The translations under genes and the position numbers were made by a program. Positions 1 through 64,000 of a stretch of DNA of 64,000 nt are shown one piece after another; within the stretch, counting starts at the first letter, position 1, and each line of letters opens with the position of its first letter. The notes under the pieces are model-generated. The model was not told where the DNA came from. It did no database searches and worked only from the letters and a program-made list of their open reading frames with translations. The DNA lies in the NCBI RefSeq assembly GCF_005239135.1, contig NZ_QKNX01000001.1:186001-250000 (forward strand), read 5' to 3'. Source of the stretch: Natronomonas salsuginis (GTDB taxonomy: Archaea; Halobacteriota; Halobacteria; Halobacteriales; Haloarculaceae).

Positions 1-51
1 GGAACCGCTATCCCGCGCATAACTACATCCTTACCGACGCAGTTTCGGCGT

Positions 52-198
52 ATGCGCTGTCTGATCGTGTGCGACTGTGGGTGTGAACTGCCGGTGGAGA
101 CGGAGACGGCTCGCACAGTCTGTCCGAATTGTCGCGCCAACTATGCGGTGACTGTCACGATGATTCGGGGTTCCGAACGATCCATCCCCGAAAAGTAA
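52..198 (+). CDS. Small zinc-ribbon protein (48 aa)
   Basis: A short reading frame from ATG to TAA. It has a CDCGC cluster near residues 8-12 and a CPNC pair near residues 24-27, so four or five Cys are available for one zinc site. It then continues as a beta-type stretch and a short basic/acidic end. Haloarchaea encode many such zinc-finger micro-proteins, mostly of unknown function. I do not recognise this one specifically. It stands alone, ahead of the UspA gene. Function is not assigned; the coding call rests on the zinc-ribbon pattern and G/C-rich codon use. Confidence 0.6.
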   Translation: MRCLIVCDCGCELPVETETARTVCPNCRANYAVTVTMIRGSERSIPEK

Positions 199-329
199 TC
201 CCCGATCGACGCGTCTCGACATCCGACGGCCGTCGGTGAGCGCAGCGTGATTGCCGATCGATAACCCTCAGTTCTCAGCCAACGATAACGATGGCGTCCG
301 CCTTTGGACGTAGCGACGCACGTCCCCGT

Positions 330-749
330 ATGTACGATACCATTCTTGTCGGCACCGACGGAAGCGCGAACGCGAACCGTGCGATCGTCCACGCGCTCGA
401 GCACGCAGAACAGTACGGAGCGACGCTCCACGGTATCTTCGTCGTCGACACGAGCCGTCTCGACGATCCCGCACTCGGAAGCGGGGCGATCGCAACGAAC
501 GACGTCGAGGACATGGGACAGCAGTATCTCGGCGACATCGAACAGCGCGCGACGGACCTCGGAATCCCGTTCGTTGGCCGATGCTGTCACGGTCGGCCGT
601 CCGAGGAGATCGTGCGGTACGCGGACGACATCGACGCCGACGTGATCGTCCTCGGCTATCAGGGGCAGTCACACACGGAAACGAATACGATCGGGAGCGT
701 CACCGACCGCGTCGTACAGAGCGTTGGCCGCCCGGTACTCGTCGTCTGA
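330..749 (+). CDS. UspA family universal stress protein (139 aa)
   Basis: A single UspA domain. It opens with MYDTILVGTDGS, the usual first beta strand with the nucleotide-contacting Asp. It ends with the G-x2-G-x9-G-S ATP-binding signature (GYQG, nine residues, GS) and the terminal strand RPVLVV. The domain is full length for the family, so it is probably an ATP-binding cytoplasmic stress protein. The frame is open further upstream, to an ATG at 291, but the family start is the internal ATG at 330, which I use. Haloarchaea carry many paralogues, and the stress or partner of this one cannot be read from the sequence. Confidence 0.9.
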   Translation: MYDTILVGTDGSANANRAIVHALEHAEQYGATLHGIFVVDTSRLDDPALGSGAIATNDVEDMGQQYLGDIEQRATDLGIPFVGRCCHGRPSEEIVRYADDIDADVIVLGYQGQSHTETNTIGSVTDRVVQSVGRPVLVV

Positions 750-832
750 CCGGACTCGTTGTTTCTGTCGATAGTTTTCAGTCGCCGATAACGAGTGTAA
801 CACGGATACCCAAGGGGCGCGAACGGTCCTCC

Positions 833-1336
833 ATGCAAACGACTCGCAGACAGGTCGTTCGATCCTCGACGGTGGCCCTCGCGGTGGCCGTCTCGCTCGC
901 TGGGTGCAACGGGAACGGAAACGGCAACGGCTCGGACGACACTCCGACACCCGAACCGAGCGGACCGGAAGCGCGCCTCGACACGTATCTCACCGAGAAC
1001 GACGCGAACCTCTACGACGGAAGCATCGAGGACCTGACCGGACAGGACGAGGTAACTATCCTCGTCGGTGCCGGTGACGATGGACTCGCGTACGATCCGC
1101 CCGCGGCGCGAATCGGCGTCGGGACGACGGTGATTTGGGAGTGGACCGGTCGCGGTGGCCGTCACAACGTCAACGGCGACCCCGAGATCGATTCCGACTT
1201 CGAATACACCAGCGGCGAGCTCATCGGTGAGGAGGGCCACACGTGGTCGTACACGTTCGAAGATGGCGGCGTCGCGCTCTACTACTGCGACGCACATAGA
1301 ACGGTGGGGCATCACGGGGCGCTGATCGTCGAGTGA
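833..1336 (+). CDS. Halocyanin-like type I copper lipoprotein (167 aa)
   Basis: A secreted blue-copper electron carrier. The N-terminus has a twin-arginine signal (TRRQVV) and a lipobox (SLAGC, Cys25), followed by an Asn/Gly then Thr/Pro/Asp-rich linker. This predicts a Tat-exported protein anchored by lipid on the outer membrane face. The cupredoxin domain (about residues 70-167) has the copper ligands His111 (GRHNV), Cys152 and His155 (YYCDAH). In most halocyanins the axial ligand is Met in a GMxGA loop. Here the matching sequence is GHHGA, so His160 replaces Met. This would change redox potential or metal choice, or the protein may no longer be a normal blue-copper carrier. No partner oxidase gene is adjacent. 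Confidence 0.85.
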   Translation: MQTTRRQVVRSSTVALAVAVSLAGCNGNGNGNGSDDTPTPEPSGPEARLDTYLTENDANLYDGSIEDLTGQDEVTILVGAGDDGLAYDPPAARIGVGTTVIWEWTGRGGRHNVNGDPEIDSDFEYTSGELIGEEGHTWSYTFEDGGVALYYCDAHRTVGHHGALIVE

Positions 1337-1447
1337 CTCGGCGGGCGAGCGTTCCCGAACCGAACCCGTCTCGGCGGTCGTCGATCGCCAACCGCGCCCG
1401 CTCGATAGTGTAACATACGGTTTGTGGCGTGTCGCCCGTCGGTCGCG

Positions 1448-1888
1448 TTACCTCTCCGTCGACCGCCGACCCGTGATCGATTCGATCTCGAGTGCGAACA
1501 CGGTCGGATCGACGTTTTCGATCGGTTCGTCGAACACTCGAAGCGGCACGAACAGCGCGTTCACCAACGCGTCGTCGAATTCGGTCGGCGGTCCGATCTC
1601 CGAAAGCGGTCCAGTTGCGATGATGCTCCAGGAGTCCCGCAGCGGATCCGCGCCGTAAACGAGAAAACACGCGGTGTGGGTCTTCGAAAGCATCTCGGTC
1701 TTTCGGCTGTCGGGATTCAATCCGAGTCTGACGTAGATTCGCTCGCCGTCGTAGTGGTAGGCGACGGGGATCGCGTAGCTGTCGCCGCCGTCGGCGAGCG
1801 CGAGAACACCGACCGCCTCTCCGCGGAGACGCGCTGTGACTTCGTCGTCCGTCATCCCGATGCTGTACGCAAACCTGATGTCCGTCAT
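1448..1888 (-). CDS. Pyridoxamine 5'-phosphate oxidase-fold flavin-binding protein (146 aa)
   Basis: A small split-barrel protein of the PPOX/FMN-binding type common in haloarchaea. The strands GVLALADGGDSYAIPVAY and ERIYVRLG and the segment ACFLVYG are typical of that fold. It probably binds FMN, F420 or haem; the substrate is unknown. An alternative ATG lies at 1909. I prefer 1888 because a TATA-like GTATTAC (complement of 1914-1920) lies about 26 nt upstream of it, the spacing of a leaderless haloarchaeal mRNA. The gene is convergent with the halocyanin gene. Confidence 0.75.
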   Translation of the reverse strand: MTDIRFAYSIGMTDDEVTARLRGEAVGVLALADGGDSYAIPVAYHYDGERIYVRLGLNPDSRKTEMLSKTHTACFLVYGADPLRDSWSIIATGPLSEIGPPTEFDDALVNALFVPLRVFDEPIENVDPTVFALEIESITGRRSTER

Positions 1889-2097
1889 CTCCGTTCGAGG
1901 ATCGCCCATGACGGTAATACGAGCGGATTCCTCGAAAGTCTACCTACGCGAGTACCCCTGATCTCCGTCTATTCAGGTGCGTAAACACTCGCCCCCGGTA
2001 CCACGAATTTGATATAGCAATATACACTTTATTCATTTGAAATCGGACTCGAAGATACGAAATATATCTGATATATGCCTCGGGCGCCCCGGGTCAG

Positions 2098-3135
2098 TCA
2101 CAACATCGCGTACATACTGTCTTCGTAGACCGACCTCACCCTGTCCCCCCAGCTGTGGGTGTACGTATCGATGACGTCCGTTGCAACGTCGCCTCGGAGG
2201 TACTTCACGATGCCTCGATCCCCCGTTCGATCGCGCAGATGCGTCGTGAAAAAGTGTCGGAAGTAATGGGGGGTGATGTTCTCCTCCGCACCGCCGCCGC
2301 TTCGGTACCACCCCCGCTCGGACGCGTGCGAGGCGACCATGTTTCGGACCATCGGTGGCGTGATCCGCCGCCCCCACTCGCTCGTCGAGCAAAAAAGCGG
2401 CTCTGCGGGGGATTCGACGTCCGGCCGTATCGCGAGCCACGTTTTCAACAACCGCTTCAGTTCGGCATCCATCGGGACCACGGTGTCGCGTTTTCGCTTG
2501 TTCGACGCCGTCCGCGATTCACCGTTGTACGGCTCGCCTCGTGCTGGATCGCTCGAAACGTATATCGAGTCCGGTCGGCCGTCGAGCGCACCTCGGTGTG
2601 GGACCGAAAACGTCTCGCCGACCTCCGTATCGTCGATGTAGATGTCGCGTAAATCGAGATTACAGCACTCCCCGACGCGCATCCCCGTTTTCAACAGCGT
2701 CCCAATCACGGCACGTTCGAGGGGATGTGATATCTCCCCGAAAAATGACCGCATCTCTTCGATCGATATCTCACGCCGTGCAGGGTCCGTATCGATCGAT
2801 TCGTCCATCTCCTCTGTGACGAGTGCCATCGGATTCGAATCGAACGCACCGACCTGCGTCATATACGCGTAGAACCGATGTACGTAGGCTGCGTACGATG
2901 CTACGGTGCTATCGGCGTGATCGCTCCGAAGCGAGTGTACCCAGGTCATACAAGCCCGTTCATCCGTGCTGGAGAGCGCCGTCCCCCGCTCTTCGAGGAA
3001 TGCCTCGAACGAACGGAGAACGCGCTCGTAGGCACCTCTCGTCCGTTCACTTCGACCGTGGAAGGTCATGTCCTGCAGGAAGTACGCGATCGGATCGGCG
3101 GGGTCGGATCCGACCGATCGATCGTCAACGCCCAT
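2098..3135 (-). CDS. Tyrosine recombinase / phage-type integrase (345 aa)
   Basis: An XerC/D-like site-specific recombinase. Residues about 13-105 form a SAM-like core-binding domain. Residues about 122-345 form the catalytic domain with Arg153 (TGMRVGE), a Lys in the NKRKRD beta-hairpin (about 212-217), His290-x-x-Arg293 (HYFRH) and the nucleophile Tyr325 (DTYTH). The second-His position carries RGD instead of GH, a variant common in haloarchaeal integrases. The gene overlaps the upstream RHH gene by 11 bp, so the two are translated together. It probably belongs to an integrated element, but no tRNA lies at either side and I found no flanking att repeat. The catalytic residues are all present, so the enzyme could be active. 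Confidence 0.9.
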   Translation of the reverse strand: MGVDDRSVGSDPADPIAYFLQDMTFHGRSERTRGAYERVLRSFEAFLEERGTALSSTDERACMTWVHSLRSDHADSTVASYAAYVHRFYAYMTQVGAFDSNPMALVTEEMDESIDTDPARREISIEEMRSFFGEISHPLERAVIGTLLKTGMRVGECCNLDLRDIYIDDTEVGETFSVPHRGALDGRPDSIYVSSDPARGEPYNGESRTASNKRKRDTVVPMDAELKRLLKTWLAIRPDVESPAEPLFCSTSEWGRRITPPMVRNMVASHASERGWYRSGGGAEENITPHYFRHFFTTHLRDRTGDRGIVKYLRGDVATDVIDTYTHSWGDRVRSVYEDSMYAML

Positions 3136-3544
3136 CGTCTACCACCGTGTAGCCGCCGTGTCGGCCGCTGTATCTGATCCGGTCTTCGGACTGCAGTTCG
3201 TCGAGGGTGTCGTCGAGTCGCTCCTCGATATCGTCGGTGACGCCCGCGAGTAGTGCATCCCAGTCCGCGAACTCCGACGCGTCGAGGACGTCGAGAACCC
3301 GCCTATGGAGGTCATCTACCCTGGGGGTTGGGTTGGCTGTTTCGGCTTTCACGGCCATACTGGTACTGCTATTTAAATCATTTCCATCAGTATTTAAATC
3401 AAACCCCCGCCGGCCCGCTTGAACCATCGTTCGGACGTATTCCGCCTGGCTCATGTCGAGTTTCTCGGCCTCCCGTTGCCAACGGTTTCGCTGCGCCGAT
3501 GTGACGTACGTCTGCACTGAGACGCGATCGCCGCTTTTCGCCAT
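3125..3544 (-). CDS. Ribbon-helix-helix partner protein of the integrase (139 aa)
   Basis: The N-terminus (residues about 5-45, VSVQTYVTSAQRNRWQREAE and a following MSQAEYVRTMV helix) fits a ribbon-helix-helix DNA-binding fold. A variable linker (about 50-72) and a C-terminal winged-helix-like part (about 78-139, LLAGVTDDIEERLDDTLDEL then IRYSGRHGGYTV) follow. In haloarchaea such proteins are repeatedly found directly upstream of, and overlapping, a tyrosine integrase gene, and the same arrangement is seen here. A role as recombination directionality factor or autorepressor is inference. Its start region contains a short inverted repeat that could be an operator (3567-3578). Confidence 0.8.
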   Translation of the reverse strand: MAKSGDRVSVQTYVTSAQRNRWQREAEKLDMSQAEYVRTMVQAGRRGFDLNTDGNDLNSSTSMAVKAETANPTPRVDDLHRRVLDVLDASEFADWDALLAGVTDDIEERLDDTLDELQSEDRIRYSGRHGGYTVVDDGR

Positions 3545-3566
3545 ACAGCCGCGTTCGTCCCCTTCC

Positions 3567-3578
3567 TACATCAATGTA
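3567..3578. promoter_or_regulatory. Inverted repeat TACAT-CA-ATGTA, candidate operator of the RHH gene
   Basis: A perfect 5-2-5 inverted repeat lies 23 nt before the start codon of the RHH gene, between it and an AT-rich promoter region. Ribbon-helix-helix proteins often repress their own operon by binding such short repeats. Direct evidence is only the symmetry and the position. Confidence 0.3.
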
Positions 3579-3716
3579 CGTCAGACGAGAGGATAAGAGC
3601 TTTTATCGATTGAAATAATGCGCCGTTTCCCACACACCAGTAAAGTTATCAATTAATCTAATTTGAAGCATCTGCTTATAGTTTATAAAAATCGATAATT
3701 AGTTTATGCCCCATGC

Positions 3717-3736
3717 CAACATATGTTGACTGCAGT
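3717..3736. repeat. Two adjacent perfect palindromes
   Basis: CAACATATGTTG (12 bp) is followed directly by ACTGCAGT (8 bp) at the edge of an AT-rich patch. They may be protein-binding sites of the decayed element or chance. No gene start is close on either side. Confidence 0.25.
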
Positions 3737-3992
3737 GCTTTCCATTGTTGAGCCTATCGCCCGCAACTCGTGCTGGACGGGATTCGGCCGTAGTGTTGGG
3801 GTCGTGGGATGTCGCCGTTCGCGGAACGCGTCGGTCGCATCGCAACTCCCTCTCGACGGCCCTGACAATTAATGGAGAGCCGTCGATACTCAGCTGTCTA
3901 CGAGGGGGCCGGGCGTTCGCTTGCGGCGCGTTCTGGTGTGGAATGGCCTGCACGCGCCTAACAAAACGAGGTTCGATCTGGTGTGAGGGGAG

Positions 3993-4145
3993 TCACAGCG
4001 GAAGTTCGAACGCCGGTGGGTGTATTCGTCTGCTGTCGAACGCACGGCGGATCTCACGGGTTCGGTCGCGATGGTGGTCGTTTCGGAAGCCGTACGTGTT
4101 CTCCACGTACTCGGCTCCGCTAAACGTCCCCTTCGTCGATGTCTG
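3993..4145 (-). pseudogene. C-terminal protein fragment of unknown family
   Basis: An open stretch of about 50 codons ends at TGA (3993-3995). Its codon use is strongly G/C at third positions and its composition is protein-like (for example AEYVENTYGFRNDHHRDR). It has no start or upstream part in the same frame. A second short stretch on the same strand (ending near 4168, with LDPQRWLKEARYRRAR) looks similar. I read both as remnants of one or more inactivated genes. I do not recognise the family. Confidence 0.3.
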
Positions 4146-4671
4146 ACTGTTGAATCTCTCCAATCAATTACTGATGAGGCCTGCGAGCGTGTCTCGCCCG
4201 CCGGTAGCGGGCCTCCTTGAGCCAACGTTGGGGGTCGAGCGAGTTCGGGCAACGGCCCTGTACCGCTAGCACCTGATGAACACAGCGCCTTCGGAGGGAT
4301 CGTAATTGGGTGGTGGCTGGCGCTCGGGTCGGCTGATCCGTAGTTGGCAGTGTTGCCTGGGGCTCGTACTGCGTATCGGGCGATTTCAAAATAATAAACA
4401 AGTTTATTAATTCTTATCCGATCCGCCCGGCAGCCAACAAATAAACCACATGCTGCTATATTCAAATGGGGCGAACTTTTCAATTGATCCCGGCCTCACG
4501 GTACCGAGAATTGTGATAGCGGTTCGTCAAGCGATTTCTCGGGCGGCGACGGCCGCACAGCCGATCGAACACGCCTTCAGCCCAGCCACGATGTTCCAGT
4601 GAAGAGCGAACTCGGGTACGGAACACTTTGGAAAGCGGAGTTTACCCGGTGAAGGGGGTACGCCCGTCGAA

Positions 4672-5436
4672 TCAGTAGATCAGTTCTCCGGCGATGAATT
4701 TCCGAGTCCGGTCGTCCGATGGATTCTCGAAGATCACGTCGGTCGGTGCGATCTCGGTAATGCCGTCACCGAGCAGCACGGCGACTCGATCCGCGACCCG
4801 CTCTGCTTGATGCATGTCATGCGTCGCCACGACGACTCCGATCCCCCGATTACGGGCCTCGGCGATCGCCTCCTCGATGACGGCGGTGTTTCGCGGGTCC
4901 AGATCCGAGGTCGGCTCGTCGAGCAGCAGAATATCCGGATCGTAGGCCAACGCGCGGGCGAACGACACGCGCTGTGCCTCACCGCCCGAGAGCGATTTTC
5001 CGTGTTGGTCCACCTTGTCTCTCAGTCCGACGATCTCCAGGGACTCACGGACGGCATCGGCTGTTCCGTTGGGACGGACGATCGAGCGGAGTTCGCTCCG
5101 GAGCCGATCGGTCCACGATCTCCGGATGCGGAGCCCGTACTCGACGTTCCGGGCGACCGAGGCGTCGAACAGACTCGCCTGTTGAAACACCATCCCGATG
5201 CACCGTCGCAACGAAAGGCGCTCGGCTTGATCGACGGCCCACACGTCCGTACCGTCGAAGACGACCGATCCGTCATCCGGTTCGAGCGAAAGCGCCAACA
5301 TCTGTAGCAGCGTCGTCTTGCCGACGCCGGAAGGCCCGATGACGGCGACGACCTCACCGGGACTGATCTCGATCGAGAGGTCCCGGAAGACGGAGTCGCC
5401 GTCGTAGGACTTCGACGCCATCACCGTTCGGAGCAT
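4672..5436 (-). CDS. tupC: Tungstate-type ABC transporter ATP-binding protein (254 aa)
   Basis: An ABC ATPase that powers import through the adjacent permease. Walker A is GPSGVGKTT (about 34-42), the signature is LSGGE (149-153), Walker B is DILLLDE (168-174) and the switch His lies in VATHDM. It lacks a TOBE domain. The gene is the third of tupA-tupB-tupC on the minus strand: its ATG shares one base with the stop of the permease. The substrate is inferred from the binding-protein gene at 6155, which has TupA features. Phosphate or molybdate is the alternative but less likely. Confidence 0.85.
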   Translation of the reverse strand: MLRTVMASKSYDGDSVFRDLSIEISPGEVVAVIGPSGVGKTTLLQMLALSLEPDDGSVVFDGTDVWAVDQAERLSLRRCIGMVFQQASLFDASVARNVEYGLRIRRSWTDRLRSELRSIVRPNGTADAVRESLEIVGLRDKVDQHGKSLSGGEAQRVSFARALAYDPDILLLDEPTSDLDPRNTAVIEEAIAEARNRGIGVVVATHDMHQAERVADRVAVLLGDGITEIAPTDVIFENPSDDRTRKFIAGELIY

Positions 5437-6152
5437 CAGCGTTGCACCCCTCGATCGCCGAACCGGACGACGATCGCGTTGACTGTCAACACGAGCACCA
5501 CCAAGACGGCCCCGAGTATCATCGCCGTCTCGTACTGTCCCTGACGGGCCTCGAGTTGGATGGCGGTCGTCAGGGTTCGCGTCTTCGAGATGCCGTCCGC
5601 GCTCGTGATGTTCCCCCCGACGATGAGGACGGATCCGACCTCGCTGATGGCGCGGCCGAACCCGGCCAAGATCGCCGTTGCGATCCCGTATCGGGCTTCT
5701 TTGAGCACGACCAGCGCTACGTCGATGCGCGTTCCGCCGAGGACGCGCGCGGCGGCGCGAACGTCGTCGCTCACCCCGGTGATCGCCGCGAGGGAGATCG
5801 CCGCGATCGGCGGCGTCGCGAGCACGAACTGCGATATGATCATCGCTTCCTTGGTGAAGATGAGCTCCAGCGGTCCCAGTGGCCCCTGATTGGAGACGGC
5901 GAACAGCACGACGAGCCCGACGACTACACTGGGAAAGCCCATCCCCGTGTTGATGATCGACTTTACCAACTGCTTGCCGGGGAACTCCGTGAATCCCATG
6001 ACGATGGCGACCGGAATGCTGAACAGCGTGCTCAGCGTGACGGCGATGAGACTCACGTACAGAGAGACGTACATCACGCTCCAGACGTAGCCGTCCCTGA
6101 ACGGCAGATCGAGGATCGTCGGCAACAGTTGTGCGACTGGTTCGAGCGGCAC
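5436..6152 (-). CDS. tupB: Tungstate-type ABC transporter permease (238 aa)
   Basis: An integral membrane permease with about five or six hydrophobic segments, for example after [20 protein letters not shown], around [11 protein letters not shown] and at [19 protein letters not shown]. The cytoplasmic loop [21 protein letters not shown] (around residue 130) is the EAA motif that contacts the ATPase. It lies between the binding protein (2-nt gap) and the ATPase (1-bp overlap), so the three genes form one operon. The TupB assignment follows from the TupA-like partner. Confidence 0.85.
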
Positions 6153-6154
6153 GC

Positions 6155-7135
6155 TTACTCGTCGGACGAGTCGCTACTCCAACCTTCCGGGACGTACTGT
6201 TGGAAGTCAGAGTCTTCGGAGACAGCTTCGGGGAAGAACAGTTGCTCGTCGTTGACTTGATACTCCGAGATGGCAGCCTGCGCGTCCGGACTGGTGATCC
6301 ACCCGATGTAGGCCATCGCGAGATCGTAGTTCGCGTTGTCGTGTACGCCGGGGTTGACCGCCATGATTCCGTACGGGTTCGCGAGTATCTCGGGGCCGCC
6401 CTCGATCGGGCCCTGAACGTGGATCACGAGGTCGAGTTCCGAGCGCTGTGAGATGAACGTCCCGCGGTCGGAGAGCGTGTAGGCGCCCTGTTGGTTGGCG
6501 TTGTTCAGCGCCTCGCCCATCCCGGTTCCCGTCTCCTGATACCAGTCCCCGCCCGGATCGGCTCCCGCGGCTTCCCACAGGTTGAGCTCTTTCGTGTGCG
6601 TCCCGGAGTTGTCCCCCCGCGAGACGAACGTCGCCTCGGCCTCGGCGATGGCGGTGAGCGCCTCCGTCGCCGAACCCATCCCCTGGATGCCGGCCGGATC
6701 GCTCTCGGGACCCACGATGACGAAATCGTTGAACATGAGGTCGCGGCGGTTGACTCCGTAGCCGTTTCGCATGAACTCGTCTTCGAGCCCTCGGGCGTGG
6801 ACCATCACGATGTCGGAATCACCGTTTCGAGCTGTTTCGAGGGCCGCGCCCGTCCCCTGTGCGACCGCGTCGACCTCGACGCCGTACATTTCCTCGAAGT
6901 GGGGGTGAATCGCGTCGAGCAATCCCGTGTCGTAGGTGCTCGTCGTCGTTGTGAGCGTTAGGGTCTCACCGGCGACTCCCGGCCGTTCATCGCTCGACTG
7001 CCCGGTGCCGTCTCCGGACTCACCGTTTGCGTTCCCGGACTGGTTGTTCCCGTCTCCGAACTGGGCACAGCCTGCGGTGCTCGCGAACGCTCCCGCACCG
7101 ATCGCAGCGATGAACTTCCGCCGTTGTATCGTCAT
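6155..7135 (-). CDS. tupA: Tungstate-binding lipoprotein, TupA-like (326 aa)
   Basis: An extracellular solute-binding lipoprotein. The N-terminus has a Tat motif (QRRKFI) and a lipobox with Cys23 (STAGC), then a Gly/Asn/Asp-rich linker typical of haloarchaea. The mature part begins with [17 protein letters not shown], the oxyanion-binding TTTS-x-DTGLL signature of TupA. It continues with GTGAALE, VMVHA and [13 protein letters not shown], also family-like. Tungstate (or molybdate) uptake would serve tungsten- or molybdopterin enzymes; moaA lies elsewhere in the window. A TATA box (7158-7165) lies about 25 nt before the ATG, giving a leaderless mRNA. The divergent neighbour is a ModE-like regulator, which probably controls this operon. 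Confidence 0.88.
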
Positions 7136-7157
7136 AGAAACACCGTCGGACTGATAC

Positions 7158-7165
7158 TAAATATA
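7158..7165 (-). promoter_or_regulatory. TATA box of tupA
   Basis: TATATTTA on the minus strand, about 23-30 nt upstream of the tupA ATG, fits an archaeal promoter of a leaderless transcript. It faces the divergent promoter of the regulator gene, so a single operator between them could control both. Confidence 0.6.
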
Positions 7166-7242
7166 CCTTCCGCCACGGGCCAACTGCGGCCGGGTGTGTC
7201 ACCGTCTGGGCCGCTATCTCCGAGTTCGACCGTGCGAACGTG

Positions 7243-7250
7243 TTTTATAT
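7243..7250 (+). promoter_or_regulatory. TATA box of the ModE-like regulator
   Basis: TTTTATAT lies 23-30 nt before the ATG at 7273. The spacing supports this start over an in-frame upstream ATG at 7240, which overlaps the box itself. Confidence 0.6.
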
Positions 7251-7272
7251 CGCCGCGGACACCATTCGGGCG

Positions 7273-7971
7273 ATGGACGAAACGAGAGGAGATGCGCGAG
7301 CCGCGATCACCGTCGACGGAACTGAGTTCGACGCGCGCGATCGCGCGCTCTTGGATGCGATCCACCGCACCGGCTCAGTCGCCGGAGCAGCCGCCGAACT
7401 CGGTCGGTCTCGCGCCCGTTCGCTCGCTCGGATCGAAGCGCTCGAAACGGCGTTCGGGACGCTCGTCGAACGCCAGCGAGGTGGGAGCGGCGGCGGCGGA
7501 AGCCGTCTCACCGACAACGGCCGTTCTATGTTGGACCGATACGATCGGCTATCGATCACGCTCGACGCCGCGGCCCGCGTCCCGGAAACCGTCCTCGACG
7601 GCGTCGTCGTGGTGCTCGACGGCGAGTTGGCGACCGTCGAAACGAGAATCGGCGAGATCGGCGGCCTCCACGACGGGATCGACGTCGGCGATCGCGTCCA
7701 ACTCCGAATCGGCGCGGACGCGATCACGATCCACGGCATCGAGGCGACGCCCGATCCGGACGTGACGAGCGCCCGAAACCGGCAGTCAGGCGGCGTCTCA
7801 GCGATCGAGTGCGGCGAAACGGTGCAAACGGTCCACGTGGACGTCGGTGGGATCGACGTGCCGGTGCTCGTCACGGAGACGAGCGCGTCGACGCTCGAAC
7901 TTCGCGAGGGGCGAGCGGTCGCGATCACGTGGAAGGCGACGGCAACGCGACTCGCTCGGCGGACGAGGTAA
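7273..7971 (+). CDS. ModE-like transcriptional regulator with TOBE domain (232 aa)
   Basis: Residues about 10-90 form a LysR/ModE-type winged helix-turn-helix (LLDAIHRTGSVAGAAAELGR, then ARIEALE and a SRLTDNGR wing). A TOBE-like oxyanion-binding part follows (about 95-150, VVVLDGELATVETRIGEI), and a second beta-rich domain runs to the end. The combination is that of ModE, which senses molybdate or tungstate. It is divergent from tupABC, so repression of tungstate uptake is the likely job. A Gly-rich stretch (GGSGGGGS, about residue 75) sits in the wing and is probably flexible. Confidence 0.8.
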   Translation: MDETRGDARAAITVDGTEFDARDRALLDAIHRTGSVAGAAAELGRSRARSLARIEALETAFGTLVERQRGGSGGGGSRLTDNGRSMLDRYDRLSITLDAAARVPETVLDGVVVVLDGELATVETRIGEIGGLHDGIDVGDRVQLRIGADAITIHGIEATPDPDVTSARNRQSGGVSAIECGETVQTVHVDVGGIDVPVLVTETSASTLELREGRAVAITWKATATRLARRTR

Positions 7972-8036
7972 CGCGCCACGTCCCGAGAGAGATCCGTTAC
8001 GGAACCTACAAGCCCGGGGGAATATCACGGGTACGT

Positions 8037-8720
8037 ATGTCGATTTCGTTCGACCGGAGTGGGGTGATCGCGGGGTTCTGGGCGGGGTTGCCGGTCGCCA
8101 TCGGCGTGGGTGGGTACGGGATCGCCTTCGGCGTCATCGCTCGGCAGTCCGGACTCTCCGTCGCGGAAGCCACGCTCATGAGCGCGTTCGTTCTGGCGGG
8201 TGCCTCGCAACTCATCGCGGTCGAGTTGTGGGGGTCGCCGCTTCCGGTCGTCGCCATCCTCGTGACGACGCTCATCGTCAACTTGCGATACGTGCTAATG
8301 AGCGCGTCGCTTCGACCGTGGTTCAAACATCTCTCGACCGGTCGCGCCTACGGGAGTCTGTTCTTCATCACCGATGAGACGTGGGCGCTCTCGATCGCCG
8401 ATCTCCGAACCGGCGCAAAGCGCGGGGCGTTCCTACTTGGTTCCGGACTCGCACTCTGGTCGCTTTGGGTCGGAACGACAGCCGTCGGTGCCGTGGTCGG
8501 CAGCGCGATCGCCGACCCGGAGCGGTTCGGGCTGGACTTCGTGCTCACGGCGATCTTCGTCGTCCTGGCGATCGGCCTCTGGCGCGGAACCGATGATGTC
8601 GCCCCCTGGACGGCTGCCGTCATCGTCGCGGTCGCCGGTTCGAACGCGCTCTCGGGCAGTTGGTACATCCTGCTCGGCGGGCTCGCGGGGAGTCTCGTGG
8701 CGGTGATCCGCCATGGTTGA
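8037..8720 (+). CDS. azlC: AzlC family branched-chain amino acid exporter subunit (227 aa)
   Basis: A multi-pass membrane protein of the AzlC/YgaZ family, the large subunit of an exporter for branched-chain amino acids or their analogues. It begins SISFDRSGVIAGFWAGLPVAIG and carries the family segment LVLAGASQL-like (VLAGASQLIAVELW, about residues 55-68), followed by NLRYVLMSASL. Several hydrophobic segments fill the rest. The frame is open upstream into the regulator gene, but the ATG at 8037 gives the family length. Its stop overlaps the azlD start by 8 bp, so the two subunits are translationally coupled. Its actual substrate here is unknown. Confidence 0.88.
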   Translation: MSISFDRSGVIAGFWAGLPVAIGVGGYGIAFGVIARQSGLSVAEATLMSAFVLAGASQLIAVELWGSPLPVVAILVTTLIVNLRYVLMSASLRPWFKHLSTGRAYGSLFFITDETWALSIADLRTGAKRGAFLLGSGLALWSLWVGTTAVGAVVGSAIADPERFGLDFVLTAIFVVLAIGLWRGTDDVAPWTAAVIVAVAGSNALSGSWYILLGGLAGSLVAVIRHG

Positions 8721-9015
8721 GCTCGACGGGCTCGTCGTCGCCGTCATCCTCGGGATGGCCATCGTCACCTACCTGACGAAAGCGGGCGGGCTGTGGCTAC
8801 TTGGGCGGATCGAGATCGGCGAACGAACGGAAGCGGGTCTCGAAGCGCTCCCGGGAGCGATCATCGTTGCCATCGTCGCGCCAGAACTCGCCGCCGGCGG
8901 CCCCGCAGAATGGACGGCCGCCGCGGTCGCAGTTGTCGTCGCCGTGCGGACGGACAACCTTCTCGTCGCGCTCGGTTCGGCGATCGGGGTCGTCGTGGTA
9001 CTGCGCGGCCTGTGA
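8713..9015 (+). CDS. azlD: AzlD family transporter small subunit (100 aa)
   Basis: A 100-residue membrane protein with three or four hydrophobic helices (VVAVILGMAIVTYLTK, ALPGAIIVAIVAPELAAG, AAAVAVVVAVRTDNLLVALGSAIGVVVV). The order, the ALPGAI segment and the RTDNLL segment are typical of AzlD/YgaH. It works with AzlC as the two-part exporter. It overlaps azlC by 8 bp. Confidence 0.85.
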   Translation: MVELDGLVVAVILGMAIVTYLTKAGGLWLLGRIEIGERTEAGLEALPGAIIVAIVAPELAAGGPAEWTAAAVAVVVAVRTDNLLVALGSAIGVVVVLRGL

Positions 9016-9019
9016 GACG

Positions 9020-10198
9020 TTAGTCGGTATCGGTGCCGCCGTCGGCTATCTTCCGCTCGCCGCGGGGGAACCACGCGAGTTCGTGTTCCGCATCGAGGCT
9101 CACGAACACCGGGTCGTCGTGCGACACCTTGTCCGCGTGGTTGTGCATGCAGCCGACGACGTCCCCGGAGTCGATCTCGACGCGATAGAGTACGGTCGGG
9201 CCGAGATAGCGGCGGTGGACGACCTCCCCGTTCGCCTCCTCGGGCTCGACGCGGCGGGCGCGAACGTCGTCCGGTCGGACCATGAGATCGATCTTCGAGC
9301 CGTGGTAGTCGTCGGTGAGCCCGTGAACGCGATCGAGCGGGACACAGCCCACGCCGGTCTCCACGCAGTCCTCTCTGACGGAGCCGGCAACGAACGACGC
9401 GTGTCCGAGAAAGCCGGCGACGAATTTGGATTCCGGTTGCTGGAACACCTCTTCGGGCGTCCCTACCTGTTCGAGGTTCCCCTCGCTCATCACCGCGACG
9501 CGATCGGAGATCGACATCGCTTCCTCCTGGTCGTGCGTGACCGAAACCGCGGTGACGCCGGCTTCCTTCAGGATATCGCGGACCTCCTCGCGCATCTCGA
9601 CTCTGAGGTCGACGTCGAGATTCGAGAACGGCTCGTCGAGGAGGAGGAGCCGCGGTTCCGGGGCCAGCGACCGGGCCAGCGCGACGCGCTGTTGTTGGCC
9701 GCCTGAAAGCTCTTCGGGGGCCTTCTCGCCGTGATCTTCGAGCCCGACGAGTTCGAGAAGGTTATCGACGCGCGCCTCGCGCTCGGCCTCGGGCCGCTCC
9801 TGTATCCCGAAGGCGATGTTATCACGGGCCGAGAGATGCGGAAAGAGCGCGAACTCCTGAAAGACGACCCCGACATCGCGCTGTTCTGCGGGAACGAAAT
9901 CGCTGCCGGTGACCGCTTCGCCGTCGAGTCGAACGACGCCACCATCGGGTTCTTCGAGCCCGGCGATCAGCCGAAGCGTCGTCGTTTTCCCGCACCCGGA
10001 GGGGCCGAGGAGGGTCAACAGCTCCCCCTCGTTGACGGTCAACGAGAGGTCGCTAATCACGGTAGTCTCGTCGTACGATTTGTCGATCGAATCGAGTTCG
10101 AGTACGGTTCGCGATTCGGACGACGCGTTCGTCGACGGGGTGTCTCCCGTCGAGTCGTGCGCTGCGGGCGTGCTCCGCCGTTGGAGCTCACTGGACAC
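9020..10198 (-). CDS. ABC transporter ATP-binding protein with TOBE domain, Fe(3+)/spermidine type (392 aa)
   Basis: A CUT1/FbpC/PotA-type ATPase. An N-terminal tail of about 35 residues is followed by the ABC domain (Walker A GPSGCGKTT, Q-loop VVFQEFALFPH, signature LSGGQQQR, Walker B LLLLDEPFSNLD, switch His in VTHDQEEA). A C-terminal TOBE region (about 270-380) carries the strand LMVRPDDVRA. No permease or binding-protein gene is adjacent, so it is an orphan subunit whose partners must be elsewhere. I start at the GTG at 10198, which has a GGAGGT ribosome site 7 nt upstream (10206-10211); a GTG at 10207 is the alternative. An iron-box-like repeat lies upstream (10255-10269). Confidence 0.85.
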   Translation of the reverse strand: MSSELQRRSTPAAHDSTGDTPSTNASSESRTVLELDSIDKSYDETTVISDLSLTVNEGELLTLLGPSGCGKTTTLRLIAGLEEPDGGVVRLDGEAVTGSDFVPAEQRDVGVVFQEFALFPHLSARDNIAFGIQERPEAEREARVDNLLELVGLEDHGEKAPEELSGGQQQRVALARSLAPEPRLLLLDEPFSNLDVDLRVEMREEVRDILKEAGVTAVSVTHDQEEAMSISDRVAVMSEGNLEQVGTPEEVFQQPESKFVAGFLGHASFVAGSVREDCVETGVGCVPLDRVHGLTDDYHGSKIDLMVRPDDVRARRVEPEEANGEVVHRRYLGPTVLYRVEIDSGDVVGCMHNHADKVSHDDPVFVSLDAEHELAWFPRGERKIADGGTDTD

Positions 10199-10254
10199 CG
10201 CGACCACCTCCGGACCTCCGATCCGACGACCCTACGATCATTGTCCCCTATTCG

Positions 10255-10269
10255 TTTAGGCAGACCAAA
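10255..10269. promoter_or_regulatory. Imperfect inverted repeat resembling a DtxR/iron box
   Basis: TTTAGGCAGACCAAA has arms TTTAGGC and GACCAAA that match at 5 of 7 positions. It resembles the TTAGGnnAnCC-type sites of DtxR/IdeR metal regulators. It lies about 55 nt upstream of the orphan ABC ATPase start and overlaps its likely TATA region. The match is by eye only. Confidence 0.3.
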
Positions 10270-10347
10270 AACCCTTCCGTTCGTCCGCAGCGACCACAAT
10301 CGGACCGAGTCCGAACGTTTACTGCGGAGCCACGTGAGTCACCACAC

Positions 10348-11502
10348 ATGCCAGACGTCGCAGTCATCGGCGCATCGATGACGCAGTTCGGCCAGCGGGA
10401 GGCGTGGATCCGCGATCTGCTCGCCGAGGCCGGCCAGCAGTGTCTCGACGACGCGGGCGTGGAATCCAGCGAAGTCGAACATCTCTACGTATCGAACATG
10501 GCCAGCGGGGAGTTCGAGGGGCAGACCGGCGTTCCGAACGCGCTCGCCCACGACCTCGCGGCGATCCCAGCCTACACCCAGCGGGTGGATCAGACCTCCT
10601 CATCGGGCGGGGCCGGCATCTACGCCGCGTGGCAATCGGTCGCCAGCGGCGCGTCGGAGATGACGCTGTTGGTCGGCGGAGAGAAGATGACCCACCGAAC
10701 GACCGGCGAGGCGACGGACATCATCGCGTCGCTCACCCACCCTGTCGAGTACAAACAGGGCGTGACGCTGCCGTCGTTCGCCGGCCTCGCTGCGCGGCTG
10801 TACCTCGACCGGTTCGACGCGCCGAGAGAGAGCCTCGCGAAGGTCGCGGTGAAAAATCACGCGAACGGGGTCCGGAACCCCCACGCCCAGTTTCGGAAGG
10901 AGATCGACGTCGAAACCGCGATGGAGGCACCGATGGTCGCCGACCCGCTTCGGCTGTACGATTTCTGCCCGATAACCGACGGATCCGCGGCGCTGTTGTT
11001 CTGTCCGGCGGAGGTGGCGAGATCGTATGCCGACGAGTACGCCGTCGTCTCGGGGGTCGGCGGTGCGACGGACACACACGTCGTCCACGAGCGCGTCGAC
11101 CCCACGACGATGGGCGGGGTGGTCGAATCCGGACGACAGGCCTACGAGATGGCCGGAATGAGTCCCGACGATATCGACGTGGCGGAGCTCCACGACATGT
11201 TCACGATCCTCGAATTTCTGCAGATGGAGGGGCTCGATTTCGCGCCGAAGGGCGAGGCGTGGAAGGAGATCGAAGCGGGGACGACGACCATCGACGGCGA
11301 ACGCCCGATCAACACGTCCGGGGGCCTCAAATCGAAGGGCCACCCGCTCGGAGCCTCGGGCGTCGCACAGGGGTACGAGATCTACAAACAGATCGTCGAC
11401 GACGCGGGCTCCCGACAGGTCGACGCGGACGTCGGATTGGCTTGCAACGTCGGCGGGTTCGGGAACTGCGTGACCACGGTTATCATGGAGGGACGACAAT
11501 GA
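10348..11502 (+). CDS. Thiolase-fold protein without the nucleophilic Cys (384 aa)
   Basis: A full-length thiolase superfamily protein of the SCP2/archaeal acetoacetyl-CoA thiolase-like group. The C-terminal motif GHPLGASG (His and Gly of the oxyanion hole) and the closing NVGGFGNCV are present. At the position of the acyl-accepting Cys (usually CASGG) the sequence is SSSGG, so Ser84 replaces the nucleophile. It may bind acyl-CoA without Claisen chemistry or use a different mechanism. The stop overlaps the start of the DUF35 gene (ATGA), as in archaeal thiolase-DUF35 complexes. A TATA-like GTTTACTG (10317-10324) lies about 24 nt before the ATG. Pathway not known. Confidence 0.85.
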   Translation: MPDVAVIGASMTQFGQREAWIRDLLAEAGQQCLDDAGVESSEVEHLYVSNMASGEFEGQTGVPNALAHDLAAIPAYTQRVDQTSSSGGAGIYAAWQSVASGASEMTLLVGGEKMTHRTTGEATDIIASLTHPVEYKQGVTLPSFAGLAARLYLDRFDAPRESLAKVAVKNHANGVRNPHAQFRKEIDVETAMEAPMVADPLRLYDFCPITDGSAALLFCPAEVARSYADEYAVVSGVGGATDTHVVHERVDPTTMGGVVESGRQAYEMAGMSPDDIDVAELHDMFTILEFLQMEGLDFAPKGEAWKEIEAGTTTIDGERPINTSGGLKSKGHPLGASGVAQGYEIYKQIVDDAGSRQVDADVGLACNVGGFGNCVTTVIMEGRQ

Positions 11503-11861
11503 CAATGGAGGCGTACCGCTACGAGGACGGCTCGATCACCTACCCCGGTCATCCGCGTGGGCCGAACGGCGACGAACCGGTCGACACCGTCGATCTGAGC
11601 GAACACACCGCCGAAGTCGTCACGTGGACGACCTCACACGCGACCCCACCGGGCGTCCGGAAACCGAATCACTTGGCGATCGTCGAGTTCGAGATCGACG
11701 ACCAAGCGGTCCGGGCACTCTGTCAACTCACGACAGGTGACGTGTCGATCGGCGACGAGGTGCGGCCAGTCCACTGCGAGGAGCTTCGAGATCCCGACGC
11801 CGGCATCCGGGAGGCGGAGAGCCAATCGTGGGACGGGTACCGATTCGAGCCGGTCGAATAA
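11499..11861 (+). CDS. DUF35 OB-fold partner of the thiolase, zinc ribbon lost (120 aa)
   Basis: This is the small acyl-CoA-binding partner that bridges thiolase-type enzymes in archaea. The C-terminal OB-fold strands are clear (HLAIVEFEIDDQAVRALCQLTT, then GDEVRPVHC). DUF35 proteins normally begin with a Cys4 zinc ribbon. Here the N-terminal 60 residues contain no Cys; a YPGHPRGPNG segment stands instead. The gene overlaps the thiolase by 4 bp, so the two are made together. An ATG at 11505 is an alternative start. Confidence 0.8.
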   Translation: MTMEAYRYEDGSITYPGHPRGPNGDEPVDTVDLSEHTAEVVTWTTSHATPPGVRKPNHLAIVEFEIDDQAVRALCQLTTGDVSIGDEVRPVHCEELRDPDAGIREAESQSWDGYRFEPVE

Positions 11862-11869
11862 GTCGACGA

Positions 11870-12535
11870 TTACGGCTCCTCGGGTGGCGCCCCGTTCTCA
11901 TCACCCCTTTTTTCAGCCTCGTCAGACGTCTCGTCGACCGAGCGTTTTATTGAGGCGAGTTCCTCGTCGACGTCGATCTCGACGCGCTCCGGATCGGGTC
12001 GTTCGAGAGTGTCTTCGGCCGGCTCCTCGTCTTCATCGGTGGGCGACGAACCGGTGTCTGGATCGATGGCCTCGGCCAACCGTGCGTCGACCTCGGATCG
12101 GAGCTCGCGCGCTTCCGCGAGCAGCCGCTGGACCTCCGGGTTCGACGGTTCCCCGCGAGCGGCCGATTGGAGGTCGGTGAGGGCGTCGTCGAGTCTGCGG
12201 AGTGTTTCTCGACTCGTCTCGGCGAGTCGGTCTCGACCCGCGATCGGTGATCGCTCGCCGGTCCGTCCCGAAACCGCATCGATCGGCCGGCCGTCGACGG
12301 CGCGGATGACCGCCGCCAACAGCTCCAGCGAGCGGATCCCGGCCTCCAGCAGGGCGATCGTCGTCGGAATGGTATAGCGTTCGGTGAAGCGAAGGAGCCT
12401 CGACGGCGACGGCGGCCGGGGGAGTCCCGGCGGCCGCTCACTCGTCGATTCGTCCAGTAACTCCGTGCGGAGCGATTCGAGGGTGTCGGATAGCTCGGCC
12501 GTCGCCTCGGCCAGATCGCGCTCGCGGTCGTTCAT
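11870..12535 (-). CDS. Haloarchaeal conserved hypothetical protein, coiled-coil (221 aa)
   Basis: I do not recognise a characterised family. Residues 1-30 are a heptad-like helix (DRERDLAEATAELSDTLESL). A Pro-rich piece follows (PPGLPRPPSPSRLLRFTERY), then a mildly hydrophobic segment, IPTTIALLEAGIRSLELLAAVIRAV (about 56-80), which could be a membrane-associated helix. Residues about 95-155 form another helix-rich part, and the tail is very acidic. It looks like a cytoplasmic-face, peripheral protein. It is convergent with the DUF35 gene. Confidence 0.7.
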   Translation of the reverse strand: MNDRERDLAEATAELSDTLESLRTELLDESTSERPPGLPRPPSPSRLLRFTERYTIPTTIALLEAGIRSLELLAAVIRAVDGRPIDAVSGRTGERSPIAGRDRLAETSRETLRRLDDALTDLQSAARGEPSNPEVQRLLAEARELRSEVDARLAEAIDPDTGSSPTDEDEEPAEDTLERPDPERVEIDVDEELASIKRSVDETSDEAEKRGDENGAPPEEP

Positions 12536-12633
12536 GTTTTTGCTGGGTGCTGGACGGGCAAAACACTACGGTCGACCCGCGGTGTTTAGGTCGGCGAAAA
12601 AACTTTAGCTCGGGGGTCCCCGAAAACGAATCA

Positions 12634-12771
12634 ATGAACGCAACGCCGGACGCTGACGAGGCAGTCGAACTCCGGGTCCACGCGACTTCCCCCGACCGAA
12701 CGGTGTTCATCGAACCGGACAACTGCGACGGGTGGATCTCGACCGATCTCACGGTCGACGTTCGGCCGTAA
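12634..12771 (+). CDS. Small conserved haloarchaeal protein (45 aa)
   Basis: A 45-residue acidic protein (ELRVHATSPDRTVF then EPDNCDGWISTDLTVDV) of a type I have seen repeatedly in haloarchaeal genomes without known function. A TATA-like AACTTTAG lies about 28 nt upstream of the ATG, as expected for a leaderless mRNA. It is convergent with dpsA. The single Cys is not part of a zinc motif. Confidence 0.65.
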   Translation: MNATPDADEAVELRVHATSPDRTVFIEPDNCDGWISTDLTVDVRP

Positions 12772-12792
12772 CCGAACGAGGGTCGTTCTCGA

Positions 12793-13338
12793 TCAGTTCG
12801 TCGTCGACTCGGTCACGAGCGTGTCGTCCTCGAGGTAGTGCTCGAGGTGGTGGGCGTGTTCCTCGGCCGTTTCGAGGATATCCCGGAGGAGTTCTTCGGT
12901 CGTGTAGTCGCCGAGTTCGCCCGCCAGTGCGATGTGATATCGGAGCGATTCGATGAAGACGCCGAACGCCTCGATATCGTTTTCGAGCGACGTGCGAACC
13001 CCGTAGACGTCCTCGCCCTCGGGGTCGATCGGCGCGTGTTCCTCGAACGTCGCGCCCCCGGCAAGCGGGACGCCGCCGATCGCCTGTGCGCGCTCGGCGA
13101 GTTCGTCGGCGCTCTCCTCGAGATCCTCGGCGATGTCTCCGAGATACTCGTGAACGCCGAGGAACTCCGCACCCTCGACGTTCCAGTGGTGCTTTTTGAT
13201 CTGGTGGTACAGCACGTACGTCGCGGCGAGATCCGTGTTCAACGCGTCGACGAGCTGCTCCGCGTTGTCCGGGGCGATTTTGAGGGCGGTCTCTTCGACG
13301 CTTCCGGCTCGACGGCGAATCGTCTCTTGGGTGCTCAT
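12793..13338 (-). CDS. dpsA: DpsA ferritin-like DNA-protecting protein (181 aa)
   Basis: A Dps-type 12-mer ferritin that oxidises and stores iron and protects DNA from peroxide damage. The ferroxidase site signature is present: His in YHQIKKHHWNVEG (about 42-54), then HEYLGDIAEDLEESADELAERA with the Asp/Glu ligands. The length matches haloarchaeal DpsA. The promoter (AATATTTAA on the minus strand, 13366-13376) is strong and AT-rich. The haloarchaeal orthologue is known to be iron- and peroxide-responsive; no operator is clear here. Confidence 0.93.
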   Translation of the reverse strand: MSTQETIRRRAGSVEETALKIAPDNAEQLVDALNTDLAATYVLYHQIKKHHWNVEGAEFLGVHEYLGDIAEDLEESADELAERAQAIGGVPLAGGATFEEHAPIDPEGEDVYGVRTSLENDIEAFGVFIESLRYHIALAGELGDYTTEELLRDILETAEEHAHHLEHYLEDDTLVTESTTN

Positions 13339-13365
13339 ACAGGTAACGGTACGGTGGCTATTGAG

Positions 13366-13376
13366 TTAAATATTTT
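13366..13376 (-). promoter_or_regulatory. TATA box of dpsA
   Basis: The AT-rich core AATATTTAA on the minus strand, about 28-38 nt before the dpsA ATG, is the best promoter match in this gap. It predicts a very short leader. Confidence 0.5.
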
Positions 13377-13503
13377 CACTAATCAGAATTCAGTTTTTTA
13401 TTCAGGTAATTATATTTTGCTTATTTCGCAGACTCACGCGAGAATCCGTCAGATCGGATCGCCCCTGCGGCCGGTTCGCACGCCCGAGTCCGTTCATAAG
13501 CGC

Positions 13504-13668
13504 TTTTATGCGGTGGTGCAGTACGATGGTGTACAGCCTACGCGGGGTTGTGATGCTCCTAGCCGGACAGGACTCACGCACCGAGGCGGTGCGAAGAACC
13601 GACCCCACCATGTGGTCGATCGGTTCGACGGCGGGGGAGCGCGAGCCCGCGCGTAGGAGGAGTCAATA
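13504..13668 (+). promoter_or_regulatory. Promoter and long structured leader of the rpl7ae operon (candidate regulatory RNA)
   Basis: A TATA-like TTTTATG (13504-13510) predicts transcription from about 13533, leaving roughly 135 nt before the rpl7ae ATG. Most haloarchaeal mRNAs are leaderless, so this is unusual. The leader has hairpins GCACCG-AGG-CGGTGC (13578-13592), TCCT...AGGA (about 13557-13572) and an enclosing GGGGTT/GACCCC stem. It also has the string GCGAAGAACC, which resembles one strand of a Kt-7-type kink-turn. L7Ae binds kink-turns and is reported to regulate its own mRNA in Sulfolobus. A canonical second strand was not found, so a guide RNA or an autoregulatory leader are both only possibilities. 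Confidence 0.4.
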
Positions 13669-14031
13669 ATGTCAGTATACGTAGATTTCGACGTGCCGGC
13701 CGAACTCGAGGACGACGCCATCGAGGCCCTCGAGGTCGCCCGGGACACCGGCTCGGTAAAGAAAGGAACGAACGAAACGACGAAAGCGGTCGAGCGCGGT
13801 AACGCCGAGCTCGTCTTCATCGCTGAGGACGTCAGTCCCGAGGAGGTCGTCATGCACCTCCCCGAGATCGCGGCCGAGAAGGATGCGCCGTACGTCTTCG
13901 TCGGCACGCAGGACGACATCGGCCACGCCGCCGGCCTCCAGGTCGGTAGCGCCGCCGCCGCCATCGTCGATTCGGGCGAGGCGAGCGATGACGTCGAGTC
14001 CATCGCAGAGAAACTCGAGGAACTCCGGTAG
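13669..14031 (+). CDS. rpl7ae: Ribosomal protein L7Ae / kink-turn binding protein (120 aa)
   Basis: A multifunctional RNA-binding protein: a 50S ribosome subunit and core protein of C/D and H/ACA guide RNPs and archaeal RNase P. The RNA-binding region [28 protein letters not shown] (about 33-60) and the loop [10 protein letters not shown] (about 92-101) are the family signature. The length is normal. A GGAGGA Shine-Dalgarno-like site precedes the ATG by about 8 nt, fitting the leadered transcript. First gene of rpl7ae-rps28e-rpl24e-ndk, a conserved archaeal order. Confidence 0.97.
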
Positions 14032-14041
14032 GTGACGCGTC

Positions 14042-14266
14042 ATGAGTGCTGAAAACGAAGGGGACGGCGCGACCCCTGCCGAAGTGATCGAGGTCGTCGG
14101 CAAGACCGGCATGCACGGTGAGGCCATGCAGGTCAAGTGCCGGATCAAGGAGGGCGAAAACCAGGGACGGATCATCGCCCGGAACGTCCTCGGACCGGTC
14201 CGTGTCGGCGACGTGTTACAGCTTCGCGAGACGGCCCGCGAGGCCGACTCCATCGGAGGACAATAA
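14042..14266 (+). CDS. rps28e: Ribosomal protein S28e (74 aa)
   Basis: A small 30S subunit protein with an S1-like OB fold. The core [49 protein letters not shown] is the family sequence, followed by the C-terminal RETAREAD motif. It begins 10 nt after rpl7ae, and its TAA overlaps the rpl24e ATG by one base (14266), indicating coupled translation. Confidence 0.96.
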
Positions 14267-14610
14267 TGGTTCAAAAACGCACCTGCGACTACAGCGGCCA
14301 GGAGATCGAACCCGGTACCGGCACGATGTACGTCAGAAACGACGGCACGGTGCTCTGGTTCGCCGATTCGAAGTGCGAGAAGAACTACCTCTTGGGCAGA
14401 GAGCCGCGCGACCTCGAGTGGATCGGCGACGACGACGCCGTCGCTGCTGAGGACGAGGCGGAAGCCGAAGCGGCCGAACCCGAAGAAGAGGTAACCGAGG
14501 CCGAACCGACGGACGCCGAATCCGAAGACGAAGCGGACATCGAGGACGAGGCCGAAACGGACGAAGACGAGGCCGAAACGGACGAAGCCGAAGAGGAGGT
14601 CGAAGCTTGA
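14266..14610 (+). CDS. rpl24e: Ribosomal protein L24e with long acidic C-terminal extension (114 aa)
   Basis: Residues 1-55 are the L24e zinc-finger domain (Cys7 in RTCDYSG and the later SKCEKNY, with WFADSKC and [10 protein letters not shown] conserved). L24e is normally about 60-70 residues. Here an extra 55-60 residues made almost only of Glu, Asp, Ala and Thr follow. The end of this tail is a perfect 21-bp tandem duplication (14545-14586, peptide DEAETDE twice). Other archaeal L24e have four zinc Cys; here only two are evident in the N-terminal part, as in other haloarchaeal members that I recall imperfectly. Confidence 0.93.
14545..14586 (+). repeat. Perfect 21-bp tandem repeat in the rpl24e acidic tail
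   Basis: Copies 14545-14565 and 14566-14586 are identical, in frame, and encode DEAETDE each. Such identical DNA copies inside a low-complexity acidic tail suggest a recent slip-strand duplication. Confidence 0.85.
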
Positions 14611-15072
14611 ATGGCCGACGCCGACCGAACCTTCGTCATGGTCAAGCCCGACGGCGTCCAGCGCGGACTCATCGGGGACATCGTCTCGCGGTTCGAGGAC
14701 CGCGGACTGAAACTTGTCGCCGGCAAGTTCATGCAGATCGACGACGCGCTCGCGCGCGAGCACTACGCCGAGCACGTCGACAAGCCGTTCTTCGATGACC
14801 TCGCCGACTTCATCACGTCTGGCCCGGTCTTCGCGATGGTCTGGGAGGGCCAAGACGCCGTCGCGCAGGTCCGCACGATGATGGGCGAAACGGACCCTGC
14901 CGACTCCGCACCGGGGACGATCCGGGGCGACTTCGGGCTCGACCTCGGTCGGAACGTCATCCACGGTTCGGACACCGAGGAGGGCTCCGCCGAGCGCGAG
15001 ATCGGGCTGTTCTTCGACGACGAGGAACTGCTTGACTACGAGCGAATCGACGAACCCTGGCTGTACGAGTAA
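14611..15072 (+). CDS. ndk: Nucleoside diphosphate kinase (153 aa)
   Basis: Transfers the gamma-phosphate of ATP to other nucleoside diphosphates via a phospho-His. The catalytic His118 lies in RNVIHGSD, with [14 protein letters not shown] at the N-terminus and the Kpn loop GTIRGDFG present. Full length for the family and a typical halophilic NDK sequence. It starts directly after the rpl24e stop and is the last gene of the operon. Confidence 0.97.
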
Positions 15073-15164
15073 CGTCGCCGCCACGCGCTCGGAACGAGCG
15101 AACCGATGCTCGATCGCCGGGAATCATCGGCCGATTTTTCACCACCTACGTCGTAGTGTCACGT

Positions 15165-15416
15165 ATGTTCTGGAATGCCTCGCAGTCGTCTACGGCGCGT
15201 TCGTCGCGCTGTTTCCCGAACGCACGCTCGAGTACCTGACGAGAATCGTCCTGGTCGGCTACGAAAACGCCGAGGAACTCGAACCCAGCGAGTGGTATGT
15301 CCCGCTCACCCGGATCGACGGCGGTCCTCCTGGCCGTCGCGGGACTACTCGCGATCGCGTTCGAACGCGGCTGCTCGAAAGGCGAGAGCGGATCGGACGA
15401 CGACACCGACGAGTAA
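15165..15416 (+). pseudogene. Small membrane protein gene disrupted by frameshifts
   Basis: Two reading frames join into one plausible small membrane protein. The first gives LECLAVVYGAFVALFPERTLEYL and continues to PLTRID; the second frame continues STAVLLAVAGLLAIAFERG and then an acidic end at TAA (15414-15416). The shift lies near 15317-15322. The ATG at 15165 is itself out of frame with the first part, so a second lesion is likely at about 15168-15175. A TTTTTC stretch sits about 25 nt before the ATG. Haloarchaea have similar short two-helix proteins, but I cannot name the family. Sequencing error is the alternative to a true pseudogene. Confidence 0.55.
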
Positions 15417-15470
15417 CGGCGCGGAAAACGCGACAGTACTTTTTTGACGACCCTCAGTCCCGCGAACCGA

Positions 15471-16538
15471 TCACTCGCCGGCGTAGCCGACGGTGATCTC
15501 GCCCGCGTCGAGTTCCGCTTCGACCTCCCGGGCCGCCGTGACCATGTTCTCCATCTTCTGATAGGCGACCCCTCGGGGCAGCAGTTTCACGCCGCAGTCG
15601 GGCGAGACGGTGAGTTGCTCCGGCGGGACGATCTCGAAGCCCTTCACGATGTTCTCTCTGATCTCCTCGACGGTCTCGACCTCCGTCGTGTGCACGTCGA
15701 CGACGCCCAACGCGAGGTCCTTATCGAACGTCGGCGATTTGAACACGTCCAGCTGCTCGTAGTCGCCGTTGGCGAGCTCCAGGTCGTACTCGTGGACCGG
15801 CATGTCGAGGATCTCCGGATAGATCCGCGAGTAGTCGCCGTAACAGACGTGCAGCCCGAGTCGGACGTCCTCGGGGACCCCGTCGGCGATGTGTTCGAGA
15901 CACTCGCCGACGATGGCGTGATCGTCGGGTGTGGTCGCGAGGGCGGGTTCGTCGATCTGGATGTAGCGTGCGCCCGCGGCGACGAGGGCTTCGATCTCCT
16001 CGTTGACTAGTCCGGCGAGTTCGTAGGCGAGTTCCTCCTCGCTGTCGTAGTGCTCGTTGAACGACCACGACGCGAGCGTGTACGGGCCGGTGATCGGCAC
16101 CTTCACCGGACGGTCCGTGACGCCCGACGTGAAATCGAACTCGTCGACGAGCCACGGCTCGGCGTATTCGACCTCGTCGGCCACGGACGGTTTGTCGAAG
16201 TAGTTGTGCCCCCAGACCTTGACCGGGCCGTTGAACTCGTAGCCCTCGATCCGGTGGGCGAAGTACTCGACCATCTCGTTGCGTCGCATCTCGCCGTCGA
16301 CGATGGCGTCGAGGCCGGCGCGGACGTGTTCTTCGGTGATGAGCCGCGCAGCGTCGTCCATTGCCTCCTCAAGGTCACCGTCGTCGAACTCGCGGGAGTC
16401 CTCCTCGGCGAGTTCCTTCGCGCGGTTGAGCCACTTCGGTTTGGGGTAGGAGCCGACGACGGTCGTCAACAGGAAGTGCTCCGTGGGGTGGTCTGCCGGG
16501 CGGAACTGTTCGCGGGTGTTTGGGAGTTCGCGGCTCAT
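15471..16538 (-). CDS. metE: Methionine synthase, cobalamin-independent type, catalytic barrel (355 aa)
   Basis: A C-terminal-half-type MetE that transfers a methyl group to homocysteine. The zinc ligands can be placed: His230 and Cys232 (LGLHVCYGD), Glu254 and Cys315 (SPDCGVKLLPR). The N-terminus has the TTVVGSYPKPKWL motif. It is half the size of bacterial MetE (about 750), like other archaeal core enzymes whose methyl donor differs from or is less certain than methyltetrahydrofolate-triglutamate. The frame is open further upstream, but the ATG at 16538 overlaps the stop of the preceding MetE-like gene (ATGA), so the two are coupled. Confidence 0.9.
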   Translation of the reverse strand: MSRELPNTREQFRPADHPTEHFLLTTVVGSYPKPKWLNRAKELAEEDSREFDDGDLEEAMDDAARLITEEHVRAGLDAIVDGEMRRNEMVEYFAHRIEGYEFNGPVKVWGHNYFDKPSVADEVEYAEPWLVDEFDFTSGVTDRPVKVPITGPYTLASWSFNEHYDSEEELAYELAGLVNEEIEALVAAGARYIQIDEPALATTPDDHAIVGECLEHIADGVPEDVRLGLHVCYGDYSRIYPEILDMPVHEYDLELANGDYEQLDVFKSPTFDKDLALGVVDVHTTEVETVEEIRENIVKGFEIVPPEQLTVSPDCGVKLLPRGVAYQKMENMVTAAREVEAELDAGEITVGYAGE

Positions 16539-17515
16539 CGGGGAACCTCCGCGGGTGCGGCGGCGAGCGCATCCAGTTTCGCCTCGGCTTTGTTCGTCGG
16601 CAGATAGAACAGTTCGGTGTTCGAGGTCGCGTAGATTGTATCGAACTCCGCGACCGGGAGCTGCGATTCGACCCACTCGATCCGCTCTGCGATCTCCTCG
16701 GGACTCTCGACGAGCGTGTTCTGTCCGTCGACCACCCCGAGGGCCACGTCGTCTTTCGTGCCGTACTCCTGAATGTTGTAGAGGCTTCCCTCGTGATCGG
16801 AGACGAAATCGAACCCGACGGCGTCGATGTCGGCGTCCATGAGGTGTGCGTATGGCTTCTCCGGAATCGAGCCCCAGTAGGTGTGGACGACCACGTCGGC
16901 GTCGGCCGCGGCCGCGACGGTGTCTATCGCTTCGCTCACGCGCTCGTCCTCGCCGTCCGCCGGAGCGTCCGTGACGAGCGACGGTTCGAGGAGGAACAGC
17001 GTCTCGACCACGGGGAACGCGTCGACCTCCGCGGCCAGGAACTCGGCAATCGCGTCGAGAAACGCCGTCCCGTCGCCGTAGTACTCGTCGGTCGCGAGTT
17101 CGGCGAGCGAGTAGGGGCCGGGGAGGACGGCCTGTGACACCTCCGAGGCGGCGTCGAGTTCGGCCGTCACGTCACCGTCCGGCGTCAGGTCGCCCCGAAC
17201 CACCGGCTCGCGGTAGAAGTTGTTGTTATCGTAGTACCGAACGATTCCCCGCGTCTCGACGTTGTCGTGAACGCAAAGCGGGTGCGCGAGCATGTCGTCC
17301 CACCGGAGCTGCCCCTCGACGATCAGATCCAGCCCGGCTTCGAGTTGCCGACCGACGACTTCGGTTCGCGCGCGGTCGTAGGCGTCGGCGATTTCGCCCG
17401 TCTCGTCGCCGGATATCAGGTCGTTCTTCTGGTGACCCTTGAGATCCGAGAGGTCGTCCTTCGCCCAGTCAGGCAGTGGATACAGCCCGGGTGTCGTGGA
17501 GCGTATCTCCGTCAT
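16535..17515 (-). CDS. MetE-like barrel protein lacking zinc ligands (326 aa)
   Basis: A homologue of the adjacent methionine synthase with the same barrel layout (STTPGLYPLPDWAKD at the N-terminus, GQLRWDD, LPGPYSLAEL). At the zinc site it has HTYWGS, where His211 is followed by Tyr213 in place of Cys, and ATSNTEL where the second Cys should be. It is therefore unlikely to bind zinc as MetE does. Bacterial MetE has a second, non-catalytic barrel at its N-terminus. This gene may supply that part as a separate subunit, binding the donor or stabilising the partner. The promoter is ATATTAAA-like on the minus strand near 17541-17548. Confidence 0.85.
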   Translation of the reverse strand: MTEIRSTTPGLYPLPDWAKDDLSDLKGHQKNDLISGDETGEIADAYDRARTEVVGRQLEAGLDLIVEGQLRWDDMLAHPLCVHDNVETRGIVRYYDNNNFYREPVVRGDLTPDGDVTAELDAASEVSQAVLPGPYSLAELATDEYYGDGTAFLDAIAEFLAAEVDAFPVVETLFLLEPSLVTDAPADGEDERVSEAIDTVAAAADADVVVHTYWGSIPEKPYAHLMDADIDAVGFDFVSDHEGSLYNIQEYGTKDDVALGVVDGQNTLVESPEEIAERIEWVESQLPVAEFDTIYATSNTELFYLPTNKAEAKLDALAAAPAEVPR

Positions 17516-17555
17516 TGCGCACGGCTACGAGATGACGGCGTTTAATATTTCCTAC

Positions 17556-18131
17556 TCAGGTATTCTTCTGAGTAATTTTGAGAACGACGAGCCGCTCGAA
17601 GGGGAACGATTCTTCGGCGATCTGCTCGGCAGCGAGGCCGGCCGTTTCGGCGAGTTCGACGACAGCCTCGATGTCGGTCAGCGTGGAGACGAGCAGATAA
17701 CATCGACCGGTCGGTCGCAGTATCCGACCGACGTCGGCGAGAAACGGGCGAACGACCCGGCGGCCGTCCTCGCCGCCCGAGAGCGCGTATTCGAGGGGAT
17801 CGTCCCACTCCTCGTCGGGCGGGGTCGGCAGATACGGCGGGTTGAACACCACCGCGTCGAAGCTGTCGGCCGCGAACGGATCGGTCAGGTTCGACCGCAC
17901 AATTTCAATCCCCTCCCCCTTCGCTCGCGCACACGCCGCCGGGTTGATGTCGCAGCCGACCACGTCGGCGTGGGTCTCCGAGTCGACCCGCGCGGCGACG
18001 TATCCGGAGCCGACGCCGACTTCGAGCACCCGCCCGCCGTCGATGCGATCGAGCACCGCGTCGGCGAGGAGCCGCGAATCCTCCGCCGGTTCGTACACCG
18101 TCGTCATCCCGCGCTCGTCGGCTAACTTCAT
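17556..18131 (-). CDS. HemK2/MTQ2-type N5-glutamine (release factor) methyltransferase (191 aa)
   Basis: A class I SAM methyltransferase. Motif I is VLEVGVGSG (about 35-43), the acidic motif GCDINP (59-64) and the substrate motif NPPY (97-100) that positions the amide of Gln. The size and the N-terminal YEPAEDSRLL segment match the HemK2 subfamily, which modifies the GGQ Gln of release factor aRF1 in archaea and eukaryotes. It overlaps the upstream membrane-protein gene by 4 bp and is the last gene of the rpl21e operon. Confidence 0.88.
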   Translation of the reverse strand: MKLADERGMTTVYEPAEDSRLLADAVLDRIDGGRVLEVGVGSGYVAARVDSETHADVVGCDINPAACARAKGEGIEIVRSNLTDPFAADSFDAVVFNPPYLPTPPDEEWDDPLEYALSGGEDGRRVVRPFLADVGRILRPTGRCYLLVSTLTDIEAVVELAETAGLAAEQIAEESFPFERLVVLKITQKNT

Positions 18132-18460
18132 CGAACCGCGTCCTCGTCGGCCGGTGGATCCGTGACAGATTCGTCGACTCCCGATTCGATCTCCCCATCG
18201 ATCTCCCCCTTGAGTTCCTCGTCAACGTCCCCTTCGGTGACTCTTTTTTCGTCGAGGCTCTCTTCGACGACGTCGAAGACGGCGTCGCCGTTGTACTCGT
18301 GTTTCAGCTGCCGCCCGAAGCGATAGATGAATCCCACGAAGAGTACGAACACGAGTATCGAACCGACCGTGGCCGCGTACTTCGACCTCGTCGAACCGAA
18401 GGCCGACTGGATCGCGTCGATTGACTGCCAGTACCACGGGAGTTGTAGTGGGGTGATCAT
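18128..18460 (-). CDS. Haloarchaeal small membrane protein with acidic tail (110 aa)
   Basis: One clear transmembrane segment (about 28-47, YAATVGSILVFVLFVGFIYR). A short N-terminal part outside or loop-like precedes it, and a cytoplasmic Asp/Glu-rich tail of about 60 residues follows. I do not recognise a family. It lies between ksgA and hemK2 in a conserved translation-related operon and overlaps hemK2 by 4 bp (ATGA). A role cannot be assigned. Confidence 0.75.
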   Translation of the reverse strand: MITPLQLPWYWQSIDAIQSAFGSTRSKYAATVGSILVFVLFVGFIYRFGRQLKHEYNGDAVFDVVEESLDEKRVTEGDVDEELKGEIDGEIESGVDESVTDPPADEDAVR

Positions 18461-18511
18461 CGAAGTCTCACGTGGAGATCAGCCGTCGGTCACGTTCGGC
18501 TCGCGTCCGGC

Positions 18512-19336
18512 TCACGAATCGCTCCGCGCGGCCAGTCGGGAGAGGCGCGCGAACTCGCTCGGGGGGACGTTTCCGGCCCGTTTTCGCATCAGTTCCTCGC
18601 CGGCCGCCTCGATCAGCGCCTCCGGATCCTCGATCCCCGAGATGTGTGTCGTGTTCCGGATCGCGTTTCGCATCGTCTTCCGACGCTGGGTGAACGCCGC
18701 GCGTACGAGCGCCATGAACCGTTCGTCGTCCGGCACCTCGTAATCCGGAGTGCGGGGGACGGCTCGAACGACGGCGCTTTCGACCGCTGGCGGCGGGGCG
18801 AACGCCGCTTTCGGGATCGGTTCGACGATCTCGATGTCGGCGTAGTGGCCGGCCGTGACCGACAGTCGACCGTACTCGTCGGTTCCGGGAGCGGCGGCCA
18901 TTCGCTCGGCGAACTCCAATTGAAACATCAAGACGAGCGGCCGCCCGGCGGGCAATAGCCGAAACGCGATCTCCGATGACACGCCGTACGGGAGATTCGA
19001 GACCGACGCGGTGAACGACGGAAGCTCGATCTCTAAGGCGTCGCCTTCGATGACGCTCAATCGATCGGCCTCGATCTCCTCGGTGAACTCCTCGCGGAGA
19101 AACGCCGCGAGCGTCGGATCGCGCTCGACGACCGTCACGCGATCTGCCGCCGAGAGCAGCCGGTCGGTGAGCCCGCCGGTCCCCCCACCGATCTCGAGCA
19201 CGTGACTCGTGTCGGCGTCGTCCGGGAGATACCCTGGCAGCCGATCGAGGACTCGGTCGTCGACGAGGAAGTGTTGATCGCGCTCGGGATCGCCGCGGAC
19301 GCCCGCCCTGGCGATGAGCGCGTCGGGGTCGCGCAT
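18512..19336 (-). CDS. ksgA: 16S rRNA dimethyladenosine transferase KsgA/Dim1 (274 aa)
   Basis: Dimethylates two adjacent adenosines in the 3'-terminal helix of 16S rRNA. The N-terminus has RDQHFLVDDRVLDRL (family QhFL motif), motif I LEIGGGTGGLT (about 47-57), motif IV NLPYGVSSE (about 118-126, the NLPY/NIPY catalytic motif) and the C-terminal domain with FTQRRKTMRN. Full length. It follows DUF655 in the conserved order rpl21e-rpoF-DUF655-ksgA. Confidence 0.95.
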   Translation of the reverse strand: MRDPDALIARAGVRGDPERDQHFLVDDRVLDRLPGYLPDDADTSHVLEIGGGTGGLTDRLLSAADRVTVVERDPTLAAFLREEFTEEIEADRLSVIEGDALEIELPSFTASVSNLPYGVSSEIAFRLLPAGRPLVLMFQLEFAERMAAAPGTDEYGRLSVTAGHYADIEIVEPIPKAAFAPPPAVESAVVRAVPRTPDYEVPDDERFMALVRAAFTQRRKTMRNAIRNTTHISGIEDPEALIEAAGEELMRKRAGNVPPSEFARLSRLAARSDS

Positions 19337-19382
19337 ATCGACCCGATAGCGGACCGTCCCCTATATCGTTCGCGCTTTCGAG

Positions 19383-19958
19383 TCACTCCGCGTCACGGCG
19401 AACGAAGATCCGATACTTGAGATCCTCCTCCCGCAACTCCTCCAGTATCCGTTCCGCGAGTACACCCCTCGGATCGTGGAGCCCGGACACGCGTTCTTCG
19501 ATGTTCTCGAAGCTCTCGAAGGGGCCGCGCTTCCGCGCGTCGAGAACGTTGTTCCGGAGCTTCTTGCCGATTCCAGGAAGCAGGTTCAGCACGTGGAGCC
19601 TCGTCGTGATCGGCTGGGCGTTGTTGTAGAAATCGACGAACCGGCGCTCGTCTGCGTCCATGATCCCGTCGATCGCGTATTCGAGCTCGGATTTCGCGGT
19701 GCTCGAGAGATCGTCGTACGATGCCGTTCGAAGGTGTTTGACGTTCTCTCCCGGTGGGTCGATCTCGATCCGGTCCCCGATGTTGACCCCCGCGTCGTCT
19801 GTCAGGGCCGCCTCGACGAGCCGGAAGTCGGTGTCACCGATGGCGAACGCGACCGGCGAGCGCTCGTACTGCGGCCGCTCGTCGTCCGGTCGCCCCCTGG
19901 GGAGAAAGTCCAACACAACCGCGGCCCGTGGTGCGGCGTCGTCTCCATCGTCGCTCAT
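19383..19958 (-). CDS. DUF655 family RNA-binding protein (191 aa)
   Basis: An archaeal DUF655 protein: an S1/OB-like part (RSPVAFAIGDTDFRLVEAAL, GDRIEID) followed by a helix-hairpin-helix (NLLPGIGKKLRNNVLDARKRGPF, about 127-150). This combination suggests binding to RNA or DNA. Its constant place between rpoF and ksgA indicates a role in ribosome or RNA metabolism, but the function is not established. Confidence 0.9.
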   Translation of the reverse strand: MSDDGDDAAPRAAVVLDFLPRGRPDDERPQYERSPVAFAIGDTDFRLVEAALTDDAGVNIGDRIEIDPPGENVKHLRTASYDDLSSTAKSELEYAIDGIMDADERRFVDFYNNAQPITTRLHVLNLLPGIGKKLRNNVLDARKRGPFESFENIEERVSGLHDPRGVLAERILEELREEDLKYRIFVRRDAE

Positions 19959-20062
19959 GCCTCTCCGTACGGGGAGATGCTATTTAAAACACCGGCAGGT
20001 CGTCGGGGCGCGTTCGTTGATTCTCGTCGCGTCGAACGAGAGCGCTCGAACGGACGTCCCGA

Positions 20063-20419
20063 TCAGGCGTACTTGACGACGATATCGAGAATTTCGTCGA
20101 GTTCGTCGCCGGACAGCGTGTATCGGCCCTGCGCGAACACCGTTCGAAGCTCGTCGCGGTCCTGCGGCAGGAGATCGGCGATCTTGTACGCGGTCGCCTC
20201 GTCGACTTTCTCGAGTTCGCAAAGCTCCTCGACGAGCGCTCGGGACTCCTCGGCGTCGAGCACCGAGAATCGATTGACGTGTTCGATGGCCCGCGCGAGT
20301 TCGTACCGCATCTCCCGATCCTCGTCGAGCGCTCGGTCGGCCTCAATCTCCGCGAGTAACTCCTTGGCCTCCGCCGTCGTGAGATACTCCTCTCCGAGAA
20401 CCTCTTTGAATATCGTCAT
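20063..20419 (-). CDS. rpoF: RNA polymerase subunit F (Rpb4 homologue, 118 aa)
   Basis: Rpb4-like stalk subunit that pairs with RpoE on the archaeal RNA polymerase. Typical helical sequence with [16 protein letters not shown], then [29 protein letters not shown] and the HRDC-like end [20 protein letters not shown]. Overlaps rpl21e by 4 bp (20416-20419). Confidence 0.94.
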
Positions 20420-20709
20420 TCCTGCTGGCGTCGAAGGTGAGCCGGGGCGGCGATCAGCGTCTTCGTCACTCCGCCGTCTTTGATCTCGACTTTGAACGCT
20501 CGGCCCTGCTTGCCGACCACCGTTCCGGTCCGCCCGTTGAATCGGGGGTGGAACTGTCCCTTCGGGACAGAGGGGTCGAGTTTCAGGTGCACCTTCTCGT
20601 CGTTCTCGAACTGCTCGACCGATCGCTGCGGCGGGGACGCGCCGCGATCGCGTGCGCTGTTCTTCAGCTTATTACGGGTCGCTTGTCGTGGTCCGTTCGA
20701 ACTAGGCAT
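20416..20709 (-). CDS. rpl21e: Ribosomal protein L21e (97 aa)
   Basis: 50S subunit protein with an SH3-like barrel. The core [29 protein letters not shown] (about 51-79) and the N-terminal [10 protein letters not shown] are family-typical. It is the first gene of the operon. A TATA box (complement of 20738-20746, CCTTTTATG) lies about 30 nt upstream, so the leader is very short. Confidence 0.96.
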
Positions 20710-20737
20710 TCTTGTGCCCGTCTAAACGGGTCCGGCA

Positions 20738-20746
20738 CATAAAAGG
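20738..20746 (-). promoter_or_regulatory. TATA box of the rpl21e operon
   Basis: CCTTTTATG on the minus strand, 29-37 nt before the rpl21e ATG. A small hairpin (CCCGT-TTAG-ACGGG) lies between the box and the start. Confidence 0.6.
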
Positions 20747-20807
20747 TGCGTTCCGGTCGCGTTAGCCACTCTGCCCTCGGCGTTTCACCCGACGCGATCG
20801 CTCGGTT

Positions 20808-21074
20808 TTAAATTCGGCCGACTTCGTCGACGCCGACGCTTTCGACGCCATCGACGCCGGCGAACGCCTCCTCGACGGTGTCTGTCCCGCCCGCTTCGTC
20901 CGGAATGACGACCGTCGGGAACAGCGCGATCAGACCGAACGCGACGTCCTCGCGGTCGACGCGGCTGATCTTCGCGCCCTCGGGGAGGGCGTTCTCGAGT
21001 CGCTCCTGGAGCTCGTCCAGGTCGATCTCGGGGCTCTGCGGCATGACCTTCATTTTGGCGGCGACTTTTCCCAT
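20808..21074 (-). CDS. ef1B: Translation elongation factor 1-beta (88 aa)
   Basis: Guanine nucleotide exchange factor for EF-1alpha. The ferredoxin-like fold is visible as [20 protein letters not shown], then [24 protein letters not shown] and the closing [19 protein letters not shown]. The frame is open upstream, but the ATG at 21074 gives the family start [10 protein letters not shown]. It sits 2 nt after the zinc micro-protein gene, forming a two-gene operon. Confidence 0.94.
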
Positions 21075-21076
21075 GA

Positions 21077-21259
21077 TTACGGACCCGTGAACCCACAGTC
21101 GGGGCACTCGTAGAGGTTGCTCTGTTTGCGGCACTTCGAACAGCGGTAAATCAGGGTTCCACACTCCGGACAGTCGAACTTCGCCGCTGACGTACCGGAG
21201 ATGTTGATCCCGCAGGAGATGCAGGTGTGTTCCCTGCGTTCCTCGGATTTGCTACTCAT
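21077..21259 (-). CDS. Zinc-finger micro-protein of the HVO_2753 type (60 aa)
   Basis: Sixty residues with eight Cys in four pairs: CISCG (about 13-17), CPECG, CSKC and CPDCG, enough for two zinc sites. The protein and its position directly ahead of EF-1beta match the HVO_2753 family of Haloferax volcanii, a two-zinc micro-protein. The Haloferax protein is reported to affect swarming and biofilm; its molecular function is unknown. The tail [17 protein letters not shown] is the family end. Confidence 0.9.
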
Positions 21260-21340
21260 ACGTCACCGTCCGTCGGCGCGACATTTAACCCTTATCAAGC
21301 ATACCGGTGGTGACTTCTGGCCCCGTCGCGTGAACAGGCC

Positions 21341-23623
21341 ATGAACACGGTTCGAGAGACTGTTCGGGCGCTCCGAGCCGAAGCGGTCGCCACGGACGAA
21401 CGCCGGCTACTGGTGCTCCACGGGGACAAAGCGGACTGCTACAAGGAGGCACGAAGCGCCATCGAGTCGGTCGATTTTTCGGGGGCTATCGCCACCGTCT
21501 CCGATTGCGACGTGGTCGGCGATCGGATCGACTTCGATCGCACCGAGCGGTTGCTCGGGACGACGTACGACTGTCTCCTCGTCGACTGCCACGACACCTG
21601 CCGACCGAACGCCATCGGTCGCGTGACCGGTGCCGTCGACGGCGGCGGACTCCTCGTCCTCCTGTGTCCTCACTTCTCGGCGTGGAAAACGACGCACGGG
21701 CGATTCGACGAAACGCTCGCACCACCGCCGTTCTCGGTCGCCGAGGTCGGGTCACGGTTCAAACGACGACTGATCGACACGCTGCGTGCCCACAGGGGAG
21801 TCGCCATCGTGGACATCGATACGGGAGTGCGGACGAAGCGGGGACTGACCGATCCGCCGACGCGGCGTCCGGCCGCTCCCCTCGTCCCGCCCGAACGACA
21901 TGCGTTCCCCGAGGCGGTGTACGAGGCGTGCCGAAGCGGGGATCAACTGGATGCGGTCTACGCCTGCGAGCGCTTGATCGACGATGAGACGGCCGTCGTC
22001 CTCGAAGCCGATCGTGGGCGTGGGAAATCGAGCGCGGCCGGGCTCGCAGCCGCCGCACTGGCCGCGCGTGGTTCGAAGGTCGTCGTCACTGCTCCGAGCT
22101 ACCGGAACGCTGCCGAACTCTTCGAGCGCGCGGCCGAGGTGCTCCGGACTCTCGACGCCCTAACGGATGATGGCCGGGACGGCCAGACCCAACCGTTTCT
22201 TCGAACGCCGACAGGTGAGATACGGTTTCGAACGCCCGTTGAAGCCGCCGAAGATTCGCCCGACGTGCTGTTCGTCGACGAGGCGGCCGCGCTCCCGGTT
22301 CGACAGCTCGAAGCGCTGTCGGCAGCGGTACCCAGCGTCTGTTTTGCGACGACGGTTCGCGGCTACGAGGGGGCCGGGCGAGGCTTCGCTGTCAGATTCC
22401 GGGACGAACTCGAAACGAGTCGTGCGGTCGTCGACTGCGTTCTCGCGGAGCCGATACGCTACGCCGCCGCGGACCCGATCGAAGTGTGGGTGTTCCACGC
22501 CCTTCTGTTGGATTCAACTCCGCCGGCGAATCAACTCGTCGAGGGATCGATCCCCGAAGACGCGAGCTACGAACGACTGGCGCAGGATTCCCTCGCCGCG
22601 GACGAGAACCTCCTTCGAGAGGCGTTCGGGCTCCTCGTCAACGCCCACTACCGGACGCAACCGGACGATCTCGCGAGACTCCTCGACGCGCCGGACGTTG
22701 CGATACGCGCCCTCCTCGTCGACGGACACCCCGTTTCGGTCGCCCTCTTGGCTCGAGAGGGAGGACTCGACGACGACACGCGGCGGCGGGCGTACGAGGG
22801 CGGACGGATCCGCGGCAACCTGATTCCGGACCTCCTGACGAGTCAACTCCGCGACCCCGAAGCGGGTATTCCCATCGGAATCCGCGTGGTACGCATCGCG
22901 ACGCACCACGCCGTCAGGGCCGCCGGATTCGGATCGCGCTTGCTCGACGGGATCGAAGCGGAGTTCTCCGAAATCGGCTCCACGGACGCCGATCCGTACG
23001 ACGCTCAGGACCGATTCGGTCCGATCGACTATCTGGGCGTGAGCTACGGCGCGACACCCAAACTGTGCTCGTTTTGGACGGCCAACGGCTATCGAACGGT
23101 ACACCTCTCAGCAACCAGAAACGACACCAGCGGCGAACACTCCGCAGTGATGCTCCGACCGATCTCGGAGGGCGGACGCGACCTCACGGATAGGCACGCC
23201 GCGTGGTTCCATCGGCGCATTCTCGATGTCCTCGCGGGCGTCCTCTCCGACGTCGATCCCGACGTCGTTCGTGCCGCGCTCGCGTCCGTCGAGGTCGACA
23301 CGGACCCCGGACTGACCGATTTCGAGTGGCGACTCGTCGCGAGTTCGGCCGGCGGTCCCGGCCGGTACGATACGGCCCCAGGTCCGTTCCGCCGGCTCGC
23401 ACTCTGTGCGCTCGTCGACGGCATACTGGACGATCCCGATGCCGAGCGGCTCCTCGTGGTGAAGGCGCTCCAAAATCGCTCGTGGGAGGAGACGGCGGCC
23501 GCTCGGGGATTCGTCTCGACTCGGCCGTGCATGCGGGCGATCGGGGACGCGTTTCGACCGATCGTCGATCGCTACGGGACCGAGGTCGCACGAACGGAAG
23601 CGGATCGGTATCGGTCCGACTGA
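21341..23623 (+). CDS. tmcA: tRNA(Met) cytidine acetyltransferase TmcA (760 aa)
   Basis: Acetylates N4 of cytidine in RNA (the wobble base of elongator tRNA-Met in bacteria; many sites in some archaea). The layout is family-like: an N-terminal DUF1726 domain (1-170), then a RecD-type ATPase with Walker A EADRGRGKSSAAG (about 226-238) and Walker B VLFVDEAAAL (about 308-317). A GNAT domain with the acetyl-CoA motif VRAAGFGSRLL (about 525-535) and a C-terminal tRNA-binding part follow. Convergent with gltX. Confidence 0.94.
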   Translation: MNTVRETVRALRAEAVATDERRLLVLHGDKADCYKEARSAIESVDFSGAIATVSDCDVVGDRIDFDRTERLLGTTYDCLLVDCHDTCRPNAIGRVTGAVDGGGLLVLLCPHFSAWKTTHGRFDETLAPPPFSVAEVGSRFKRRLIDTLRAHRGVAIVDIDTGVRTKRGLTDPPTRRPAAPLVPPERHAFPEAVYEACRSGDQLDAVYACERLIDDETAVVLEADRGRGKSSAAGLAAAALAARGSKVVVTAPSYRNAAELFERAAEVLRTLDALTDDGRDGQTQPFLRTPTGEIRFRTPVEAAEDSPDVLFVDEAAALPVRQLEALSAAVPSVCFATTVRGYEGAGRGFAVRFRDELETSRAVVDCVLAEPIRYAAADPIEVWVFHALLLDSTPPANQLVEGSIPEDASYERLAQDSLAADENLLREAFGLLVNAHYRTQPDDLARLLDAPDVAIRALLVDGHPVSVALLAREGGLDDDTRRRAYEGGRIRGNLIPDLLTSQLRDPEAGIPIGIRVVRIATHHAVRAAGFGSRLLDGIEAEFSEIGSTDADPYDAQDRFGPIDYLGVSYGATPKLCSFWTANGYRTVHLSATRNDTSGEHSAVMLRPISEGGRDLTDRHAAWFHRRILDVLAGVLSDVDPDVVRAALASVEVDTDPGLTDFEWRLVASSAGGPGRYDTAPGPFRRLALCALVDGILDDPDAERLLVVKALQNRSWEETAAARGFVSTRPCMRAIGDAFRPIVDRYGTEVARTEADRYRSD

Positions 23624-23649
23624 GACGATCTCTCCGGGCGCGGCGGCGC

Positions 23650-25365
23650 TTACGGATGCGAAAAGTACGCCACCGTCTCCGCGTCGTCGTGTCGGTCAAT
23701 TCGTGCGAACCCGATACGCTCGAACTGGACGATGTCGTCGCTCACGTAGCTCCGAACTCCCGGCTCCGCGCGTCCGGTTTCGTCGCCGTCGATCGTTCGA
23801 AGTCGGAGCGGAACGCTCTCGCCCGCGGGCACCCAGTGGATGACGTCGACGCCCTCCTCGCGCACGATTTCGATGCCCTCGTCCGTGAACTCGAAGGCGT
23901 CCCCGGTGTATCGGACCGGTCCGAGTCCTTTCAGCCAGACTCGCGTATCCACCGCCGGACGATCGTCCTCCTCGATGCTCACCGCGTCTCCGACGGGTAT
24001 TCGTCTCCGTCCCCGATCCTTGTGATCGGGGTGGACGAGCGGCTCGGCGACATCCGGTGCGCCGGAGATCGGTATCTCGACGCCGTCGCGCACGAAGAAT
24101 AGCCGGTCCGCGTCGTCGTCGACCAACTCGCGGTTTTCGGCGTAGACCGACGACATAGCGAGGTCGACGTTCGACGACGACGTCCCGAGCTGAATCATCG
24201 CGTTGACGACCGCCTCACCGCGGATCCCCCGACGCTTGAGACTCGCCACCGTCGGCGCGCGCGGATCGTCCCAGCCGTCGAGTTCACCGTTCGCAATGAG
24301 TTCTTTGATCGTCGACGTCGATAGCGCCACGTCGTAGGCGTCGATCTGAATGTGCCCCCAGTGGATGAGCTCCGGATACTCCCACCCGAAGTAGTCGTAG
24401 ACGAACTGTTGACGCTTGGCCGAGTCCTGGAGATCGATTCCGCGCACGATGTGCGTGATCTCGAACTCGTGGTCGTCGACGCCGGACTGAAAGTCCAGCA
24501 TGGGCCAACAGCGGTATTCCGCGGCCTCCGGTCGCGGGTGCGGCGTGTCGACCATCCGGAACGCGACCCAATCGCGGAGCGCGGGGTTCTTGTGCTCGAT
24601 GTCCGTCCGGACGCGGAGCACCATCTCCCCGGATTCGTACTCGCCATCGACCATCGCTTCGAACTCGGCGCGCGTCGTCTCGATGTCCTTGTCGCGATGC
24701 GGACACGGCTTTCCGGCGTTTTTCAACTCGGAAAACGACGCACCCTCACAGCTGCAGGTGTAAGCCCCCCCTTCGTCGATGAGGTTCCTCGCGTGGTCGT
24801 AGTACAGTTCGACGCGATCGGAGGCATTCACGATCTCGTCGGGCTCGAAACCGAGATACTCGATCGCGTCTAGGATCTCGCCGTAGGCGTTCATATCTGG
24901 GCGCTTCGTCTCCGGATCGGTGTCGTCGAACCGACACAGCATCCACCCGTCGTACAGCTCTTTGTACGTCCCGATGACGGAGGGCATCCGCGCGCTCCCG
25001 AGGTGCCACGGACCGTTAGGGTTCGGTGCGAGCCGCATCCGCACCTCCTCGTAAGAGTCCACGTTCGGGAGGTCCGGAAGCGGTCGGTCGTCAGACTCGT
25101 CTTCGGCGTCGATCTCTTCCAGCAATTCCGGCGCAAGGGCTTCGAGCCGATCGCGCTTCTCGGCGACCGACAATCCGTTGACCCGTTCGATCACGGGAGC
25201 GACGACGCCGGGGATCTCGTCACCGTGCGGCCGGAACTCAGGATTCTCGCCCATCATCGGGCCCATGATCGCACCGACCTGTGCGTCGCTATCGTGTTTG
25301 AGCGCGTTGAACAGCGCGGCCGTCTCGGCCTCGCGCTCGATGCGTCCGCGGAGGTCTTGGTCCAT
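23650..25365 (-). CDS. gltX: Glutamyl-tRNA synthetase, archaeal type (571 aa)
   Basis: Charges tRNA-Glu, and in archaea also tRNA-Gln, which is then amidated by GatDE. Class I motifs: the HIGH-like PNGPWHLGSAR (about 113-123) and a KMSKS-equivalent VALSTSTIK (about 352). An archaeal/GlnRS-like beta-barrel anticodon domain makes up the end (RVWLKGLGPVRYTGDAFEF). A CSCEG and CPH group near residue 205-220 may bind zinc. Full length. It is the only gene between tmcA and idsA on this strand. Confidence 0.96.
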   Translation of the reverse strand: MDQDLRGRIEREAETAALFNALKHDSDAQVGAIMGPMMGENPEFRPHGDEIPGVVAPVIERVNGLSVAEKRDRLEALAPELLEEIDAEDESDDRPLPDLPNVDSYEEVRMRLAPNPNGPWHLGSARMPSVIGTYKELYDGWMLCRFDDTDPETKRPDMNAYGEILDAIEYLGFEPDEIVNASDRVELYYDHARNLIDEGGAYTCSCEGASFSELKNAGKPCPHRDKDIETTRAEFEAMVDGEYESGEMVLRVRTDIEHKNPALRDWVAFRMVDTPHPRPEAAEYRCWPMLDFQSGVDDHEFEITHIVRGIDLQDSAKRQQFVYDYFGWEYPELIHWGHIQIDAYDVALSTSTIKELIANGELDGWDDPRAPTVASLKRRGIRGEAVVNAMIQLGTSSSNVDLAMSSVYAENRELVDDDADRLFFVRDGVEIPISGAPDVAEPLVHPDHKDRGRRRIPVGDAVSIEEDDRPAVDTRVWLKGLGPVRYTGDAFEFTDEGIEIVREEGVDVIHWVPAGESVPLRLRTIDGDETGRAEPGVRSYVSDDIVQFERIGFARIDRHDDAETVAYFSHP

Positions 25366-25546
25366 CAGCCGCGACTACTGTGGGAAGCACCAAAACCTCG
25401 CGGATTTTCCCGTGGGATCTGCGTTGGCGAACAGGTGGGCGGTGGGAGAGTTCGACAGCGATGGCCCACGCTACCGCTCGGATCGGCTGTCGGCGTCGTC
25501 CTACGTCACGGGCTGTCTGGTCGCGCGATCGTACATAAAATAGCGC

Positions 25547-25567
25547 CCCCGACGGCGAACGTCGGGG
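25547..25567 (-). terminator. Hairpin directly after idsA
   Basis: CCCCGAC and GTCGGGG form a perfect 7-bp stem with a 7-nt loop, adjacent to the idsA stop codon. On the minus strand it is followed within about 6 nt by ATTTTA. It is a candidate 3' end of the mvk-ipk/RNase J-idsA transcripts. Confidence 0.45.
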
Positions 25568-26593
25568 TCAGTAGCCCCGCTCGACGAGGAAGTCCGCGAT
25601 CCCCTCGAGCAGTTCGCTGGACTCGTTGTCGGGAAGCACCTCGAGTCGCTGCTTTCCGCTTTCGATGAGATCGCTAGCTAACTCGCGGGCGAAGTCGATA
25701 CTGCCGGCGGCTTCGAGCCGCTCGACGGCCGCCTCGATCTCGGCGTCGCTCGGATCGTCGGGCACGAGCGAGTCCGTGTCGATACCCTGATCCCGAGCGT
25801 GCAACGTGATCACCGTGCGCTTCCCCTCAATCAGATCCGATCCACGCCGTTTGCCGAGCGTGTCACTCGGGACGGTCAAATCGAGCAGGTCGTCTTGAAT
25901 CTGGAAGGCGCGGCCGATGTCGAGTCCGTACCCGTGAAGCTCGTCGACGGTCTCTTGTTCGCACCCGAGCAGAATCGCGGGGATCGACGCCGCTGCCGCG
26001 TAGAGTACGGCGGTTTTGAACTCGACCATCTCGAGATACTCCTCGGTCGTGACGTCGGTTCGGGTTTCGAACTCGACGTCGAGCGACTGCCCCTCGCAGA
26101 TCTCCGTACACGTGGTCGCCAACTCGTCGAGCGCGGCGACGCTTCGGTCGGATGGCGCGCCGGTTCCGAGCATATACTCGAACGCTTTCGAATAGAGCGT
26201 GTCACCGGCGAGAATGGCGGTTTCGAGGTCGTATTCTCGATGTACGGATGGGACGCCACGCCGGAGATCGTCGTCGTCCATGATGTCGTCGTGGATCAGC
26301 GTGAACGACTGGATGACCTCGATCGAGACCGCCGCCGAGAGGATGTCAACGGACTCACCGTGCGGTGTGGGGAACGCCCGGTAGTCGTCCGCCGGGGATC
26401 CCGTCTCCGACACCGATTCGGCGACCAACAGCAGAACCGTCGGGCGCAGTCGCTTTCCACCGGCGTCCAACAGATACCGCGATGCCGAGTAGAGTCGCTC
26501 GGGCTTTCGTATCGGGAGCTGCTCGGCGATCGCGTCGTTGACGATCGCTCTGCGGTCCTCGATGGCCGATTCGACGCGTTCTGAGGCCATCAT
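25568..26593 (-). CDS. idsA: Geranylgeranyl diphosphate synthase, IdsA-type polyprenyl synthase (341 aa)
   Basis: Builds C20 (and possibly C25) isoprenoid diphosphates for archaeal ether lipids and carotenoids. The first aspartate-rich motif is DDIMD (102-106), the second DDLLD (234-238), with GGKRLRP (45-51) for IPP binding. Phe97, five residues before the first motif, is the bulky residue expected in archaeal GGPP synthases. The start overlaps the RNase J stop (ATGA); an ATG three bases later is equally possible. It is followed by a hairpin at 25547-25567. Confidence 0.95.
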
Positions 26594-27930
26594 TCCGTGA
26601 GCTGGATGATGTTCCCGTTTTGGGTGACGTGGAGGTCGCGCCCGAGTTCGTAGCCCTCGTTTCTCACCAGATCGACGTACGGCGAGAAGCCCTTCATGTC
26701 CTGGTGGGCCGGGATGATGTTCTTCGGCTGCAGCGCGTCGATCATCTGGTAGTGACCCTCTTGGTTCAGGTGACCCGAGACGTGGATGTCGTCGTAGATC
26801 CGAGCGCCCTGCATGCCGAGCAGCTTTTCGGCTTGGTATCGCTGCCCCTCGTTGGTGGGCTCCGGAATGACTCGCGCGGAGAAGATGACCTTGTCGCCTT
26901 TATCGAGTTCGTACGGTGTCTCGCCGCGAGCCATCCGCGTCAACATTGCTCGAGGCTCGCCCTGGTGGCCGGTGACGACCGGGAGGTAGTCCTCTTTGCC
27001 CTCGTTCATGATTCGCTTGAACGTCCTGTCGACGGACTTTCGGTGACCGTACATCCCCAGATCGCTGGGGAAGTCGATGAAGTCGAGCCGTTCGGCCGTC
27101 CCGGAGTACTTCTCCATCGATCGGCCGAGGAGAACCGGCTGTCGGCCGATGTCCTCGGCGAACTCGACGAGCGATTTCACGCGGGCGATGTGGCTCGAGA
27201 ACGTGGTCGCGACGATGCCGCCGTCGTAGTCCTCCAGCGAGTACATCACGTCCTTCAATTGTGCGCGCGCGACGGACTCGGAGGGCGTCTTGCCCTTCTT
27301 GCCGGCGTTCGTGCAGTCTTCGATATAACAGAGCACGCCCTCGCGGCCGATCTCGCGGAACCGCTTCATGTCGATCGGGTCGCCGATGACCGGGTTGTGG
27401 TCCATCCGCTTGTCAAGGCCGTAGACGACGGCTCCCTCGGGGGTGTGGAGGACGGGATTGATCGCGTCGATGATGGAGTGGGTGACGTTGACGAACTCGA
27501 GTTCGCACTTGTCACCGATCGGCATCGTCTCGCCGGGGTCCATCTTGATCAGATCGTTCTGGACGCCGAACTTCTCCTCGCTTTGGATCTGCTGTTTGAC
27601 CAGTTCGATCGTAAACGGCGTCGCCACGATCGGTGCGCTGTATCTGTGCGCCAACTTGGAGATCGCCCCGATGTGATCGAGGTGACCGTGCGTCGGCACG
27701 ATCGCCTGCACGTCGCCCTCGATATCGGACATGACGCGGTCGTCCGGGATCGCGCCCATGTCGATAAGATCGAGACTGTGCATCCGTTCGGTTTCGACGT
27801 TGTCGTGGATGAGAACCTTCGACAGGTTCAGCCCCATATCGAAAATAACGACGTCGTCTCCGGCACGAACGGCTGTCATCTGTCGACCGACTTCCTCGTA
27901 TCCGCCAATTGTTGCGATTTCGACTTCCAT
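26590..27930 (-). CDS. rnj: Archaeal RNase J, 5'-3' exoribonuclease (446 aa)
   Basis: A metallo-beta-lactamase/beta-CASP nuclease that degrades or matures RNA from the 5' end. Zinc motif THGHLDH (80-86), a second His in NVTHSIID and the beta-CASP motifs ([44 protein letters not shown]). It has a good GGAGGT ribosome-binding site (complement of 27936-27941), so the mRNA has a leader. It overlaps idsA by 4 bp. Upstream lies 328 nt of structured intergenic sequence. Confidence 0.94.
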
Positions 27931-27979
27931 TATTTACCTCCGAGAGGCCGCTCGCGGCTCAGCCGCTGAGCGACCGGCC

Positions 27980-27987
27980 ATATACAC
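27980..27987 (-). promoter_or_regulatory. Proximal TATA box of RNase J
   Basis: A GTATATGG-like box on the minus strand about 50 nt before the RNase J ATG. It would give a leader of about 25 nt containing the GGAGGT site. A second, distal TATA box lies at 28171-28180. Confidence 0.45.
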
Positions 27988-28024
27988 GGCCGTCTATGAC
28001 GGACGCGACACCGATGGAATCGGT

Positions 28025-28148
28025 GCGCCGACGGTCGGAACCGCGAGGGCGTACGATGGGTTGGCCCAGCGTCTCGCCCCCTCAGCCGTCTCCAGTCAGC
28101 AACTATGCCGGTCGCCCGTCCGAGTCCGGGGCGACCGTCGCTCGGTTA
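28025..28148 (-). ncRNA. Candidate structured ncRNA or autoregulatory leader upstream of RNase J
   Basis: A minus-strand promoter (28171-28180) points to a transcript starting near 28148, more than 200 nt before the RNase J start. It can form a perfect 8-bp hairpin (GGTCGCCC/GGGCGACC, 28110-28136). A second long hairpin spans 28045-28083 (GAGGG(g)GCG/CGCCCTC enclosing TGGG-CCAA-CCCA). A competing 9-bp outer stem pairs 28132-28140 with 28029-28037. No ORF fits. Single-stranded or loop pieces TAGTTGC (28099-28105) and AACCCA (28057-28062) could pair with conserved 23S rRNA segments, as an H/ACA guide would, but no clear ACA boxes were found. Confidence 0.4.
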
Positions 28149-28162
28149 CCGAAGTCTTCGGT
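28148..28162. promoter_or_regulatory. 7-1-7 palindrome ACCGAAG-T-CTTCGGT at the distal RNase J promoter
   Basis: A perfect inverted repeat with one central base. It lies just downstream of the TATA box at 28171-28180 and covers the predicted transcription start. This is the place where a repressor operator would act. It could instead be a short 5' hairpin of the transcript. Confidence 0.4.
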
Positions 28163-28170
28163 GGCCGGGG

Positions 28171-28180
28171 TTAAAAAGTG
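28171..28180 (-). promoter_or_regulatory. Distal TATA box upstream of RNase J
   Basis: CACTTTTTAA on the minus strand with G+C-rich flanks. It is well separated from any start codon, so it must serve a long leader or a non-coding RNA. Confidence 0.5.
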
Positions 28181-28258
28181 CGTGGGTCGCGCGCTGGAGC
28201 AGGAGGGAACCGAGAACGCCACCACCGGCGAGCGCCGCAGCGACGCATCGCATCCCGC

Positions 28259-28990
28259 TCAGCCGATTCTCGTTCCCACGTCCTCGCCGCGTGCGAACGC
28301 GTCGAGTCCGTCGATGTCGAACACGTACGCCGGTGCGTCGAGCGACAACAGTTCTCGGACCTTCCCGGCCATCCCGCCCGTGACGTCCGTCGCATTGCTC
28401 TCACCGACCGCGTCGGCGACGTCGTCGAACGCCTCGATCCGATCGAGAACGTTCCCGTCGACATCGTAGACACCGGGAACCGCCGAACAGACGCCGACAC
28501 GGTCGGCATCCATGGCGGCCGAGAGTTCCACGACGAGCTCGTCTCCGGAGACGATCGTCGCGCCGGCCCCCGTTTGTACCACCGTGTCGCCGTGAAGCAC
28601 CGGAACGAACGCCTCGTCGAGCATCGCCGCTTCGGGATGTGTCTCCAATCGCAACGCTCCGTCCGCACTTCGGCTCGCCGCGGAAAACGGATGGACGGGG
28701 ACCGCTTCGACGCCCGCGTCGGCGAGCGCGTCGACTACGACCTCGTTGAGCCGCTTCATCGCGCCGTGGATCCCCCGAACCGCGTCTGCGTCGCGGGTCC
28801 CGTCAGTCGTCGAGACGCCGTGCGTCGCGGCGTGGTGGTGGCCGAAACTGCCGCCACCGTGGACGACGACGACACGCCCGGGGATCGTCGCGATCGACGC
28901 TGCTGCCCGTTCGAGCGCGGACCGATCGATGGCCTCCGGTCGATCCTTCTCCGTGATGACGCTCCCCCCGAGTTTGAGGACGGTCGTCAT
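28259..28990 (-). CDS. ipk: Isopentenyl phosphate kinase (243 aa)
   Basis: Amino-acid-kinase-fold enzyme that converts isopentenyl phosphate to IPP in the archaeal mevalonate pathway. Lys6 and the Gly-rich LKLGGSVIT open the protein; VVVHGGGSFGHHHA (about 41-54) holds the catalytic His. TGGMAGKVREL near the end is the family IPK segment. It overlaps mevalonate kinase by 4 bp. In haloarchaea IPK works with a decarboxylase acting on phosphomevalonate, which is not in this window. Confidence 0.94.
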   Translation of the reverse strand: MTTVLKLGGSVITEKDRPEAIDRSALERAAASIATIPGRVVVVHGGGSFGHHHAATHGVSTTDGTRDADAVRGIHGAMKRLNEVVVDALADAGVEAVPVHPFSAASRSADGALRLETHPEAAMLDEAFVPVLHGDTVVQTGAGATIVSGDELVVELSAAMDADRVGVCSAVPGVYDVDGNVLDRIEAFDDVADAVGESNATDVTGGMAGKVRELLSLDAPAYVFDIDGLDAFARGEDVGTRIG

Positions 28991-29979
28991 CGTTCGCGTC
29001 GAACCCCCTCCGTGTCGAGTTCGGCTCGGAAGGCGTCCTCACAGCCCGGCGTGTACTCCAGAGCGGTGTGCGTCTGTTCGGTCCGGTCGAGCGCGACGAT
29101 ACAGCCGCCGCCACCGGATCCAGTCAGCTTCGCGCCGAGCGCATCGGCCTCGCGAGCCGCCCAGACCATGGTGTCGAGCGATCGTGCGGAGACGCCGAGC
29201 GCCGACAGGAGGCCGTGATTGAAGTTCATCAGCCGGCCGATCTCCTCGACGTCGCCGTCGTCGAGCGCGATCTCACCCGACCGAACGATGTCACCGATCG
29301 ACTCGACGGTGTCGGCAGCGAAGCCGTACGCTTCCTTCAGCTCCCGAACACCGGCGACGAGTTTCCCGGTGTCGCCCGTATTGCCATCGTAACCGATCAC
29401 GAACGGCAGCGTCGGGACGTCCTCGATACGTTGACAGTCGTCCCCTTGCACGCGGACGGCTCCCCCCATCGCAGAGCAGAACGTGTCGGCTCGCGACGCC
29501 TGCCCGTCCTGTACGTCGTACTCGACCCGATAGGCCCGGTCCGCGATCGTTCCGGCGTCCAGTTCGACGCCGAGTTCGCGCGCCGCCGCGTCGATGCCAG
29601 CGACGACGACAGCGGCCGAGGAGCCGAGTCCGGCACCGAGCGGAATGTCGCTCTCGACCGTAATGTCGAATCCGATACCGTCCTCGCCCGCGGCGTCGAG
29701 CGCCTGTTCGATCGCGCCGTCGATGTAGCCCATCGCCGCCTCGACGAGCGGCGTCGGTACGTCGACGTCCGGCCGGGGATCGGTCCCGCTGCCGCCCCAG
29801 GTGACGGTGAACCCATCGAGCGTCAGGTCGTTCGCCCGTACCCGGAGCCGTTCGTCCTCGCGCCGCTCAACCGTGACCCGTGCCCGCCGCTCGATGGCGC
29901 ACGGAACGGCCGGTTCGCCGTAGACGACGGCGTGCTCGCCGAAGAGATACACTTTGCCCGGGGCGCTCGACGTGGTCAT
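28987..29979 (-). CDS. mvk: Mevalonate kinase (330 aa)
   Basis: GHMP kinase that phosphorylates mevalonate. Motif 1 SAPGKVYLFGEHAVVYGEPA (about 4-23), motif 2 PLGAGLGSSAAVVVA (ATP loop, about 103-117) and motif 3 KLTGSGGGGCIVAL (about 290-303) are all present. The frame is open upstream, but the ATG at 29979 gives the family start. It is the first gene of mvk-ipk and supplies the isoprenoid branch completed by idsA downstream. Confidence 0.95.
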   Translation of the reverse strand: MTTSSAPGKVYLFGEHAVVYGEPAVPCAIERRARVTVERREDERLRVRANDLTLDGFTVTWGGSGTDPRPDVDVPTPLVEAAMGYIDGAIEQALDAAGEDGIGFDITVESDIPLGAGLGSSAAVVVAGIDAAARELGVELDAGTIADRAYRVEYDVQDGQASRADTFCSAMGGAVRVQGDDCQRIEDVPTLPFVIGYDGNTGDTGKLVAGVRELKEAYGFAADTVESIGDIVRSGEIALDDGDVEEIGRLMNFNHGLLSALGVSARSLDTMVWAAREADALGAKLTGSGGGGCIVALDRTEQTHTALEYTPGCEDAFRAELDTEGVRRER

Positions 29980-30148
29980 ACTGGTAGCTCGTGGGGGCCG
30001 AACAAAAAGAGTACCCGAACGCGCCTCGGATCGGTCGTTTCGCCCGGTTCGGCAAAGAAGCGGTTCACGGCGTCGGCGAGACACCTCGCGTCTCGTTCAC
30101 ACGCCAGAACGCGGAGCGGGGACCGGGAATGAATTGCGTCCGCTCTGT

Positions 30149-30850
30149 CTAGCTGTCGTTCGTGTTCATATCGCCGCCATCCATGTCCATATCTCCGTCC
30201 ATCCCACCGTCTCCCTGGATGAAACGTTCCCTGTAGAACATCGCCAGGTCCTTATCGAAGTCTTCAAACGTGATGATGTCCCCGTCGCCGTATGCGTCGA
30301 ACTCCTCGACGAACGCCTCGGCGTCGCCCCGGTCGGCAAACGGCGTCGGGTTCCGCATCATGACGTCGTCGACGTGGTCGGGGTCGGTCACGCGGACGAA
30401 GTACGCATCGGACGCCCGGAGGAGATCGCCGGTCTCGAAGCCGGTAACCCACGCGGCTTCGAGGTCAGCGTCGGGGCCGCCGAACCGGTCAGTGTAGGCG
30501 GTGTACGCCGCCAGACAGCCGGACGTATCGAAAAACGCGCGATCTCCGTTCGTATGAGCGAGTTGTGCGTTCCACTTTGGGTACTCCGCCGGCATCATGT
30601 TGCAGACGGGACAGGAGACGTCCTCGGGGAACGCGACTGGTTTGCCCAGGTTGGCCTCGCCGTTCGAGTCCCCCGTCTCCTCGTTTCGGTCGTCGGTGCC
30701 CCTATCGGACCCGTCTTCGGTTCCGTTGCCGCCGTCGTCGGCTGGGGCGTCGCCGTTGCCGGTGCACCCTGCCACGCCGACGAGGAGTCCGACCCCCGTC
30801 GCCGCGAGCACGTCGCGTCGCGTCGACACCGTGCGGTCTGTGTCTACCAT
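30149..30850 (-). CDS. NosL-type copper-binding lipoprotein (233 aa)
   Basis: An exported lipoprotein with a Tat motif (STRRDVL) and lipobox (VAGC), followed by an Asp/Gly/Asn-rich linker. The NosL core contains CPVCNMMPAEYPKWNAQL and FFDTSGCLAAYTAY, with Cys and Met in the style of copper ligands. The C-terminus adds a Met/Asp-rich tail (GGMDGDMDMDGGDM), which could bind extra copper. NosL usually helps assemble nitrous oxide reductase, but no nos genes lie nearby, so a more general copper role is likely. The start at 30850 is the ATG just before the twin-Arg signal. Confidence 0.82.
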   Translation of the reverse strand: MVDTDRTVSTRRDVLAATGVGLLVGVAGCTGNGDAPADDGGNGTEDGSDRGTDDRNEETGDSNGEANLGKPVAFPEDVSCPVCNMMPAEYPKWNAQLAHTNGDRAFFDTSGCLAAYTAYTDRFGGPDADLEAAWVTGFETGDLLRASDAYFVRVTDPDHVDDVMMRNPTPFADRGDAEAFVEEFDAYGDGDIITFEDFDKDLAMFYRERFIQGDGGMDGDMDMDGGDMNTNDS

Positions 30851-31037
30851 ACATGTAGCTATGAACGCCCCAAAAAAAGACGATCTGGTGCGTTCGTGCA
30901 ACGAACCACGGTCGAGTCGTCGTCGCGGCCGGGGAGATCCAGGCGTCGGCTTGGGCCCGTCGTTTACTGTCTCTACATCCCGTGTCGCGCGACTGCACGA
31001 CAGCAACGCACAAGCCCCTGGCGCTCACAGATCACCT

Positions 31038-31688
31038 GTGTCGATCGAACTGCGCCGTCACGTCAACGCGCTCGTCTCCGACTTCGCCGCGGAGTACGGC
31101 GAGGTCGACCTCGTCCGCCGACGCGTCGAGTGCGATCCGGCCGAGCACGACGCAGTCGTCGCCTCTTTCGACTCGTTCGGCGTCGTCGGCGGTGCCGGAG
31201 TGTGGATCGTGTGGGACGGGGCGGTGCTGTTGGCCAGATACGAGCGCGCCGACGGCTGGATCGAACCCGGCGCGGGGCGGCGCCCCGGCGAGTCCTACAC
31301 CGAATGTGCGAAACGCGGCGTCCGGGAGACGGCCGGGACCGAGGTCGCGATCGAGCGGCTCGCGCAGGTGCAACTCGTCTATCTCGACGACCCGACGGGC
31401 CGGCCGCCGGTCCCGAGCCCGTACGTCGCGTTCAGGGGATCGATCGCCAGCGGTGCACCGGTTCCGGACGCGGACGCCGCGGCGACGGACACGATCGGGT
31501 CGGGGCCGAACCCGGGGACGGACGGCGGCCAGACGCCGGGGGGCGAACCCACAGCTGTTGGAAGGCCATCCGTGGCACCCGACGGAACGCCCGTGGCGCT
31601 CCGGTGGGCCGAGGAACCGCCCGAGGAACTGGCCTACGACCAGCTCTCGGAGCTCCCGCTCGACGGGCGGGACGGACAACGGATGTAA
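31038..31688 (+). CDS. Nudix-fold protein with a degenerate Nudix box (216 aa)
   Basis: A Nudix domain at about residues 50-150. The box region is PGAGRRPGESYTECAKRGVRETAGTEV, which should read G-x5-E-x7-RE-x2-EE-x-G. The RExxEE part is RGVRET here, so two catalytic Glu are Gly and Thr. Hydrolase activity is therefore doubtful. A haloarchaeal Pro/Gly/Thr/Asp-rich insertion (about 150-190) precedes the C-terminus. Start is GTG (SIELRRHV); a GTTTACTG box lies about 70 nt upstream. Confidence 0.8.
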   Translation: MSIELRRHVNALVSDFAAEYGEVDLVRRRVECDPAEHDAVVASFDSFGVVGGAGVWIVWDGAVLLARYERADGWIEPGAGRRPGESYTECAKRGVRETAGTEVAIERLAQVQLVYLDDPTGRPPVPSPYVAFRGSIASGAPVPDADAAATDTIGSGPNPGTDGGQTPGGEPTAVGRPSVAPDGTPVALRWAEEPPEELAYDQLSELPLDGRDGQRM

Positions 31689-31723
31689 ATTAGGCGTCGT
31701 GTCGCCCCGGAAAAGCGAGCCCG

Positions 31724-32542
31724 CTACGGTTCCGTCTCGAAATCGTCGAGCGCGTAGGTCGGCTCCGCACCGCGACGATCGAGCGTCTCGTTGGCGAGCA
31801 GCCAGTAGACGACGCTGAGCGCTTTCCGACCCTTGTTGTTCGTTGGGATCACGAGGTCGACGTTCGACGTCGTGTTGTTCGAGTCGCACATCGCGATGAC
31901 CGGGATGCCGACGGTGATCGCTTCCTTGACCGCCTGTGAGTCACCGATCGGGTCGGTGACGACCACGACGTCGGGTTCGATGTAGCCGTCGTAGTCGGGG
32001 TTGGTGAGCGTCCCGGGGATGAATCGTCCGGTGCGCGCTCGTGCGCCGACCGCTTCGGCGAACTTCTCGGCCGGGAATCGGCCGTACTGTCGCGAGGACG
32101 CGACCAGGATCTGCTCCGGGTTGTAGTTCGCGAGGAACGACGCCGCCGTCCGGATTCGTCGATCGGTCTGGGAGACGTCCAACACGTACAGCCCGTCCGT
32201 CCGCACCCGGTGGATGAACCGGTTCATCGACTTCGTCTTCTGTTGGGTCCCGATGTGGACACCGGCCGCGAGGTAGTCCTCGACCGGGATGAGGAGGTCT
32301 GCCTCGTCGTCGGGCATGACGTCCTCGTCGAGGACCGGTTCCTCGTCGACCGCGTCCTCGGGATCGGATCCCGTTTCCGTTTCAGCCGCGTCGGCCGCCT
32401 CGCTGGCGTCGTCGTCGGCGGGCGTTTCGTCCGCTGTGGGGTTGGCTTCCGAGTCTTCGAGTTCCCCGTCGAGCTCGTCTTCGAGCTCCTCGAGTTCCTC
32501 GTCGAGTTCGGAGGCGTCGTATCCCTCTTCGTTATCGCTCAT
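31724..32542 (-). CDS. rps2: Ribosomal protein uS2 with acidic N-terminal extension (272 aa)
   Basis: 30S subunit protein. The core (about 85-272) begins [28 protein letters not shown] and contains [13 protein letters not shown] and [11 protein letters not shown]. The first 80 residues are an Asp/Glu-rich low-complexity tail, longer than in non-halophiles. Last gene of the operon starting at tRNA-Leu; it overlaps enolase by 4 bp. Confidence 0.96.
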
Positions 32543-33735
32543 GCGTTTGCCTCGATTCTTATGAGTTCGTTCAGCTTTGCAGTTCGCTCGCCGCCGACCG
32601 TTCCCGTCTTGATAAACGGGGCGTCGGTCGCCACAGCGAGGTGTGCGATGGTCGTGTCTTCGGTCTCGCCGCTGCGATGGGAGACGACCGGATCGTAGCC
32701 GTTTCGGACCGCCAACTCGATCGCATCGAAGGTGTCCGACAGCGTCCCGATCTGGTTCGGCTTGATGAGGATACTGTTGGCCGCGTTCGATTCGATCCCG
32801 CGCGCCAACCGCTCGGTGTTCGTCACGAACAGGTCGTCACCGCAAATAAGCGTCCGCGATCCGACTCGCTCGGTCAGTTCGGCGAACCCGTCGTAGTCGT
32901 CCTCATCGAGGGGGTCCTCCACGTAGACGAGCCCGTACTCGTCGACCAACTCGGCGATGTAGTCGACCTGCTCGTCGGGCGTCTTCGACTCGTCGCCGTA
33001 GTGGTAGGCGCCGTCCTCGTAGAGTTCGGCACCGGCCACGTCGAGGCCGAATCCGATCTCGAAGCCGACCTCGTCAGCGACCGACTCGACTGCTTCCCCC
33101 ATGATCTCGAACGCCGTTGCATCGTCGATCGACGGAGCCCACGCGCCCTCGTCGCCCTTCGCGGCCGAAACGCCGCGGTCGGCGAGGATGTCGCTCACTT
33201 CGCCGTGGACCTGCGCGTTCGCGAAGACGGCGTCAGCGACCGACGGCGCACCGACGGGAGCCGCGAGGAACTCCTGGATGTGGGTCGAGTCGGCGGCGTG
33301 TTCGCCGCCGCCGATGACGTTTCCGAGCGGGACCGGGAAGTCGCGGCCCCGGAACGCCCCGCCAAGATGCTGATACAGCGGCGCACCGAGCACGTCGGCC
33401 GCGGCCTTCGCGGCGGCCATCGAGATCGCGACCGCGCTGTTCGCGCCGATCTCCGAGAAGTCGTCGGTCCCGTCGGCCGCGCGAAGCGCGCTATCCACGC
33501 CGCGTTGGTCGCCGGCGTACACCTGTCCTTCGAGCCGCGGCACGGCGATCTCACGCGCCGTCGCGATCGATTCCACCGCCGGCCGCTCGATCGCCTCGTA
33601 CTCGCCGGTCGACGCTCCCGATGGTGCGGCGGCGCGTCCGAAGCCGCCGCTTTCGGTCCGAACTTCCGCCTCGACAGTCGGGTTGCCACGACTGTCGAGG
33701 ATCCGTCGCAGTCGCACCTCGGTGATGAGCGTCAT
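32539..33735 (-). CDS. eno: Enolase (398 aa)
   Basis: Interconverts 2-phosphoglycerate and phosphoenolpyruvate. The N-terminal [22 protein letters not shown], the GANSAVAIS segment, [10 protein letters not shown] (catalytic Lys) and [17 protein letters not shown] are all present. The frame is open far upstream, but the ATG at 33735 is the family start and overlaps the rpoK stop. Its place inside a ribosomal/RNA polymerase operon is conserved in archaea. Confidence 0.96.
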
Positions 33736-33905
33736 GTCTCGCCTCGGCGAACGGTAAACGGGAGCACGTCCGCGTCGTACTCCTCCGCGGCGACGAGGAT
33801 CGGCTCCGTCTGATTGGTCTCGATGAGTACCGGCGCGCCGTAGGACACCTGCAGGGCTCGCGCCCCGAGAATCCGTGCCTTCTCGTATCGGTTTGTTCCT
33901 CTCAT
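33732..33905 (-). CDS. rpoK: RNA polymerase subunit K (Rpb6 homologue, 57 aa)
   Basis: A small archaeal RNA polymerase subunit, reading [20 protein letters not shown] and then [29 protein letters not shown]. The motif [15 protein letters not shown] is diagnostic. It overlaps enolase (4 bp) and rpoN (4 bp: 33902-33905), so the four genes are tightly coupled. Confidence 0.95.
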
Positions 33906-34096
33906 TGGTATGGGGAGACGATGTCGACGAGATCCTTGTGCGAGACGAGCATTCGACGACAGCAGGCCCTATCGACGCCGAGTTCGTCGAGAACTTCCGC
34001 TGGGTCCTCGTCTCCCTCGCGCGTGCGTTCTTTGAACTCCTTCCAGTGCTCGCCGACGACGTTACCACACGTGAAACACCGTACCGGTACCATCAT
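33902..34096 (-). CDS. rpoN: RNA polymerase subunit N (Rpb10 homologue, 64 aa)
   Basis: A zinc-bundle subunit: [11 protein letters not shown] (Cys7, Cys10) and [11 protein letters not shown] (adjacent Cys pair, about 45-46) give the atypical C-x2-C...CC site. [20 protein letters not shown] is the family signature. 64 residues is normal. Confidence 0.95.
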
Positions 34097-34108
34097 GCGT
34101 GTATCACC

Positions 34109-34507
34109 TCAGCGGTAGGATTTCTGGTAGCGTGCCCGTGCGCCGGGGCCGCCCCACTTCTTCGATTCGGACTGGCGCACGTCGTTGACGAGCAACGACC
34201 GGTCGAAGGACATGAACGTGTCCCGGAGTTCGGGGTCGTTCGTGTACTCGACGAGACCGCGAGCGATCGCCGTTCGGGCGGCATCGGCCTGTCCGGCAAA
34301 GCCGCCGCCGGAGACGGTGACGTCGATGTCGATACTATCACGGAGTTCATCGTCCGCGATGCGGAACGGTTCGAGCATCTTCAGCCGCGCCTGCTCGGGT
34401 CCGACGAGCTCGACCGGTTCGGCGTTGATCCGAACGCGGCCCGTCCCCTCCGAAACCGTCGCACGGGCGACCGCCGTCTTCTTCTTTCCAGATGTGTTTG
34501 TTACCAT
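34109..34507 (-). CDS. rps9: Ribosomal protein uS9 (132 aa)
   Basis: 30S subunit protein whose C-terminal tail ([17 protein letters not shown]) reaches the P-site tRNA. Core [12 protein letters not shown] and [22 protein letters not shown]. It overlaps rpl13 by 7 bp. Confidence 0.96.
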
Positions 34508-34947
34508 GTGACGTTAGCACCCAGTTTCTCGCCGATCTCGCCGAGCGAGATGAATTTGATGTTCGACAGTCGGTCGAGGGACGTTCCGTCGAGGACGGTC
34601 GGTTCGATGTCCCCGTCATCGTAGGGGTTGCCAAGATAGATCCGAACGTTCTCGAAGGCCTCTCGCCCTCGCGTCGTCTTGTACGGCAGCATTCCGCGGA
34701 CGGCCCGCTTGAACAGCCGATCCGGCCGGCGGGGGTAGTGCGGTCCGCGGTCGGAACCGACCGCATCGCGTTTTCGGTACACCGACATGACGTCCTCCTC
34801 GCTGCCGGTGATGACTGCCCCCTCTGCGTTGATCACCGCGACTCGCTCGCCATCGAGCGCGAGCTCGGCAATCTGGGATGCGGTACGGCCGAGGATACAG
34901 TTGCGGGCGTCGATGACGACGTCCGCGTCGAATTCCGCGTAACTCAT
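34501..34947 (-). CDS. rpl13: Ribosomal protein uL13 (148 aa)
   Basis: 50S subunit protein. [36 protein letters not shown] (about 10-45) and [20 protein letters not shown] are diagnostic. Overlaps rpl18e by 4 bp and rps9 by 7 bp. Confidence 0.96.
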
Positions 34948-35297
34948 CGGATCACCCGCACGTTGGAACCGTCGGGGTTGTTTTCGAGTGCCTGTTCGAG
35001 TTCGATTGCTTCGCCTACCTGTTCTATCTTCGTCTGGGCTGTCGACGAGAAGTCGACGGCTGCGATGGTGACCCCCTTTTGGAGTGCACCGGACCCGAGC
35101 ACCTTGCCGGGCACGATCACGGTTTCGTCTTCCTGTGCGTACCGCTCGATGCGGCCCAGGTTGACTTCCGCGTGCGTGCGCCGTGGCTTTTCGAGGCGCT
35201 CGGCGACATCGCTCCAGACCTCGCCACCGCCGTTGCGGGCGGTCGACTTCAGGTCGGCGATGAGGCTGGTTAGCCTCGGGTTCGTCTTGCTACTCAT
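34944..35297 (-). CDS. rpl18e: Ribosomal protein L18e (117 aa)
   Basis: Archaeal/eukaryotic 50S subunit protein, related to uL15. [14 protein letters not shown], then [40 protein letters not shown] are typical. First protein gene after tRNA-Leu in the operon. Confidence 0.95.
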
Positions 35298-35320
35298 CGT
35301 TATTGCTCCTGAGAAATGGA

Positions 35321-35405
35321 TGCAGGGAGCAGGATTTGAACCTGCGGACCTCTACAGGACAGCGCCCTGAACGCTGCGCCGTTGGCCTGACTTGGCTATC
35401 CCTGC
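35321..35405 (-). tRNA. tRNA-Leu (CAG)
   Basis: An 85-nt class II tRNA. Acceptor arm GCAGGGA/TCCCTGC with discriminator A, anticodon stem CAGCG/CGCTG with loop TTCAGGG (anticodon CAG), a long variable arm and a T-loop TTCAAAT. No CCA is encoded and no intron is seen. It lies 24 nt upstream of rpl18e and probably heads its transcript, an arrangement conserved in haloarchaea. A GCTTTAG box lies about 30 nt before its 5' end. Confidence 0.96.
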
Positions 35406-35540
35406 GTGCAGTGATGTGTTTTGCATCCCCACTAAAGCCCTTTTCGATCGTTTCGGTGGCCGAGCGCGCGGCTGTGCCGCCGTTCGGGTCCGAATCGATC
35501 GTCGTGTGTTTGGGGTGTGGGGATGTCATCGTACGCTGTG

Positions 35541-36284
35541 TTACAACCGGACCGCGTCTTCGAGTTCGTCCGCCCGGAGCCGAAGCGTCTCGACCGCTTT
35601 CAGGACGAGGTCGTCTACGGACATCGAGCCGTCGGTTTCGACGTCGAAGATGAACGCGTTCGGCACGCCCTCGACGGTGACCTCCTTGCCGGGGTATCGC
35701 TGACTGAGATCGTTGTCGAAGGCCTCCGCCTCGACGAGTTCGCCGTCCTCCTCGATGACGCCCCGGATGATCTCGGCCTTGTCGTCCTCGAAGTCGCCCT
35801 TCTCGCCGTGGACGTCGATCCGTTGGAGGTGCCGGTAGCCGACGGCCACACCACCTTGGTGTTTGGCGTGATCTTTCCCGTAGCCGAGCTGTGCGTCGGC
35901 TTCGAGTTCGAGTCGCTGTCCCTCCTTGAGATCGATGATCGGGACGTTCTCGTCGGCCGGCTGTACCTGCTCGTCGCTGGAGACGAGGTCGCCGGAGTAC
36001 GCCGTCGCCGGCCCCTCGACGTCGATCGCCAGTGTGACGAGGTCGTCGGGTCGGTAGTCGTCCGGCGTCGTCAGCGGCACCAGACCGAGTCGAAGCGCGA
36101 TCTGCTCGTCGAACATCACCGATGAGTTCTCGATGACCCGGACGGAATCGATCGAGAGCGTGGGCACGTCCGCGATCATCGCTCGGCGAATGCCGTTGGC
36201 GAACGCGGGTGTCACGCCCCGAACGAGGAACTTCGCGCTCCGTTCGTTGCGCTCTATGAACGTTACCTCATACTGGTCAGTCAT
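35541..36284 (-). CDS. rpoD: RNA polymerase subunit D (Rpb3 homologue, 247 aa)
   Basis: Assembly subunit of the archaeal RNA polymerase. [29 protein letters not shown] (alpha-motif, about 18-46) and LRLGLVPL are diagnostic. Some archaeal RpoD carry a ferredoxin-like iron-sulfur domain; this one has no Cys, so it belongs to the cluster-free group. Last gene of rps13-rps4-rps11-rpoD. Confidence 0.96.
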
Positions 36285-36285
36285 G

Positions 36286-36669
36286 TTAGAACCCGGCGTT
36301 TTTCGGGGCCCGTGTACCGTCGTGCGGGGTCGGTGTCACGTCCTCGATACGGCCGATCTCGAGGCCGGCGCGAGCCAGCGCTCGGATCGTCGCCTGCGCG
36401 CCCGGTCCGGGGTTCTTCTGCAGGTTCCCGCCGGGACCGCGGACACGGACGTGGACGCCGTCGATACCGGCGTCTTGGACTTCGCCGGCGACGACCTCCG
36501 CCATCTGCATCGCCGCGTACGGCGACGCTTCGTCTCGGTTCTGTTTCACGACGGTGCCGCCGGACGATTTGACGATCGTCTCGGCGCCGGTCAGGTCTGT
36601 TACGGTGATGATCGTGTTGTTGAACGAGGCATAGACGTGTGCGATGCCCCAGGTGGTTTCGTCTGCCAT
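36286..36669 (-). CDS. rps11: Ribosomal protein uS11 (127 aa)
   Basis: 30S platform protein. [24 protein letters not shown], then the C-terminal [32 protein letters not shown] and [11 protein letters not shown] are diagnostic. Separated from rpoD by 1 nt. Confidence 0.96.
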
Positions 36670-36671
36670 TG

Positions 36672-37196
36672 TTATTGTCCCTCCGCGCGTTCGGGGTGGA
36701 GATCGTCGGCGAGCGGGCTCGTCTCGTCGAACTCGATGAGGTCCTCCTCGGCGACCTCGATCTTGTACGACGGTGCGCCCACGCGAGCGCCGTCGACGGT
36801 GATGTGTCCGTGGACGATGAACTGCCGCGCCTGCTTTGGCGTGTTGCCGAGACCGTTCCGATACGCGACCGTCTGCAGTCGCCGTTCGAGAATGTCCGTC
36901 TCGTCGAGCGAGAGGACATCGTCGAGGCTGTCGCCATCGTCGAGGACGCCGATACGCTTCAGCCGCGAGAGGAACTCCTGTCCCGCGTCCTCGGCGGCCT
37001 CGGTGTCACCCTGCGCCTCACCGATGAGGCGTCGAGCCTCGCGACGGTAATCGCGCAGTTCCGACTGCGCTCGCCACAGTTCCTCTTTGTTGGCGAGTCC
37101 GTACCGAGAGAGGAGATCGCCCTCCTCGGCGATTCGCTCGCCCTGGAACGGGTGGTTCGGCGTCTCGTAGAACTTGGTGTTCTTTCCGAGCGCCAT
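36672..37196 (-). CDS. rps4: Ribosomal protein uS4 (174 aa)
   Basis: 30S assembly protein with an S4 RNA-binding domain ([37 protein letters not shown], about 107-143). Start [19 protein letters not shown] is typical for archaea. Shares one base with rps13. Confidence 0.96.
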
Positions 37197-37705
37197 TATT
37201 CGTCCTCGGCCTCCTCGGCCTGCTCTTCTTTGATCGCCTCGATGTTGACGCCGATCGTCCCTTCAGTTCGACCGGTGGATTTGGTTCGCTGTCCGCGGAC
37301 CTTCTGGCCGCGCTGGTGACGAACACCCTTGTAGGAGTCGATCATCTGCATGCGGTTGATGTCCTGTCGGCGGCTCATCTGGAGATCGTTGCCAGTTTCG
37401 TGGGTGGTCTCACCCGTGAAGAAGTCCCGCTGGTGGTTCGTGAGCCACTCGGGGACTTCGTCGGCGTATCCCTCGACGAGATCGACGATATCGTCGATCT
37501 TCTCCTCGTCGAGCGCGCCGAGTACGTCGCGGCGATCGACGTCTGCCTTGTTTGCGATGATGCGAGCGACGCGTCGACCGATACCGTTCATGTCGGTCAA
37601 TGCCCGCTCGACGCTTTTCGTCCCGTCGAGATCGGTCCGGCCGATTCGGACGAAGTACTGGATGTCTTCGCCGTCGTCGTCCGCGTTGGGTTCTTCGGTG
37701 CTCAT
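37196..37705 (-). CDS. rps13: Ribosomal protein uS13 (169 aa)
   Basis: 30S head protein. [34 protein letters not shown] (about 18-50) and [22 protein letters not shown] are diagnostic. The frame runs open upstream through the tRNA-Ser gene, but the ATG at 37705 gives the family N-terminus with its short acidic lead. First protein gene of its operon. Confidence 0.96.
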
Positions 37706-37720
37706 GTGTGGTTGGGTTAG

Positions 37721-37804
37721 CGTCGTGGCGGGGATTTGAACCCCGGAGGCTTGCGCCACAGAGTTAGCAACCCTGCGCCTTGGGCCAGGCTTGGCTACCA
37801 CGAC
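37721..37804 (-). tRNA. tRNA-Ser (GCT)
   Basis: An 84-nt class II tRNA. Acceptor GTCGTGG/CCACGAC with discriminator G, anticodon loop TTGCTAA (anticodon GCT), a long variable arm and the T-arm CGGGGTTCAAATCCCCG. No encoded CCA, no intron. It lies 15 nt upstream of rps13. A TATA-like AGTTTAAG is found on the minus strand near 37886-37893. Confidence 0.96.
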
Positions 37805-37954
37805 TCGCGTTCGCGTATCCTCGCCCTTCCGGACTCGGGGCCGGCGCCCCTACATCTATTGCAACCGTCGATACCCGACCCCGGTACTTAAACTGTACGA
37901 AAGTCCCGCACCCGTGTCACCCGGCCACGTAGCCACGATACTCGTTCAGCGGTA

Positions 37955-38194
37955 TCATCCGTCCCGATCGGGTAACCCACCGCGCGCCTTGATCTCGAGG
38001 ATGTTCCGCACGTTTCGGTGAATCTCCTCGGGGGTCGCTTCCTCACCGGGATCGTACAGGTCAGAGACCCGATAGAGGATCATCGCGAGCTGTTCGCGCT
38101 CCGAGTTTTCCCCGCGGACGTCCTCGGCGACCGACCGAACCAGGGCGGCGGTTTCGGGATCCGGCTCGATCTCGGCGTCCGCCTCACCCGTCAT
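37955..38194 (-). CDS. Conserved haloarchaeal hypothetical protein (79 aa)
   Basis: An acidic helical protein (ETAALVRSVAEDVRGENSEREQLAMILYRVSDLYDPGEEATPEEIHRN begins it; shown in part). No Cys and no membrane segment. It overlaps the end of the Mrp/ApbC gene by 4 bp (ATGA) and is therefore coupled to it. That suggests a link to iron-sulfur protein assembly, but this is only context. Confidence 0.7.
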   Translation of the reverse strand: MTGEADAEIEPDPETAALVRSVAEDVRGENSEREQLAMILYRVSDLYDPGEEATPEEIHRNVRNILEIKARGGLPDRDG

Positions 38195-39237
38195 CGGCCG
38201 GCGTCAGACGCCATGCGACGCTTGACGATTCCCTGCATGTCGGTCGTCGTCTCCGCGAACTCGCGGAAGGAGTCGGCGGTGCCACCGTCGTCTTCGAGGA
38301 CGATCGGGCGACCGGTGTCGCCGCCCTCCCGAACCGCCGGATCGAGCGGGAGTCGGCCCAAGAACGGCATGTCGACCTCCTCGGCGAACGCCTCCCCGCC
38401 GCCGCTACCGAAGATGTCGTGCTCGCCGCCGCAGTCCGGACAGACAAACCCAGACATGTTCTCGACGATGCCCAACACGGGCGTCTCGTGCTCGCCGAAC
38501 ATCTGGAGGCCCTTCCGGGCGTCGTCCAGCGCGACCTCCTGCGGCGTCGTGACGATGACCGCACCGGAGACAGGAACGGACTGCAGGAGCGTCAACTGCG
38601 TGTCACCGGTCCCCGGCGGGAGATCGACGACCATGTAGTCGAGCGCTCCCCACTCGACGTCCTCCCACAGCTGTGTCAACACCTTGTGAACCATCGGTCC
38701 CCGCCAGATGACCGGGTCGTCCTCACCGAGGAGGAAGTCCATGCTCATGAGCTTCATGCCGTGTTTCTCCGGCGGGATGATCGTCTCCTCTTTCGTCGCC
38801 TTCGGTCGGCCGCCGGCTTCGACCATCCGGGGGACGTTCGGCCCGTACACGTCCGCGTCGAACAGACCGACGCGAGCGCCCATCGCCGAGAGGCCGGCCG
38901 CGAGGTTCACCGCGACGGTCGATTTCCCCACGCCGCCCTTGCCGGACGCCACCGCGATGATGTTCTCGACGTCGGGGAGGATCTGTTCGTCGGACGCGAG
39001 TCCGGTGTCGACGCTCGCCGAGAGTTCGATCTCAAGTCCCGTCTCCGAGAGCGCGTCCCGAACGCTCCCGGCGAGAGCCGTCTCAGCGGGTGAGTACGGC
39101 GCGCCGAGCGCCAGGTCGATGGTGACCGTCCCGTCGTCGATGCGTACGTCATTGATCAAGCCGAGCGACACGATATCGTCGCCAAGCGCGGGATCCTCGA
39201 TCCCCGACAGTCGGTCGAGAATCTCCTGTTCGTCCAT
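38191..39237 (-). CDS. apbC: Mrp/ApbC/NBP35 family iron-sulfur cluster carrier (348 aa)
   Basis: P-loop ATPase that carries and transfers Fe-S clusters. An N-terminal MIP18/DUF59 domain (about 1-85, GIEDPALGDDIVSLGLINDV) is fused to the ParA-like domain with the deviant Walker A GKGGVGKS (about 97-104). The cluster-binding CPDCGG (about 263-268) is present. Full length. First gene of a two-gene unit with the 79-aa protein. Confidence 0.94.
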   Translation of the reverse strand: MDEQEILDRLSGIEDPALGDDIVSLGLINDVRIDDGTVTIDLALGAPYSPAETALAGSVRDALSETGLEIELSASVDTGLASDEQILPDVENIIAVASGKGGVGKSTVAVNLAAGLSAMGARVGLFDADVYGPNVPRMVEAGGRPKATKEETIIPPEKHGMKLMSMDFLLGEDDPVIWRGPMVHKVLTQLWEDVEWGALDYMVVDLPPGTGDTQLTLLQSVPVSGAVIVTTPQEVALDDARKGLQMFGEHETPVLGIVENMSGFVCPDCGGEHDIFGSGGGEAFAEEVDMPFLGRLPLDPAVREGGDTGRPIVLEDDGGTADSFREFAETTTDMQGIVKRRMASDAGR

Positions 39238-39352
39238 AGGTTGGGTAGGGTCGCAACCGCCGATAAGGATTGTGACCCTCCACGGCCGATTCGGGGCCGA
39301 CCCGGGTGTGCGTAACCAAAAACAGTTGCAGAAATCCGGTTTACGTCGTCGA

Positions 39353-39359
39353 TTTTAAG
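39353..39359 (+). promoter_or_regulatory. TATA box of moaA
   Basis: TTTTAAG about 24-30 nt upstream of the moaA ATG, the spacing of a leaderless transcript. Confidence 0.55.
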
Positions 39360-39382
39360 CACCTCCACCCGAACCCCCGAAT

Positions 39383-40372
39383 ATGCTCGAAGACGGGTTC
39401 GGTCGCGAGGTCTCCGGCGTCAGGATCTCGCTCACCGACCGGTGTAATTTCGATTGCGTCTACTGCCACAACGAAGGGCTGGGTGACACGCGTGGGCCGA
39501 TGGAACCGGCCGACGGTGAGATGTCGACAGAGGATGTCGTCCGCTTTCTGGAGGTCGCCGCCGAGTTCGGCGTCGAGAAGGCGAAGTTCACCGGCGGGGA
39601 ACCGATGCTCCGTGACGATCTCGAGGAGATCGTGCGACGAACCCCCGACGGGATCGAAACGTCGCTGACGACGAACGGGACCTTCCTCCCCGAGCGCGCC
39701 GAGGCGCTCGTCGACGCAGGGCTCGAACGCGTCAACGTCTCTCAGGACGCGCTCTCGCCGAAGGCGTTCCGCGAGGTCACGAAGAGCGCCGCCTACGACG
39801 ACGTGCTCGCCGGCATCGACGCCGCGCTCGAGGCCGGGCTGACGCCGGTGAAACTCAACATGGTCGTCTTCGAACAGACCGCGGGATACGTCCCCGAGAT
39901 GGTCGATCACGTCGCCGAAAACGAGGGGCTCCAGCTCCAACTCATCGAGTACATGCCCGAACTCGCCGGTCGTCCGGAGTGGGCGATCGAGATCGACCGC
40001 GTCCACGAGTGGCTCGAAGAGCAGGCGGATCGAATCGAGCGCCGCGAGATGCACGGTCGACGCCGGTACTACGTCGGCGAGGACGATCCGGCGCTGCCGG
40101 GCGGCATGGTCGAGATCGTCGACCCCGTCGGGAATCCCGATTTCTGCGCCAACTGCCACCGCGTCCGCGTCACGCACGAGGGGTATCTCAAGGGCTGTCT
40201 CAACCGTAACGACGACCTCAAGAGCATGGGGGAGATGACGAGAGCGGAGATCCGCGAGGCGTTCGAAGCGACCGTCGACGAGCGCGTCCCGTACTACGGC
40301 GAGTACATGGTCCGCGACGAGGACGGCGAATGGACGTTCAACGAGAAGTACCTCGACGCGGTCGAGGTCTGA
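39383..40372 (+). CDS. moaA: GTP 3',8-cyclase MoaA, molybdenum cofactor synthesis (329 aa)
   Basis: Radical SAM enzyme for the first step of molybdopterin synthesis. The N-terminal cluster motif is CNFDCVYC (C-x3-C-x2-C, about 23-30). The C-terminal cluster ligands lie in [22 protein letters not shown] (about 255-275; shown to be C-x2-C...C). The protein ends EKYLDAVEV and lacks the C-terminal Gly-Gly that is important in bacterial MoaA. The cofactor would serve the molybdenum/tungsten enzymes implied by tupABC. Confidence 0.93.
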
Positions 40373-40388
40373 CTGGCGGTCGAACGCA

Positions 40389-41255
40389 TCACTCGTAGGT
40401 CAGAGTGTAGCCGCCGTCCCAGAGTAGATCGCCGCCGTTGAGGTGTTTGCCGTGTCTCGAAAAGCCGAACACGAAGAGGTTCGCGACCTCGACGGGCGTC
40501 ATCAGCTCTGTGGTTCTGGCCTGTCCGAGCATCACGTTCTCGACGACCTCTCGCTCCGTGATCCCGCGCTCTCGGGCCGTGTCCTCGATCTGGTTGGCCA
40601 TCAGGGGAGTCAGCACGTAGCCGGCGCTGACGGAAAAGCTCCGGAGGGTTCCCTCACCCTCGGCCGCGATCGCACGCGTCAATCCGTTCAAGCCGTGTTT
40701 CGCGGTGATGTAGGCCGCCTTATCTTTCGTCGCGTATCGGCCGTGAATCGACGACATATTCGCGATCGCGCCGACGCCGTCGTCGGTCCCGCGGATGTGC
40801 GGCATGGCGAACTTCGCGGTGATAAACGGCGCTCGGAGCATCACGTCCAGCAGGCGATCGTACTGTTCGGCTGGAAAATCGGGGATGGAGGCGATGTGTT
40901 GCATCCCAGCGATGTTGGCGACGTATCGGAGATCGCCGGCGTCGGCCGCGGTGTCGACCATCGCCTGCACCTCGACGTCGTCAGTGAGGTCCGTCGTGAT
41001 CGGCTGCAGGTCCCCTTTGACCCCCAGTTCCGACGCGCGGTTGACCGTCTCGTCGAGCCCAGCGTCGTCGATATCCGCCCCGACGACCGTGAGCCCGTTC
41101 GTGGCGAGCGCGAGCGCCGTTGCCCGCCCGATCCCCGATGCTGCGCCGGTGACGATGGCTACGGTTTCGGTGTGAAACCGGGAGTCGTTCGGACGCAACA
41201 CGTCGTCGATCGTCAACTCCGGTGCGGTCAGTTCGGGCTCGGCGTCGGCGCTCAT
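40389..41255 (-). CDS. Short-chain dehydrogenase/reductase (288 aa)
   Basis: Classical SDR. Cofactor motif TGAASGIG (about 36-43), ADIDD suggesting NAD preference, NIAGMQ in place of NNAG, catalytic Ser in NMSSIHG and Tyr-x3-Lys in YITAK. Similar to 3-hydroxybutyrate dehydrogenases. An N-terminal extension of about 28 residues is present. Substrate not determined. Convergent with moaA. Confidence 0.85.
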   Translation of the reverse strand: MSADAEPELTAPELTIDDVLRPNDSRFHTETVAIVTGAASGIGRATALALATNGLTVVGADIDDAGLDETVNRASELGVKGDLQPITTDLTDDVEVQAMVDTAADAGDLRYVANIAGMQHIASIPDFPAEQYDRLLDVMLRAPFITAKFAMPHIRGTDDGVGAIANMSSIHGRYATKDKAAYITAKHGLNGLTRAIAAEGEGTLRSFSVSAGYVLTPLMANQIEDTARERGITEREVVENVMLGQARTTELMTPVEVANLFVFGFSRHGKHLNGGDLLWDGGYTLTYE

Positions 41256-41303
41256 ACGTGGTGTGTATGCCCCCGGGGATACAAAACCTTACAACAGTCC
41301 GCC

Positions 41304-41759
41304 TCAGTCGTCGGCTACTGCCGGTGATCCGAGATCCGCCAGCGCCCACGTCACGATTCTCGCTTCGACGAGATCGCGTTCTTCGACGAGCGGATCGCCG
41401 GCGTGGTGTCGTTCGAGGACGTCCTCGGCATCTCTAACGGCGTCCCGTTCGATCGGTCGTTGGTCCGGTTCCGATCGGTTCGCGTTCACGAACGCCTCGA
41501 AATCCTCGCGAAGCACGAACGACGCCCTCCCGGCGTTGCATCGAGGCAGCGGACTCATCCCCGTTTCGAGGACGAGATCCCGGACGGTTTCCCAGTCGTC
41601 CCGACAGAAGTACAGCGACACCGACCCCTCGATGTCGCGCCAGGCGATCGGGTCGGCGTGTTTCAGCAGTTGGATCGTCCGCGGGGGGATCTCGATCCAG
41701 TGGGCCGTCTCGGGGTGCCCACAGAGACAGCACGGCTTCTCCGTCCGCCCGGTGTACAT
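41304..41759 (-). CDS. Haloarchaeal zinc-binding hypothetical protein (151 aa)
   Basis: The N-terminus has CCLCGHPETAHW (about 10-21), followed by LYFCRDDWE and LPRCNAG, so Cys/His residues could bind one zinc. The rest is acidic and helical. I recognise the general type in haloarchaea but not a function. Divergent from the HxlR-type regulator. Confidence 0.65.
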   Translation of the reverse strand: MYTGRTEKPCCLCGHPETAHWIEIPPRTIQLLKHADPIAWRDIEGSVSLYFCRDDWETVRDLVLETGMSPLPRCNAGRASFVLREDFEAFVNANRSEPDQRPIERDAVRDAEDVLERHHAGDPLVEERDLVEARIVTWALADLGSPAVADD

Positions 41760-41829
41760 GGTTCACTGTAGGGGGATCGGACGCTTGGATGTATCGTCCT
41801 CGGCAGTTTCGACGCTGACGACGGGATGG

Positions 41830-41836
41830 TTATTTA
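41830..41836 (+). promoter_or_regulatory. TATA box of the HxlR-type regulator
   Basis: TTATTTA about 24-30 nt before the ATG at 41861, the leaderless spacing. Confidence 0.55.
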
Positions 41837-41860
41837 CCGGCGGACGACCTACCGAATCCC

Positions 41861-42187
41861 ATGTCGAACGCCCAACAACAGGTCGAAGCAGCCTGCCCGG
41901 TCGTCGAGTCGATGGAACAGATCGGCTCGAAGTGGCGGCTGCTCGTCCTCCACGACCTTCAGGACGGTGAAAAGCGGTTCAACGAGATCAAACGGTCGAC
42001 GAACGCCAACTCGCGGACGCTCTCGCGCGTGCTCGACGATCTCGGAGAAACCGGATTCGTCGAACGCCGCCTGGAGGAGGACGCTCCCGTCGCGACGTAC
42101 TACTCGCTCACTCCGAAGGGGCGGTCGCTCTGTCCGGTGTTCGACGAGATTGAGGCGTGGGCCGACAGCTGGCTCGACGGATTGTGA
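41861..42187 (+). CDS. HxlR family winged-helix transcriptional regulator (108 aa)
   Basis: MarR/HxlR-type regulator. CPVVESMEQIGSKWRLLVLHDLQDGEKRFNEIKRS (about 11-45) is the HxlR signature with its early Cys, followed by RTLSRVLDDLGETGFVERR and the wing YSLTPKGRSL. Single-domain, normal length. The Cys could sense oxidants or electrophiles. Targets are not visible; the nearby DoxX gene is one candidate. Confidence 0.88.
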   Translation: MSNAQQQVEAACPVVESMEQIGSKWRLLVLHDLQDGEKRFNEIKRSTNANSRTLSRVLDDLGETGFVERRLEEDAPVATYYSLTPKGRSLCPVFDEIEAWADSWLDGL

Positions 42188-42200
42188 GCGGAAAGACGTC

Positions 42201-43238
42201 TCAACCGTGTCGCTCGGGGTAGGCCGACGCCAACAGCGCCGGATCGTCGAGCAACCGCGTTCTGACCGGGTCGATTACGTCCGAAATAGCCGCGGAGGCG
42301 GCGGGTTTGAGATCCGCCGGGTGGAGTTCGCCGGAGACGAAGTCGTCCTCCAGCGCATCGTAGTCATCGTAGACGAGGTCGCCGCCGTACTCCTCGGGTC
42401 GCTCGATGACGAACTGCTGGTCGCGCTCGCCGAAGATCGGGAACACGAGGTAGCGGAGGTACTCGAGGACGCCGTTCTCTTCGGTCTCTCCTGCCGGACA
42501 GTACGCGCCGTTTATTTTGTCCGCAACGTCGTCGTCGTCGTCGGTGAGGTTGATCTTCGACCCGGCCTCGGAGGCCGACATCTTCCCGCCCGAGAGCCCG
42601 GACAGAAGCGGCGCGAACACGCAGGTCGGTTTGTCGTAGCCATGGGCCGGTAGCTGTTCGCGCGCGAGCATGTAGATCCCGCGTTGGTCGATGCCGCCGT
42701 ACGCGATGTCGGCATCGAGGGCGGCGACGTCGAGCGCTTGCATCAGCGTGTAAACCAGGCCGCCGAGCTTCGGGTTATCAGACTGGCGGACGACCTCGCT
42801 GCCGGCGCGCTGAGCGCGAGAGAGCGTTGTCTCGGCCAACATTCGGTAGAGGTCCAAGGTGTACGGCTCCTCGAGTTGGAACTCCGTGCCACGGACGAAC
42901 GAGACGCCCTCCGGATCGCCGCCCGCTGCGGCGATCATCGACTCGATAGCCGTCTGATAGTAGTCGGATCGGGCGTCCAACAGTCCGAACGGACTCTTCG
43001 CGTCGTCGAGATGCGCGTGGAGATCGGCGACGAGCACCGTCACGTCGATCCCGGCGTCGATGAAGTCGGCCAGCTTTCGCATCGTGGTGAAGTGGCCGAT
43101 GTGCATCTCGCCGGTCGGCGCGTAGCCGATGTAGGCGGTCGGCTCGGTCTCCCCCTCGAACAGCGCCGCTACCTCGGCTTCCTCGATAACCTCCTGTGTG
43201 AACCGCGTAACCAGCTCGGTCCGTTCGGCCGTGTCCAT
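42201..43238 (-). CDS. tyrS: Tyrosyl-tRNA synthetase (345 aa)
   Basis: Class I synthetase of the archaeal type. HIGH motif TGEMHIGHF (about 40-48), KMSKS equivalent GGKMSAS (about 219-225) and the tyrosine-pocket region YTLMQALDVAALDADIAYGGIDQR. Length is typical for archaeal TyrRS, which lack the C-terminal S4 domain. Convergent with the regulator gene. Confidence 0.95.
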   Translation of the reverse strand: MDTAERTELVTRFTQEVIEEAEVAALFEGETEPTAYIGYAPTGEMHIGHFTTMRKLADFIDAGIDVTVLVADLHAHLDDAKSPFGLLDARSDYYQTAIESMIAAAGGDPEGVSFVRGTEFQLEEPYTLDLYRMLAETTLSRAQRAGSEVVRQSDNPKLGGLVYTLMQALDVAALDADIAYGGIDQRGIYMLAREQLPAHGYDKPTCVFAPLLSGLSGGKMSASEAGSKINLTDDDDDVADKINGAYCPAGETEENGVLEYLRYLVFPIFGERDQQFVIERPEEYGGDLVYDDYDALEDDFVSGELHPADLKPAASAAISDVIDPVRTRLLDDPALLASAYPERHG

Positions 43239-43337
43239 GGGCGTCGTTCCGCGAGACGGCCGATAAAACGTTCGGGTGGTCGGACTGCTGTAGCGTGTTC
43301 ACACGGGACATATAGTGAACGATCCCGTAACCCGACC

Positions 43338-43350
43338 GTTACCGGGTAAC
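43338..43350. promoter_or_regulatory. Palindrome GTTACC-G-GGTAAC upstream of doxX
   Basis: A perfect 6-1-6 palindrome, with a further GTAAC at 43327-43331 making a second inverted pair. It lies about 20 nt upstream of the TATA-like GATATAAC (43368-43375). Its position suits a regulator of the doxX promoter. Confidence 0.35.
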
Positions 43351-43466
43351 CCCTATGTTGCCGAAGTGATATAACGGTTCCAATGCGTACCTGATTGTGT
43401 GATGTTACTAAATCTGCGTTCCGAACGCATCAATTCGAAGACGACCCCATTGACGGAGGTGCGATA

Positions 43467-43880
43467 ATGTTCGAAACCGCGGGAGCCGATGTCGCGTTCC
43501 TGCTGGCCAGAGTGCTCTTCGGCGGCGTTCTGGCGTTCATGGGACTCAATCACTTCACGAGCGTGGAGCCGATGGTTGGCTACGCGGAGTTCAAGGGACT
43601 GCCGGCCCCGACGCTTTCGGTCCTCGGAAGCGGCGGACTGCTCGTCTTCGGTGGCCTCTCGGTGATTACGGGGATCGTTCCCTCGGTCGGGGCAGGCGCG
43701 CTCGCCCTGTTCCTGCTCGCTTCCGCGGTCACGATGCATGACTTCTGGAACGCCGAGGGCGAGGACGCACAGAACGAGATGACCTCGTTCTTGAAGAACG
43801 TCTTCGGGGCCGGCGGTGCGTTGGCGTTTCTCGCGCTCGCCGGAGTAGCGTGGCCGTACGCGCTCAACGTCGGGCTGTAG
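43467..43880 (+). CDS. DoxX family membrane protein (137 aa)
   Basis: Four-helix membrane protein. The N-terminal FLLARVLFGGVLAFMGLNHF is the DoxX signature, followed by FKGLPAPTLSVLGSGGLLVFGGLSVITG and a later LAFLALAGVAWPYAL. DoxX proteins are linked to redox stress and thiol metabolism. A GGAGGT site lies 6 nt before the ATG at 43467, which decides the start although the frame is open upstream. Confidence 0.87.
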   Translation: MFETAGADVAFLLARVLFGGVLAFMGLNHFTSVEPMVGYAEFKGLPAPTLSVLGSGGLLVFGGLSVITGIVPSVGAGALALFLLASAVTMHDFWNAEGEDAQNEMTSFLKNVFGAGGALAFLALAGVAWPYALNVGL

Positions 43881-43942
43881 GCGCGTCGCTTCGGGCCATC
43901 GGTGGGCTCAGCTGCTCTATCACCGATGAACGAACGAGTAGC

Positions 43943-43949
43943 TATAATA
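43943..43949 (+). promoter_or_regulatory. TATA box of the zinc-finger gene
   Basis: TATAATA about 24-30 nt before the ATG at 43973. Confidence 0.5.
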
Positions 43950-43972
43950 CGGTTGGTGGTAGAGATCTAGCC

Positions 43973-44215
43973 ATGACTCACACGTGTAGACACTGCAAAC
44001 GGACGTTTACGAACGAACTTCAGTACGAACTGCATCGCGACGTCTGCTCGTCCGAAGCGCTCATCTGCGAACGCTGCGGCGAACAGTTCCCCGAGCGGCG
44101 GGCCACTCGCGACGGCTGGCATTATCGCTGCCCGAACGACGACTGTGACGGTGCGGGACTCGGAGACGACCTCCACTCGGTAGGCGATTTCAGCGTCGCG
44201 TCGCGCGCCCGGTAA
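43973..44215 (+). CDS. Small zinc-finger protein (80 aa)
   Basis: Two potential zinc sites: a C2H2-like finger (HTCRHCKRTF then ELHRDVC, residues about 3-25), and a Cys4-like ribbon (LICERCGEQF and WHYRCPNDDCDG). Similar haloarchaeal proteins exist without assigned function; binding of nucleic acid is a guess from the finger. Start chosen by the TATA box spacing. Confidence 0.8.
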   Translation: MTHTCRHCKRTFTNELQYELHRDVCSSEALICERCGEQFPERRATRDGWHYRCPNDDCDGAGLGDDLHSVGDFSVASRAR

Positions 44216-44284
44216 CGCGGGGTTCGCTACACGCACACTCCTCGCCCGGCATAGCTTTTTGTCTTCACCCGCCGTCGCCCCGCC

Positions 44285-45259
44285 ATGGAGTACACCACGC
44301 TGGGTTCGACCGGCATCAACGTCTCGCGGATCTGTCTCGGCTGTATGAGCTTCGGCGACCCCGACTGGCGCGAGTGGGTTCGAGGCGAGGAGTTCGGCCA
44401 CGAACTCGTCGAGCGCGCGCTCGATCTCGGGATCAACTTCTTCGACACCGCCAACATGTACTCGCGCGGCGAGAGCGAGCGGATCCTCGGCGACGCGCTC
44501 GAGGGGCACCGCGAGGAGGCCGTGGTCGCGACCAAGCTGTTCTTCCGAATGCGCGACGACGACCCGAACTCCGGCGGGCTCTCACGGAAGACCGTCGAAC
44601 AGGAACTGGACGCCTCGCTCGACCGCCTCGGGATGGACGCCGTCGATCTCTACCAGATCCACCGCTGGGACTACAAGACGCCGACCGAGACGACGCTCCG
44701 GGCGATGACCGACGTCGTCCGTCGCGGGCAGGCCCGACACATCGGTGCCTCCTCGATGTGGGCCCACCAGCTCGCCGAGTCGCTCAGCGCGAGCGACGAG
44801 TTCGGACTCGAGCGGTTCGCGACGATGCAGAACCACTACAACCTCGTCTACCGCGAGGAAGAGCGGGAAATGCTCCCGCTCTGTGAGCGCGAGGGGCTCG
44901 GCGTGATCCCGTGGAGTCCGATGGCGCGCGGGTATCTCACCCGTCCCCACGACGAGTACATGTCAACCAAACGTGGCGAAACGGACGAACTCGCCCACGG
45001 CCACCCGTACGCCGAAAACGGCGGCGAGGAGATCAACGAACGCGTCGGCGAGCTCGCGGCCAACGAGGGCGTGTCGATGGCACAGATCGCCCTCGCGTGG
45101 CTTTTGCACAAAGAGTGGGTTGACGCTCCGATCATCGGGGCCTCGAAGATCGAGCACCTCGAGGACGCCGTTGAAGCGCTCGAAATCGATCTCTCAGAGA
45201 CCGACCTCGAGTACCTCGAGGAGCCGTACGAGCCGGTACCGATCTCGGGACACGAGTGA
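44285..45259 (+). CDS. Aldo/keto reductase (324 aa)
   Basis: NADPH-dependent oxidoreductase with a TIM barrel. Catalytic Asp and Tyr in FFDTANMYSRGESE, Lys in VVATKLFF and His in DLYQIHRWD. The C-terminal cofactor segment is IIGASKIEHLEDAVEAL. Close in pattern to the YajO/YakC-type group. Substrate unknown. Confidence 0.9.
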   Translation: MEYTTLGSTGINVSRICLGCMSFGDPDWREWVRGEEFGHELVERALDLGINFFDTANMYSRGESERILGDALEGHREEAVVATKLFFRMRDDDPNSGGLSRKTVEQELDASLDRLGMDAVDLYQIHRWDYKTPTETTLRAMTDVVRRGQARHIGASSMWAHQLAESLSASDEFGLERFATMQNHYNLVYREEEREMLPLCEREGLGVIPWSPMARGYLTRPHDEYMSTKRGETDELAHGHPYAENGGEEINERVGELAANEGVSMAQIALAWLLHKEWVDAPIIGASKIEHLEDAVEALEIDLSETDLEYLEEPYEPVPISGHE

Positions 45260-45293
45260 CGCGGTTCGGGGTTCGCCCGGCACACGACAGCCG

Positions 45294-45803
45294 TCACTCG
45301 TCTCGAAACGCAGCGGTCGCCGTCCGAAGCGTCTCGAATTCGTCTTCGCTGTAGGCGATGAATCGGACGTCGGACAGCGACGACGGTTCGAAGTCATCGA
45401 TCACCTCGCCGATGAGTCTGGCACCCACTTCGAGATCGAACCCCGCCACGCCACAGCCCAGCGCCGGGATCACGAGCGACCGACAGCCGCGTTCGTCGGC
45501 CGCCGCGAGCGCGTTTCCAGTTGCGTCCCGAATGCTCTCGGCGGTCGCTTGCCCGTCTCCGTAGTGCGGCATGGCCGCGGCGTGAATCACGTAGTTGGCA
45601 TCCAGAGCGTACGCGTCGGTGACGGCGACGTCACCGAGCTCGACCGGTCCCTTCGCGGTCGCCTCCTCGTTGAGTCCTCGCCCACCGACGCGGCGAAGCG
45701 CGCCGGCGACGCCCGAACCCATCCGGAGGCTGGTTCCCGCGGCGTTCACGAGCGAATCGGCGGATTGTTCGGCGATGTCACCTCGAGCGACGGTGAACTC
45801 CAT
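45294..45803 (-). CDS. Macrodomain protein, O-acetyl-ADP-ribose deacetylase-like (169 aa)
   Basis: A stand-alone macrodomain (MacroD type). The N-terminal VARGDIAEQSADSLVNAAGTSLRMGSGVAGAL has the ADP-ribose loop with Asn and the G-x-G-V-A segment. IPALGCGVAGFDL is the second loop. It probably binds or hydrolyses ADP-ribose conjugates. Convergent with the aldo-keto reductase. The start at 45803 fits the domain edge; upstream codons are out of the domain. Confidence 0.87.
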   Translation of the reverse strand: MEFTVARGDIAEQSADSLVNAAGTSLRMGSGVAGALRRVGGRGLNEEATAKGPVELGDVAVTDAYALDANYVIHAAAMPHYGDGQATAESIRDATGNALAAADERGCRSLVIPALGCGVAGFDLEVGARLIGEVIDDFEPSSLSDVRFIAYSEDEFETLRTATAAFRDE

Positions 45804-45881
45804 GCCGAAAATAACGGCCGCTTCGAGATTAAACCATGTCTTTCGATAGCAAGAACCATCGGGCTCACGGACACGGCCTAC

Positions 45882-45887
45882 TATATA
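45882..45887 (+). promoter_or_regulatory. TATA box of the PH-domain gene pair
   Basis: TATATA about 24-29 nt before the ATG at 45911. Confidence 0.55.
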
Positions 45888-45910
45888 CGTCGCGCCCGGA
45901 GTCCCCACCG

Positions 45911-46504
45911 ATGGACGACGCCAACGGCGATCGAACGACCATGAGTTCGTTCGGTGACGATCTCACGCCGGCGATCCGACGCGTCGGCTCGGACCAGCCC
46001 TCGGGTCATCAGCCCCCAGATACTGAGACGCTAACCGGCGATCCACAGCGACTCGATCCCGCCGTACAAGGCGTCTGGGCGATCCAATCTGCCATCTCTG
46101 CCGCCGTTTTGGGCGTCATCGCCACGGTCGTGTTTTCCGTTACGGCTCCCGGCGGCGCGTGGGTCGGCGGCGTCGTGTTCGCCGTCGCGTTCGTGCTGGG
46201 AATCGTCTTCGCCACGCTCAAGTACCGGATCTGGATGTACCAGGTACGCGCCGATTCGCTGTTTCTGCGTCGCGGGGTTCTCACCCGTGTCACGACGGTC
46301 GCACCGTACGTCCGGATCCAACACGTCGACACCCGTCGCGGACCGCTCGAACGCGCCTTCGGCCTCGCGACGACCGTCGTCTACACGGCGGGCTCTCGGG
46401 GTGCCGACGTCTCAATTCCGGGGTTGACACCCGAACGAGCCGACGACCTCCAGACTCGGCTGAAACACCTCGCGATCGCCGCCGAGGGTGACGACGCAGT
46501 CTGA
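45911..46504 (+). CDS. PH domain (YdbS-like) membrane protein (197 aa)
   Basis: An acidic N-terminus (about 60 residues) precedes two transmembrane helices (SAISAAVLGVIATVVFSV and WVGGVVFAVAFVLGIVFATL). A bacterial-type PH domain follows (RADSLFLRRGVLTRVTTVAPYVRIQHVDTRRGPLERAFGLATTVVY in part). The pattern matches YdbS. It shares one base with the next gene, a YdbT-like protein; the two form a conserved pair. Function in membrane stress is suggested for bacterial homologues only. Confidence 0.87.
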   Translation: MDDANGDRTTMSSFGDDLTPAIRRVGSDQPSGHQPPDTETLTGDPQRLDPAVQGVWAIQSAISAAVLGVIATVVFSVTAPGGAWVGGVVFAVAFVLGIVFATLKYRIWMYQVRADSLFLRRGVLTRVTTVAPYVRIQHVDTRRGPLERAFGLATTVVYTAGSRGADVSIPGLTPERADDLQTRLKHLAIAAEGDDAV

Positions 46505-47994
46505 TGAAGCTCGATTCGTTGTCGATCCCCGTCCGGGCGGGCGAATCGGTCGTTCGACTGGCGTGGATCCTCGTGTTCGCCCTCATCGGATCGCCGACGT
46601 TCGGCGGCGTATCCGGCTTCGTGACCGTCGTCGTCGGTGGGTTCGTGATCGCGCTGGCCTACCAACTCGTCTACTACCAGCGGTTCGACTACGAACTCAC
46701 AGAGGAGACGCTCGACATCGCCTCCGGCGTGATCTCGCGGCGGAATCGGGAGATTCCGATCGGGCGCGTCCAGAACGTCGACATTAGCCGCAACGTCGTC
46801 CAGCGCGCCCTCGGCGTCGCGCAGATCAATCTCGAAACGGCCGGCGGATCGTCCACCGAGGCCTCCCTCCGATACGTCAGCTTCGAGGAGGCCAAGCGGC
46901 TGCAGTCGGAGATCGGCCGGCTGAAACGGGGCGACGCGTCCGAGACGATGACCGAACCGTCCCCTGAACGTGAACTGTTCGCCGTCACGCGAAAGGAGCT
47001 CGTCCTCCTCGGGATCATCGGCATCGATCTCCGACTGCTGTCGATCGTGACGGTCGTCCTCCCAGTCATCTCGCCGTCGCTTCGCGAGCGGTTCGGCGAT
47101 CCGCTCGTCGGACTCGCGGTGACGGCTCCGCTCGCCGCCGCCGCGATCGTCGCGCTCGCTGCGCTCGTGAGCGGCGTTCTCGCCCTCACGAACTACTACG
47201 GCTTCCGGCTCGCGAGGCGAAACGACGAACTCCTCTACGAACGCGGACTGTTCCAGCGGTTCAGCGGGACGATCCCGCTCGAAAAGGTACAGACGCTGAC
47301 GGTCTCGGAGAACGTCATCGCCCGAGCGTTGGGGTACGCCTCGCTCGCGGTCGAAACAGCCGGCTACGCGCCGAGCGACGAGGGATCGCAGTCGGCCGTC
47401 CCGCTCGCGGACCGACGTCGCGTCTTCGATCTCGCGAGGTCGATCGAGTCCTTCGACGACATCTCGTTCGAACGGCCGCCCAAGCGCGCGAGGGAGCGGT
47501 ACATCGTCCGGTACGGGATCGTCGCGTCGCTCGCGATCGCGGTGTCGTTCGCGGCCGATCGGTACACCGGGCTCACCTTCGCGTGGTACGTCACGCTCGC
47601 ACTCCTCCCGCTTGCGGTGGTCGCCGCACACCTCAAGTGGGTGAATCTCGGCTACGACGTGCAGTCCGAGTACGTCGTCCTCCGCGAGGGGTTTTGGACC
47701 CGGACGATCACCGTCGTTCCCTACTATCGGGTGCAGACCGTGTTGGACTCTCAGACAATCTTCCAGCGCGGGCGACGGCTCTCGTCGCTCGTAGTCGACA
47801 CGGCCGGTTCCAGCGGGATCACGAACCGACAACCGCGGGCGCTCGACGTCGACGACGACCGCGCTGCGGAGCTTCGTGAAACCGTCGCCGACCGGCTTCA
47901 AGAGACGGTCCGCCGCCGCCGAAGCCAACGCCGCAAGGAACGGCTACGCTCGATCGAAGCCGAACTCCACGAGACGTCCGGGGAGCCGGTCTGA
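46504..47994 (+). CDS. PH domain (YdbT-like) membrane protein (496 aa)
   Basis: A larger membrane protein with three bacterial PH domains, each beginning with an exposed strand and an x-IPxxRIQ-like motif: REIPIGRVQNVDIS, GTIPLEKVQTLTVS and ITVVPYYRVQTVLDS. Pairs of transmembrane helices precede each domain. Partner of the preceding YdbS-like gene (1-bp overlap). Molecular function unknown. Confidence 0.87.
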   Translation: MKLDSLSIPVRAGESVVRLAWILVFALIGSPTFGGVSGFVTVVVGGFVIALAYQLVYYQRFDYELTEETLDIASGVISRRNREIPIGRVQNVDISRNVVQRALGVAQINLETAGGSSTEASLRYVSFEEAKRLQSEIGRLKRGDASETMTEPSPERELFAVTRKELVLLGIIGIDLRLLSIVTVVLPVISPSLRERFGDPLVGLAVTAPLAAAAIVALAALVSGVLALTNYYGFRLARRNDELLYERGLFQRFSGTIPLEKVQTLTVSENVIARALGYASLAVETAGYAPSDEGSQSAVPLADRRRVFDLARSIESFDDISFERPPKRARERYIVRYGIVASLAIAVSFAADRYTGLTFAWYVTLALLPLAVVAAHLKWVNLGYDVQSEYVVLREGFWTRTITVVPYYRVQTVLDSQTIFQRGRRLSSLVVDTAGSSGITNRQPRALDVDDDRAAELRETVADRLQETVRRRRSQRRKERLRSIEAELHETSGEPV

Positions 47995-48067
47995 ATCTCA
48001 CACGGGTGAACCGACCATCGCCGGCCGCGAAGCGGATGCTTAACACGGCTCGACGCCAACGCCAGGT

Positions 48068-48859
48068 ATGGAATACGCAGGCGCGGTGTTGGATCTCGAC
48101 GGGACGGTCTATCGCGGCGAGGAACTACTCTCCGGCGTCGCCGAGACGATCGAAACGTTTCGAGCGGCCGACGTTCAACCGCTCTTCTTTTCCAATAACC
48201 CGACGAAGTCGAGAGCTGCGTACGTCGAACGGCTCAGCGGACTCGGCATCGAAGCCGAGCCGGACGAGGTGCTCTCCGCCGGAACGGTGACAACCCGATT
48301 TCTTGCCGCCGAACACGGTGGCGATTCGGCGTTCCTGATCGGCGATCCGGGGCTCGAAGCGCAGTTCGACGACGCCGGCGTCGACCTCGTCGGCGACGCG
48401 ACCAACGCCGACGTGCTGGTGGTCTCGTGGACTCGCGACTTCGGCTACGGCGACATGCTGGCCGGCTATCGGGCACTCGACGCCGGAGCGACGTTCTACG
48501 GGACGGACCCAGATCTGGTGATCCCCACCACCGGCGGAATGGTTCCCGGCTCCGGGGCGATGATCAACGCCGTCGGCGGCACGATGGAGCGTGCGCCAGA
48601 AAAAATTCTCGGCAAACCGTCCGACGAGGCGCGGCTCGCGGCGCTCGATGCGCTTGAGTTGGCTCCCGAGCGTTGCTTCGTCGTCGGTGACCGATTGAAC
48701 ACGGACATCGAACTCGGCGAACGGGCCGGGATGACGACCGTGCTCGTCCGAACGGGCGTCACGACCGACGCGGACCTCGCAGAGAGCGATGTCATGCCCG
48801 ACCACGTCGTCGACTCGCTCGCGGACGTGCCGGGCGTGCTCGGTATCGACAGCGCCTGA
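48068..48859 (+). CDS. HAD-IIA family sugar-phosphate phosphatase (263 aa)
   Basis: NagD/4-nitrophenylphosphatase-type HAD hydrolase. Motif I LDLDGTVYRG (nucleophile and acid Asp), motif II in FFSNNPTKS, motif III Lys in LGKPSDEA, and motif IV VGDRLNTDIELG. A type IIA cap lies between. The substrate may be a sugar phosphate or glycerol phosphate. A GCTTAACA-like box lies about 25-30 nt upstream of the ATG. Confidence 0.9.
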   Translation: MEYAGAVLDLDGTVYRGEELLSGVAETIETFRAADVQPLFFSNNPTKSRAAYVERLSGLGIEAEPDEVLSAGTVTTRFLAAEHGGDSAFLIGDPGLEAQFDDAGVDLVGDATNADVLVVSWTRDFGYGDMLAGYRALDAGATFYGTDPDLVIPTTGGMVPGSGAMINAVGGTMERAPEKILGKPSDEARLAALDALELAPERCFVVGDRLNTDIELGERAGMTTVLVRTGVTTDADLAESDVMPDHVVDSLADVPGVLGIDSA

Positions 48860-48867
48860 GAGCGGCC

Positions 48868-49974
48868 TCAGATGACGCCCATCTCCGTGAGCCGCTCGGG
48901 GAGGTACGTGTCGGTCACGAAATCCAGTCCGCGCGATGCGAGCGCCTGCTGTTCGGCCTTCTTACCGATTTCCAGTTGTAGCTCGATCTGTTCGGTCCAG
49001 TAGTCGTCCCGAAACCGCGGGTCGTCCAGTTCGCTCTCGAGAGCGTTGATGTCCGAGTCGCTGAGCGGGTCGGTCGGCAGATCGTAGGTGACGATGTCCT
49101 CCGGCTGGATGCCGATGTACTTGGCCGTCGGTGTCGCCAAGTACTCTGAGAGGTGCGCCGATTTGATCGAGCCGTACGCGACCGACGCGTAGATCCGATA
49201 CGACCACGGGTCGCCGTCACAGAAGACCACGACGGGGAGGTCGAGTTCGTCGTTGAGCCGGCGCGTGATCCGGCGGGTCGCCCGCGCGGGCTGTCCCTTG
49301 AGGTGGACGACGATGACGCTGTACTCCTCGTCGAACCCGTTCTCGACCAGCCGGTCGCGCATCCCGCCGGTCTCGACGCATAGGACGAAATCGGCGTCGT
49401 GATCGAGGAATTCGATCGTGTCCGGGTTGTTCGGGATCTGGTAGCCGCCCTCGCCGACGTCCTCTTGACAGTGGATCTCGCGTTCGCCCCGTCGGGTCTG
49501 TTCGCGGAGATACAGCGGCCCCATGATAGTCGCGCCGGACTCCTCGGGCCGCATGTGGAAGTCCTCGCGGGTGACCTCACTCACTATCTCGAGGTCCTCG
49601 ACGAGCTGGTTCGACTCGTCCTGATCGGAGAACTGCGCGCGTTCCTCGTCCCACGACTCGGAGAGGTAGTACAGCTCCCGAAGCGTCGAGGAGCGATCCT
49701 GGTCGAGCTGTTCGGCGAGGAAGTCGATCGTGTAGATCGCCTTCAGGAGCTTCTGTGCGCCCCGAACGCTGTTGGCCGACCGGGTCGAGGTCCGATCGCC
49801 GTACACCCAGACATCCTTGTCCTCGTCGAAGACGATGTTGCTCTTCGTCCGGGTCGGGATCTCCATTGCCGGGACGTTCCCCGCTGCGAACTGGTCGTAG
49901 AACTCGCCGGCGAGGTCGATGAGTCGGTCGCGGGCGAGTTCGTCCGTCGCGTCTGAATCTGAATCGGTGCTCAT
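48868..49974 (-). CDS. top6A: DNA topoisomerase VI subunit A (368 aa)
   Basis: Spo11-like cleavage subunit of the type IIB topoisomerase. The catalytic Tyr lies in [12 protein letters not shown] (about 112-123) and the toprim metal site is in [10 protein letters not shown] (about 197-206) with [14 protein letters not shown]. Full length. One nt follows top6B, so the subunits are co-expressed. Confidence 0.96.
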
Positions 49975-49975
49975 A

Positions 49976-52369
49976 TTATGCGTTGAGTGTGAGTTTTTCG
50001 GCTTCGATACCGTCGACGGAGACGTCGAACTCCGCGTCGGGGTCGGTCTCGTATTCGAGCGTCGCGGTGTCGCCGCTCTCGACGTCTGGCGACCACTTCA
50101 GGAACCACTCGCCGTCCATCTCGACGACGGTCGCGTCCGCCGGTTCGCCGGGGTCAGCGGAGACGATCTCCGTCACGTCCGGCGAGACGTTCGTCCCGCC
50201 GAAGTTGTGAATCGACAGCCGAACCGTCGAGTCCTCGACCGTCCGCTCGACGAGGACGTTGTTCATGATCCGCGCCAGCGAATCGCCGACGTTGAGCGGT
50301 TCCCGGCCAGTCACCTCCGAGAGCTTCTCGGCCATTTCCGGGAGGATATCGGCGATGACGTTCTGCTTGCGCCGGCGCTTTTCGAGCGACCGCTGCTTCT
50401 TGAGGTGCGACTGGAGCGTCCGGCCGGCCTCCTGCAGCGCGAGACGGAGTTCGTCCTCGATCTCGGGGATGTTCGCGACAGCGTCCTTCGATTCGCTGGT
50501 GAACGGAACGCTCGTCGAGGCGACGTGAACCATGATCACGGCCGGGCCGTTCGGCATTCCGCTTCCCCCCGGCTGATCCAGCCCGTAGTTCCGCCAGTTG
50601 ACGTTCTTCAACACGTCGACGGTCGCGCAGGCGCCGCGCTGGTAGACGAGCGGAACGCGGTTCGCGAACCGAAGGACCTCGGCGCCTCCCTCGGCTTCGA
50701 TCTCGCCGCCGTAGGCGATCCCGACCTCGACGACGAACGGGTCCCCGCCGTGGACGGCGGCGTCGCGGGTCACTGACGTGTAAAAATCGGCCCCGTACTC
50801 CTTTTTCAGTCCGGCGAGGACGAGCTCTTCGGAGATCGGCGCGAGACAGTCCGTCGGCGGCGCGAGGATGTCCGTCTCGCGCATCGCGTCGAGGAGTCGA
50901 GCCGCAGTGTCGCGATCGTCCGCGGTCCGTTTCACCTTCGGCGGATCGTCCGGCACGGTCACAGCGCGGTCCCAGACCGCTCCGACGACGTTCTCGCGCG
51001 CCGTCTCCCCGAACGTCGCGTCGTCGTACTCCTCTGTGGCCTCGGCGGCCCGATCGACGAACTCTCGAAGTCGGTCGCGAGTCACGCGGTTCCGAACGTC
51101 CTCTTGCTCGTCGAACTTGTCGGCCAACCGGCGCGCGAGCCCCTCGACGGCCGCGTCGTCCTTTCGGCTCGTCGTCGCCTCGTCGACGAGTCGATAACAG
51201 TCGGCGGCCCGATCGGCGACGATCTCATTCCACGCGGCGTCGATCGCGTTCTCCCGCACGGTCGCTCCGAACGTCTCGTCGAACTCGGCTTCCACCTCGT
51301 CGGCGAGTTCGATCACCGAGTCGACGAGTTCGGCGTGGGCAATCCGCTCTCGGCCGTCGAGCGCGTCCGCGAGCCGCTCGGCGATGGCGGTCGTTGCCGA
51401 CGCGCTCTTGTTCACCACGGCATCTGAGACGGCGGCTTCGACGTCGGCGTCGTCGCGTGTTCGCGGCGGCTGCCACGCGATTTCGCGGCCGAACTGTCTA
51501 TCCCGGAAGTTGTCGAGGACGCTCGTCGCGGTCTTCGCGCCAACGCGGGTGAACTCCTCCTGGAGGAACCCCGAGAGCGAGTACGACTCCGTCCCGTCGA
51601 GCATCTTCAACAGCGTGCCGAGTTCGACCCCGTGCGGGTGCGGCCGGATCTCCTCGGTTTCGGGCGGCAGTTCGTCCGTCGCCCGCTCGAATTTGAACGA
51701 GTCGTTCGGCTCGTGGAACTCGACTCTGGCGTGCGGGTTGACGACGGCCGTGTATTTGATGTAGTTGTGGAGCTGCCGTCTGGCCCGCATGTTGCCCTCC
51801 ATCTCCACCTCGATTCTCGTCCCGTGTGGGCGCTCCCACGTCGCGTCCGACTCGACCTCGATTTCGGGCTCGTTCGTGTCCGTGTCGATCGTGAGCTCGA
51901 AGTAGCGGGCCCCGCCGCCGTTTTCGGTTTTCGACGTGATCTTCGCCGGCTTGCCGGAGGTGAGCTGTGAGTACAGGACGGCGGCCGAAATTCCGATCCC
52001 CTGCTGGCCGCGGGTCTGCGCGCGGGTGTGGAAGCGCGAGCCGTACAACAGCTTCCCGAACACCTTGGGCACCTGCTCTTTCGTGATTCCGGGACCGTTG
52101 TCCTCGACGACGAGCCGGTAGTATCCGCCGACCTCCTCGATTTCGACGTAGATGTCCGGGAGGATGCCGGCCTCTTCGGTTGCGTCGAGGGCGTTGTCAA
52201 CGGCCTCTTTGACCGCGGTGACGAGCGCTTTCGCACCGCTGTCGAAGCCGAGCATCTGCTTGTTCTTCTCGAAGAACTCGGCGATGGAGATGGAGCGTTG
52301 GCTCTCGGCGAGCTCCTCGGCGACGGAGTCACCGCCGCCCTCCCCGAGTTGCGACTGAAACGAAGTCAT
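49976..52369 (-). CDS. top6B: DNA topoisomerase VI subunit B (797 aa)
   Basis: GHKL ATPase subunit. N-box [17 protein letters not shown]1 [12 protein letters not shown] and G2 [15 protein letters not shown] are present in the first 130 residues; a transducer domain and a C-terminal Ig-like domain (about 700-797) follow. It is longer than non-halophilic subunits because of an acidic insertion (about 300-490). Divergent from the antiporter remnant. Confidence 0.95.
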
Positions 52370-52492
52370 CTACCGGGAGCTAAACCCCCCGGAACGTAAA
52401 ACCCCGTCGGGACCGGGGTGAAAGTAAACGGCGCGCGCTGCGAGTCACGTACTCGGGGGAAACGGCACTACAACAATAATCTCCCACCGACC

Positions 52493-53500
52493 GTGGTATA
52501 TACACTCGTGATCGGGACCGTTCTAATCGCGGGGATCTTCCCCGTGATCCTCGCCGTCGCCGGACTTTTCGCCGCTCGGATCGGCCAATCCGTGATCCCG
52601 GCCTACATCCTCGTCGGCACCCTGGTCGGTACGTTCACGCCGCCAGTCGGCGGCATGTCGTTCACCCTCACCGATTCGATAGAATCCGTCCGGCTGTTGG
52701 CTGACCTCGGCGTCGTTCTGTTGTTGTTCTTCGTCGGACTCGAACTGAGTCTGGCGTCGCTGATCCGGAAGCGGTCGCAGTTCGCTCGTGCCGGATCTAT
52801 CGACGTTCTGGCCAGCTTTCCGCTCGGGATCCTCCTCAAATTCGGCTTCGGGTTCGAACGTCTCGAATCGCTGTTCGTCGGACTTATCACGTTCAACTCC
52901 TCTACGGTCATCATCGCGAAATCGCTCCTCTATCTGGAGTGGATCGTCAATCTCGAGAGCGAGGCGATCCTCGGGGTCGTGGTCATCGAGAATGTCCTCA
53001 CGGCGGCCGTCTTCACGGTGTTGTCGGCTGTCTTGTTGGGTGCTGCCGACGTCGCGACGCTCGGCCGCACTCTCGGGCAGGCAGCCGTCGTCCCCGCGCT
53101 CTTGACCCTCCTCGCGTACTACGGTTGGCAGTGGTTGGACCGAGCCTTCGACATCCGTTCGAACGAACTGTTCTTGCTCGGCGTCCTCGGCGTGACGGCG
53201 CTCCCTGCTGGGGGGTGACTCGCCTTGCGTGTTAGCGACGCGATCGTCGCCTTCATCGTCGGTGCGGCGTTCGGACAGACGTCACACGTCAGACGTATCG
53301 AGACGTTGATCGCGCTGGTTCGGGACATCTTCGCGGCTGTGTTCTGCTCTGCCATCGGGTCACAGACCGATCCGCGTCTCGTGGTGTCGGTCGTCGAGTC
53401 CGTCCTCTCACCGGTCATCACGGTTCTGGAGTGGACGACCTCGTGGGTGAATTCGCTACTGAACGCCGACAGCGAGATCGAATGGACGTACCTCGAGTAG
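52493..53500 (+). pseudogene. Monovalent cation:proton antiporter gene interrupted by an in-frame UGA
   Basis: A CPA2-type antiporter (KefB/TrkA-linked family). Hydrophobic helices run from VYTLVIGTVLIAGIFPVILA; LADLGVVLLLFFVGLELSL and FNSSTVIIAKSLL are family segments. The frame reaches ELFLLGVLGVTALPAGG and stops at TGA (53216-53218). The same frame continues without change with [28 protein letters not shown] and ends at TAG (53498-53500). The C-terminus then departs from the family and is short. A single nonsense change plus truncation is the simplest reading. Start GTG 52493, with an ACAATAATC box about 20 nt upstream. Confidence 0.7.
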
Positions 53501-53547
53501 GGCCCCGGCGGTCGGAAGCCGGCCGCGGCCTCGCGCGCGTGCGGGAG

Positions 53548-53554
53548 CTTTATG
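53548..53554 (+). promoter_or_regulatory. TATA box of gyrB
   Basis: CTTTATG about 33-39 nt before the gyrB ATG at 53587, giving a short leader. Confidence 0.5.
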
Positions 53555-53586
53555 CGTGCAGGACTGTAAGCGGAGTCAGGTATCAG

Positions 53587-55506
53587 ATGTCTCAGGATAG
53601 CGAATACAGCGCCGGACAGATACAGGTACTGGAGGGGCTCGAAGCCGTCCAGAAGCGTCCGGCGATGTACATCGGATCGACGGACGGACGCGGCTTACAT
53701 CACCTCGTCTACGAGGTCGTCGATAACTCCATCGACGAAGCGCTCGCCGGGTACTGTGACACCATCGAAGTGCTGATAAACGACGACGGATCGGTGACCG
53801 TCAGGGACGACGGACGGGGGATCCCCGTCGACCCCCACGCCGAGTACGACCGGCCCGCCGTGGAGGTCATCATGACCGTCCTCCACGCCGGGGGGAAGTT
53901 CGACAGCAAGTCCTACCAGGTCTCGGGCGGGCTACACGGCGTCGGCGTCTCGGTCGTCAACGCGCTCTCGGCGTCGCTCGACGTCGAAATCAAACGCGAC
54001 GGCGCGGTCTGGCGGCACCGCTTCGATCACGGCGAGCCAGCGGGTGACCTCGAACGGATCCGCGATATGGATCCCGGCGAGGAGACCGGCACCGAGATAC
54101 GGTTTCTACCCGACAGCGAGATCTTTGAAACGACGGCGTTCGACTATTCGACGCTCGAATCGCGGCTCAGAGAGCTCGCCTTCCTCAACCCCGGCGTCGA
54201 AATCACGCTCCGAGACGAGCGCGTCGAGGACGGATCGGAGTCCGTCTTCGAGTACGAAGGCGGTATCCGGGAGTTCGTCGCGTATCTCAACGAATCCCGT
54301 GACGTCCTCCATCGAGACATCATCTACTTCGAGGACGAGGCGGACGACATCCGAATCGAGGTCGCCATGCAGGCGACCGCCGGCGTTCAGGGCTCGATCC
54401 ACGCCTTCGCCAACAACATCAACACCCGCGAGGGCGGCACCCACCTGACCGGATTCAAGACCGCCCTAACCCGCGTGATCAACGACTACGCGACCACGAA
54501 CGGAATGCTGTCGGATATCGACGGGACGTTGAAGGGCGAGGACATCCGCGAGGGGCTGACTGCGGTCATCTCAGTCAAACATCCCGATCCGCAGTTCGAG
54601 GGACAGACGAAGACGAAACTCGGCAACAGCGAGGTTCGTGGCATCGTCGAGAGCGCCGTCCACGAGGAGCTCGCGACCTATCTGGAGGAACATCCCGACA
54701 CGGCCGAATCGATCATCTCAAAGGCCGTCGAGGCGGCAAAGGCCCGGAAGGCCGCGAAGAAGGCCGAGGAGCTGACGCGCCGGAAGTCGGCGCTCGAATC
54801 GACTTCGCTCCCCGGGAAGCTCGCGGACTGTCGGACCCGCGATCCGGAGGAGGCAGAACTGTTCGTCGTCGAGGGGGACAGCGCCGGCGGGAGCGCCAAA
54901 CAAGGCCGAAACCCGGAGTTCCAGGCGATTCTTCCGATCCGTGGGAAGATCCTCAACGTCGAGAAACACCGGCTCGACCGCATCCTCGAGAACAACGAGA
55001 TCCGAAACCTGATCACCGCGATCGGCACCGGGATCGGCGAGGAGTTCGACATCGACGAGGCCCGCTATCACAAGATCATCCTGTTCTGTGACGCCGACGT
55101 CGACGGTGCGCACATCCGGACGTTGCTGTTGACGTTCCTCTATCGGCACATGACGCCGCTCATCGAGGCGGGCTACGTCTACGCCGCTCAACCGCCGCTC
55201 TATCGGATCCGATACGGGGGCGAGACCTACGACGCGATGACCGAGGCCGAACGCGAGAAGATCGTCGAGGAGGTCTGTGACGGCAATCCGACGCAGGTCC
55301 AGCGGTTCAAAGGCCTGGGCGAGATGAACCCCGAGCAGTTGTGGGAGACGACGATGAACCCCGACAAGCGGATCCTCAAACAGATCACGATCGAGGACGC
55401 GGCGGCGGCCGATCGCATGTTCAGCGTGCTGATGGGCGACGCCGTCGGCCCCCGTAAACAGTTCATCAAAGAGCACGCCGAGGAAGCGGAGTGGATCGAC
55501 ATATGA
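53587..55506 (+). CDS. gyrB: DNA gyrase subunit B (639 aa)
   Basis: ATPase subunit of gyrase, which introduces negative supercoils. GHKL motifs: [26 protein letters not shown] and [15 protein letters not shown] in the first 125 residues. Toprim: [18 protein letters not shown] and [20 protein letters not shown]. Ends with the [17 protein letters not shown] segment. Its stop overlaps the gyrA start (ATGA), so both are coupled. The frame is open upstream but [21 protein letters not shown] is the family start. Confidence 0.97.
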
Positions 55507-58001
55507 GCTCGGACGTCCCCGACACACCTGACGTGCCCGCCGAACGAGTCGAGCCCGTCCGCATCGAAGACGAGATGGAGCAATCGTACATCGACTACGC
55601 GATGAGCGTCATCGTCGGGCGCGCGCTCCCCGACGCCCGAGACGGGCTCAAGCCCGTCCAGCGACGCATCCTCTATGCGATGCACGAGATGGGCGTCACC
55701 TCGCGGTCGAGCCACCGAAAGTCCTCGTCGATCGTCGGCGACACGATGGGTAACTACCACCCGCACGGCGACTCTGCGATCTACGACGCGCTCGCTCGGA
55801 TGGCGCAGGACTTCTCGCTTCGGTATCCGCTCGTCGACGGCCAGGGGAACTTCGGATCGGTCGACGGCGACCCGCCGGCCGCGATGCGGTACACGGAGGC
55901 ACGGATGGCTCCGATCGCCGAGGAGCTCCTCGACGATATCGACAAGGACACCGTCGATTTCGAGGGCAACTACGACGATCGGCTGACCGAACCGGCGGTG
56001 TTGCCGGCCGCAGTTCCGAACCTGCTCGTCAACGGCGCGTCGGGGATCGCGGTCGGCATGTCGACGAACCTCCCGCCGCACAACCTCGGCGAGGTGATCG
56101 ACGCCGCGATCCACCTCATCGACCACCCTGACTGCGCGGTCGCGGATCTGATCGACACGCCTGATTCCGACGGGTACATCAAGGGTCCGGACTTCCCGTC
56201 GGGGGCGAAGATCGTCAACAGGGAGGGACTGTGGAACGCCTACACCGAGGGACGCGGACGGCTCCGAGTTCGTGCGGATATCGAGACTGAGTATGCCGAT
56301 TCCGGCGGCGATCGAATCGTCATTACCGAACTCCCCTATCAGGAGAACAAAGCGCGGCGAATCGAACGCATCGCCGACGACGTGCAAAACGAGAAGATCG
56401 ACGGCATCCGCGATATCCGCGACGAATCCGACCGGAACGGCATCCGGGTCGTCATCGAGTGCAAACGCAGCGCGAACGCCGACGTGGTTCGAAACCAGCT
56501 GCTCGAACACCACCTCGAACGAACGTTCTCGGTCATCTCGCTCGCGCTGGTCGACGGTCAGCCCCGCGTTTTGAACCTCAAGGAACTCCTCGAACAGTTC
56601 GTCGAGCACCGCCGCGAGGTCGTCAGGCGTCGCTCGCAGTTCGAACTCGACGAGGCCGAGGACAGAGCGCACATCCTCGAGGGTCGGCTCATCGCGTTGG
56701 ACAACGTCGACGGCGTGGTCGAACTGATACGCGACAGCGAGGACCGGGACGCGGCGATGGCCGGCCTCCGGACCGAGTACGAACTCTCCGAAGCGCAGGC
56801 CGAACACGTCGTTCGAATGCAACTCGGATCGCTCACGTCGATGGAGGCCGGTGAGATCGAAGCCGAGTACGGGGACGTGCAAGCCGAGATTCAGCGCCTC
56901 GAAACTATCCTGAACGACGAGAGCGAACTGCTGGGCGTCATCAAGGACGAACTCCAAGAGATTAAAGCGGAGTACGCCGACGAGCGCCGCACGGAGATCA
57001 TCGAGGACGCCGGCTCCGTCACCCGTGAGGATCTCATCGCCGAAGAGCAGGTCGTCGTCGCGGTTTCGGAGTCGGACTACGTCAAACGGATGTCGCTCTC
57101 GGATTTCGACCCGCAACACCGCGGCGGCAAGGGGATCATTGGCTCGCGCCCGAAGGAGGGCGACCGCATATCGACGGTGTTCACGGCCTCGACGCACGAC
57201 TACCTGCTCTGTTTCACCAATCAGGGGCAGGTCTATCGGCTGAAGGTGTTCGAACTCCCGGAGATGGGTCGAACCGCTCGCGGGACCTCGGCGGTCAACA
57301 TCATCGATCTCGACGACGGCGAGGAGATCACCGCCGTCGTCAACACGGACGACGTCGACCAGGGGTATCTCGCCATGGCGACGCGGAACGGATACGTCAA
57401 GCGAACTGCCGTCTCCGCGTTCGAGAACGTCCACTCCGGCGGGATCAGGGCGCTTCGGCTCGAAGACGACGATTCGCTCGTCGACGTCGAAGTGACGCCG
57501 GGGGACGGCGACCTTCTCCTCGGCACGCGAGAGGGGATGACGATCCGCTTTGCCGAATCGGACGCCCGACCGATGGGACGATCCGCGCGCGGCGTCAACG
57601 GAATCGACCTCGAAGGTGAGGATCGAGTCGCGGGGCTCGTCGCGGCCACGGCCGACGACGACCGCCACCTGCTGACGGTGACGAAGAACGGCTACGGCAA
57701 GCGGACGCCGCTATCGGAGTATCGGCGGCAATCGCGTTATGGGAAGGGCCTGATCGACATCAAGACGGACGACCGAAACGGCCCCGTCTGCGCGATCAAC
57801 GCCGTCTCGGAGGGCGACGGGCTGGTGATCATGAGCGAAGCCGGTCAGATCATGCGCACCCACGTCGGCGAGGTTTCGCGGATCGGCCGCAACACGAAGG
57901 GCGTCGTCGTCATGCGCCTCGACGACGACGATCACGTGGCCGGCGTCGACGTCGTGCCGAACGTCGAGAGTGACGACGAGGACGTAGACGAGTCAGACTA
58001 A
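55503..58001 (+). CDS. gyrA: DNA gyrase subunit A (832 aa)
   Basis: DNA breakage-reunion subunit. The quinolone-region segment [17 protein letters not shown] and the catalytic Tyr in AMRYTEARM are present. The C-terminal beta-pinwheel (about 505-820) wraps DNA, with repeats such as GTSAVNI and GVNGID. The GyrA box is QHRGGKG, against the usual QRRGGKG. The acidic tail DDEDVDESD closes it. Four-base overlap with gyrB. Confidence 0.97.
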
Positions 58002-58015
58002 CGCCGAACGTCTTC

Positions 58016-58945
58016 TCACACCGATTTTTGCTCCAAGATCTCGATCGCATCGCCGACGGCGACGCGCTGACCGACCGATTCGGCCGGCACCCGCGTGTTC
58101 ACCATCAGTCTGAACGGGTGGTCGAACCGATCGCAATCGGTCCACGGCGGTAGGGTCTCTCGACGCCTGCGGACGAACGTTTCGCGGAAGCCCGGCGTCG
58201 TCGCGCCGGTGTCGGGATCGCGTCCGGGAACGACGCATCGCTGACAGGGGTGCACACCGTCGATGATCGCGTCGCCGACGCGGAACGCGACGACCGAACC
58301 GGTATCGGCGAAGAGGTTGTCCTCCCAAAACGGCGGGACGCCACCGATTTCGAGATTCGCTCGGAACCGCCGCCGAGCCGAATCAGTCGTGATGTCGAAC
58401 CATGCAGCGACTTCTCGAAGCGTCGCCGTCGAAATGACGGTCGGTCCGTGTCGATCCCGGTCGTCGTGTTGTCCGACTTCGTCCCGACGGACGTGTACCG
58501 GGCGGCCAAAGTGATCCGATAGCCACGCGTTCAGGTCGGCGTGTACGTCGGCCTCGGTCCGGTTTCGATCGCCGTCGTGGAGTTCGAACCGACGTTCGTC
58601 GGTCGACGGTGCAGCCTGCGCTCGGAGGGTCACGGCCGGCCCGCCCTCCTCGCGCGGGTGGTACCGCGATCGGAGACGGTGGACCGCGTCGGTCTTTTTC
58701 CCGTTGACGTAGTCCCCGTTTCCGCCGACGTTCGCAGTCGTGAGGTCGTACGGTTCCTCGGGCGGAAGATCGATGATCGCCCACCGTCGGTCACCTGAGA
58801 GGGCTCCGTCGGCCACGAGCGTCGCGCGATCGCGTCGCTCTGGGTCTAACGACTTGATCGGGAACCGAAGGATCGTCGCGAGATGCGGATCGGCATCTTC
58901 GGGATCGGTGACGTTGTGGGCACCGTACCACTCGGAAACGGCCAT
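58016..58945 (-). CDS. MOSC domain protein (309 aa)
   Basis: MOSC-N beta-barrel domain (about 20-130, ATILRFPIKSLDPE) followed by the MOSC domain (about 175-309) with the Cys in HPCQRCVVPGRDPDTG. This Cys is the proposed sulfur- or molybdenum-cofactor-binding residue, as in the mARC/YiiM group. May act with molybdenum cofactor on N-oxygenated compounds. The ATG at 58945 has a GCTTTTTC box about 25 nt upstream. Convergent with gyrA. Confidence 0.85.
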   Translation of the reverse strand: MAVSEWYGAHNVTDPEDADPHLATILRFPIKSLDPERRDRATLVADGALSGDRRWAIIDLPPEEPYDLTTANVGGNGDYVNGKKTDAVHRLRSRYHPREEGGPAVTLRAQAAPSTDERRFELHDGDRNRTEADVHADLNAWLSDHFGRPVHVRRDEVGQHDDRDRHGPTVISTATLREVAAWFDITTDSARRRFRANLEIGGVPPFWEDNLFADTGSVVAFRVGDAIIDGVHPCQRCVVPGRDPDTGATTPGFRETFVRRRRETLPPWTDCDRFDHPFRLMVNTRVPAESVGQRVAVGDAIEILEQKSV

Positions 58946-59019
58946 ACCGACCCATCGGGATGCGCGGTGAAAAAGCAGAGTGGTAACGGTTTTTGTGTTT
59001 GGGGCGATAACGATCACAC

Positions 59020-59367
59020 ATGAGTGGCGACCCCTCAGACGAGAAACTGCAAGAGCTTCGCGAGGAGAAGCTGGAACAGCTCAAAGAACAGCAGGGCGGT
59101 GAGAATTCCGAGGCCGCCGAGGCCCAACGCCAGCAAGCGGAGGCCCAAAAGAAGGCGGTCCTCCGGAAGGCGCTGACCGACGGTGCGAGAAAGCGGCTCA
59201 ACACGGTCCAGATGTCGAAACCCGAGTTCGGCGACCAGGTCGAACAGCAGATCGTCGCCCTGGCACAGAGCGGACGGCTCGGCGGGAAGATCGACGAGGA
59301 AAAAATGAAGGAGCTCCTCCAAGAAATGAAACCCGAGTCCAAGAGCTTCGACATCCAGCGTCGGTAA
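59020..59367 (+). CDS. PDCD5-like DNA-binding protein (115 aa)
   Basis: Helical TFAR19/PDCD5 homologue. A coiled lead ([18 protein letters not shown]) is followed by [42 protein letters not shown] and the [13 protein letters not shown] end. Conserved in archaea and eukaryotes; DNA binding is reported. The archaeal gene often follows rps19e; here it follows the divergent MOSC gene. It shares one base with the next gene. Confidence 0.92.
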
Positions 59368-59954
59368 TGGAGTGCGGACTGCTGTTTAGCGCCGGCAAGG
59401 ACTCGTCGCTGGCCGCGCTGTTGTTGGAAGATTTTTACGACGTAACGCTTGTGACGGCGCACTTCGACATCACCGACGATTGGAAACACGCCAAACGCGC
59501 GGCCGCGGCACTCGGATTTCCCTTCGATCGAATCGAACTGCCCGCGGAGATCGCTGACGAGGCGGTCGAGCGGATGCGCGCCGACGGGTATCCACGCGCC
59601 GGGATCCAGCGCGTCCACGAGGCCGCGCTGGAGGCAACCGCGTCGGAGTACGACGTCGTCGCCGACGGAACGCGGCGAGACGATCGCGTCCCGACGATCT
59701 CGCGAGCCGTCGCACAGAGTGTGGAGGATCGCCACGGCGTCGAGTACGTCGCACCGCTCTCGGGATTCGGTCGCGGGGCGATCGACCGGTTGGTCGAGGA
59801 TCGCTTGGTCGTCCGATCGGGGCCGAGCGGGGAGATACAGAAGGGCGATTACGAGACCGAACTCCGCGCTCGAATCGAATCGCGGTGGGGACGCGACGCC
59901 GTCGAGGAGATATTCCCCGCCCACGAGCAAACGCGCATCGTCGATCGAGCCTGA
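59367..59954 (+). CDS. PP-loop ATP pyrophosphatase superfamily protein (195 aa)
   Basis: N-type ATP pyrophosphatase fold. PP-loop LFSAGKDSSLAAL (about 6-18) binds ATP; TLVTAHFDI and VVADGTRRDDRVP follow. The group includes thiouridine, diphthamide and asparagine-type amidating enzymes; this short form is an archaeal member whose substrate is unknown to me. One-base overlap with the PDCD5-like gene suggests coupling. Confidence 0.82.
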   Translation: MECGLLFSAGKDSSLAALLLEDFYDVTLVTAHFDITDDWKHAKRAAAALGFPFDRIELPAEIADEAVERMRADGYPRAGIQRVHEAALEATASEYDVVADGTRRDDRVPTISRAVAQSVEDRHGVEYVAPLSGFGRGAIDRLVEDRLVVRSGPSGEIQKGDYETELRARIESRWGRDAVEEIFPAHEQTRIVDRA

Positions 59955-60016
59955 GGCGACAGAACGAGTCCCCGGCGGCGGTCAGCTTTTTGTCATGGCG
60001 TGTCGTACCGTGGGTA

Positions 60017-60670
60017 ATGAAGTTCGCCATCGTCGGATACGGTCGCGTCGGGGCGCGTACGGCCGACATACTCTGGGCCGAGGGGCACGAAGTCACCGTC
60101 GTCGAGACGGACGAAACGAAGGCACAGCGGGCCGTAGACGAGGGACACACGGTCGTCAGGGGGAGCGGCGAGGACGAACGAGTGCTCGAACGGATCGGGC
60201 TCGACGACACCGACGCGATCGCCGCGCTGACGAGCGATCTCAACGTCAACTTCACCGCCTGCATGATCGCCGCCGGCCACGACTGCCGGACGGTTCTCCG
60301 GATCGACGAGGACTACCGCGAGGAGATCTACCGAAAGTACGCGGCCGACGTCGACGAAGTCGTCTACCCTGAGCGGATGGGGGCTGCCGGTGCGAAAACC
60401 GCGCTTTTGGGCGGCGATCTGAACGTTCTCGGTGACCTCACGGAGCATCTCACAGCGACGAGTCTCGAGATTCCGGACGGATCGCCGGTCGTCGGTCGGC
60501 GCGTCGTCGAGCTCGACCTTCCCGGTGGGGCCCGCGTGTACGCCCACGGCCGGCGTCGCGAACCGATGACGATCCCGCTCCCGCAGACGGAGATCGAATC
60601 GGGCGACCACGTCGCTCTGATCGCCGAACAGGCGTCGCTCGAGGAGATCCGGTCGGTGTTACACGGGTGA
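60017..60670 (+). CDS. TrkA-type NAD-binding regulatory protein (217 aa)
   Basis: A cytoplasmic subunit of potassium uptake or channel systems. TrkA-N Rossmann domain (1-120) opens MKFAIVGYGRVGARTADIL with the GxGxxG loop and VVETDE. TrkA-C (about 140-217) contains VVELDLPGGARVYAHGRR and ESGDHVALIA. No channel gene is adjacent, so the partner is elsewhere. The start at 60017 is the Rossmann-fold Met; the frame is open upstream. Confidence 0.88.
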   Translation: MKFAIVGYGRVGARTADILWAEGHEVTVVETDETKAQRAVDEGHTVVRGSGEDERVLERIGLDDTDAIAALTSDLNVNFTACMIAAGHDCRTVLRIDEDYREEIYRKYAADVDEVVYPERMGAAGAKTALLGGDLNVLGDLTEHLTATSLEIPDGSPVVGRRVVELDLPGGARVYAHGRRREPMTIPLPQTEIESGDHVALIAEQASLEEIRSVLHG

Positions 60671-60702
60671 GTGCGAGCGCTCGAGACGACGCGTTCCGGG
60701 GA

Positions 60703-61272
60703 TTATCTCCGGTCCGACTCGTTTCGAGCCACGCAGACGAACGTTTCGGTCCTCGACTCGGCGCGATCGACGACGAATCCGCCCTCGCTCAGCGCGGAGA
60801 TCGCGTGTCCGAGATCGTGCCGCGATTCGAGCGGCGGGCCGTCCGTCCCGTAGCCCTCGCGCGCCCAGTCGATGACGACCAGCCGGCCACCCGGTCGGAG
60901 CACGCGCCCGATCTCCGCGATGGCCGCCGGCCCGGAGAACTCGTGATACGTCATCGTGGTGAAAGCGCTATCGAGCGCGTCGTCGTCGAGGGGTAACTCG
61001 TCGATGGGTGCGGTGACGGTTTCGACGTTCTTGGGGATCCCGTTCTCGGCGTAGCGCTCGTGCATCTCGGCTTGGACGTCGACCGCGTACACCGTCTCGA
61101 CGTGGTCGGCGACGAAATCGGTGTAAAATCCGGTCCCGCTCCCGAGGTCGGCAACTTCGTCGTCCGGACTTGGCGCCAAATAGGTGAACAACTCCTCGTT
61201 CGAACACCACCGATACCGGCTCACGTCCTCGAGTCGGTCGGCTTGGTCTGGATCGAAGGTGTGAAAACCCAT
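60703..61272 (-). CDS. Class I SAM-dependent methyltransferase (189 aa)
   Basis: UbiE-like methyltransferase. Motif I VADLGSGTGFYTDFVADHV (about 40-58), motif II AVDVQAEM, post I APIDELPLDDDALDSAF and motif III GRVLRPGGRLVVIDWA. Substrate not known. A GTTATTAC box on the minus strand lies about 25 nt upstream of the ATG at 61272, which is preferred over an ATG at 61320. Confidence 0.87.
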   Translation of the reverse strand: MGFHTFDPDQADRLEDVSRYRWCSNEELFTYLAPSPDDEVADLGSGTGFYTDFVADHVETVYAVDVQAEMHERYAENGIPKNVETVTAPIDELPLDDDALDSAFTTMTYHEFSGPAAIAEIGRVLRPGGRLVVIDWAREGYGTDGPPLESRHDLGHAISALSEGGFVVDRAESRTETFVCVARNESDRR

Positions 61273-61330
61273 GTCCGTTTTTCGAGACTGCGCGTAATAA
61301 CGCTGGCTGGTTCCGATCACAGCCGGTGGA

Positions 61331-62023
61331 TCACTCGGCTCCCCACGGGCGATCGATCCGATCCCGGCGACCGTCGAGGACGTCGAACCGCTCCCCGCGA
61401 CGCTCTTCGAGCCAGTGCAGCAATCGTTCGGCCCATCGGAGCTTTCGCGCCTTCTCGGCGCTCACTGACGGATCGTCGAACGACCACCCGGGAAAGACGA
61501 GTCGGTCGGCCCCGCAGGCGTCGGCGAGGAACGCCGCCCGATCGCCGTCGGTGAAGCCGCCGGGGTTGCTAACGGGCGGTGCCGGCGCCGCTTGTGTCGT
61601 GGGGAGGACGGAATCGAGTACGAACGTGGGAACGTATCGTTCCAGTTCGGGGACGTTGTCGCCGTGGGCGTGCGCTGCGACCGGAATCCCGCTTTCGGAC
61701 AGCGCTCGCGCGGTGTCTGGGTTCTTGTCGAGATCGGTTACCATGCAATCGACCCCGATCCCGGCGTCGAGACAGACGTCGGCGGCCGTCGAGGCGGCGA
61801 TGACGCTATCGGCTCGTCTCGCAACGTCGAGTTCGTCGGAGAGTGTGGGGCCGGCTCCGCAGATCGCGACACTCCCCGATAGCCTCACGTCGTCGACCCC
61901 GGGCGGATCGGCGTCGCCGACCAGCGCCGCTAATCGATCGCGCGCACGCTCGTCGGCTGCTCTCTCGTAGCCGAAGTCGTCGAGTATCGCCTCGTAGACC
62001 GGTTCCCACTCGTCGAATAGCAT
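61331..62023 (-). CDS. mptE: 6-hydroxymethylpterin diphosphokinase MptE-type (230 aa)
   Basis: DUF115-type archaeal kinase that activates 6-hydroxymethyl-7,8-dihydropterin for dihydropteroate-type synthesis, replacing bacterial FolK. Family marks: GSVAICGAGPTLSDEL (about 50-65), ADSVIAASTAADVCLDAG, MVTDLDKNPD and AHAHGDNVPEL. It lies downstream of folP on the same strand, the natural next step partner. Start ATG at 62023; an ATG at 62059 is possible. Confidence 0.85.
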   Translation of the reverse strand: MLFDEWEPVYEAILDDFGYERAADERARDRLAALVGDADPPGVDDVRLSGSVAICGAGPTLSDELDVARRADSVIAASTAADVCLDAGIGVDCMVTDLDKNPDTARALSESGIPVAAHAHGDNVPELERYVPTFVLDSVLPTTQAAPAPPVSNPGGFTDGDRAAFLADACGADRLVFPGWSFDDPSVSAEKARKLRWAERLLHWLEERRGERFDVLDGRRDRIDRPWGAE

Positions 62024-62075
62024 GGCCACTAAGCGGTGTAAAGACTGGGCCCGAAGCACACCAAGGTACCCCTAC

Positions 62076-62122
62076 CCAGATGTGCCCTCCGGGCTTCCAA
62101 CCAGGTCTTTCGGGGCATCTGG
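62076..62122 (-). promoter_or_regulatory. Hairpin between folP and mptE
   Basis: CCAGATG and CATCTGG form a 7-bp stem, extended by CCC/GGG inside, with a loop of about 25 nt. It lies in the 133-nt gap between the folP stop and mptE start. It may be the folP terminator, an mptE leader element, or a chance repeat. A CTTATG-like box sits just upstream of it on the minus strand. Confidence 0.35.
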
Positions 62123-62156
62123 CATAAGCTTTCTTGTACTGTGAGCCGTTTGTCAG

Positions 62157-63296
62157 TCATTCGTCATACGCCGTCAGATCGTCGCAAACCCCGGCTACGG
62201 CATCGATAGCGGGCTTCGGACCGTCGCTGATCGCCGATAGAAGCGTTCTGTATTCCGTGACCGTCCCAACGAGTAACACCTTCTCGCCGCCGTAGACGCC
62301 CATCTCGATCCGCTCGGCCGCGTCCGAAAGAAATCTCGACGACGGACCGGGAAGCGTGAACTCGACCGCGTGTGGGACGACGGCCGGATCTTCGTTTCCG
62401 TCGCCGATTCGGCGGCTGTGCCGAGCGAACTCCCGATCCGTCGTCACGTCGAGTTCCTCGACGCCGAGCCCCGAATCTCGGCTTCGTTCACGCGTGAATT
62501 CGTGCCCGATCAGCGCCGCGTCACGCGTTTCGGCGACGTCGTGAGTCCGAACGACGTGTGCGCCGCGCTCGACGGCCATCGAAGTCGCCGCGAGCGACAC
62601 CGACAGCGCTTCGTCGGTGCTCCGTCCGGCGACCTCCCGGAGGAAATTCTTCCGGTTGATCGAAACGAGGATCGGCCGCCCGTAGCCGCGAAACTCCCGG
62701 AGTCTGTCCAACGTCTCCCTGTCGTCGCCCGTCGTCTTCGCCTCCGACCAGCCGCCGAAGGCCGGATCGACGATCGTCTTATCCGTGAATCCGTTTTGTG
62801 CCAGCGCGTCGTAGATGTCGTCGACCGATTCGATTGCACCGGGGCGTTCGAGGTCGGGCGGCGAGGCCATTTTCGAAACCGCCGCGTCGTACTCCTCGCA
62901 GACGACGGGCATCTTCGGATCCGCGAACCCACAGATGTCGTTGACCATGTCGAACCCCGCGTCGAGGGCGGCCTCGGCGACCTCGTGATACCGGGTTTCG
63001 ATGGACCACACCGCGTCCCCGGACGTCGATTCGAGCGTCTGGATCGCCGTCTCCAGCCGGTCGAGTTCGCCCTGGGCGGAGAGCACCTCGAAGCGTTTGT
63101 TCGCCGATTCGAGCCCCACGTCGACGATGTCCGCGCCCTCGTCGATCAGTGCCTCGTCGACGTACGCCGCCGCTTCGCTCGGATCGTCGAAGACGCTCGG
63201 ATCGTACGGGGACTCCTCGGAGACGTTCAGCACGCCCATGATTCGTGGCGGATACTCGTCACCGATTTTTAACCCTGCGGCGTCGACTGTTCGCAT
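62157..63296 (-). CDS. folP: Dihydropteroate synthase family protein (379 aa)
   Basis: TIM barrel that joins the activated pterin to an arylamine in folate- or methanopterin-like synthesis. RIMGVLNVSEESPYD (against GILNVTPDSFSD), DMVNDICGF, VDPAFGGW, VSINRKNFL (Ser, Arg, Lys) and VVRTHDV are the DHPS motifs, all in residues 1-260. An additional C-terminal region of about 110 residues is unassigned. Followed by mptE on the same strand. Confidence 0.88.
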   Translation of the reverse strand: MRTVDAAGLKIGDEYPPRIMGVLNVSEESPYDPSVFDDPSEAAAYVDEALIDEGADIVDVGLESANKRFEVLSAQGELDRLETAIQTLESTSGDAVWSIETRYHEVAEAALDAGFDMVNDICGFADPKMPVVCEEYDAAVSKMASPPDLERPGAIESVDDIYDALAQNGFTDKTIVDPAFGGWSEAKTTGDDRETLDRLREFRGYGRPILVSINRKNFLREVAGRSTDEALSVSLAATSMAVERGAHVVRTHDVAETRDAALIGHEFTRERSRDSGLGVEELDVTTDREFARHSRRIGDGNEDPAVVPHAVEFTLPGPSSRFLSDAAERIEMGVYGGEKVLLVGTVTEYRTLLSAISDGPKPAIDAVAGVCDDLTAYDE

Positions 63297-63365
63297 ACGG
63301 TCGGTTCGCGCGCTCGCGGGTAAAACCGACCGATACCGGAACCGTTCGGTCGGAAGACGAACGCT

Positions 63366-63372
63366 CTTATAC
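63366..63372 (+). promoter_or_regulatory. TATA box of the SPOUT methyltransferase gene
   Basis: CTTATAC about 26-32 nt before the ATG at 63398. Confidence 0.5.
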
Positions 63373-63397
63373 GACTCGACCGCGTACCGCCGAACCG

Positions 63398-64000
63398 ATG
63401 TCGGATATCGCCGTCGCCGTCGTCGGGGCAGAGACGCCCGGGAACGTCGGCACCATCGCCCGCTCGATGAAGAACTTCGGACTCTCGGAGCTGTATCTCG
63501 TCGATCCGCCCGAACTCGACCCCGACGGTGAAGCCTACGCCTTCGCCGGGCACGCCAGAGATGACGTGCTTCCGAACGCGACGACCGTGGATTTCGACCA
63601 CCTCGTCGAGCACTTCTACACCGTCGCCTGCACCGCGACCACCAATCAGGACGCGAGAAACCACGTCAGGTATCCCTTCTTGAAGCCGGAGGAACTGGTC
63701 GACGAGATCGGGGACATCGACGCCGACGTGTGTATCGTCTTCGGCCGCGAGAGCGTCGGGTTATCGAACGACGAACTCGCGAGACTGGATCGGGTCTGCT
63801 CGATTCCGGCGAGCGGCTCGTACCCCGTGTTGAACCTCGCACAGGCCGCGACCGTCGTGCTCTACGAGCTCCGCGCGCTGACCGTCGAGTCGACCCAGCA
63901 CCCGCCCGACGCCCACGAACGTGCCGACGAACGCGAACTGGAGGGACTCTATGCGACCTTCTCGGAGTATCTCCACGACGTTGGCTACCCGGGTGAGAAG
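63398..64000 (+). CDS. SPOUT-type RNA methyltransferase, TrmJ-like (partial, at least 201 aa)
   Basis: SpoU/TrmJ family 2'-O-ribose methyltransferase. Motif 1 TPGNVGTIARSMKNFG, motif 2 VCIVFGRESVGLSNDEL and motif 3 SYPVLNLAQAATVVLYEL form the trefoil knot. The gene has no stop before the window end, so the C-terminus is missing. TrmJ modifies tRNA near position 32; whether this one does is inferred from family. Confidence 0.88.
   Translation, partial: MSDIAVAVVGAETPGNVGTIARSMKNFGLSELYLVDPPELDPDGEAYAFAGHARDDVLPNATTVDFDHLVEHFYTVACTATTNQDARNHVRYPFLKPEELVDEIGDIDADVCIVFGRESVGLSNDELARLDRVCSIPASGSYPVLNLAQAATVVLYELRALTVESTQHPPDAHERADERELEGLYATFSEYLHDVGYPGEK

What the first reader, a model, noticed from the sequence alone, without database searches (positions are those of the whole stretch)
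27931..28258. Structured, promoter-led region upstream of RNase J
A distal TATA box (28171-28180), a 7-1-7 palindrome over the predicted start (28148-28162), a perfect 8-bp hairpin (28110-28136), a long second hairpin (28045-28083) and a competing 9-bp outer stem are packed into 160 nt with no ORF. Options are a stand-alone ncRNA, perhaps an H/ACA-like guide, or a leader through which RNase J controls its own mRNA, as known for bacterial RNase E.
Basis: partly seen in the sequence, partly recalled or inferred. Interest (0 to 1): 0.55.

Follow-up and report, generated by a model that had tools for sequence, protein, structure and literature searches.

The report
Conserved RNA leader controlling haloarchaeal RNase J
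The gap before the RNase J gene is the start of its own messenger RNA, an elaborately folded and conserved leader in salt-loving archaea that appears able to cover or expose the ribosome start, which is unusual because these microbes mostly make messages with no leader at all.

Summary
The window is Natronomonas; 27931-28147 (minus strand) is a ~217-nt leader running from a promoter to the RNase J start codon. It folds far better than shuffles (z -4.2); equal-sized flanking DNA in relatives does not.

Relatives decide what it is. Leaders of two sequence classes precede RNase J across haloarchaea. Covariance models scanned over 145 genomes gave 115 matches: 112, in 112 genomes, lie directly upstream of an RNase J gene; the other three are weak. 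Helices show compensatory changes. In class A (this window) the RNA's first bases (CCGAG) pair with CUCGG ending 8-12 nt before the AUG. The next 5' element is complementary both to a local partner (hairpin P2) and to the 3' end beside the ribosome site. In 11 of 12 Natronomonas leaders the long-range fold is predicted more stable; the window's own is near balance.

H/ACA guide: not supported. Stand-alone ncRNA: disfavoured by strict linkage and fixed spacing to the AUG.

Best explanation: a cis-acting, probably bistable leader giving feedback control of RNase J synthesis, working like bacterial rne/pnp/rnc leaders but of unrelated structure. RNase J as the effector is inferred. No transcript data were available. 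New family of a known kind.

The parts
28171..28178 (-). TATA box of the RNase J promoter (CTTTTTAA)
   Evidence: Sequence. Over 87 class A upstream sequences that fit the search pattern, 25 nt separate the TATA 6-mer from (A/T)CCGAG in 79, 24 in 5, 26 in 3.
28146..28148 (-). predicted transcription start (inferred, no transcript data)
   Evidence: Conserved TATA spacing and abrupt start of conserved sequence at AACCGAG.
27931..28147 (-). structured leader RNA of the RNase J mRNA
   Evidence: z -4.19; genus alignment A1; consensus fold; linkage.
28141..28145 (-). P1 5' strand CCGAG, the first bases of the RNA
   Evidence: P1 cells paired 98.3% over 35 class A leaders.
27940..27944 (-). P1 3' strand CUCGG, beside the start codon
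   Evidence: Found in the last 60 nt in 37 of 38 class A leaders; its end is 8-12 nt before the ATG in 36 and 15 nt in one.
27936..27941 (-). Shine-Dalgarno-like GGAGGU, overlapping the P1 3' strand
   Evidence: Sequence; matches the complement of the 16S 3' end in L001. GGAG in the last 22 nt in 18 of 38 class A leaders against 3 in the control stretch.
28129..28138 (-). element (1) ACGGUCGCCC, the 5' strand of P2 and the alternative partner of element (4)
   Evidence: P2 144 of 144 cells paired in 16 Natronomonas.
28107..28117 (-). element (2) GGGCGACCGGC, 3' strand of P2 and alternative 5' strand of P3
   Evidence: P2 144/144 and P3 175/176 cells paired; P2 covariation.
27968..27978 (-). 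element (3) GCCGGUCGCUC, 3' strand of P3
   Evidence: species-swap test of (2) against (3), p 0.00005.
27946..27953 (-). element (4) GAGCGGCC, alternative partner of (1) or of (3), just before the ribosome site
   Evidence: species-swap test of (1) against the last 50 nt, p 0.00005.
28045..28083 (-). central variable hairpin
   Evidence: Sequence variable but pairing at its base kept in the consensus fold.
28008..28024 (-). hairpin P5 (CACCGAUUCCAUCGGUG)
   Evidence: consensus fold, columns 131-149.
27989..28004 (-). hairpin P6 (GUCCGUCAUAGACGGC)
   Evidence: consensus fold, columns 156-169.
26590..27930 (-). RNase J gene, directly downstream of the leader
   Evidence: ORF; the 80 relatives kept are 83-97% identical.
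25568..26593 (-). idsA-like polyprenyl synthase gene overlapping the end of RNase J; probable second gene of the operon
   Evidence: ORF; a relative directly downstream of RNase J in 108 of 108 loci with enough downstream DNA. Gene name recognised from the sequence, not from a family search.

Best explanation
It is a cis-acting structured 5' leader of the RNase J (rnj-idsA) mRNA. Shown by sequence comparison: a promoter at fixed distance, a conserved folded RNA abutting the start codon, strict linkage to RNase J, and helices with compensatory changes. Proposed working (inferred): while the RNA is being made, element (1) first forms the local hairpin P2 with (2). When the leader is complete, (2) can pair with (3) and (1) with (4), and the first bases of the RNA (CCGAG) pair with CUCGG beside the AUG. 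This long closed helix covers the ribosome site and also buries the 5' end. The open form exposes a single-stranded 5' end and start region. The balance sets how much RNase J is made, most likely sensed by RNase J itself (binding or cutting the leader, or entering at the exposed 5' end), so that the essential nuclease adjusts its own synthesis. My sub-estimates: cis-acting leader 0.9; two functional conformations 0.5; RNase J as the sensed factor 0.5.
For: Linkage: class B model R1 gave 91 matches in 88 of 145 genomes, 88 of the 91 directly upstream of an RNase J ORF on the same strand; class A model R3 gave 24 matches in 24 of 145, all 24 just upstream of RNase J (compared by eye). Thirteen second-copy RNase J genes seen carry no match. 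Geometry: TATA to CCGAG 24-26 nt in 87 of 87 pattern matches; CUCGG 8-12 nt before the ATG in 36 of 37. Structure: class A mean z -4.24 over 38, class B -2.17 over 29; flanks -0.21 and -0.28. Covariation: A2 24 cells changed on both sides against 8.5 shuffled, 0 of 500; A3 20 against 6.9, 0 of 500; A4 15 against 5.4, 0 of 500. Alternatives: species-swap tests in class A for (1):(4), (1):(2) and (2):(3), p 0.00005, 0.00015, 0.00005; 5' element predicted to change partner between the early fragment and the full leader, 13.3 nt against 6.7 shuffled. G074 keeps GCUCCCG/CGGGAGC although several hundred nt lie between them. Context: ribonucleases often autoregulate their mRNAs (PMC3997798); aRNase J is essential in Haloferax volcanii, which lacks an RNA exosome, and its homodimer has endoribonuclease activity (PMC10470531).
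Against: No transcript, probing or reporter data. The window's own leader is the exception in the switching analysis: P2 form -115.8, long-range form -114.5 kcal/mol, only 3 switching nt, distal duplex z -0.1. In class B the species-swap test is weak for (1):distal (p 0.053) and null for the local partner (p 0.46), so bistability there rests on single examples. The swap permutation does not correct for relatedness. GGAG occurs in only 18 of 38 class A and 0 of 29 class B leaders, so Shine-Dalgarno masking cannot be the general mechanism. idsA always follows RNase J (108 of 108), so the regulated gene could be idsA. Folding energies are standard parameters, not multimolar KCl. The number of further standard pair types did not exceed shuffles for P1+P2 (10 against 10.4).
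Confidence: 0.57

Rival explanations
1. The leader is cis-acting but senses something other than RNase J: a metabolite, ion, salt or an RNA-binding protein, possibly serving idsA and isoprenoid supply rather than RNA decay.
For: idsA is directly downstream of RNase J in 108 of 108 loci and here MVK and IPK lie upstream. Class B has an almost invariant hairpin, ACG-GC-UGYAAGAC-GCCG, with twelve invariant positions in 20 sequences, as expected of a binding site.
Against: IPK is absent from at least 2.2 kb upstream in 40 of 76 loci while the leader stays. P1 sits on the RNase J ribosome site, not on idsA.
Confidence: 0.25
2. A stand-alone structured ncRNA (or one processed from the leader and acting in trans) that happens to be encoded before RNase J.
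For: Own promoter; the 5' and 3' ends pair (P1), as in many stable ncRNAs.
Against: 112 of 115 model matches are next to RNase J and the rest are weak (E 0.004-0.007). CUCGG keeps 8-12 nt to the AUG in 36 of 37. No Rfam match.
Confidence: 0.1
3. An H/ACA pseudouridylation guide RNA.
For: In the window's own sequence 9 nt of the 5' element can pair beside the presumed 2621 site and two hairpins exist.
Against: H/ACA hairpins for these sites have been proposed in haloarchaea, as two hairpins separated by a long spacer (PMC2584109).
Confidence: 0.02
4. DNA-level operators (inverted repeats for a transcription regulator), not an RNA structure.
For: P2 is an inverted repeat just after the start site, and the window has a palindrome at 28148-28162.
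Against: Pairs include G-U (5 of 144 P2 cells and 26 of 143 (1):(4) cells in Natronomonas); compensatory changes in distant strands; the palindrome is not in the relatives' letters.
Confidence: 0.05

Closest known systems
Bacterial RNase E 5' UTR (rne leader; Rfam 'rne5' recalled)
   Same: Leader of the mRNA of the main decay ribonuclease, used for feedback; [quoted passage not shown]
   Different: Unrelated enzyme, domain of life and structure; no Rfam match; here a 5'-end/start-codon helix with alternative partners.
E. coli pnp and rnc leaders
   Same: Ribonucleases that regulate their own mRNA (PMC3997798 passages).
   Different: Those depend on RNase III cleavage (recalled); no such enzyme was tested here.
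Archaeal ribosomal-protein leaders (S15, eL15, L4)
   Same: Rare predicted cis-regulatory RNAs of archaea, S15 also in Halobacteria (PMC7247131 passages).
   Different: Upstream of ribosomal protein operons; not RNase J.
Attenuator-type 1:2 / 2:3 / 3:4 leaders (trp type, recalled)
   Same: Four strands with mutually exclusive pairings.
   Different: No leader peptide or terminator was found or tested; the output is proposed to be ribosome-site access.

Membership tests
Cis-regulatory structured leader | Lies between a promoter and the start codon of one gene, in many genomes | tested here: met
Cis-regulatory structured leader | Always linked to the same gene | tested here: met
   112 of 115 matches beside RNase J
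Cis-regulatory structured leader | Compensatory base changes | tested here: met
Cis-regulatory structured leader | Alters expression of the downstream gene | not testable with these tools
   needs reporters
RNase-autoregulated leader | The encoded nuclease acts on or binds the leader | not testable with these tools
   needs depletion or in vitro cleavage
RNase E 5' UTR family (rne5) | Matches the covariance model | tested here: not met
   no Rfam match of this name up to E 5 in 26500-29500
H/ACA guide RNA | Bipartite complementarity around a target uridine, conserved among relatives | tested here: not met
   the uridines were placed from recalled sequence context
H/ACA guide RNA | Box ANA 3' of the hairpin at fixed distance, conserved | tested here: inconclusive
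   required inside the scan; not scored on its own
H/ACA guide RNA | K-turn or K-loop | tested here: inconclusive
   the GAGA/A internal loop in Natronomonas (A1 columns 56-59 and 121) does not fit a canonical k-turn by eye
Riboswitch | Binds a small ligand | not testable with these tools
   no Rfam riboswitch match

The most novel reading that the evidence does not exclude
A class-wide, co-transcriptional RNA switch in which the very 5' end of an archaeal mRNA is either an open landing site for RNase J or the lock on its ribosome site, so that an essential nuclease in organisms without an exosome titrates itself. It exists in at least two sequence classes that look unrelated but share promoter geometry and the paired-5'-end logic.
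Probability: 0.3. Interest if true: 0.8.

Novelty: new variant of a known kind. Interest (0 to 1): 0.62.

Why it matters
Haloarchaea are the textbook leaderless-mRNA organisms: 72% of Haloferax volcanii coding transcripts are leaderless, and the authors concluded that control by structured leaders is not typical there (PMC4983044 passages). Few cis-regulatory RNAs are known or even predicted in archaea (PMC7247131). A long conserved leader on the gene for an essential RNase would be a clear exception. It would link RNA-decay capacity to RNA structure in archaea, and would make archaeal RNase autoregulation testable in a genetic model.

Tried and rejected
H/ACA guide: scanned three 23S sites against 67 leaders with shuffles; no conserved guide. 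Rfam on the locus and on 10 related loci: nothing at gathering score, two chance-level hits at E 0.55 and 3.3 elsewhere in the searched stretch. K-turn/L7Ae binding: the internal loop does not fit by eye; not pursued. uORF idea: ATG occurs 30 times in class A leaders against 46 CAT and 59.5 expected, only mildly depleted. Shine-Dalgarno masking as the general mechanism: rejected, class B has no GGAG. RNAalifold on the wide class A alignment was not run because element (3) is misaligned there. Class B local pairing by species swap: null. Literature: the listings showed no report of an RNase J leader in haloarchaea. The library lacks most subscription papers, supplements could not be opened, and Weinberg 2017 (224 motifs) is not held, so absence from print is not shown.

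Rows dropped: of 190 upstream sequences 185 gave a leader (L023, L099, L105, L124, L140 dropped); 68 non-redundant, minus L019 (a deletion variant) gives 67. A1 leaves out L016 (insertion) and partial loci; A2 uses 20 of 29 class B leaders; A3 35 of 38 class A; A4 30 of 38. L005 is misaligned by 1-2 columns at its 3' end in A1, which makes some of the broken cells of P1 and P1b. The 33 genomes of 145 without a model match were not all read: at least 12 of them were (L139, L153-L160, L177, L179, L193) and show a leader by eye.

Full report
What is in the window. The minus strand reads MVK (28987-30084), IPK (28259-28990), a gap, RNase J (26590-27930), an idsA-like gene overlapping its end (25568-26593), then a glutamyl-tRNA synthetase-like gene (gene names are recognised from the sequences). 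The nearest RNase J relatives are Natronomonas. The gap holds a TATA box at 28171-28178, a conserved RNA start at AACCGAG (28147) and a leader that ends at the RNase J ATG. The leader folds with MFE -123.5 kcal/mol against -102.9 +/- 4.9 for dinucleotide shuffles, 0 of 200 as good. Rfam has nothing for it.

The leader in relatives. 92 distinct upstream sequences from the first two searches sort by motif into class A (46), class B (39), six others (divergent members or fragments) and one masked. Upstream stretches of 60 further RNase J genes across the order show leaders in nearly all. Class A: AACCGAG, then ACGGYCGCCC and GGGCGRCCGGC, a variable middle, then GCCGGUCG and CUCGG before the AUG. 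Class B: CCGCGGG, a nearly invariant hairpin ACG-GC-UGYAAGAC-GCCG, then GUUUCAGUG and a final hairpin with a second UUUCARUG. Both classes share the promoter spacing by eye. In class A 24-26 nt separate the TATA 6-mer from CCGAG in all 87 pattern matches, 25 nt in 79 of them, and CUCGG ends 8-12 nt before the ATG in 36 of the 37 leaders that have it.

Linkage. Model R1 (class B) over 145 genomes: 91 matches in 88 genomes; 85 lie beside an RNase J place listed and 3 more were verified by tblastn. The other 3 score 27-28 bits (E 0.004-0.007) with no RNase J within the fetched flanks. Model R3 (class A 5' part) over the same 145: 24 matches in 24 genomes, all just upstream of RNase J (compared by eye). 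No genome is in both lists, so 112 of 145 have a match beside RNase J. Second copies of RNase J (13 seen) have none. IPK is absent upstream in 40 of 76 loci, while idsA follows in 108 of 108. So the leader belongs to the RNase J-idsA unit, and only experiment can say which of the two genes is the object of control.

Structure and covariation. Class A leaders have mean z -4.24 (38) and class B -2.17 (29). Equal-length DNA upstream of the promoter has -0.21 (37 loci) and -0.28 (28 loci), with no value at or below -3, against 31 of 37 and 5 of 28 leaders. On A2 the class B structure is paired in 83.5% of cells against 35-46% for slid versions, with 24 both-sided changes against 8.5 shuffled, 0 of 500. 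On A3, P1 and P2 are paired in 95.1% against 27-48%, 20 both-sided changes against 6.9, 0 of 500, though further pair types do not exceed shuffles (10 against 10.4). On A4, P2 has 15 against 5.4, 0 of 500. The structures were chosen by me on these sequences, which favours them over the slid controls.

Alternative pairings. In 16 Natronomonas the P2 pairing (1):(2) holds in 144 of 144 cells and the P3 pairing (2):(3) in 175 of 176, although both use strand (2). (1):(4) holds in 135 of 143. RNAalifold prefers P1, (1):(4) and P3. Constrained folding of 12 Natronomonas leaders puts the P3 form 5.7 to 18.2 kcal/mol below the P2 form in 11. The window's own leader is the exception, P2 -115.8 and P3 -114.5. 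A swap test, in which each 5' strand is paired with partners from other species, favours the own partner in class A for (1):(4), (1):(2) and (2):(3) (p 0.00005, 0.00015, 0.00005), but in class B only weakly for the distal partner (p 0.053) and not for the local one (p 0.46); relatedness is not corrected. Folding the first part and then the whole leader, 13.3 of 30 5' nucleotides change from a local to a distal partner in class A against 6.7 in shuffles; class B 7.1 against 5.4. Single class B examples are suggestive: L183 CUCGCG/CGCGAG or CUCGCGGG/CCCGCGAG; L170 and L173 a long local hairpin or CCCGCCGG/CCGGCGGG. In G074 a large insertion separates the core from the 3' module, yet GCUCCCG/CGGGAGC is kept.

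Mechanism. Shown: a conserved structured leader, with P1 joining the RNA's first bases to the region 8-12 nt before the AUG. Inferred: P2 forms first, the long-range fold later closes the ribosome site and the 5' end, and the balance is regulated. RNase J is the most economical effector. Ribonucleases often regulate their own mRNAs (PMC3997798, passages). Haloferax aRNase J is essential, its homodimer has endoribonuclease activity, and its homologs are typically 5'-3' exonucleases (PMC10470531, abstract and passages). A buried 5' end would resist a 5'-3' nuclease while also blocking translation. None of this is tested.

What it is not. 11 of 67 is above the 3.4 expected for the first site; I read this as compositional because the minimum match is short and positions differ, but that was not proven.

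Novelty. Haloferax coding transcripts are 72% leaderless, and structured-leader control was judged atypical for haloarchaea (PMC4983044, passages). No paper in the listings reports an RNase J leader in haloarchaea; the library is incomplete. Works like: RNase leaders of bacteria. Member of: no known family.

Noticed in passing
L203 (G074:C3:2302300-2303300): One low-GC haloarchaeal genome has a large insertion inside the leader, between the conserved core and the 3' module, with the terminal pairing strands kept.
   Followed up: partly
L016:1348-1627 (Natronomonas leader): About 60 nt inserted in the apical part of hairpin P5; the rest is unchanged.
   Followed up: no
L019 / L025 (G013:C70): Leader with the whole middle missing between element (1) and the CCGGCCCACC stretch; could be a real deletion or an assembly error in an incomplete genome.
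   Followed up: no
window 28148-28162: Perfect 7-1-7 palindrome just upstream of the predicted start, seen in this species only among the Natronomonas aligned.
   Followed up: partly
window 28133-28141: Nine nt of the 5' element (GCGACGGUC) are complementary to 23S rRNA GACCGUCGU; in most other Natronomonas only six nt fit.
   Followed up: partly
window 25568-26593 and 108 related loci: The idsA-like gene follows RNase J directly in every locus examined, a strikingly constant pairing of an RNA nuclease with a lipid-pathway enzyme.
   Followed up: partly
class B leaders, e.g. L183:62-220: Nearly invariant hairpin loop UGYAAGAC and a twice-repeated UUUCARUG motif, looking like binding sites of an unknown factor.
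   Followed up: no
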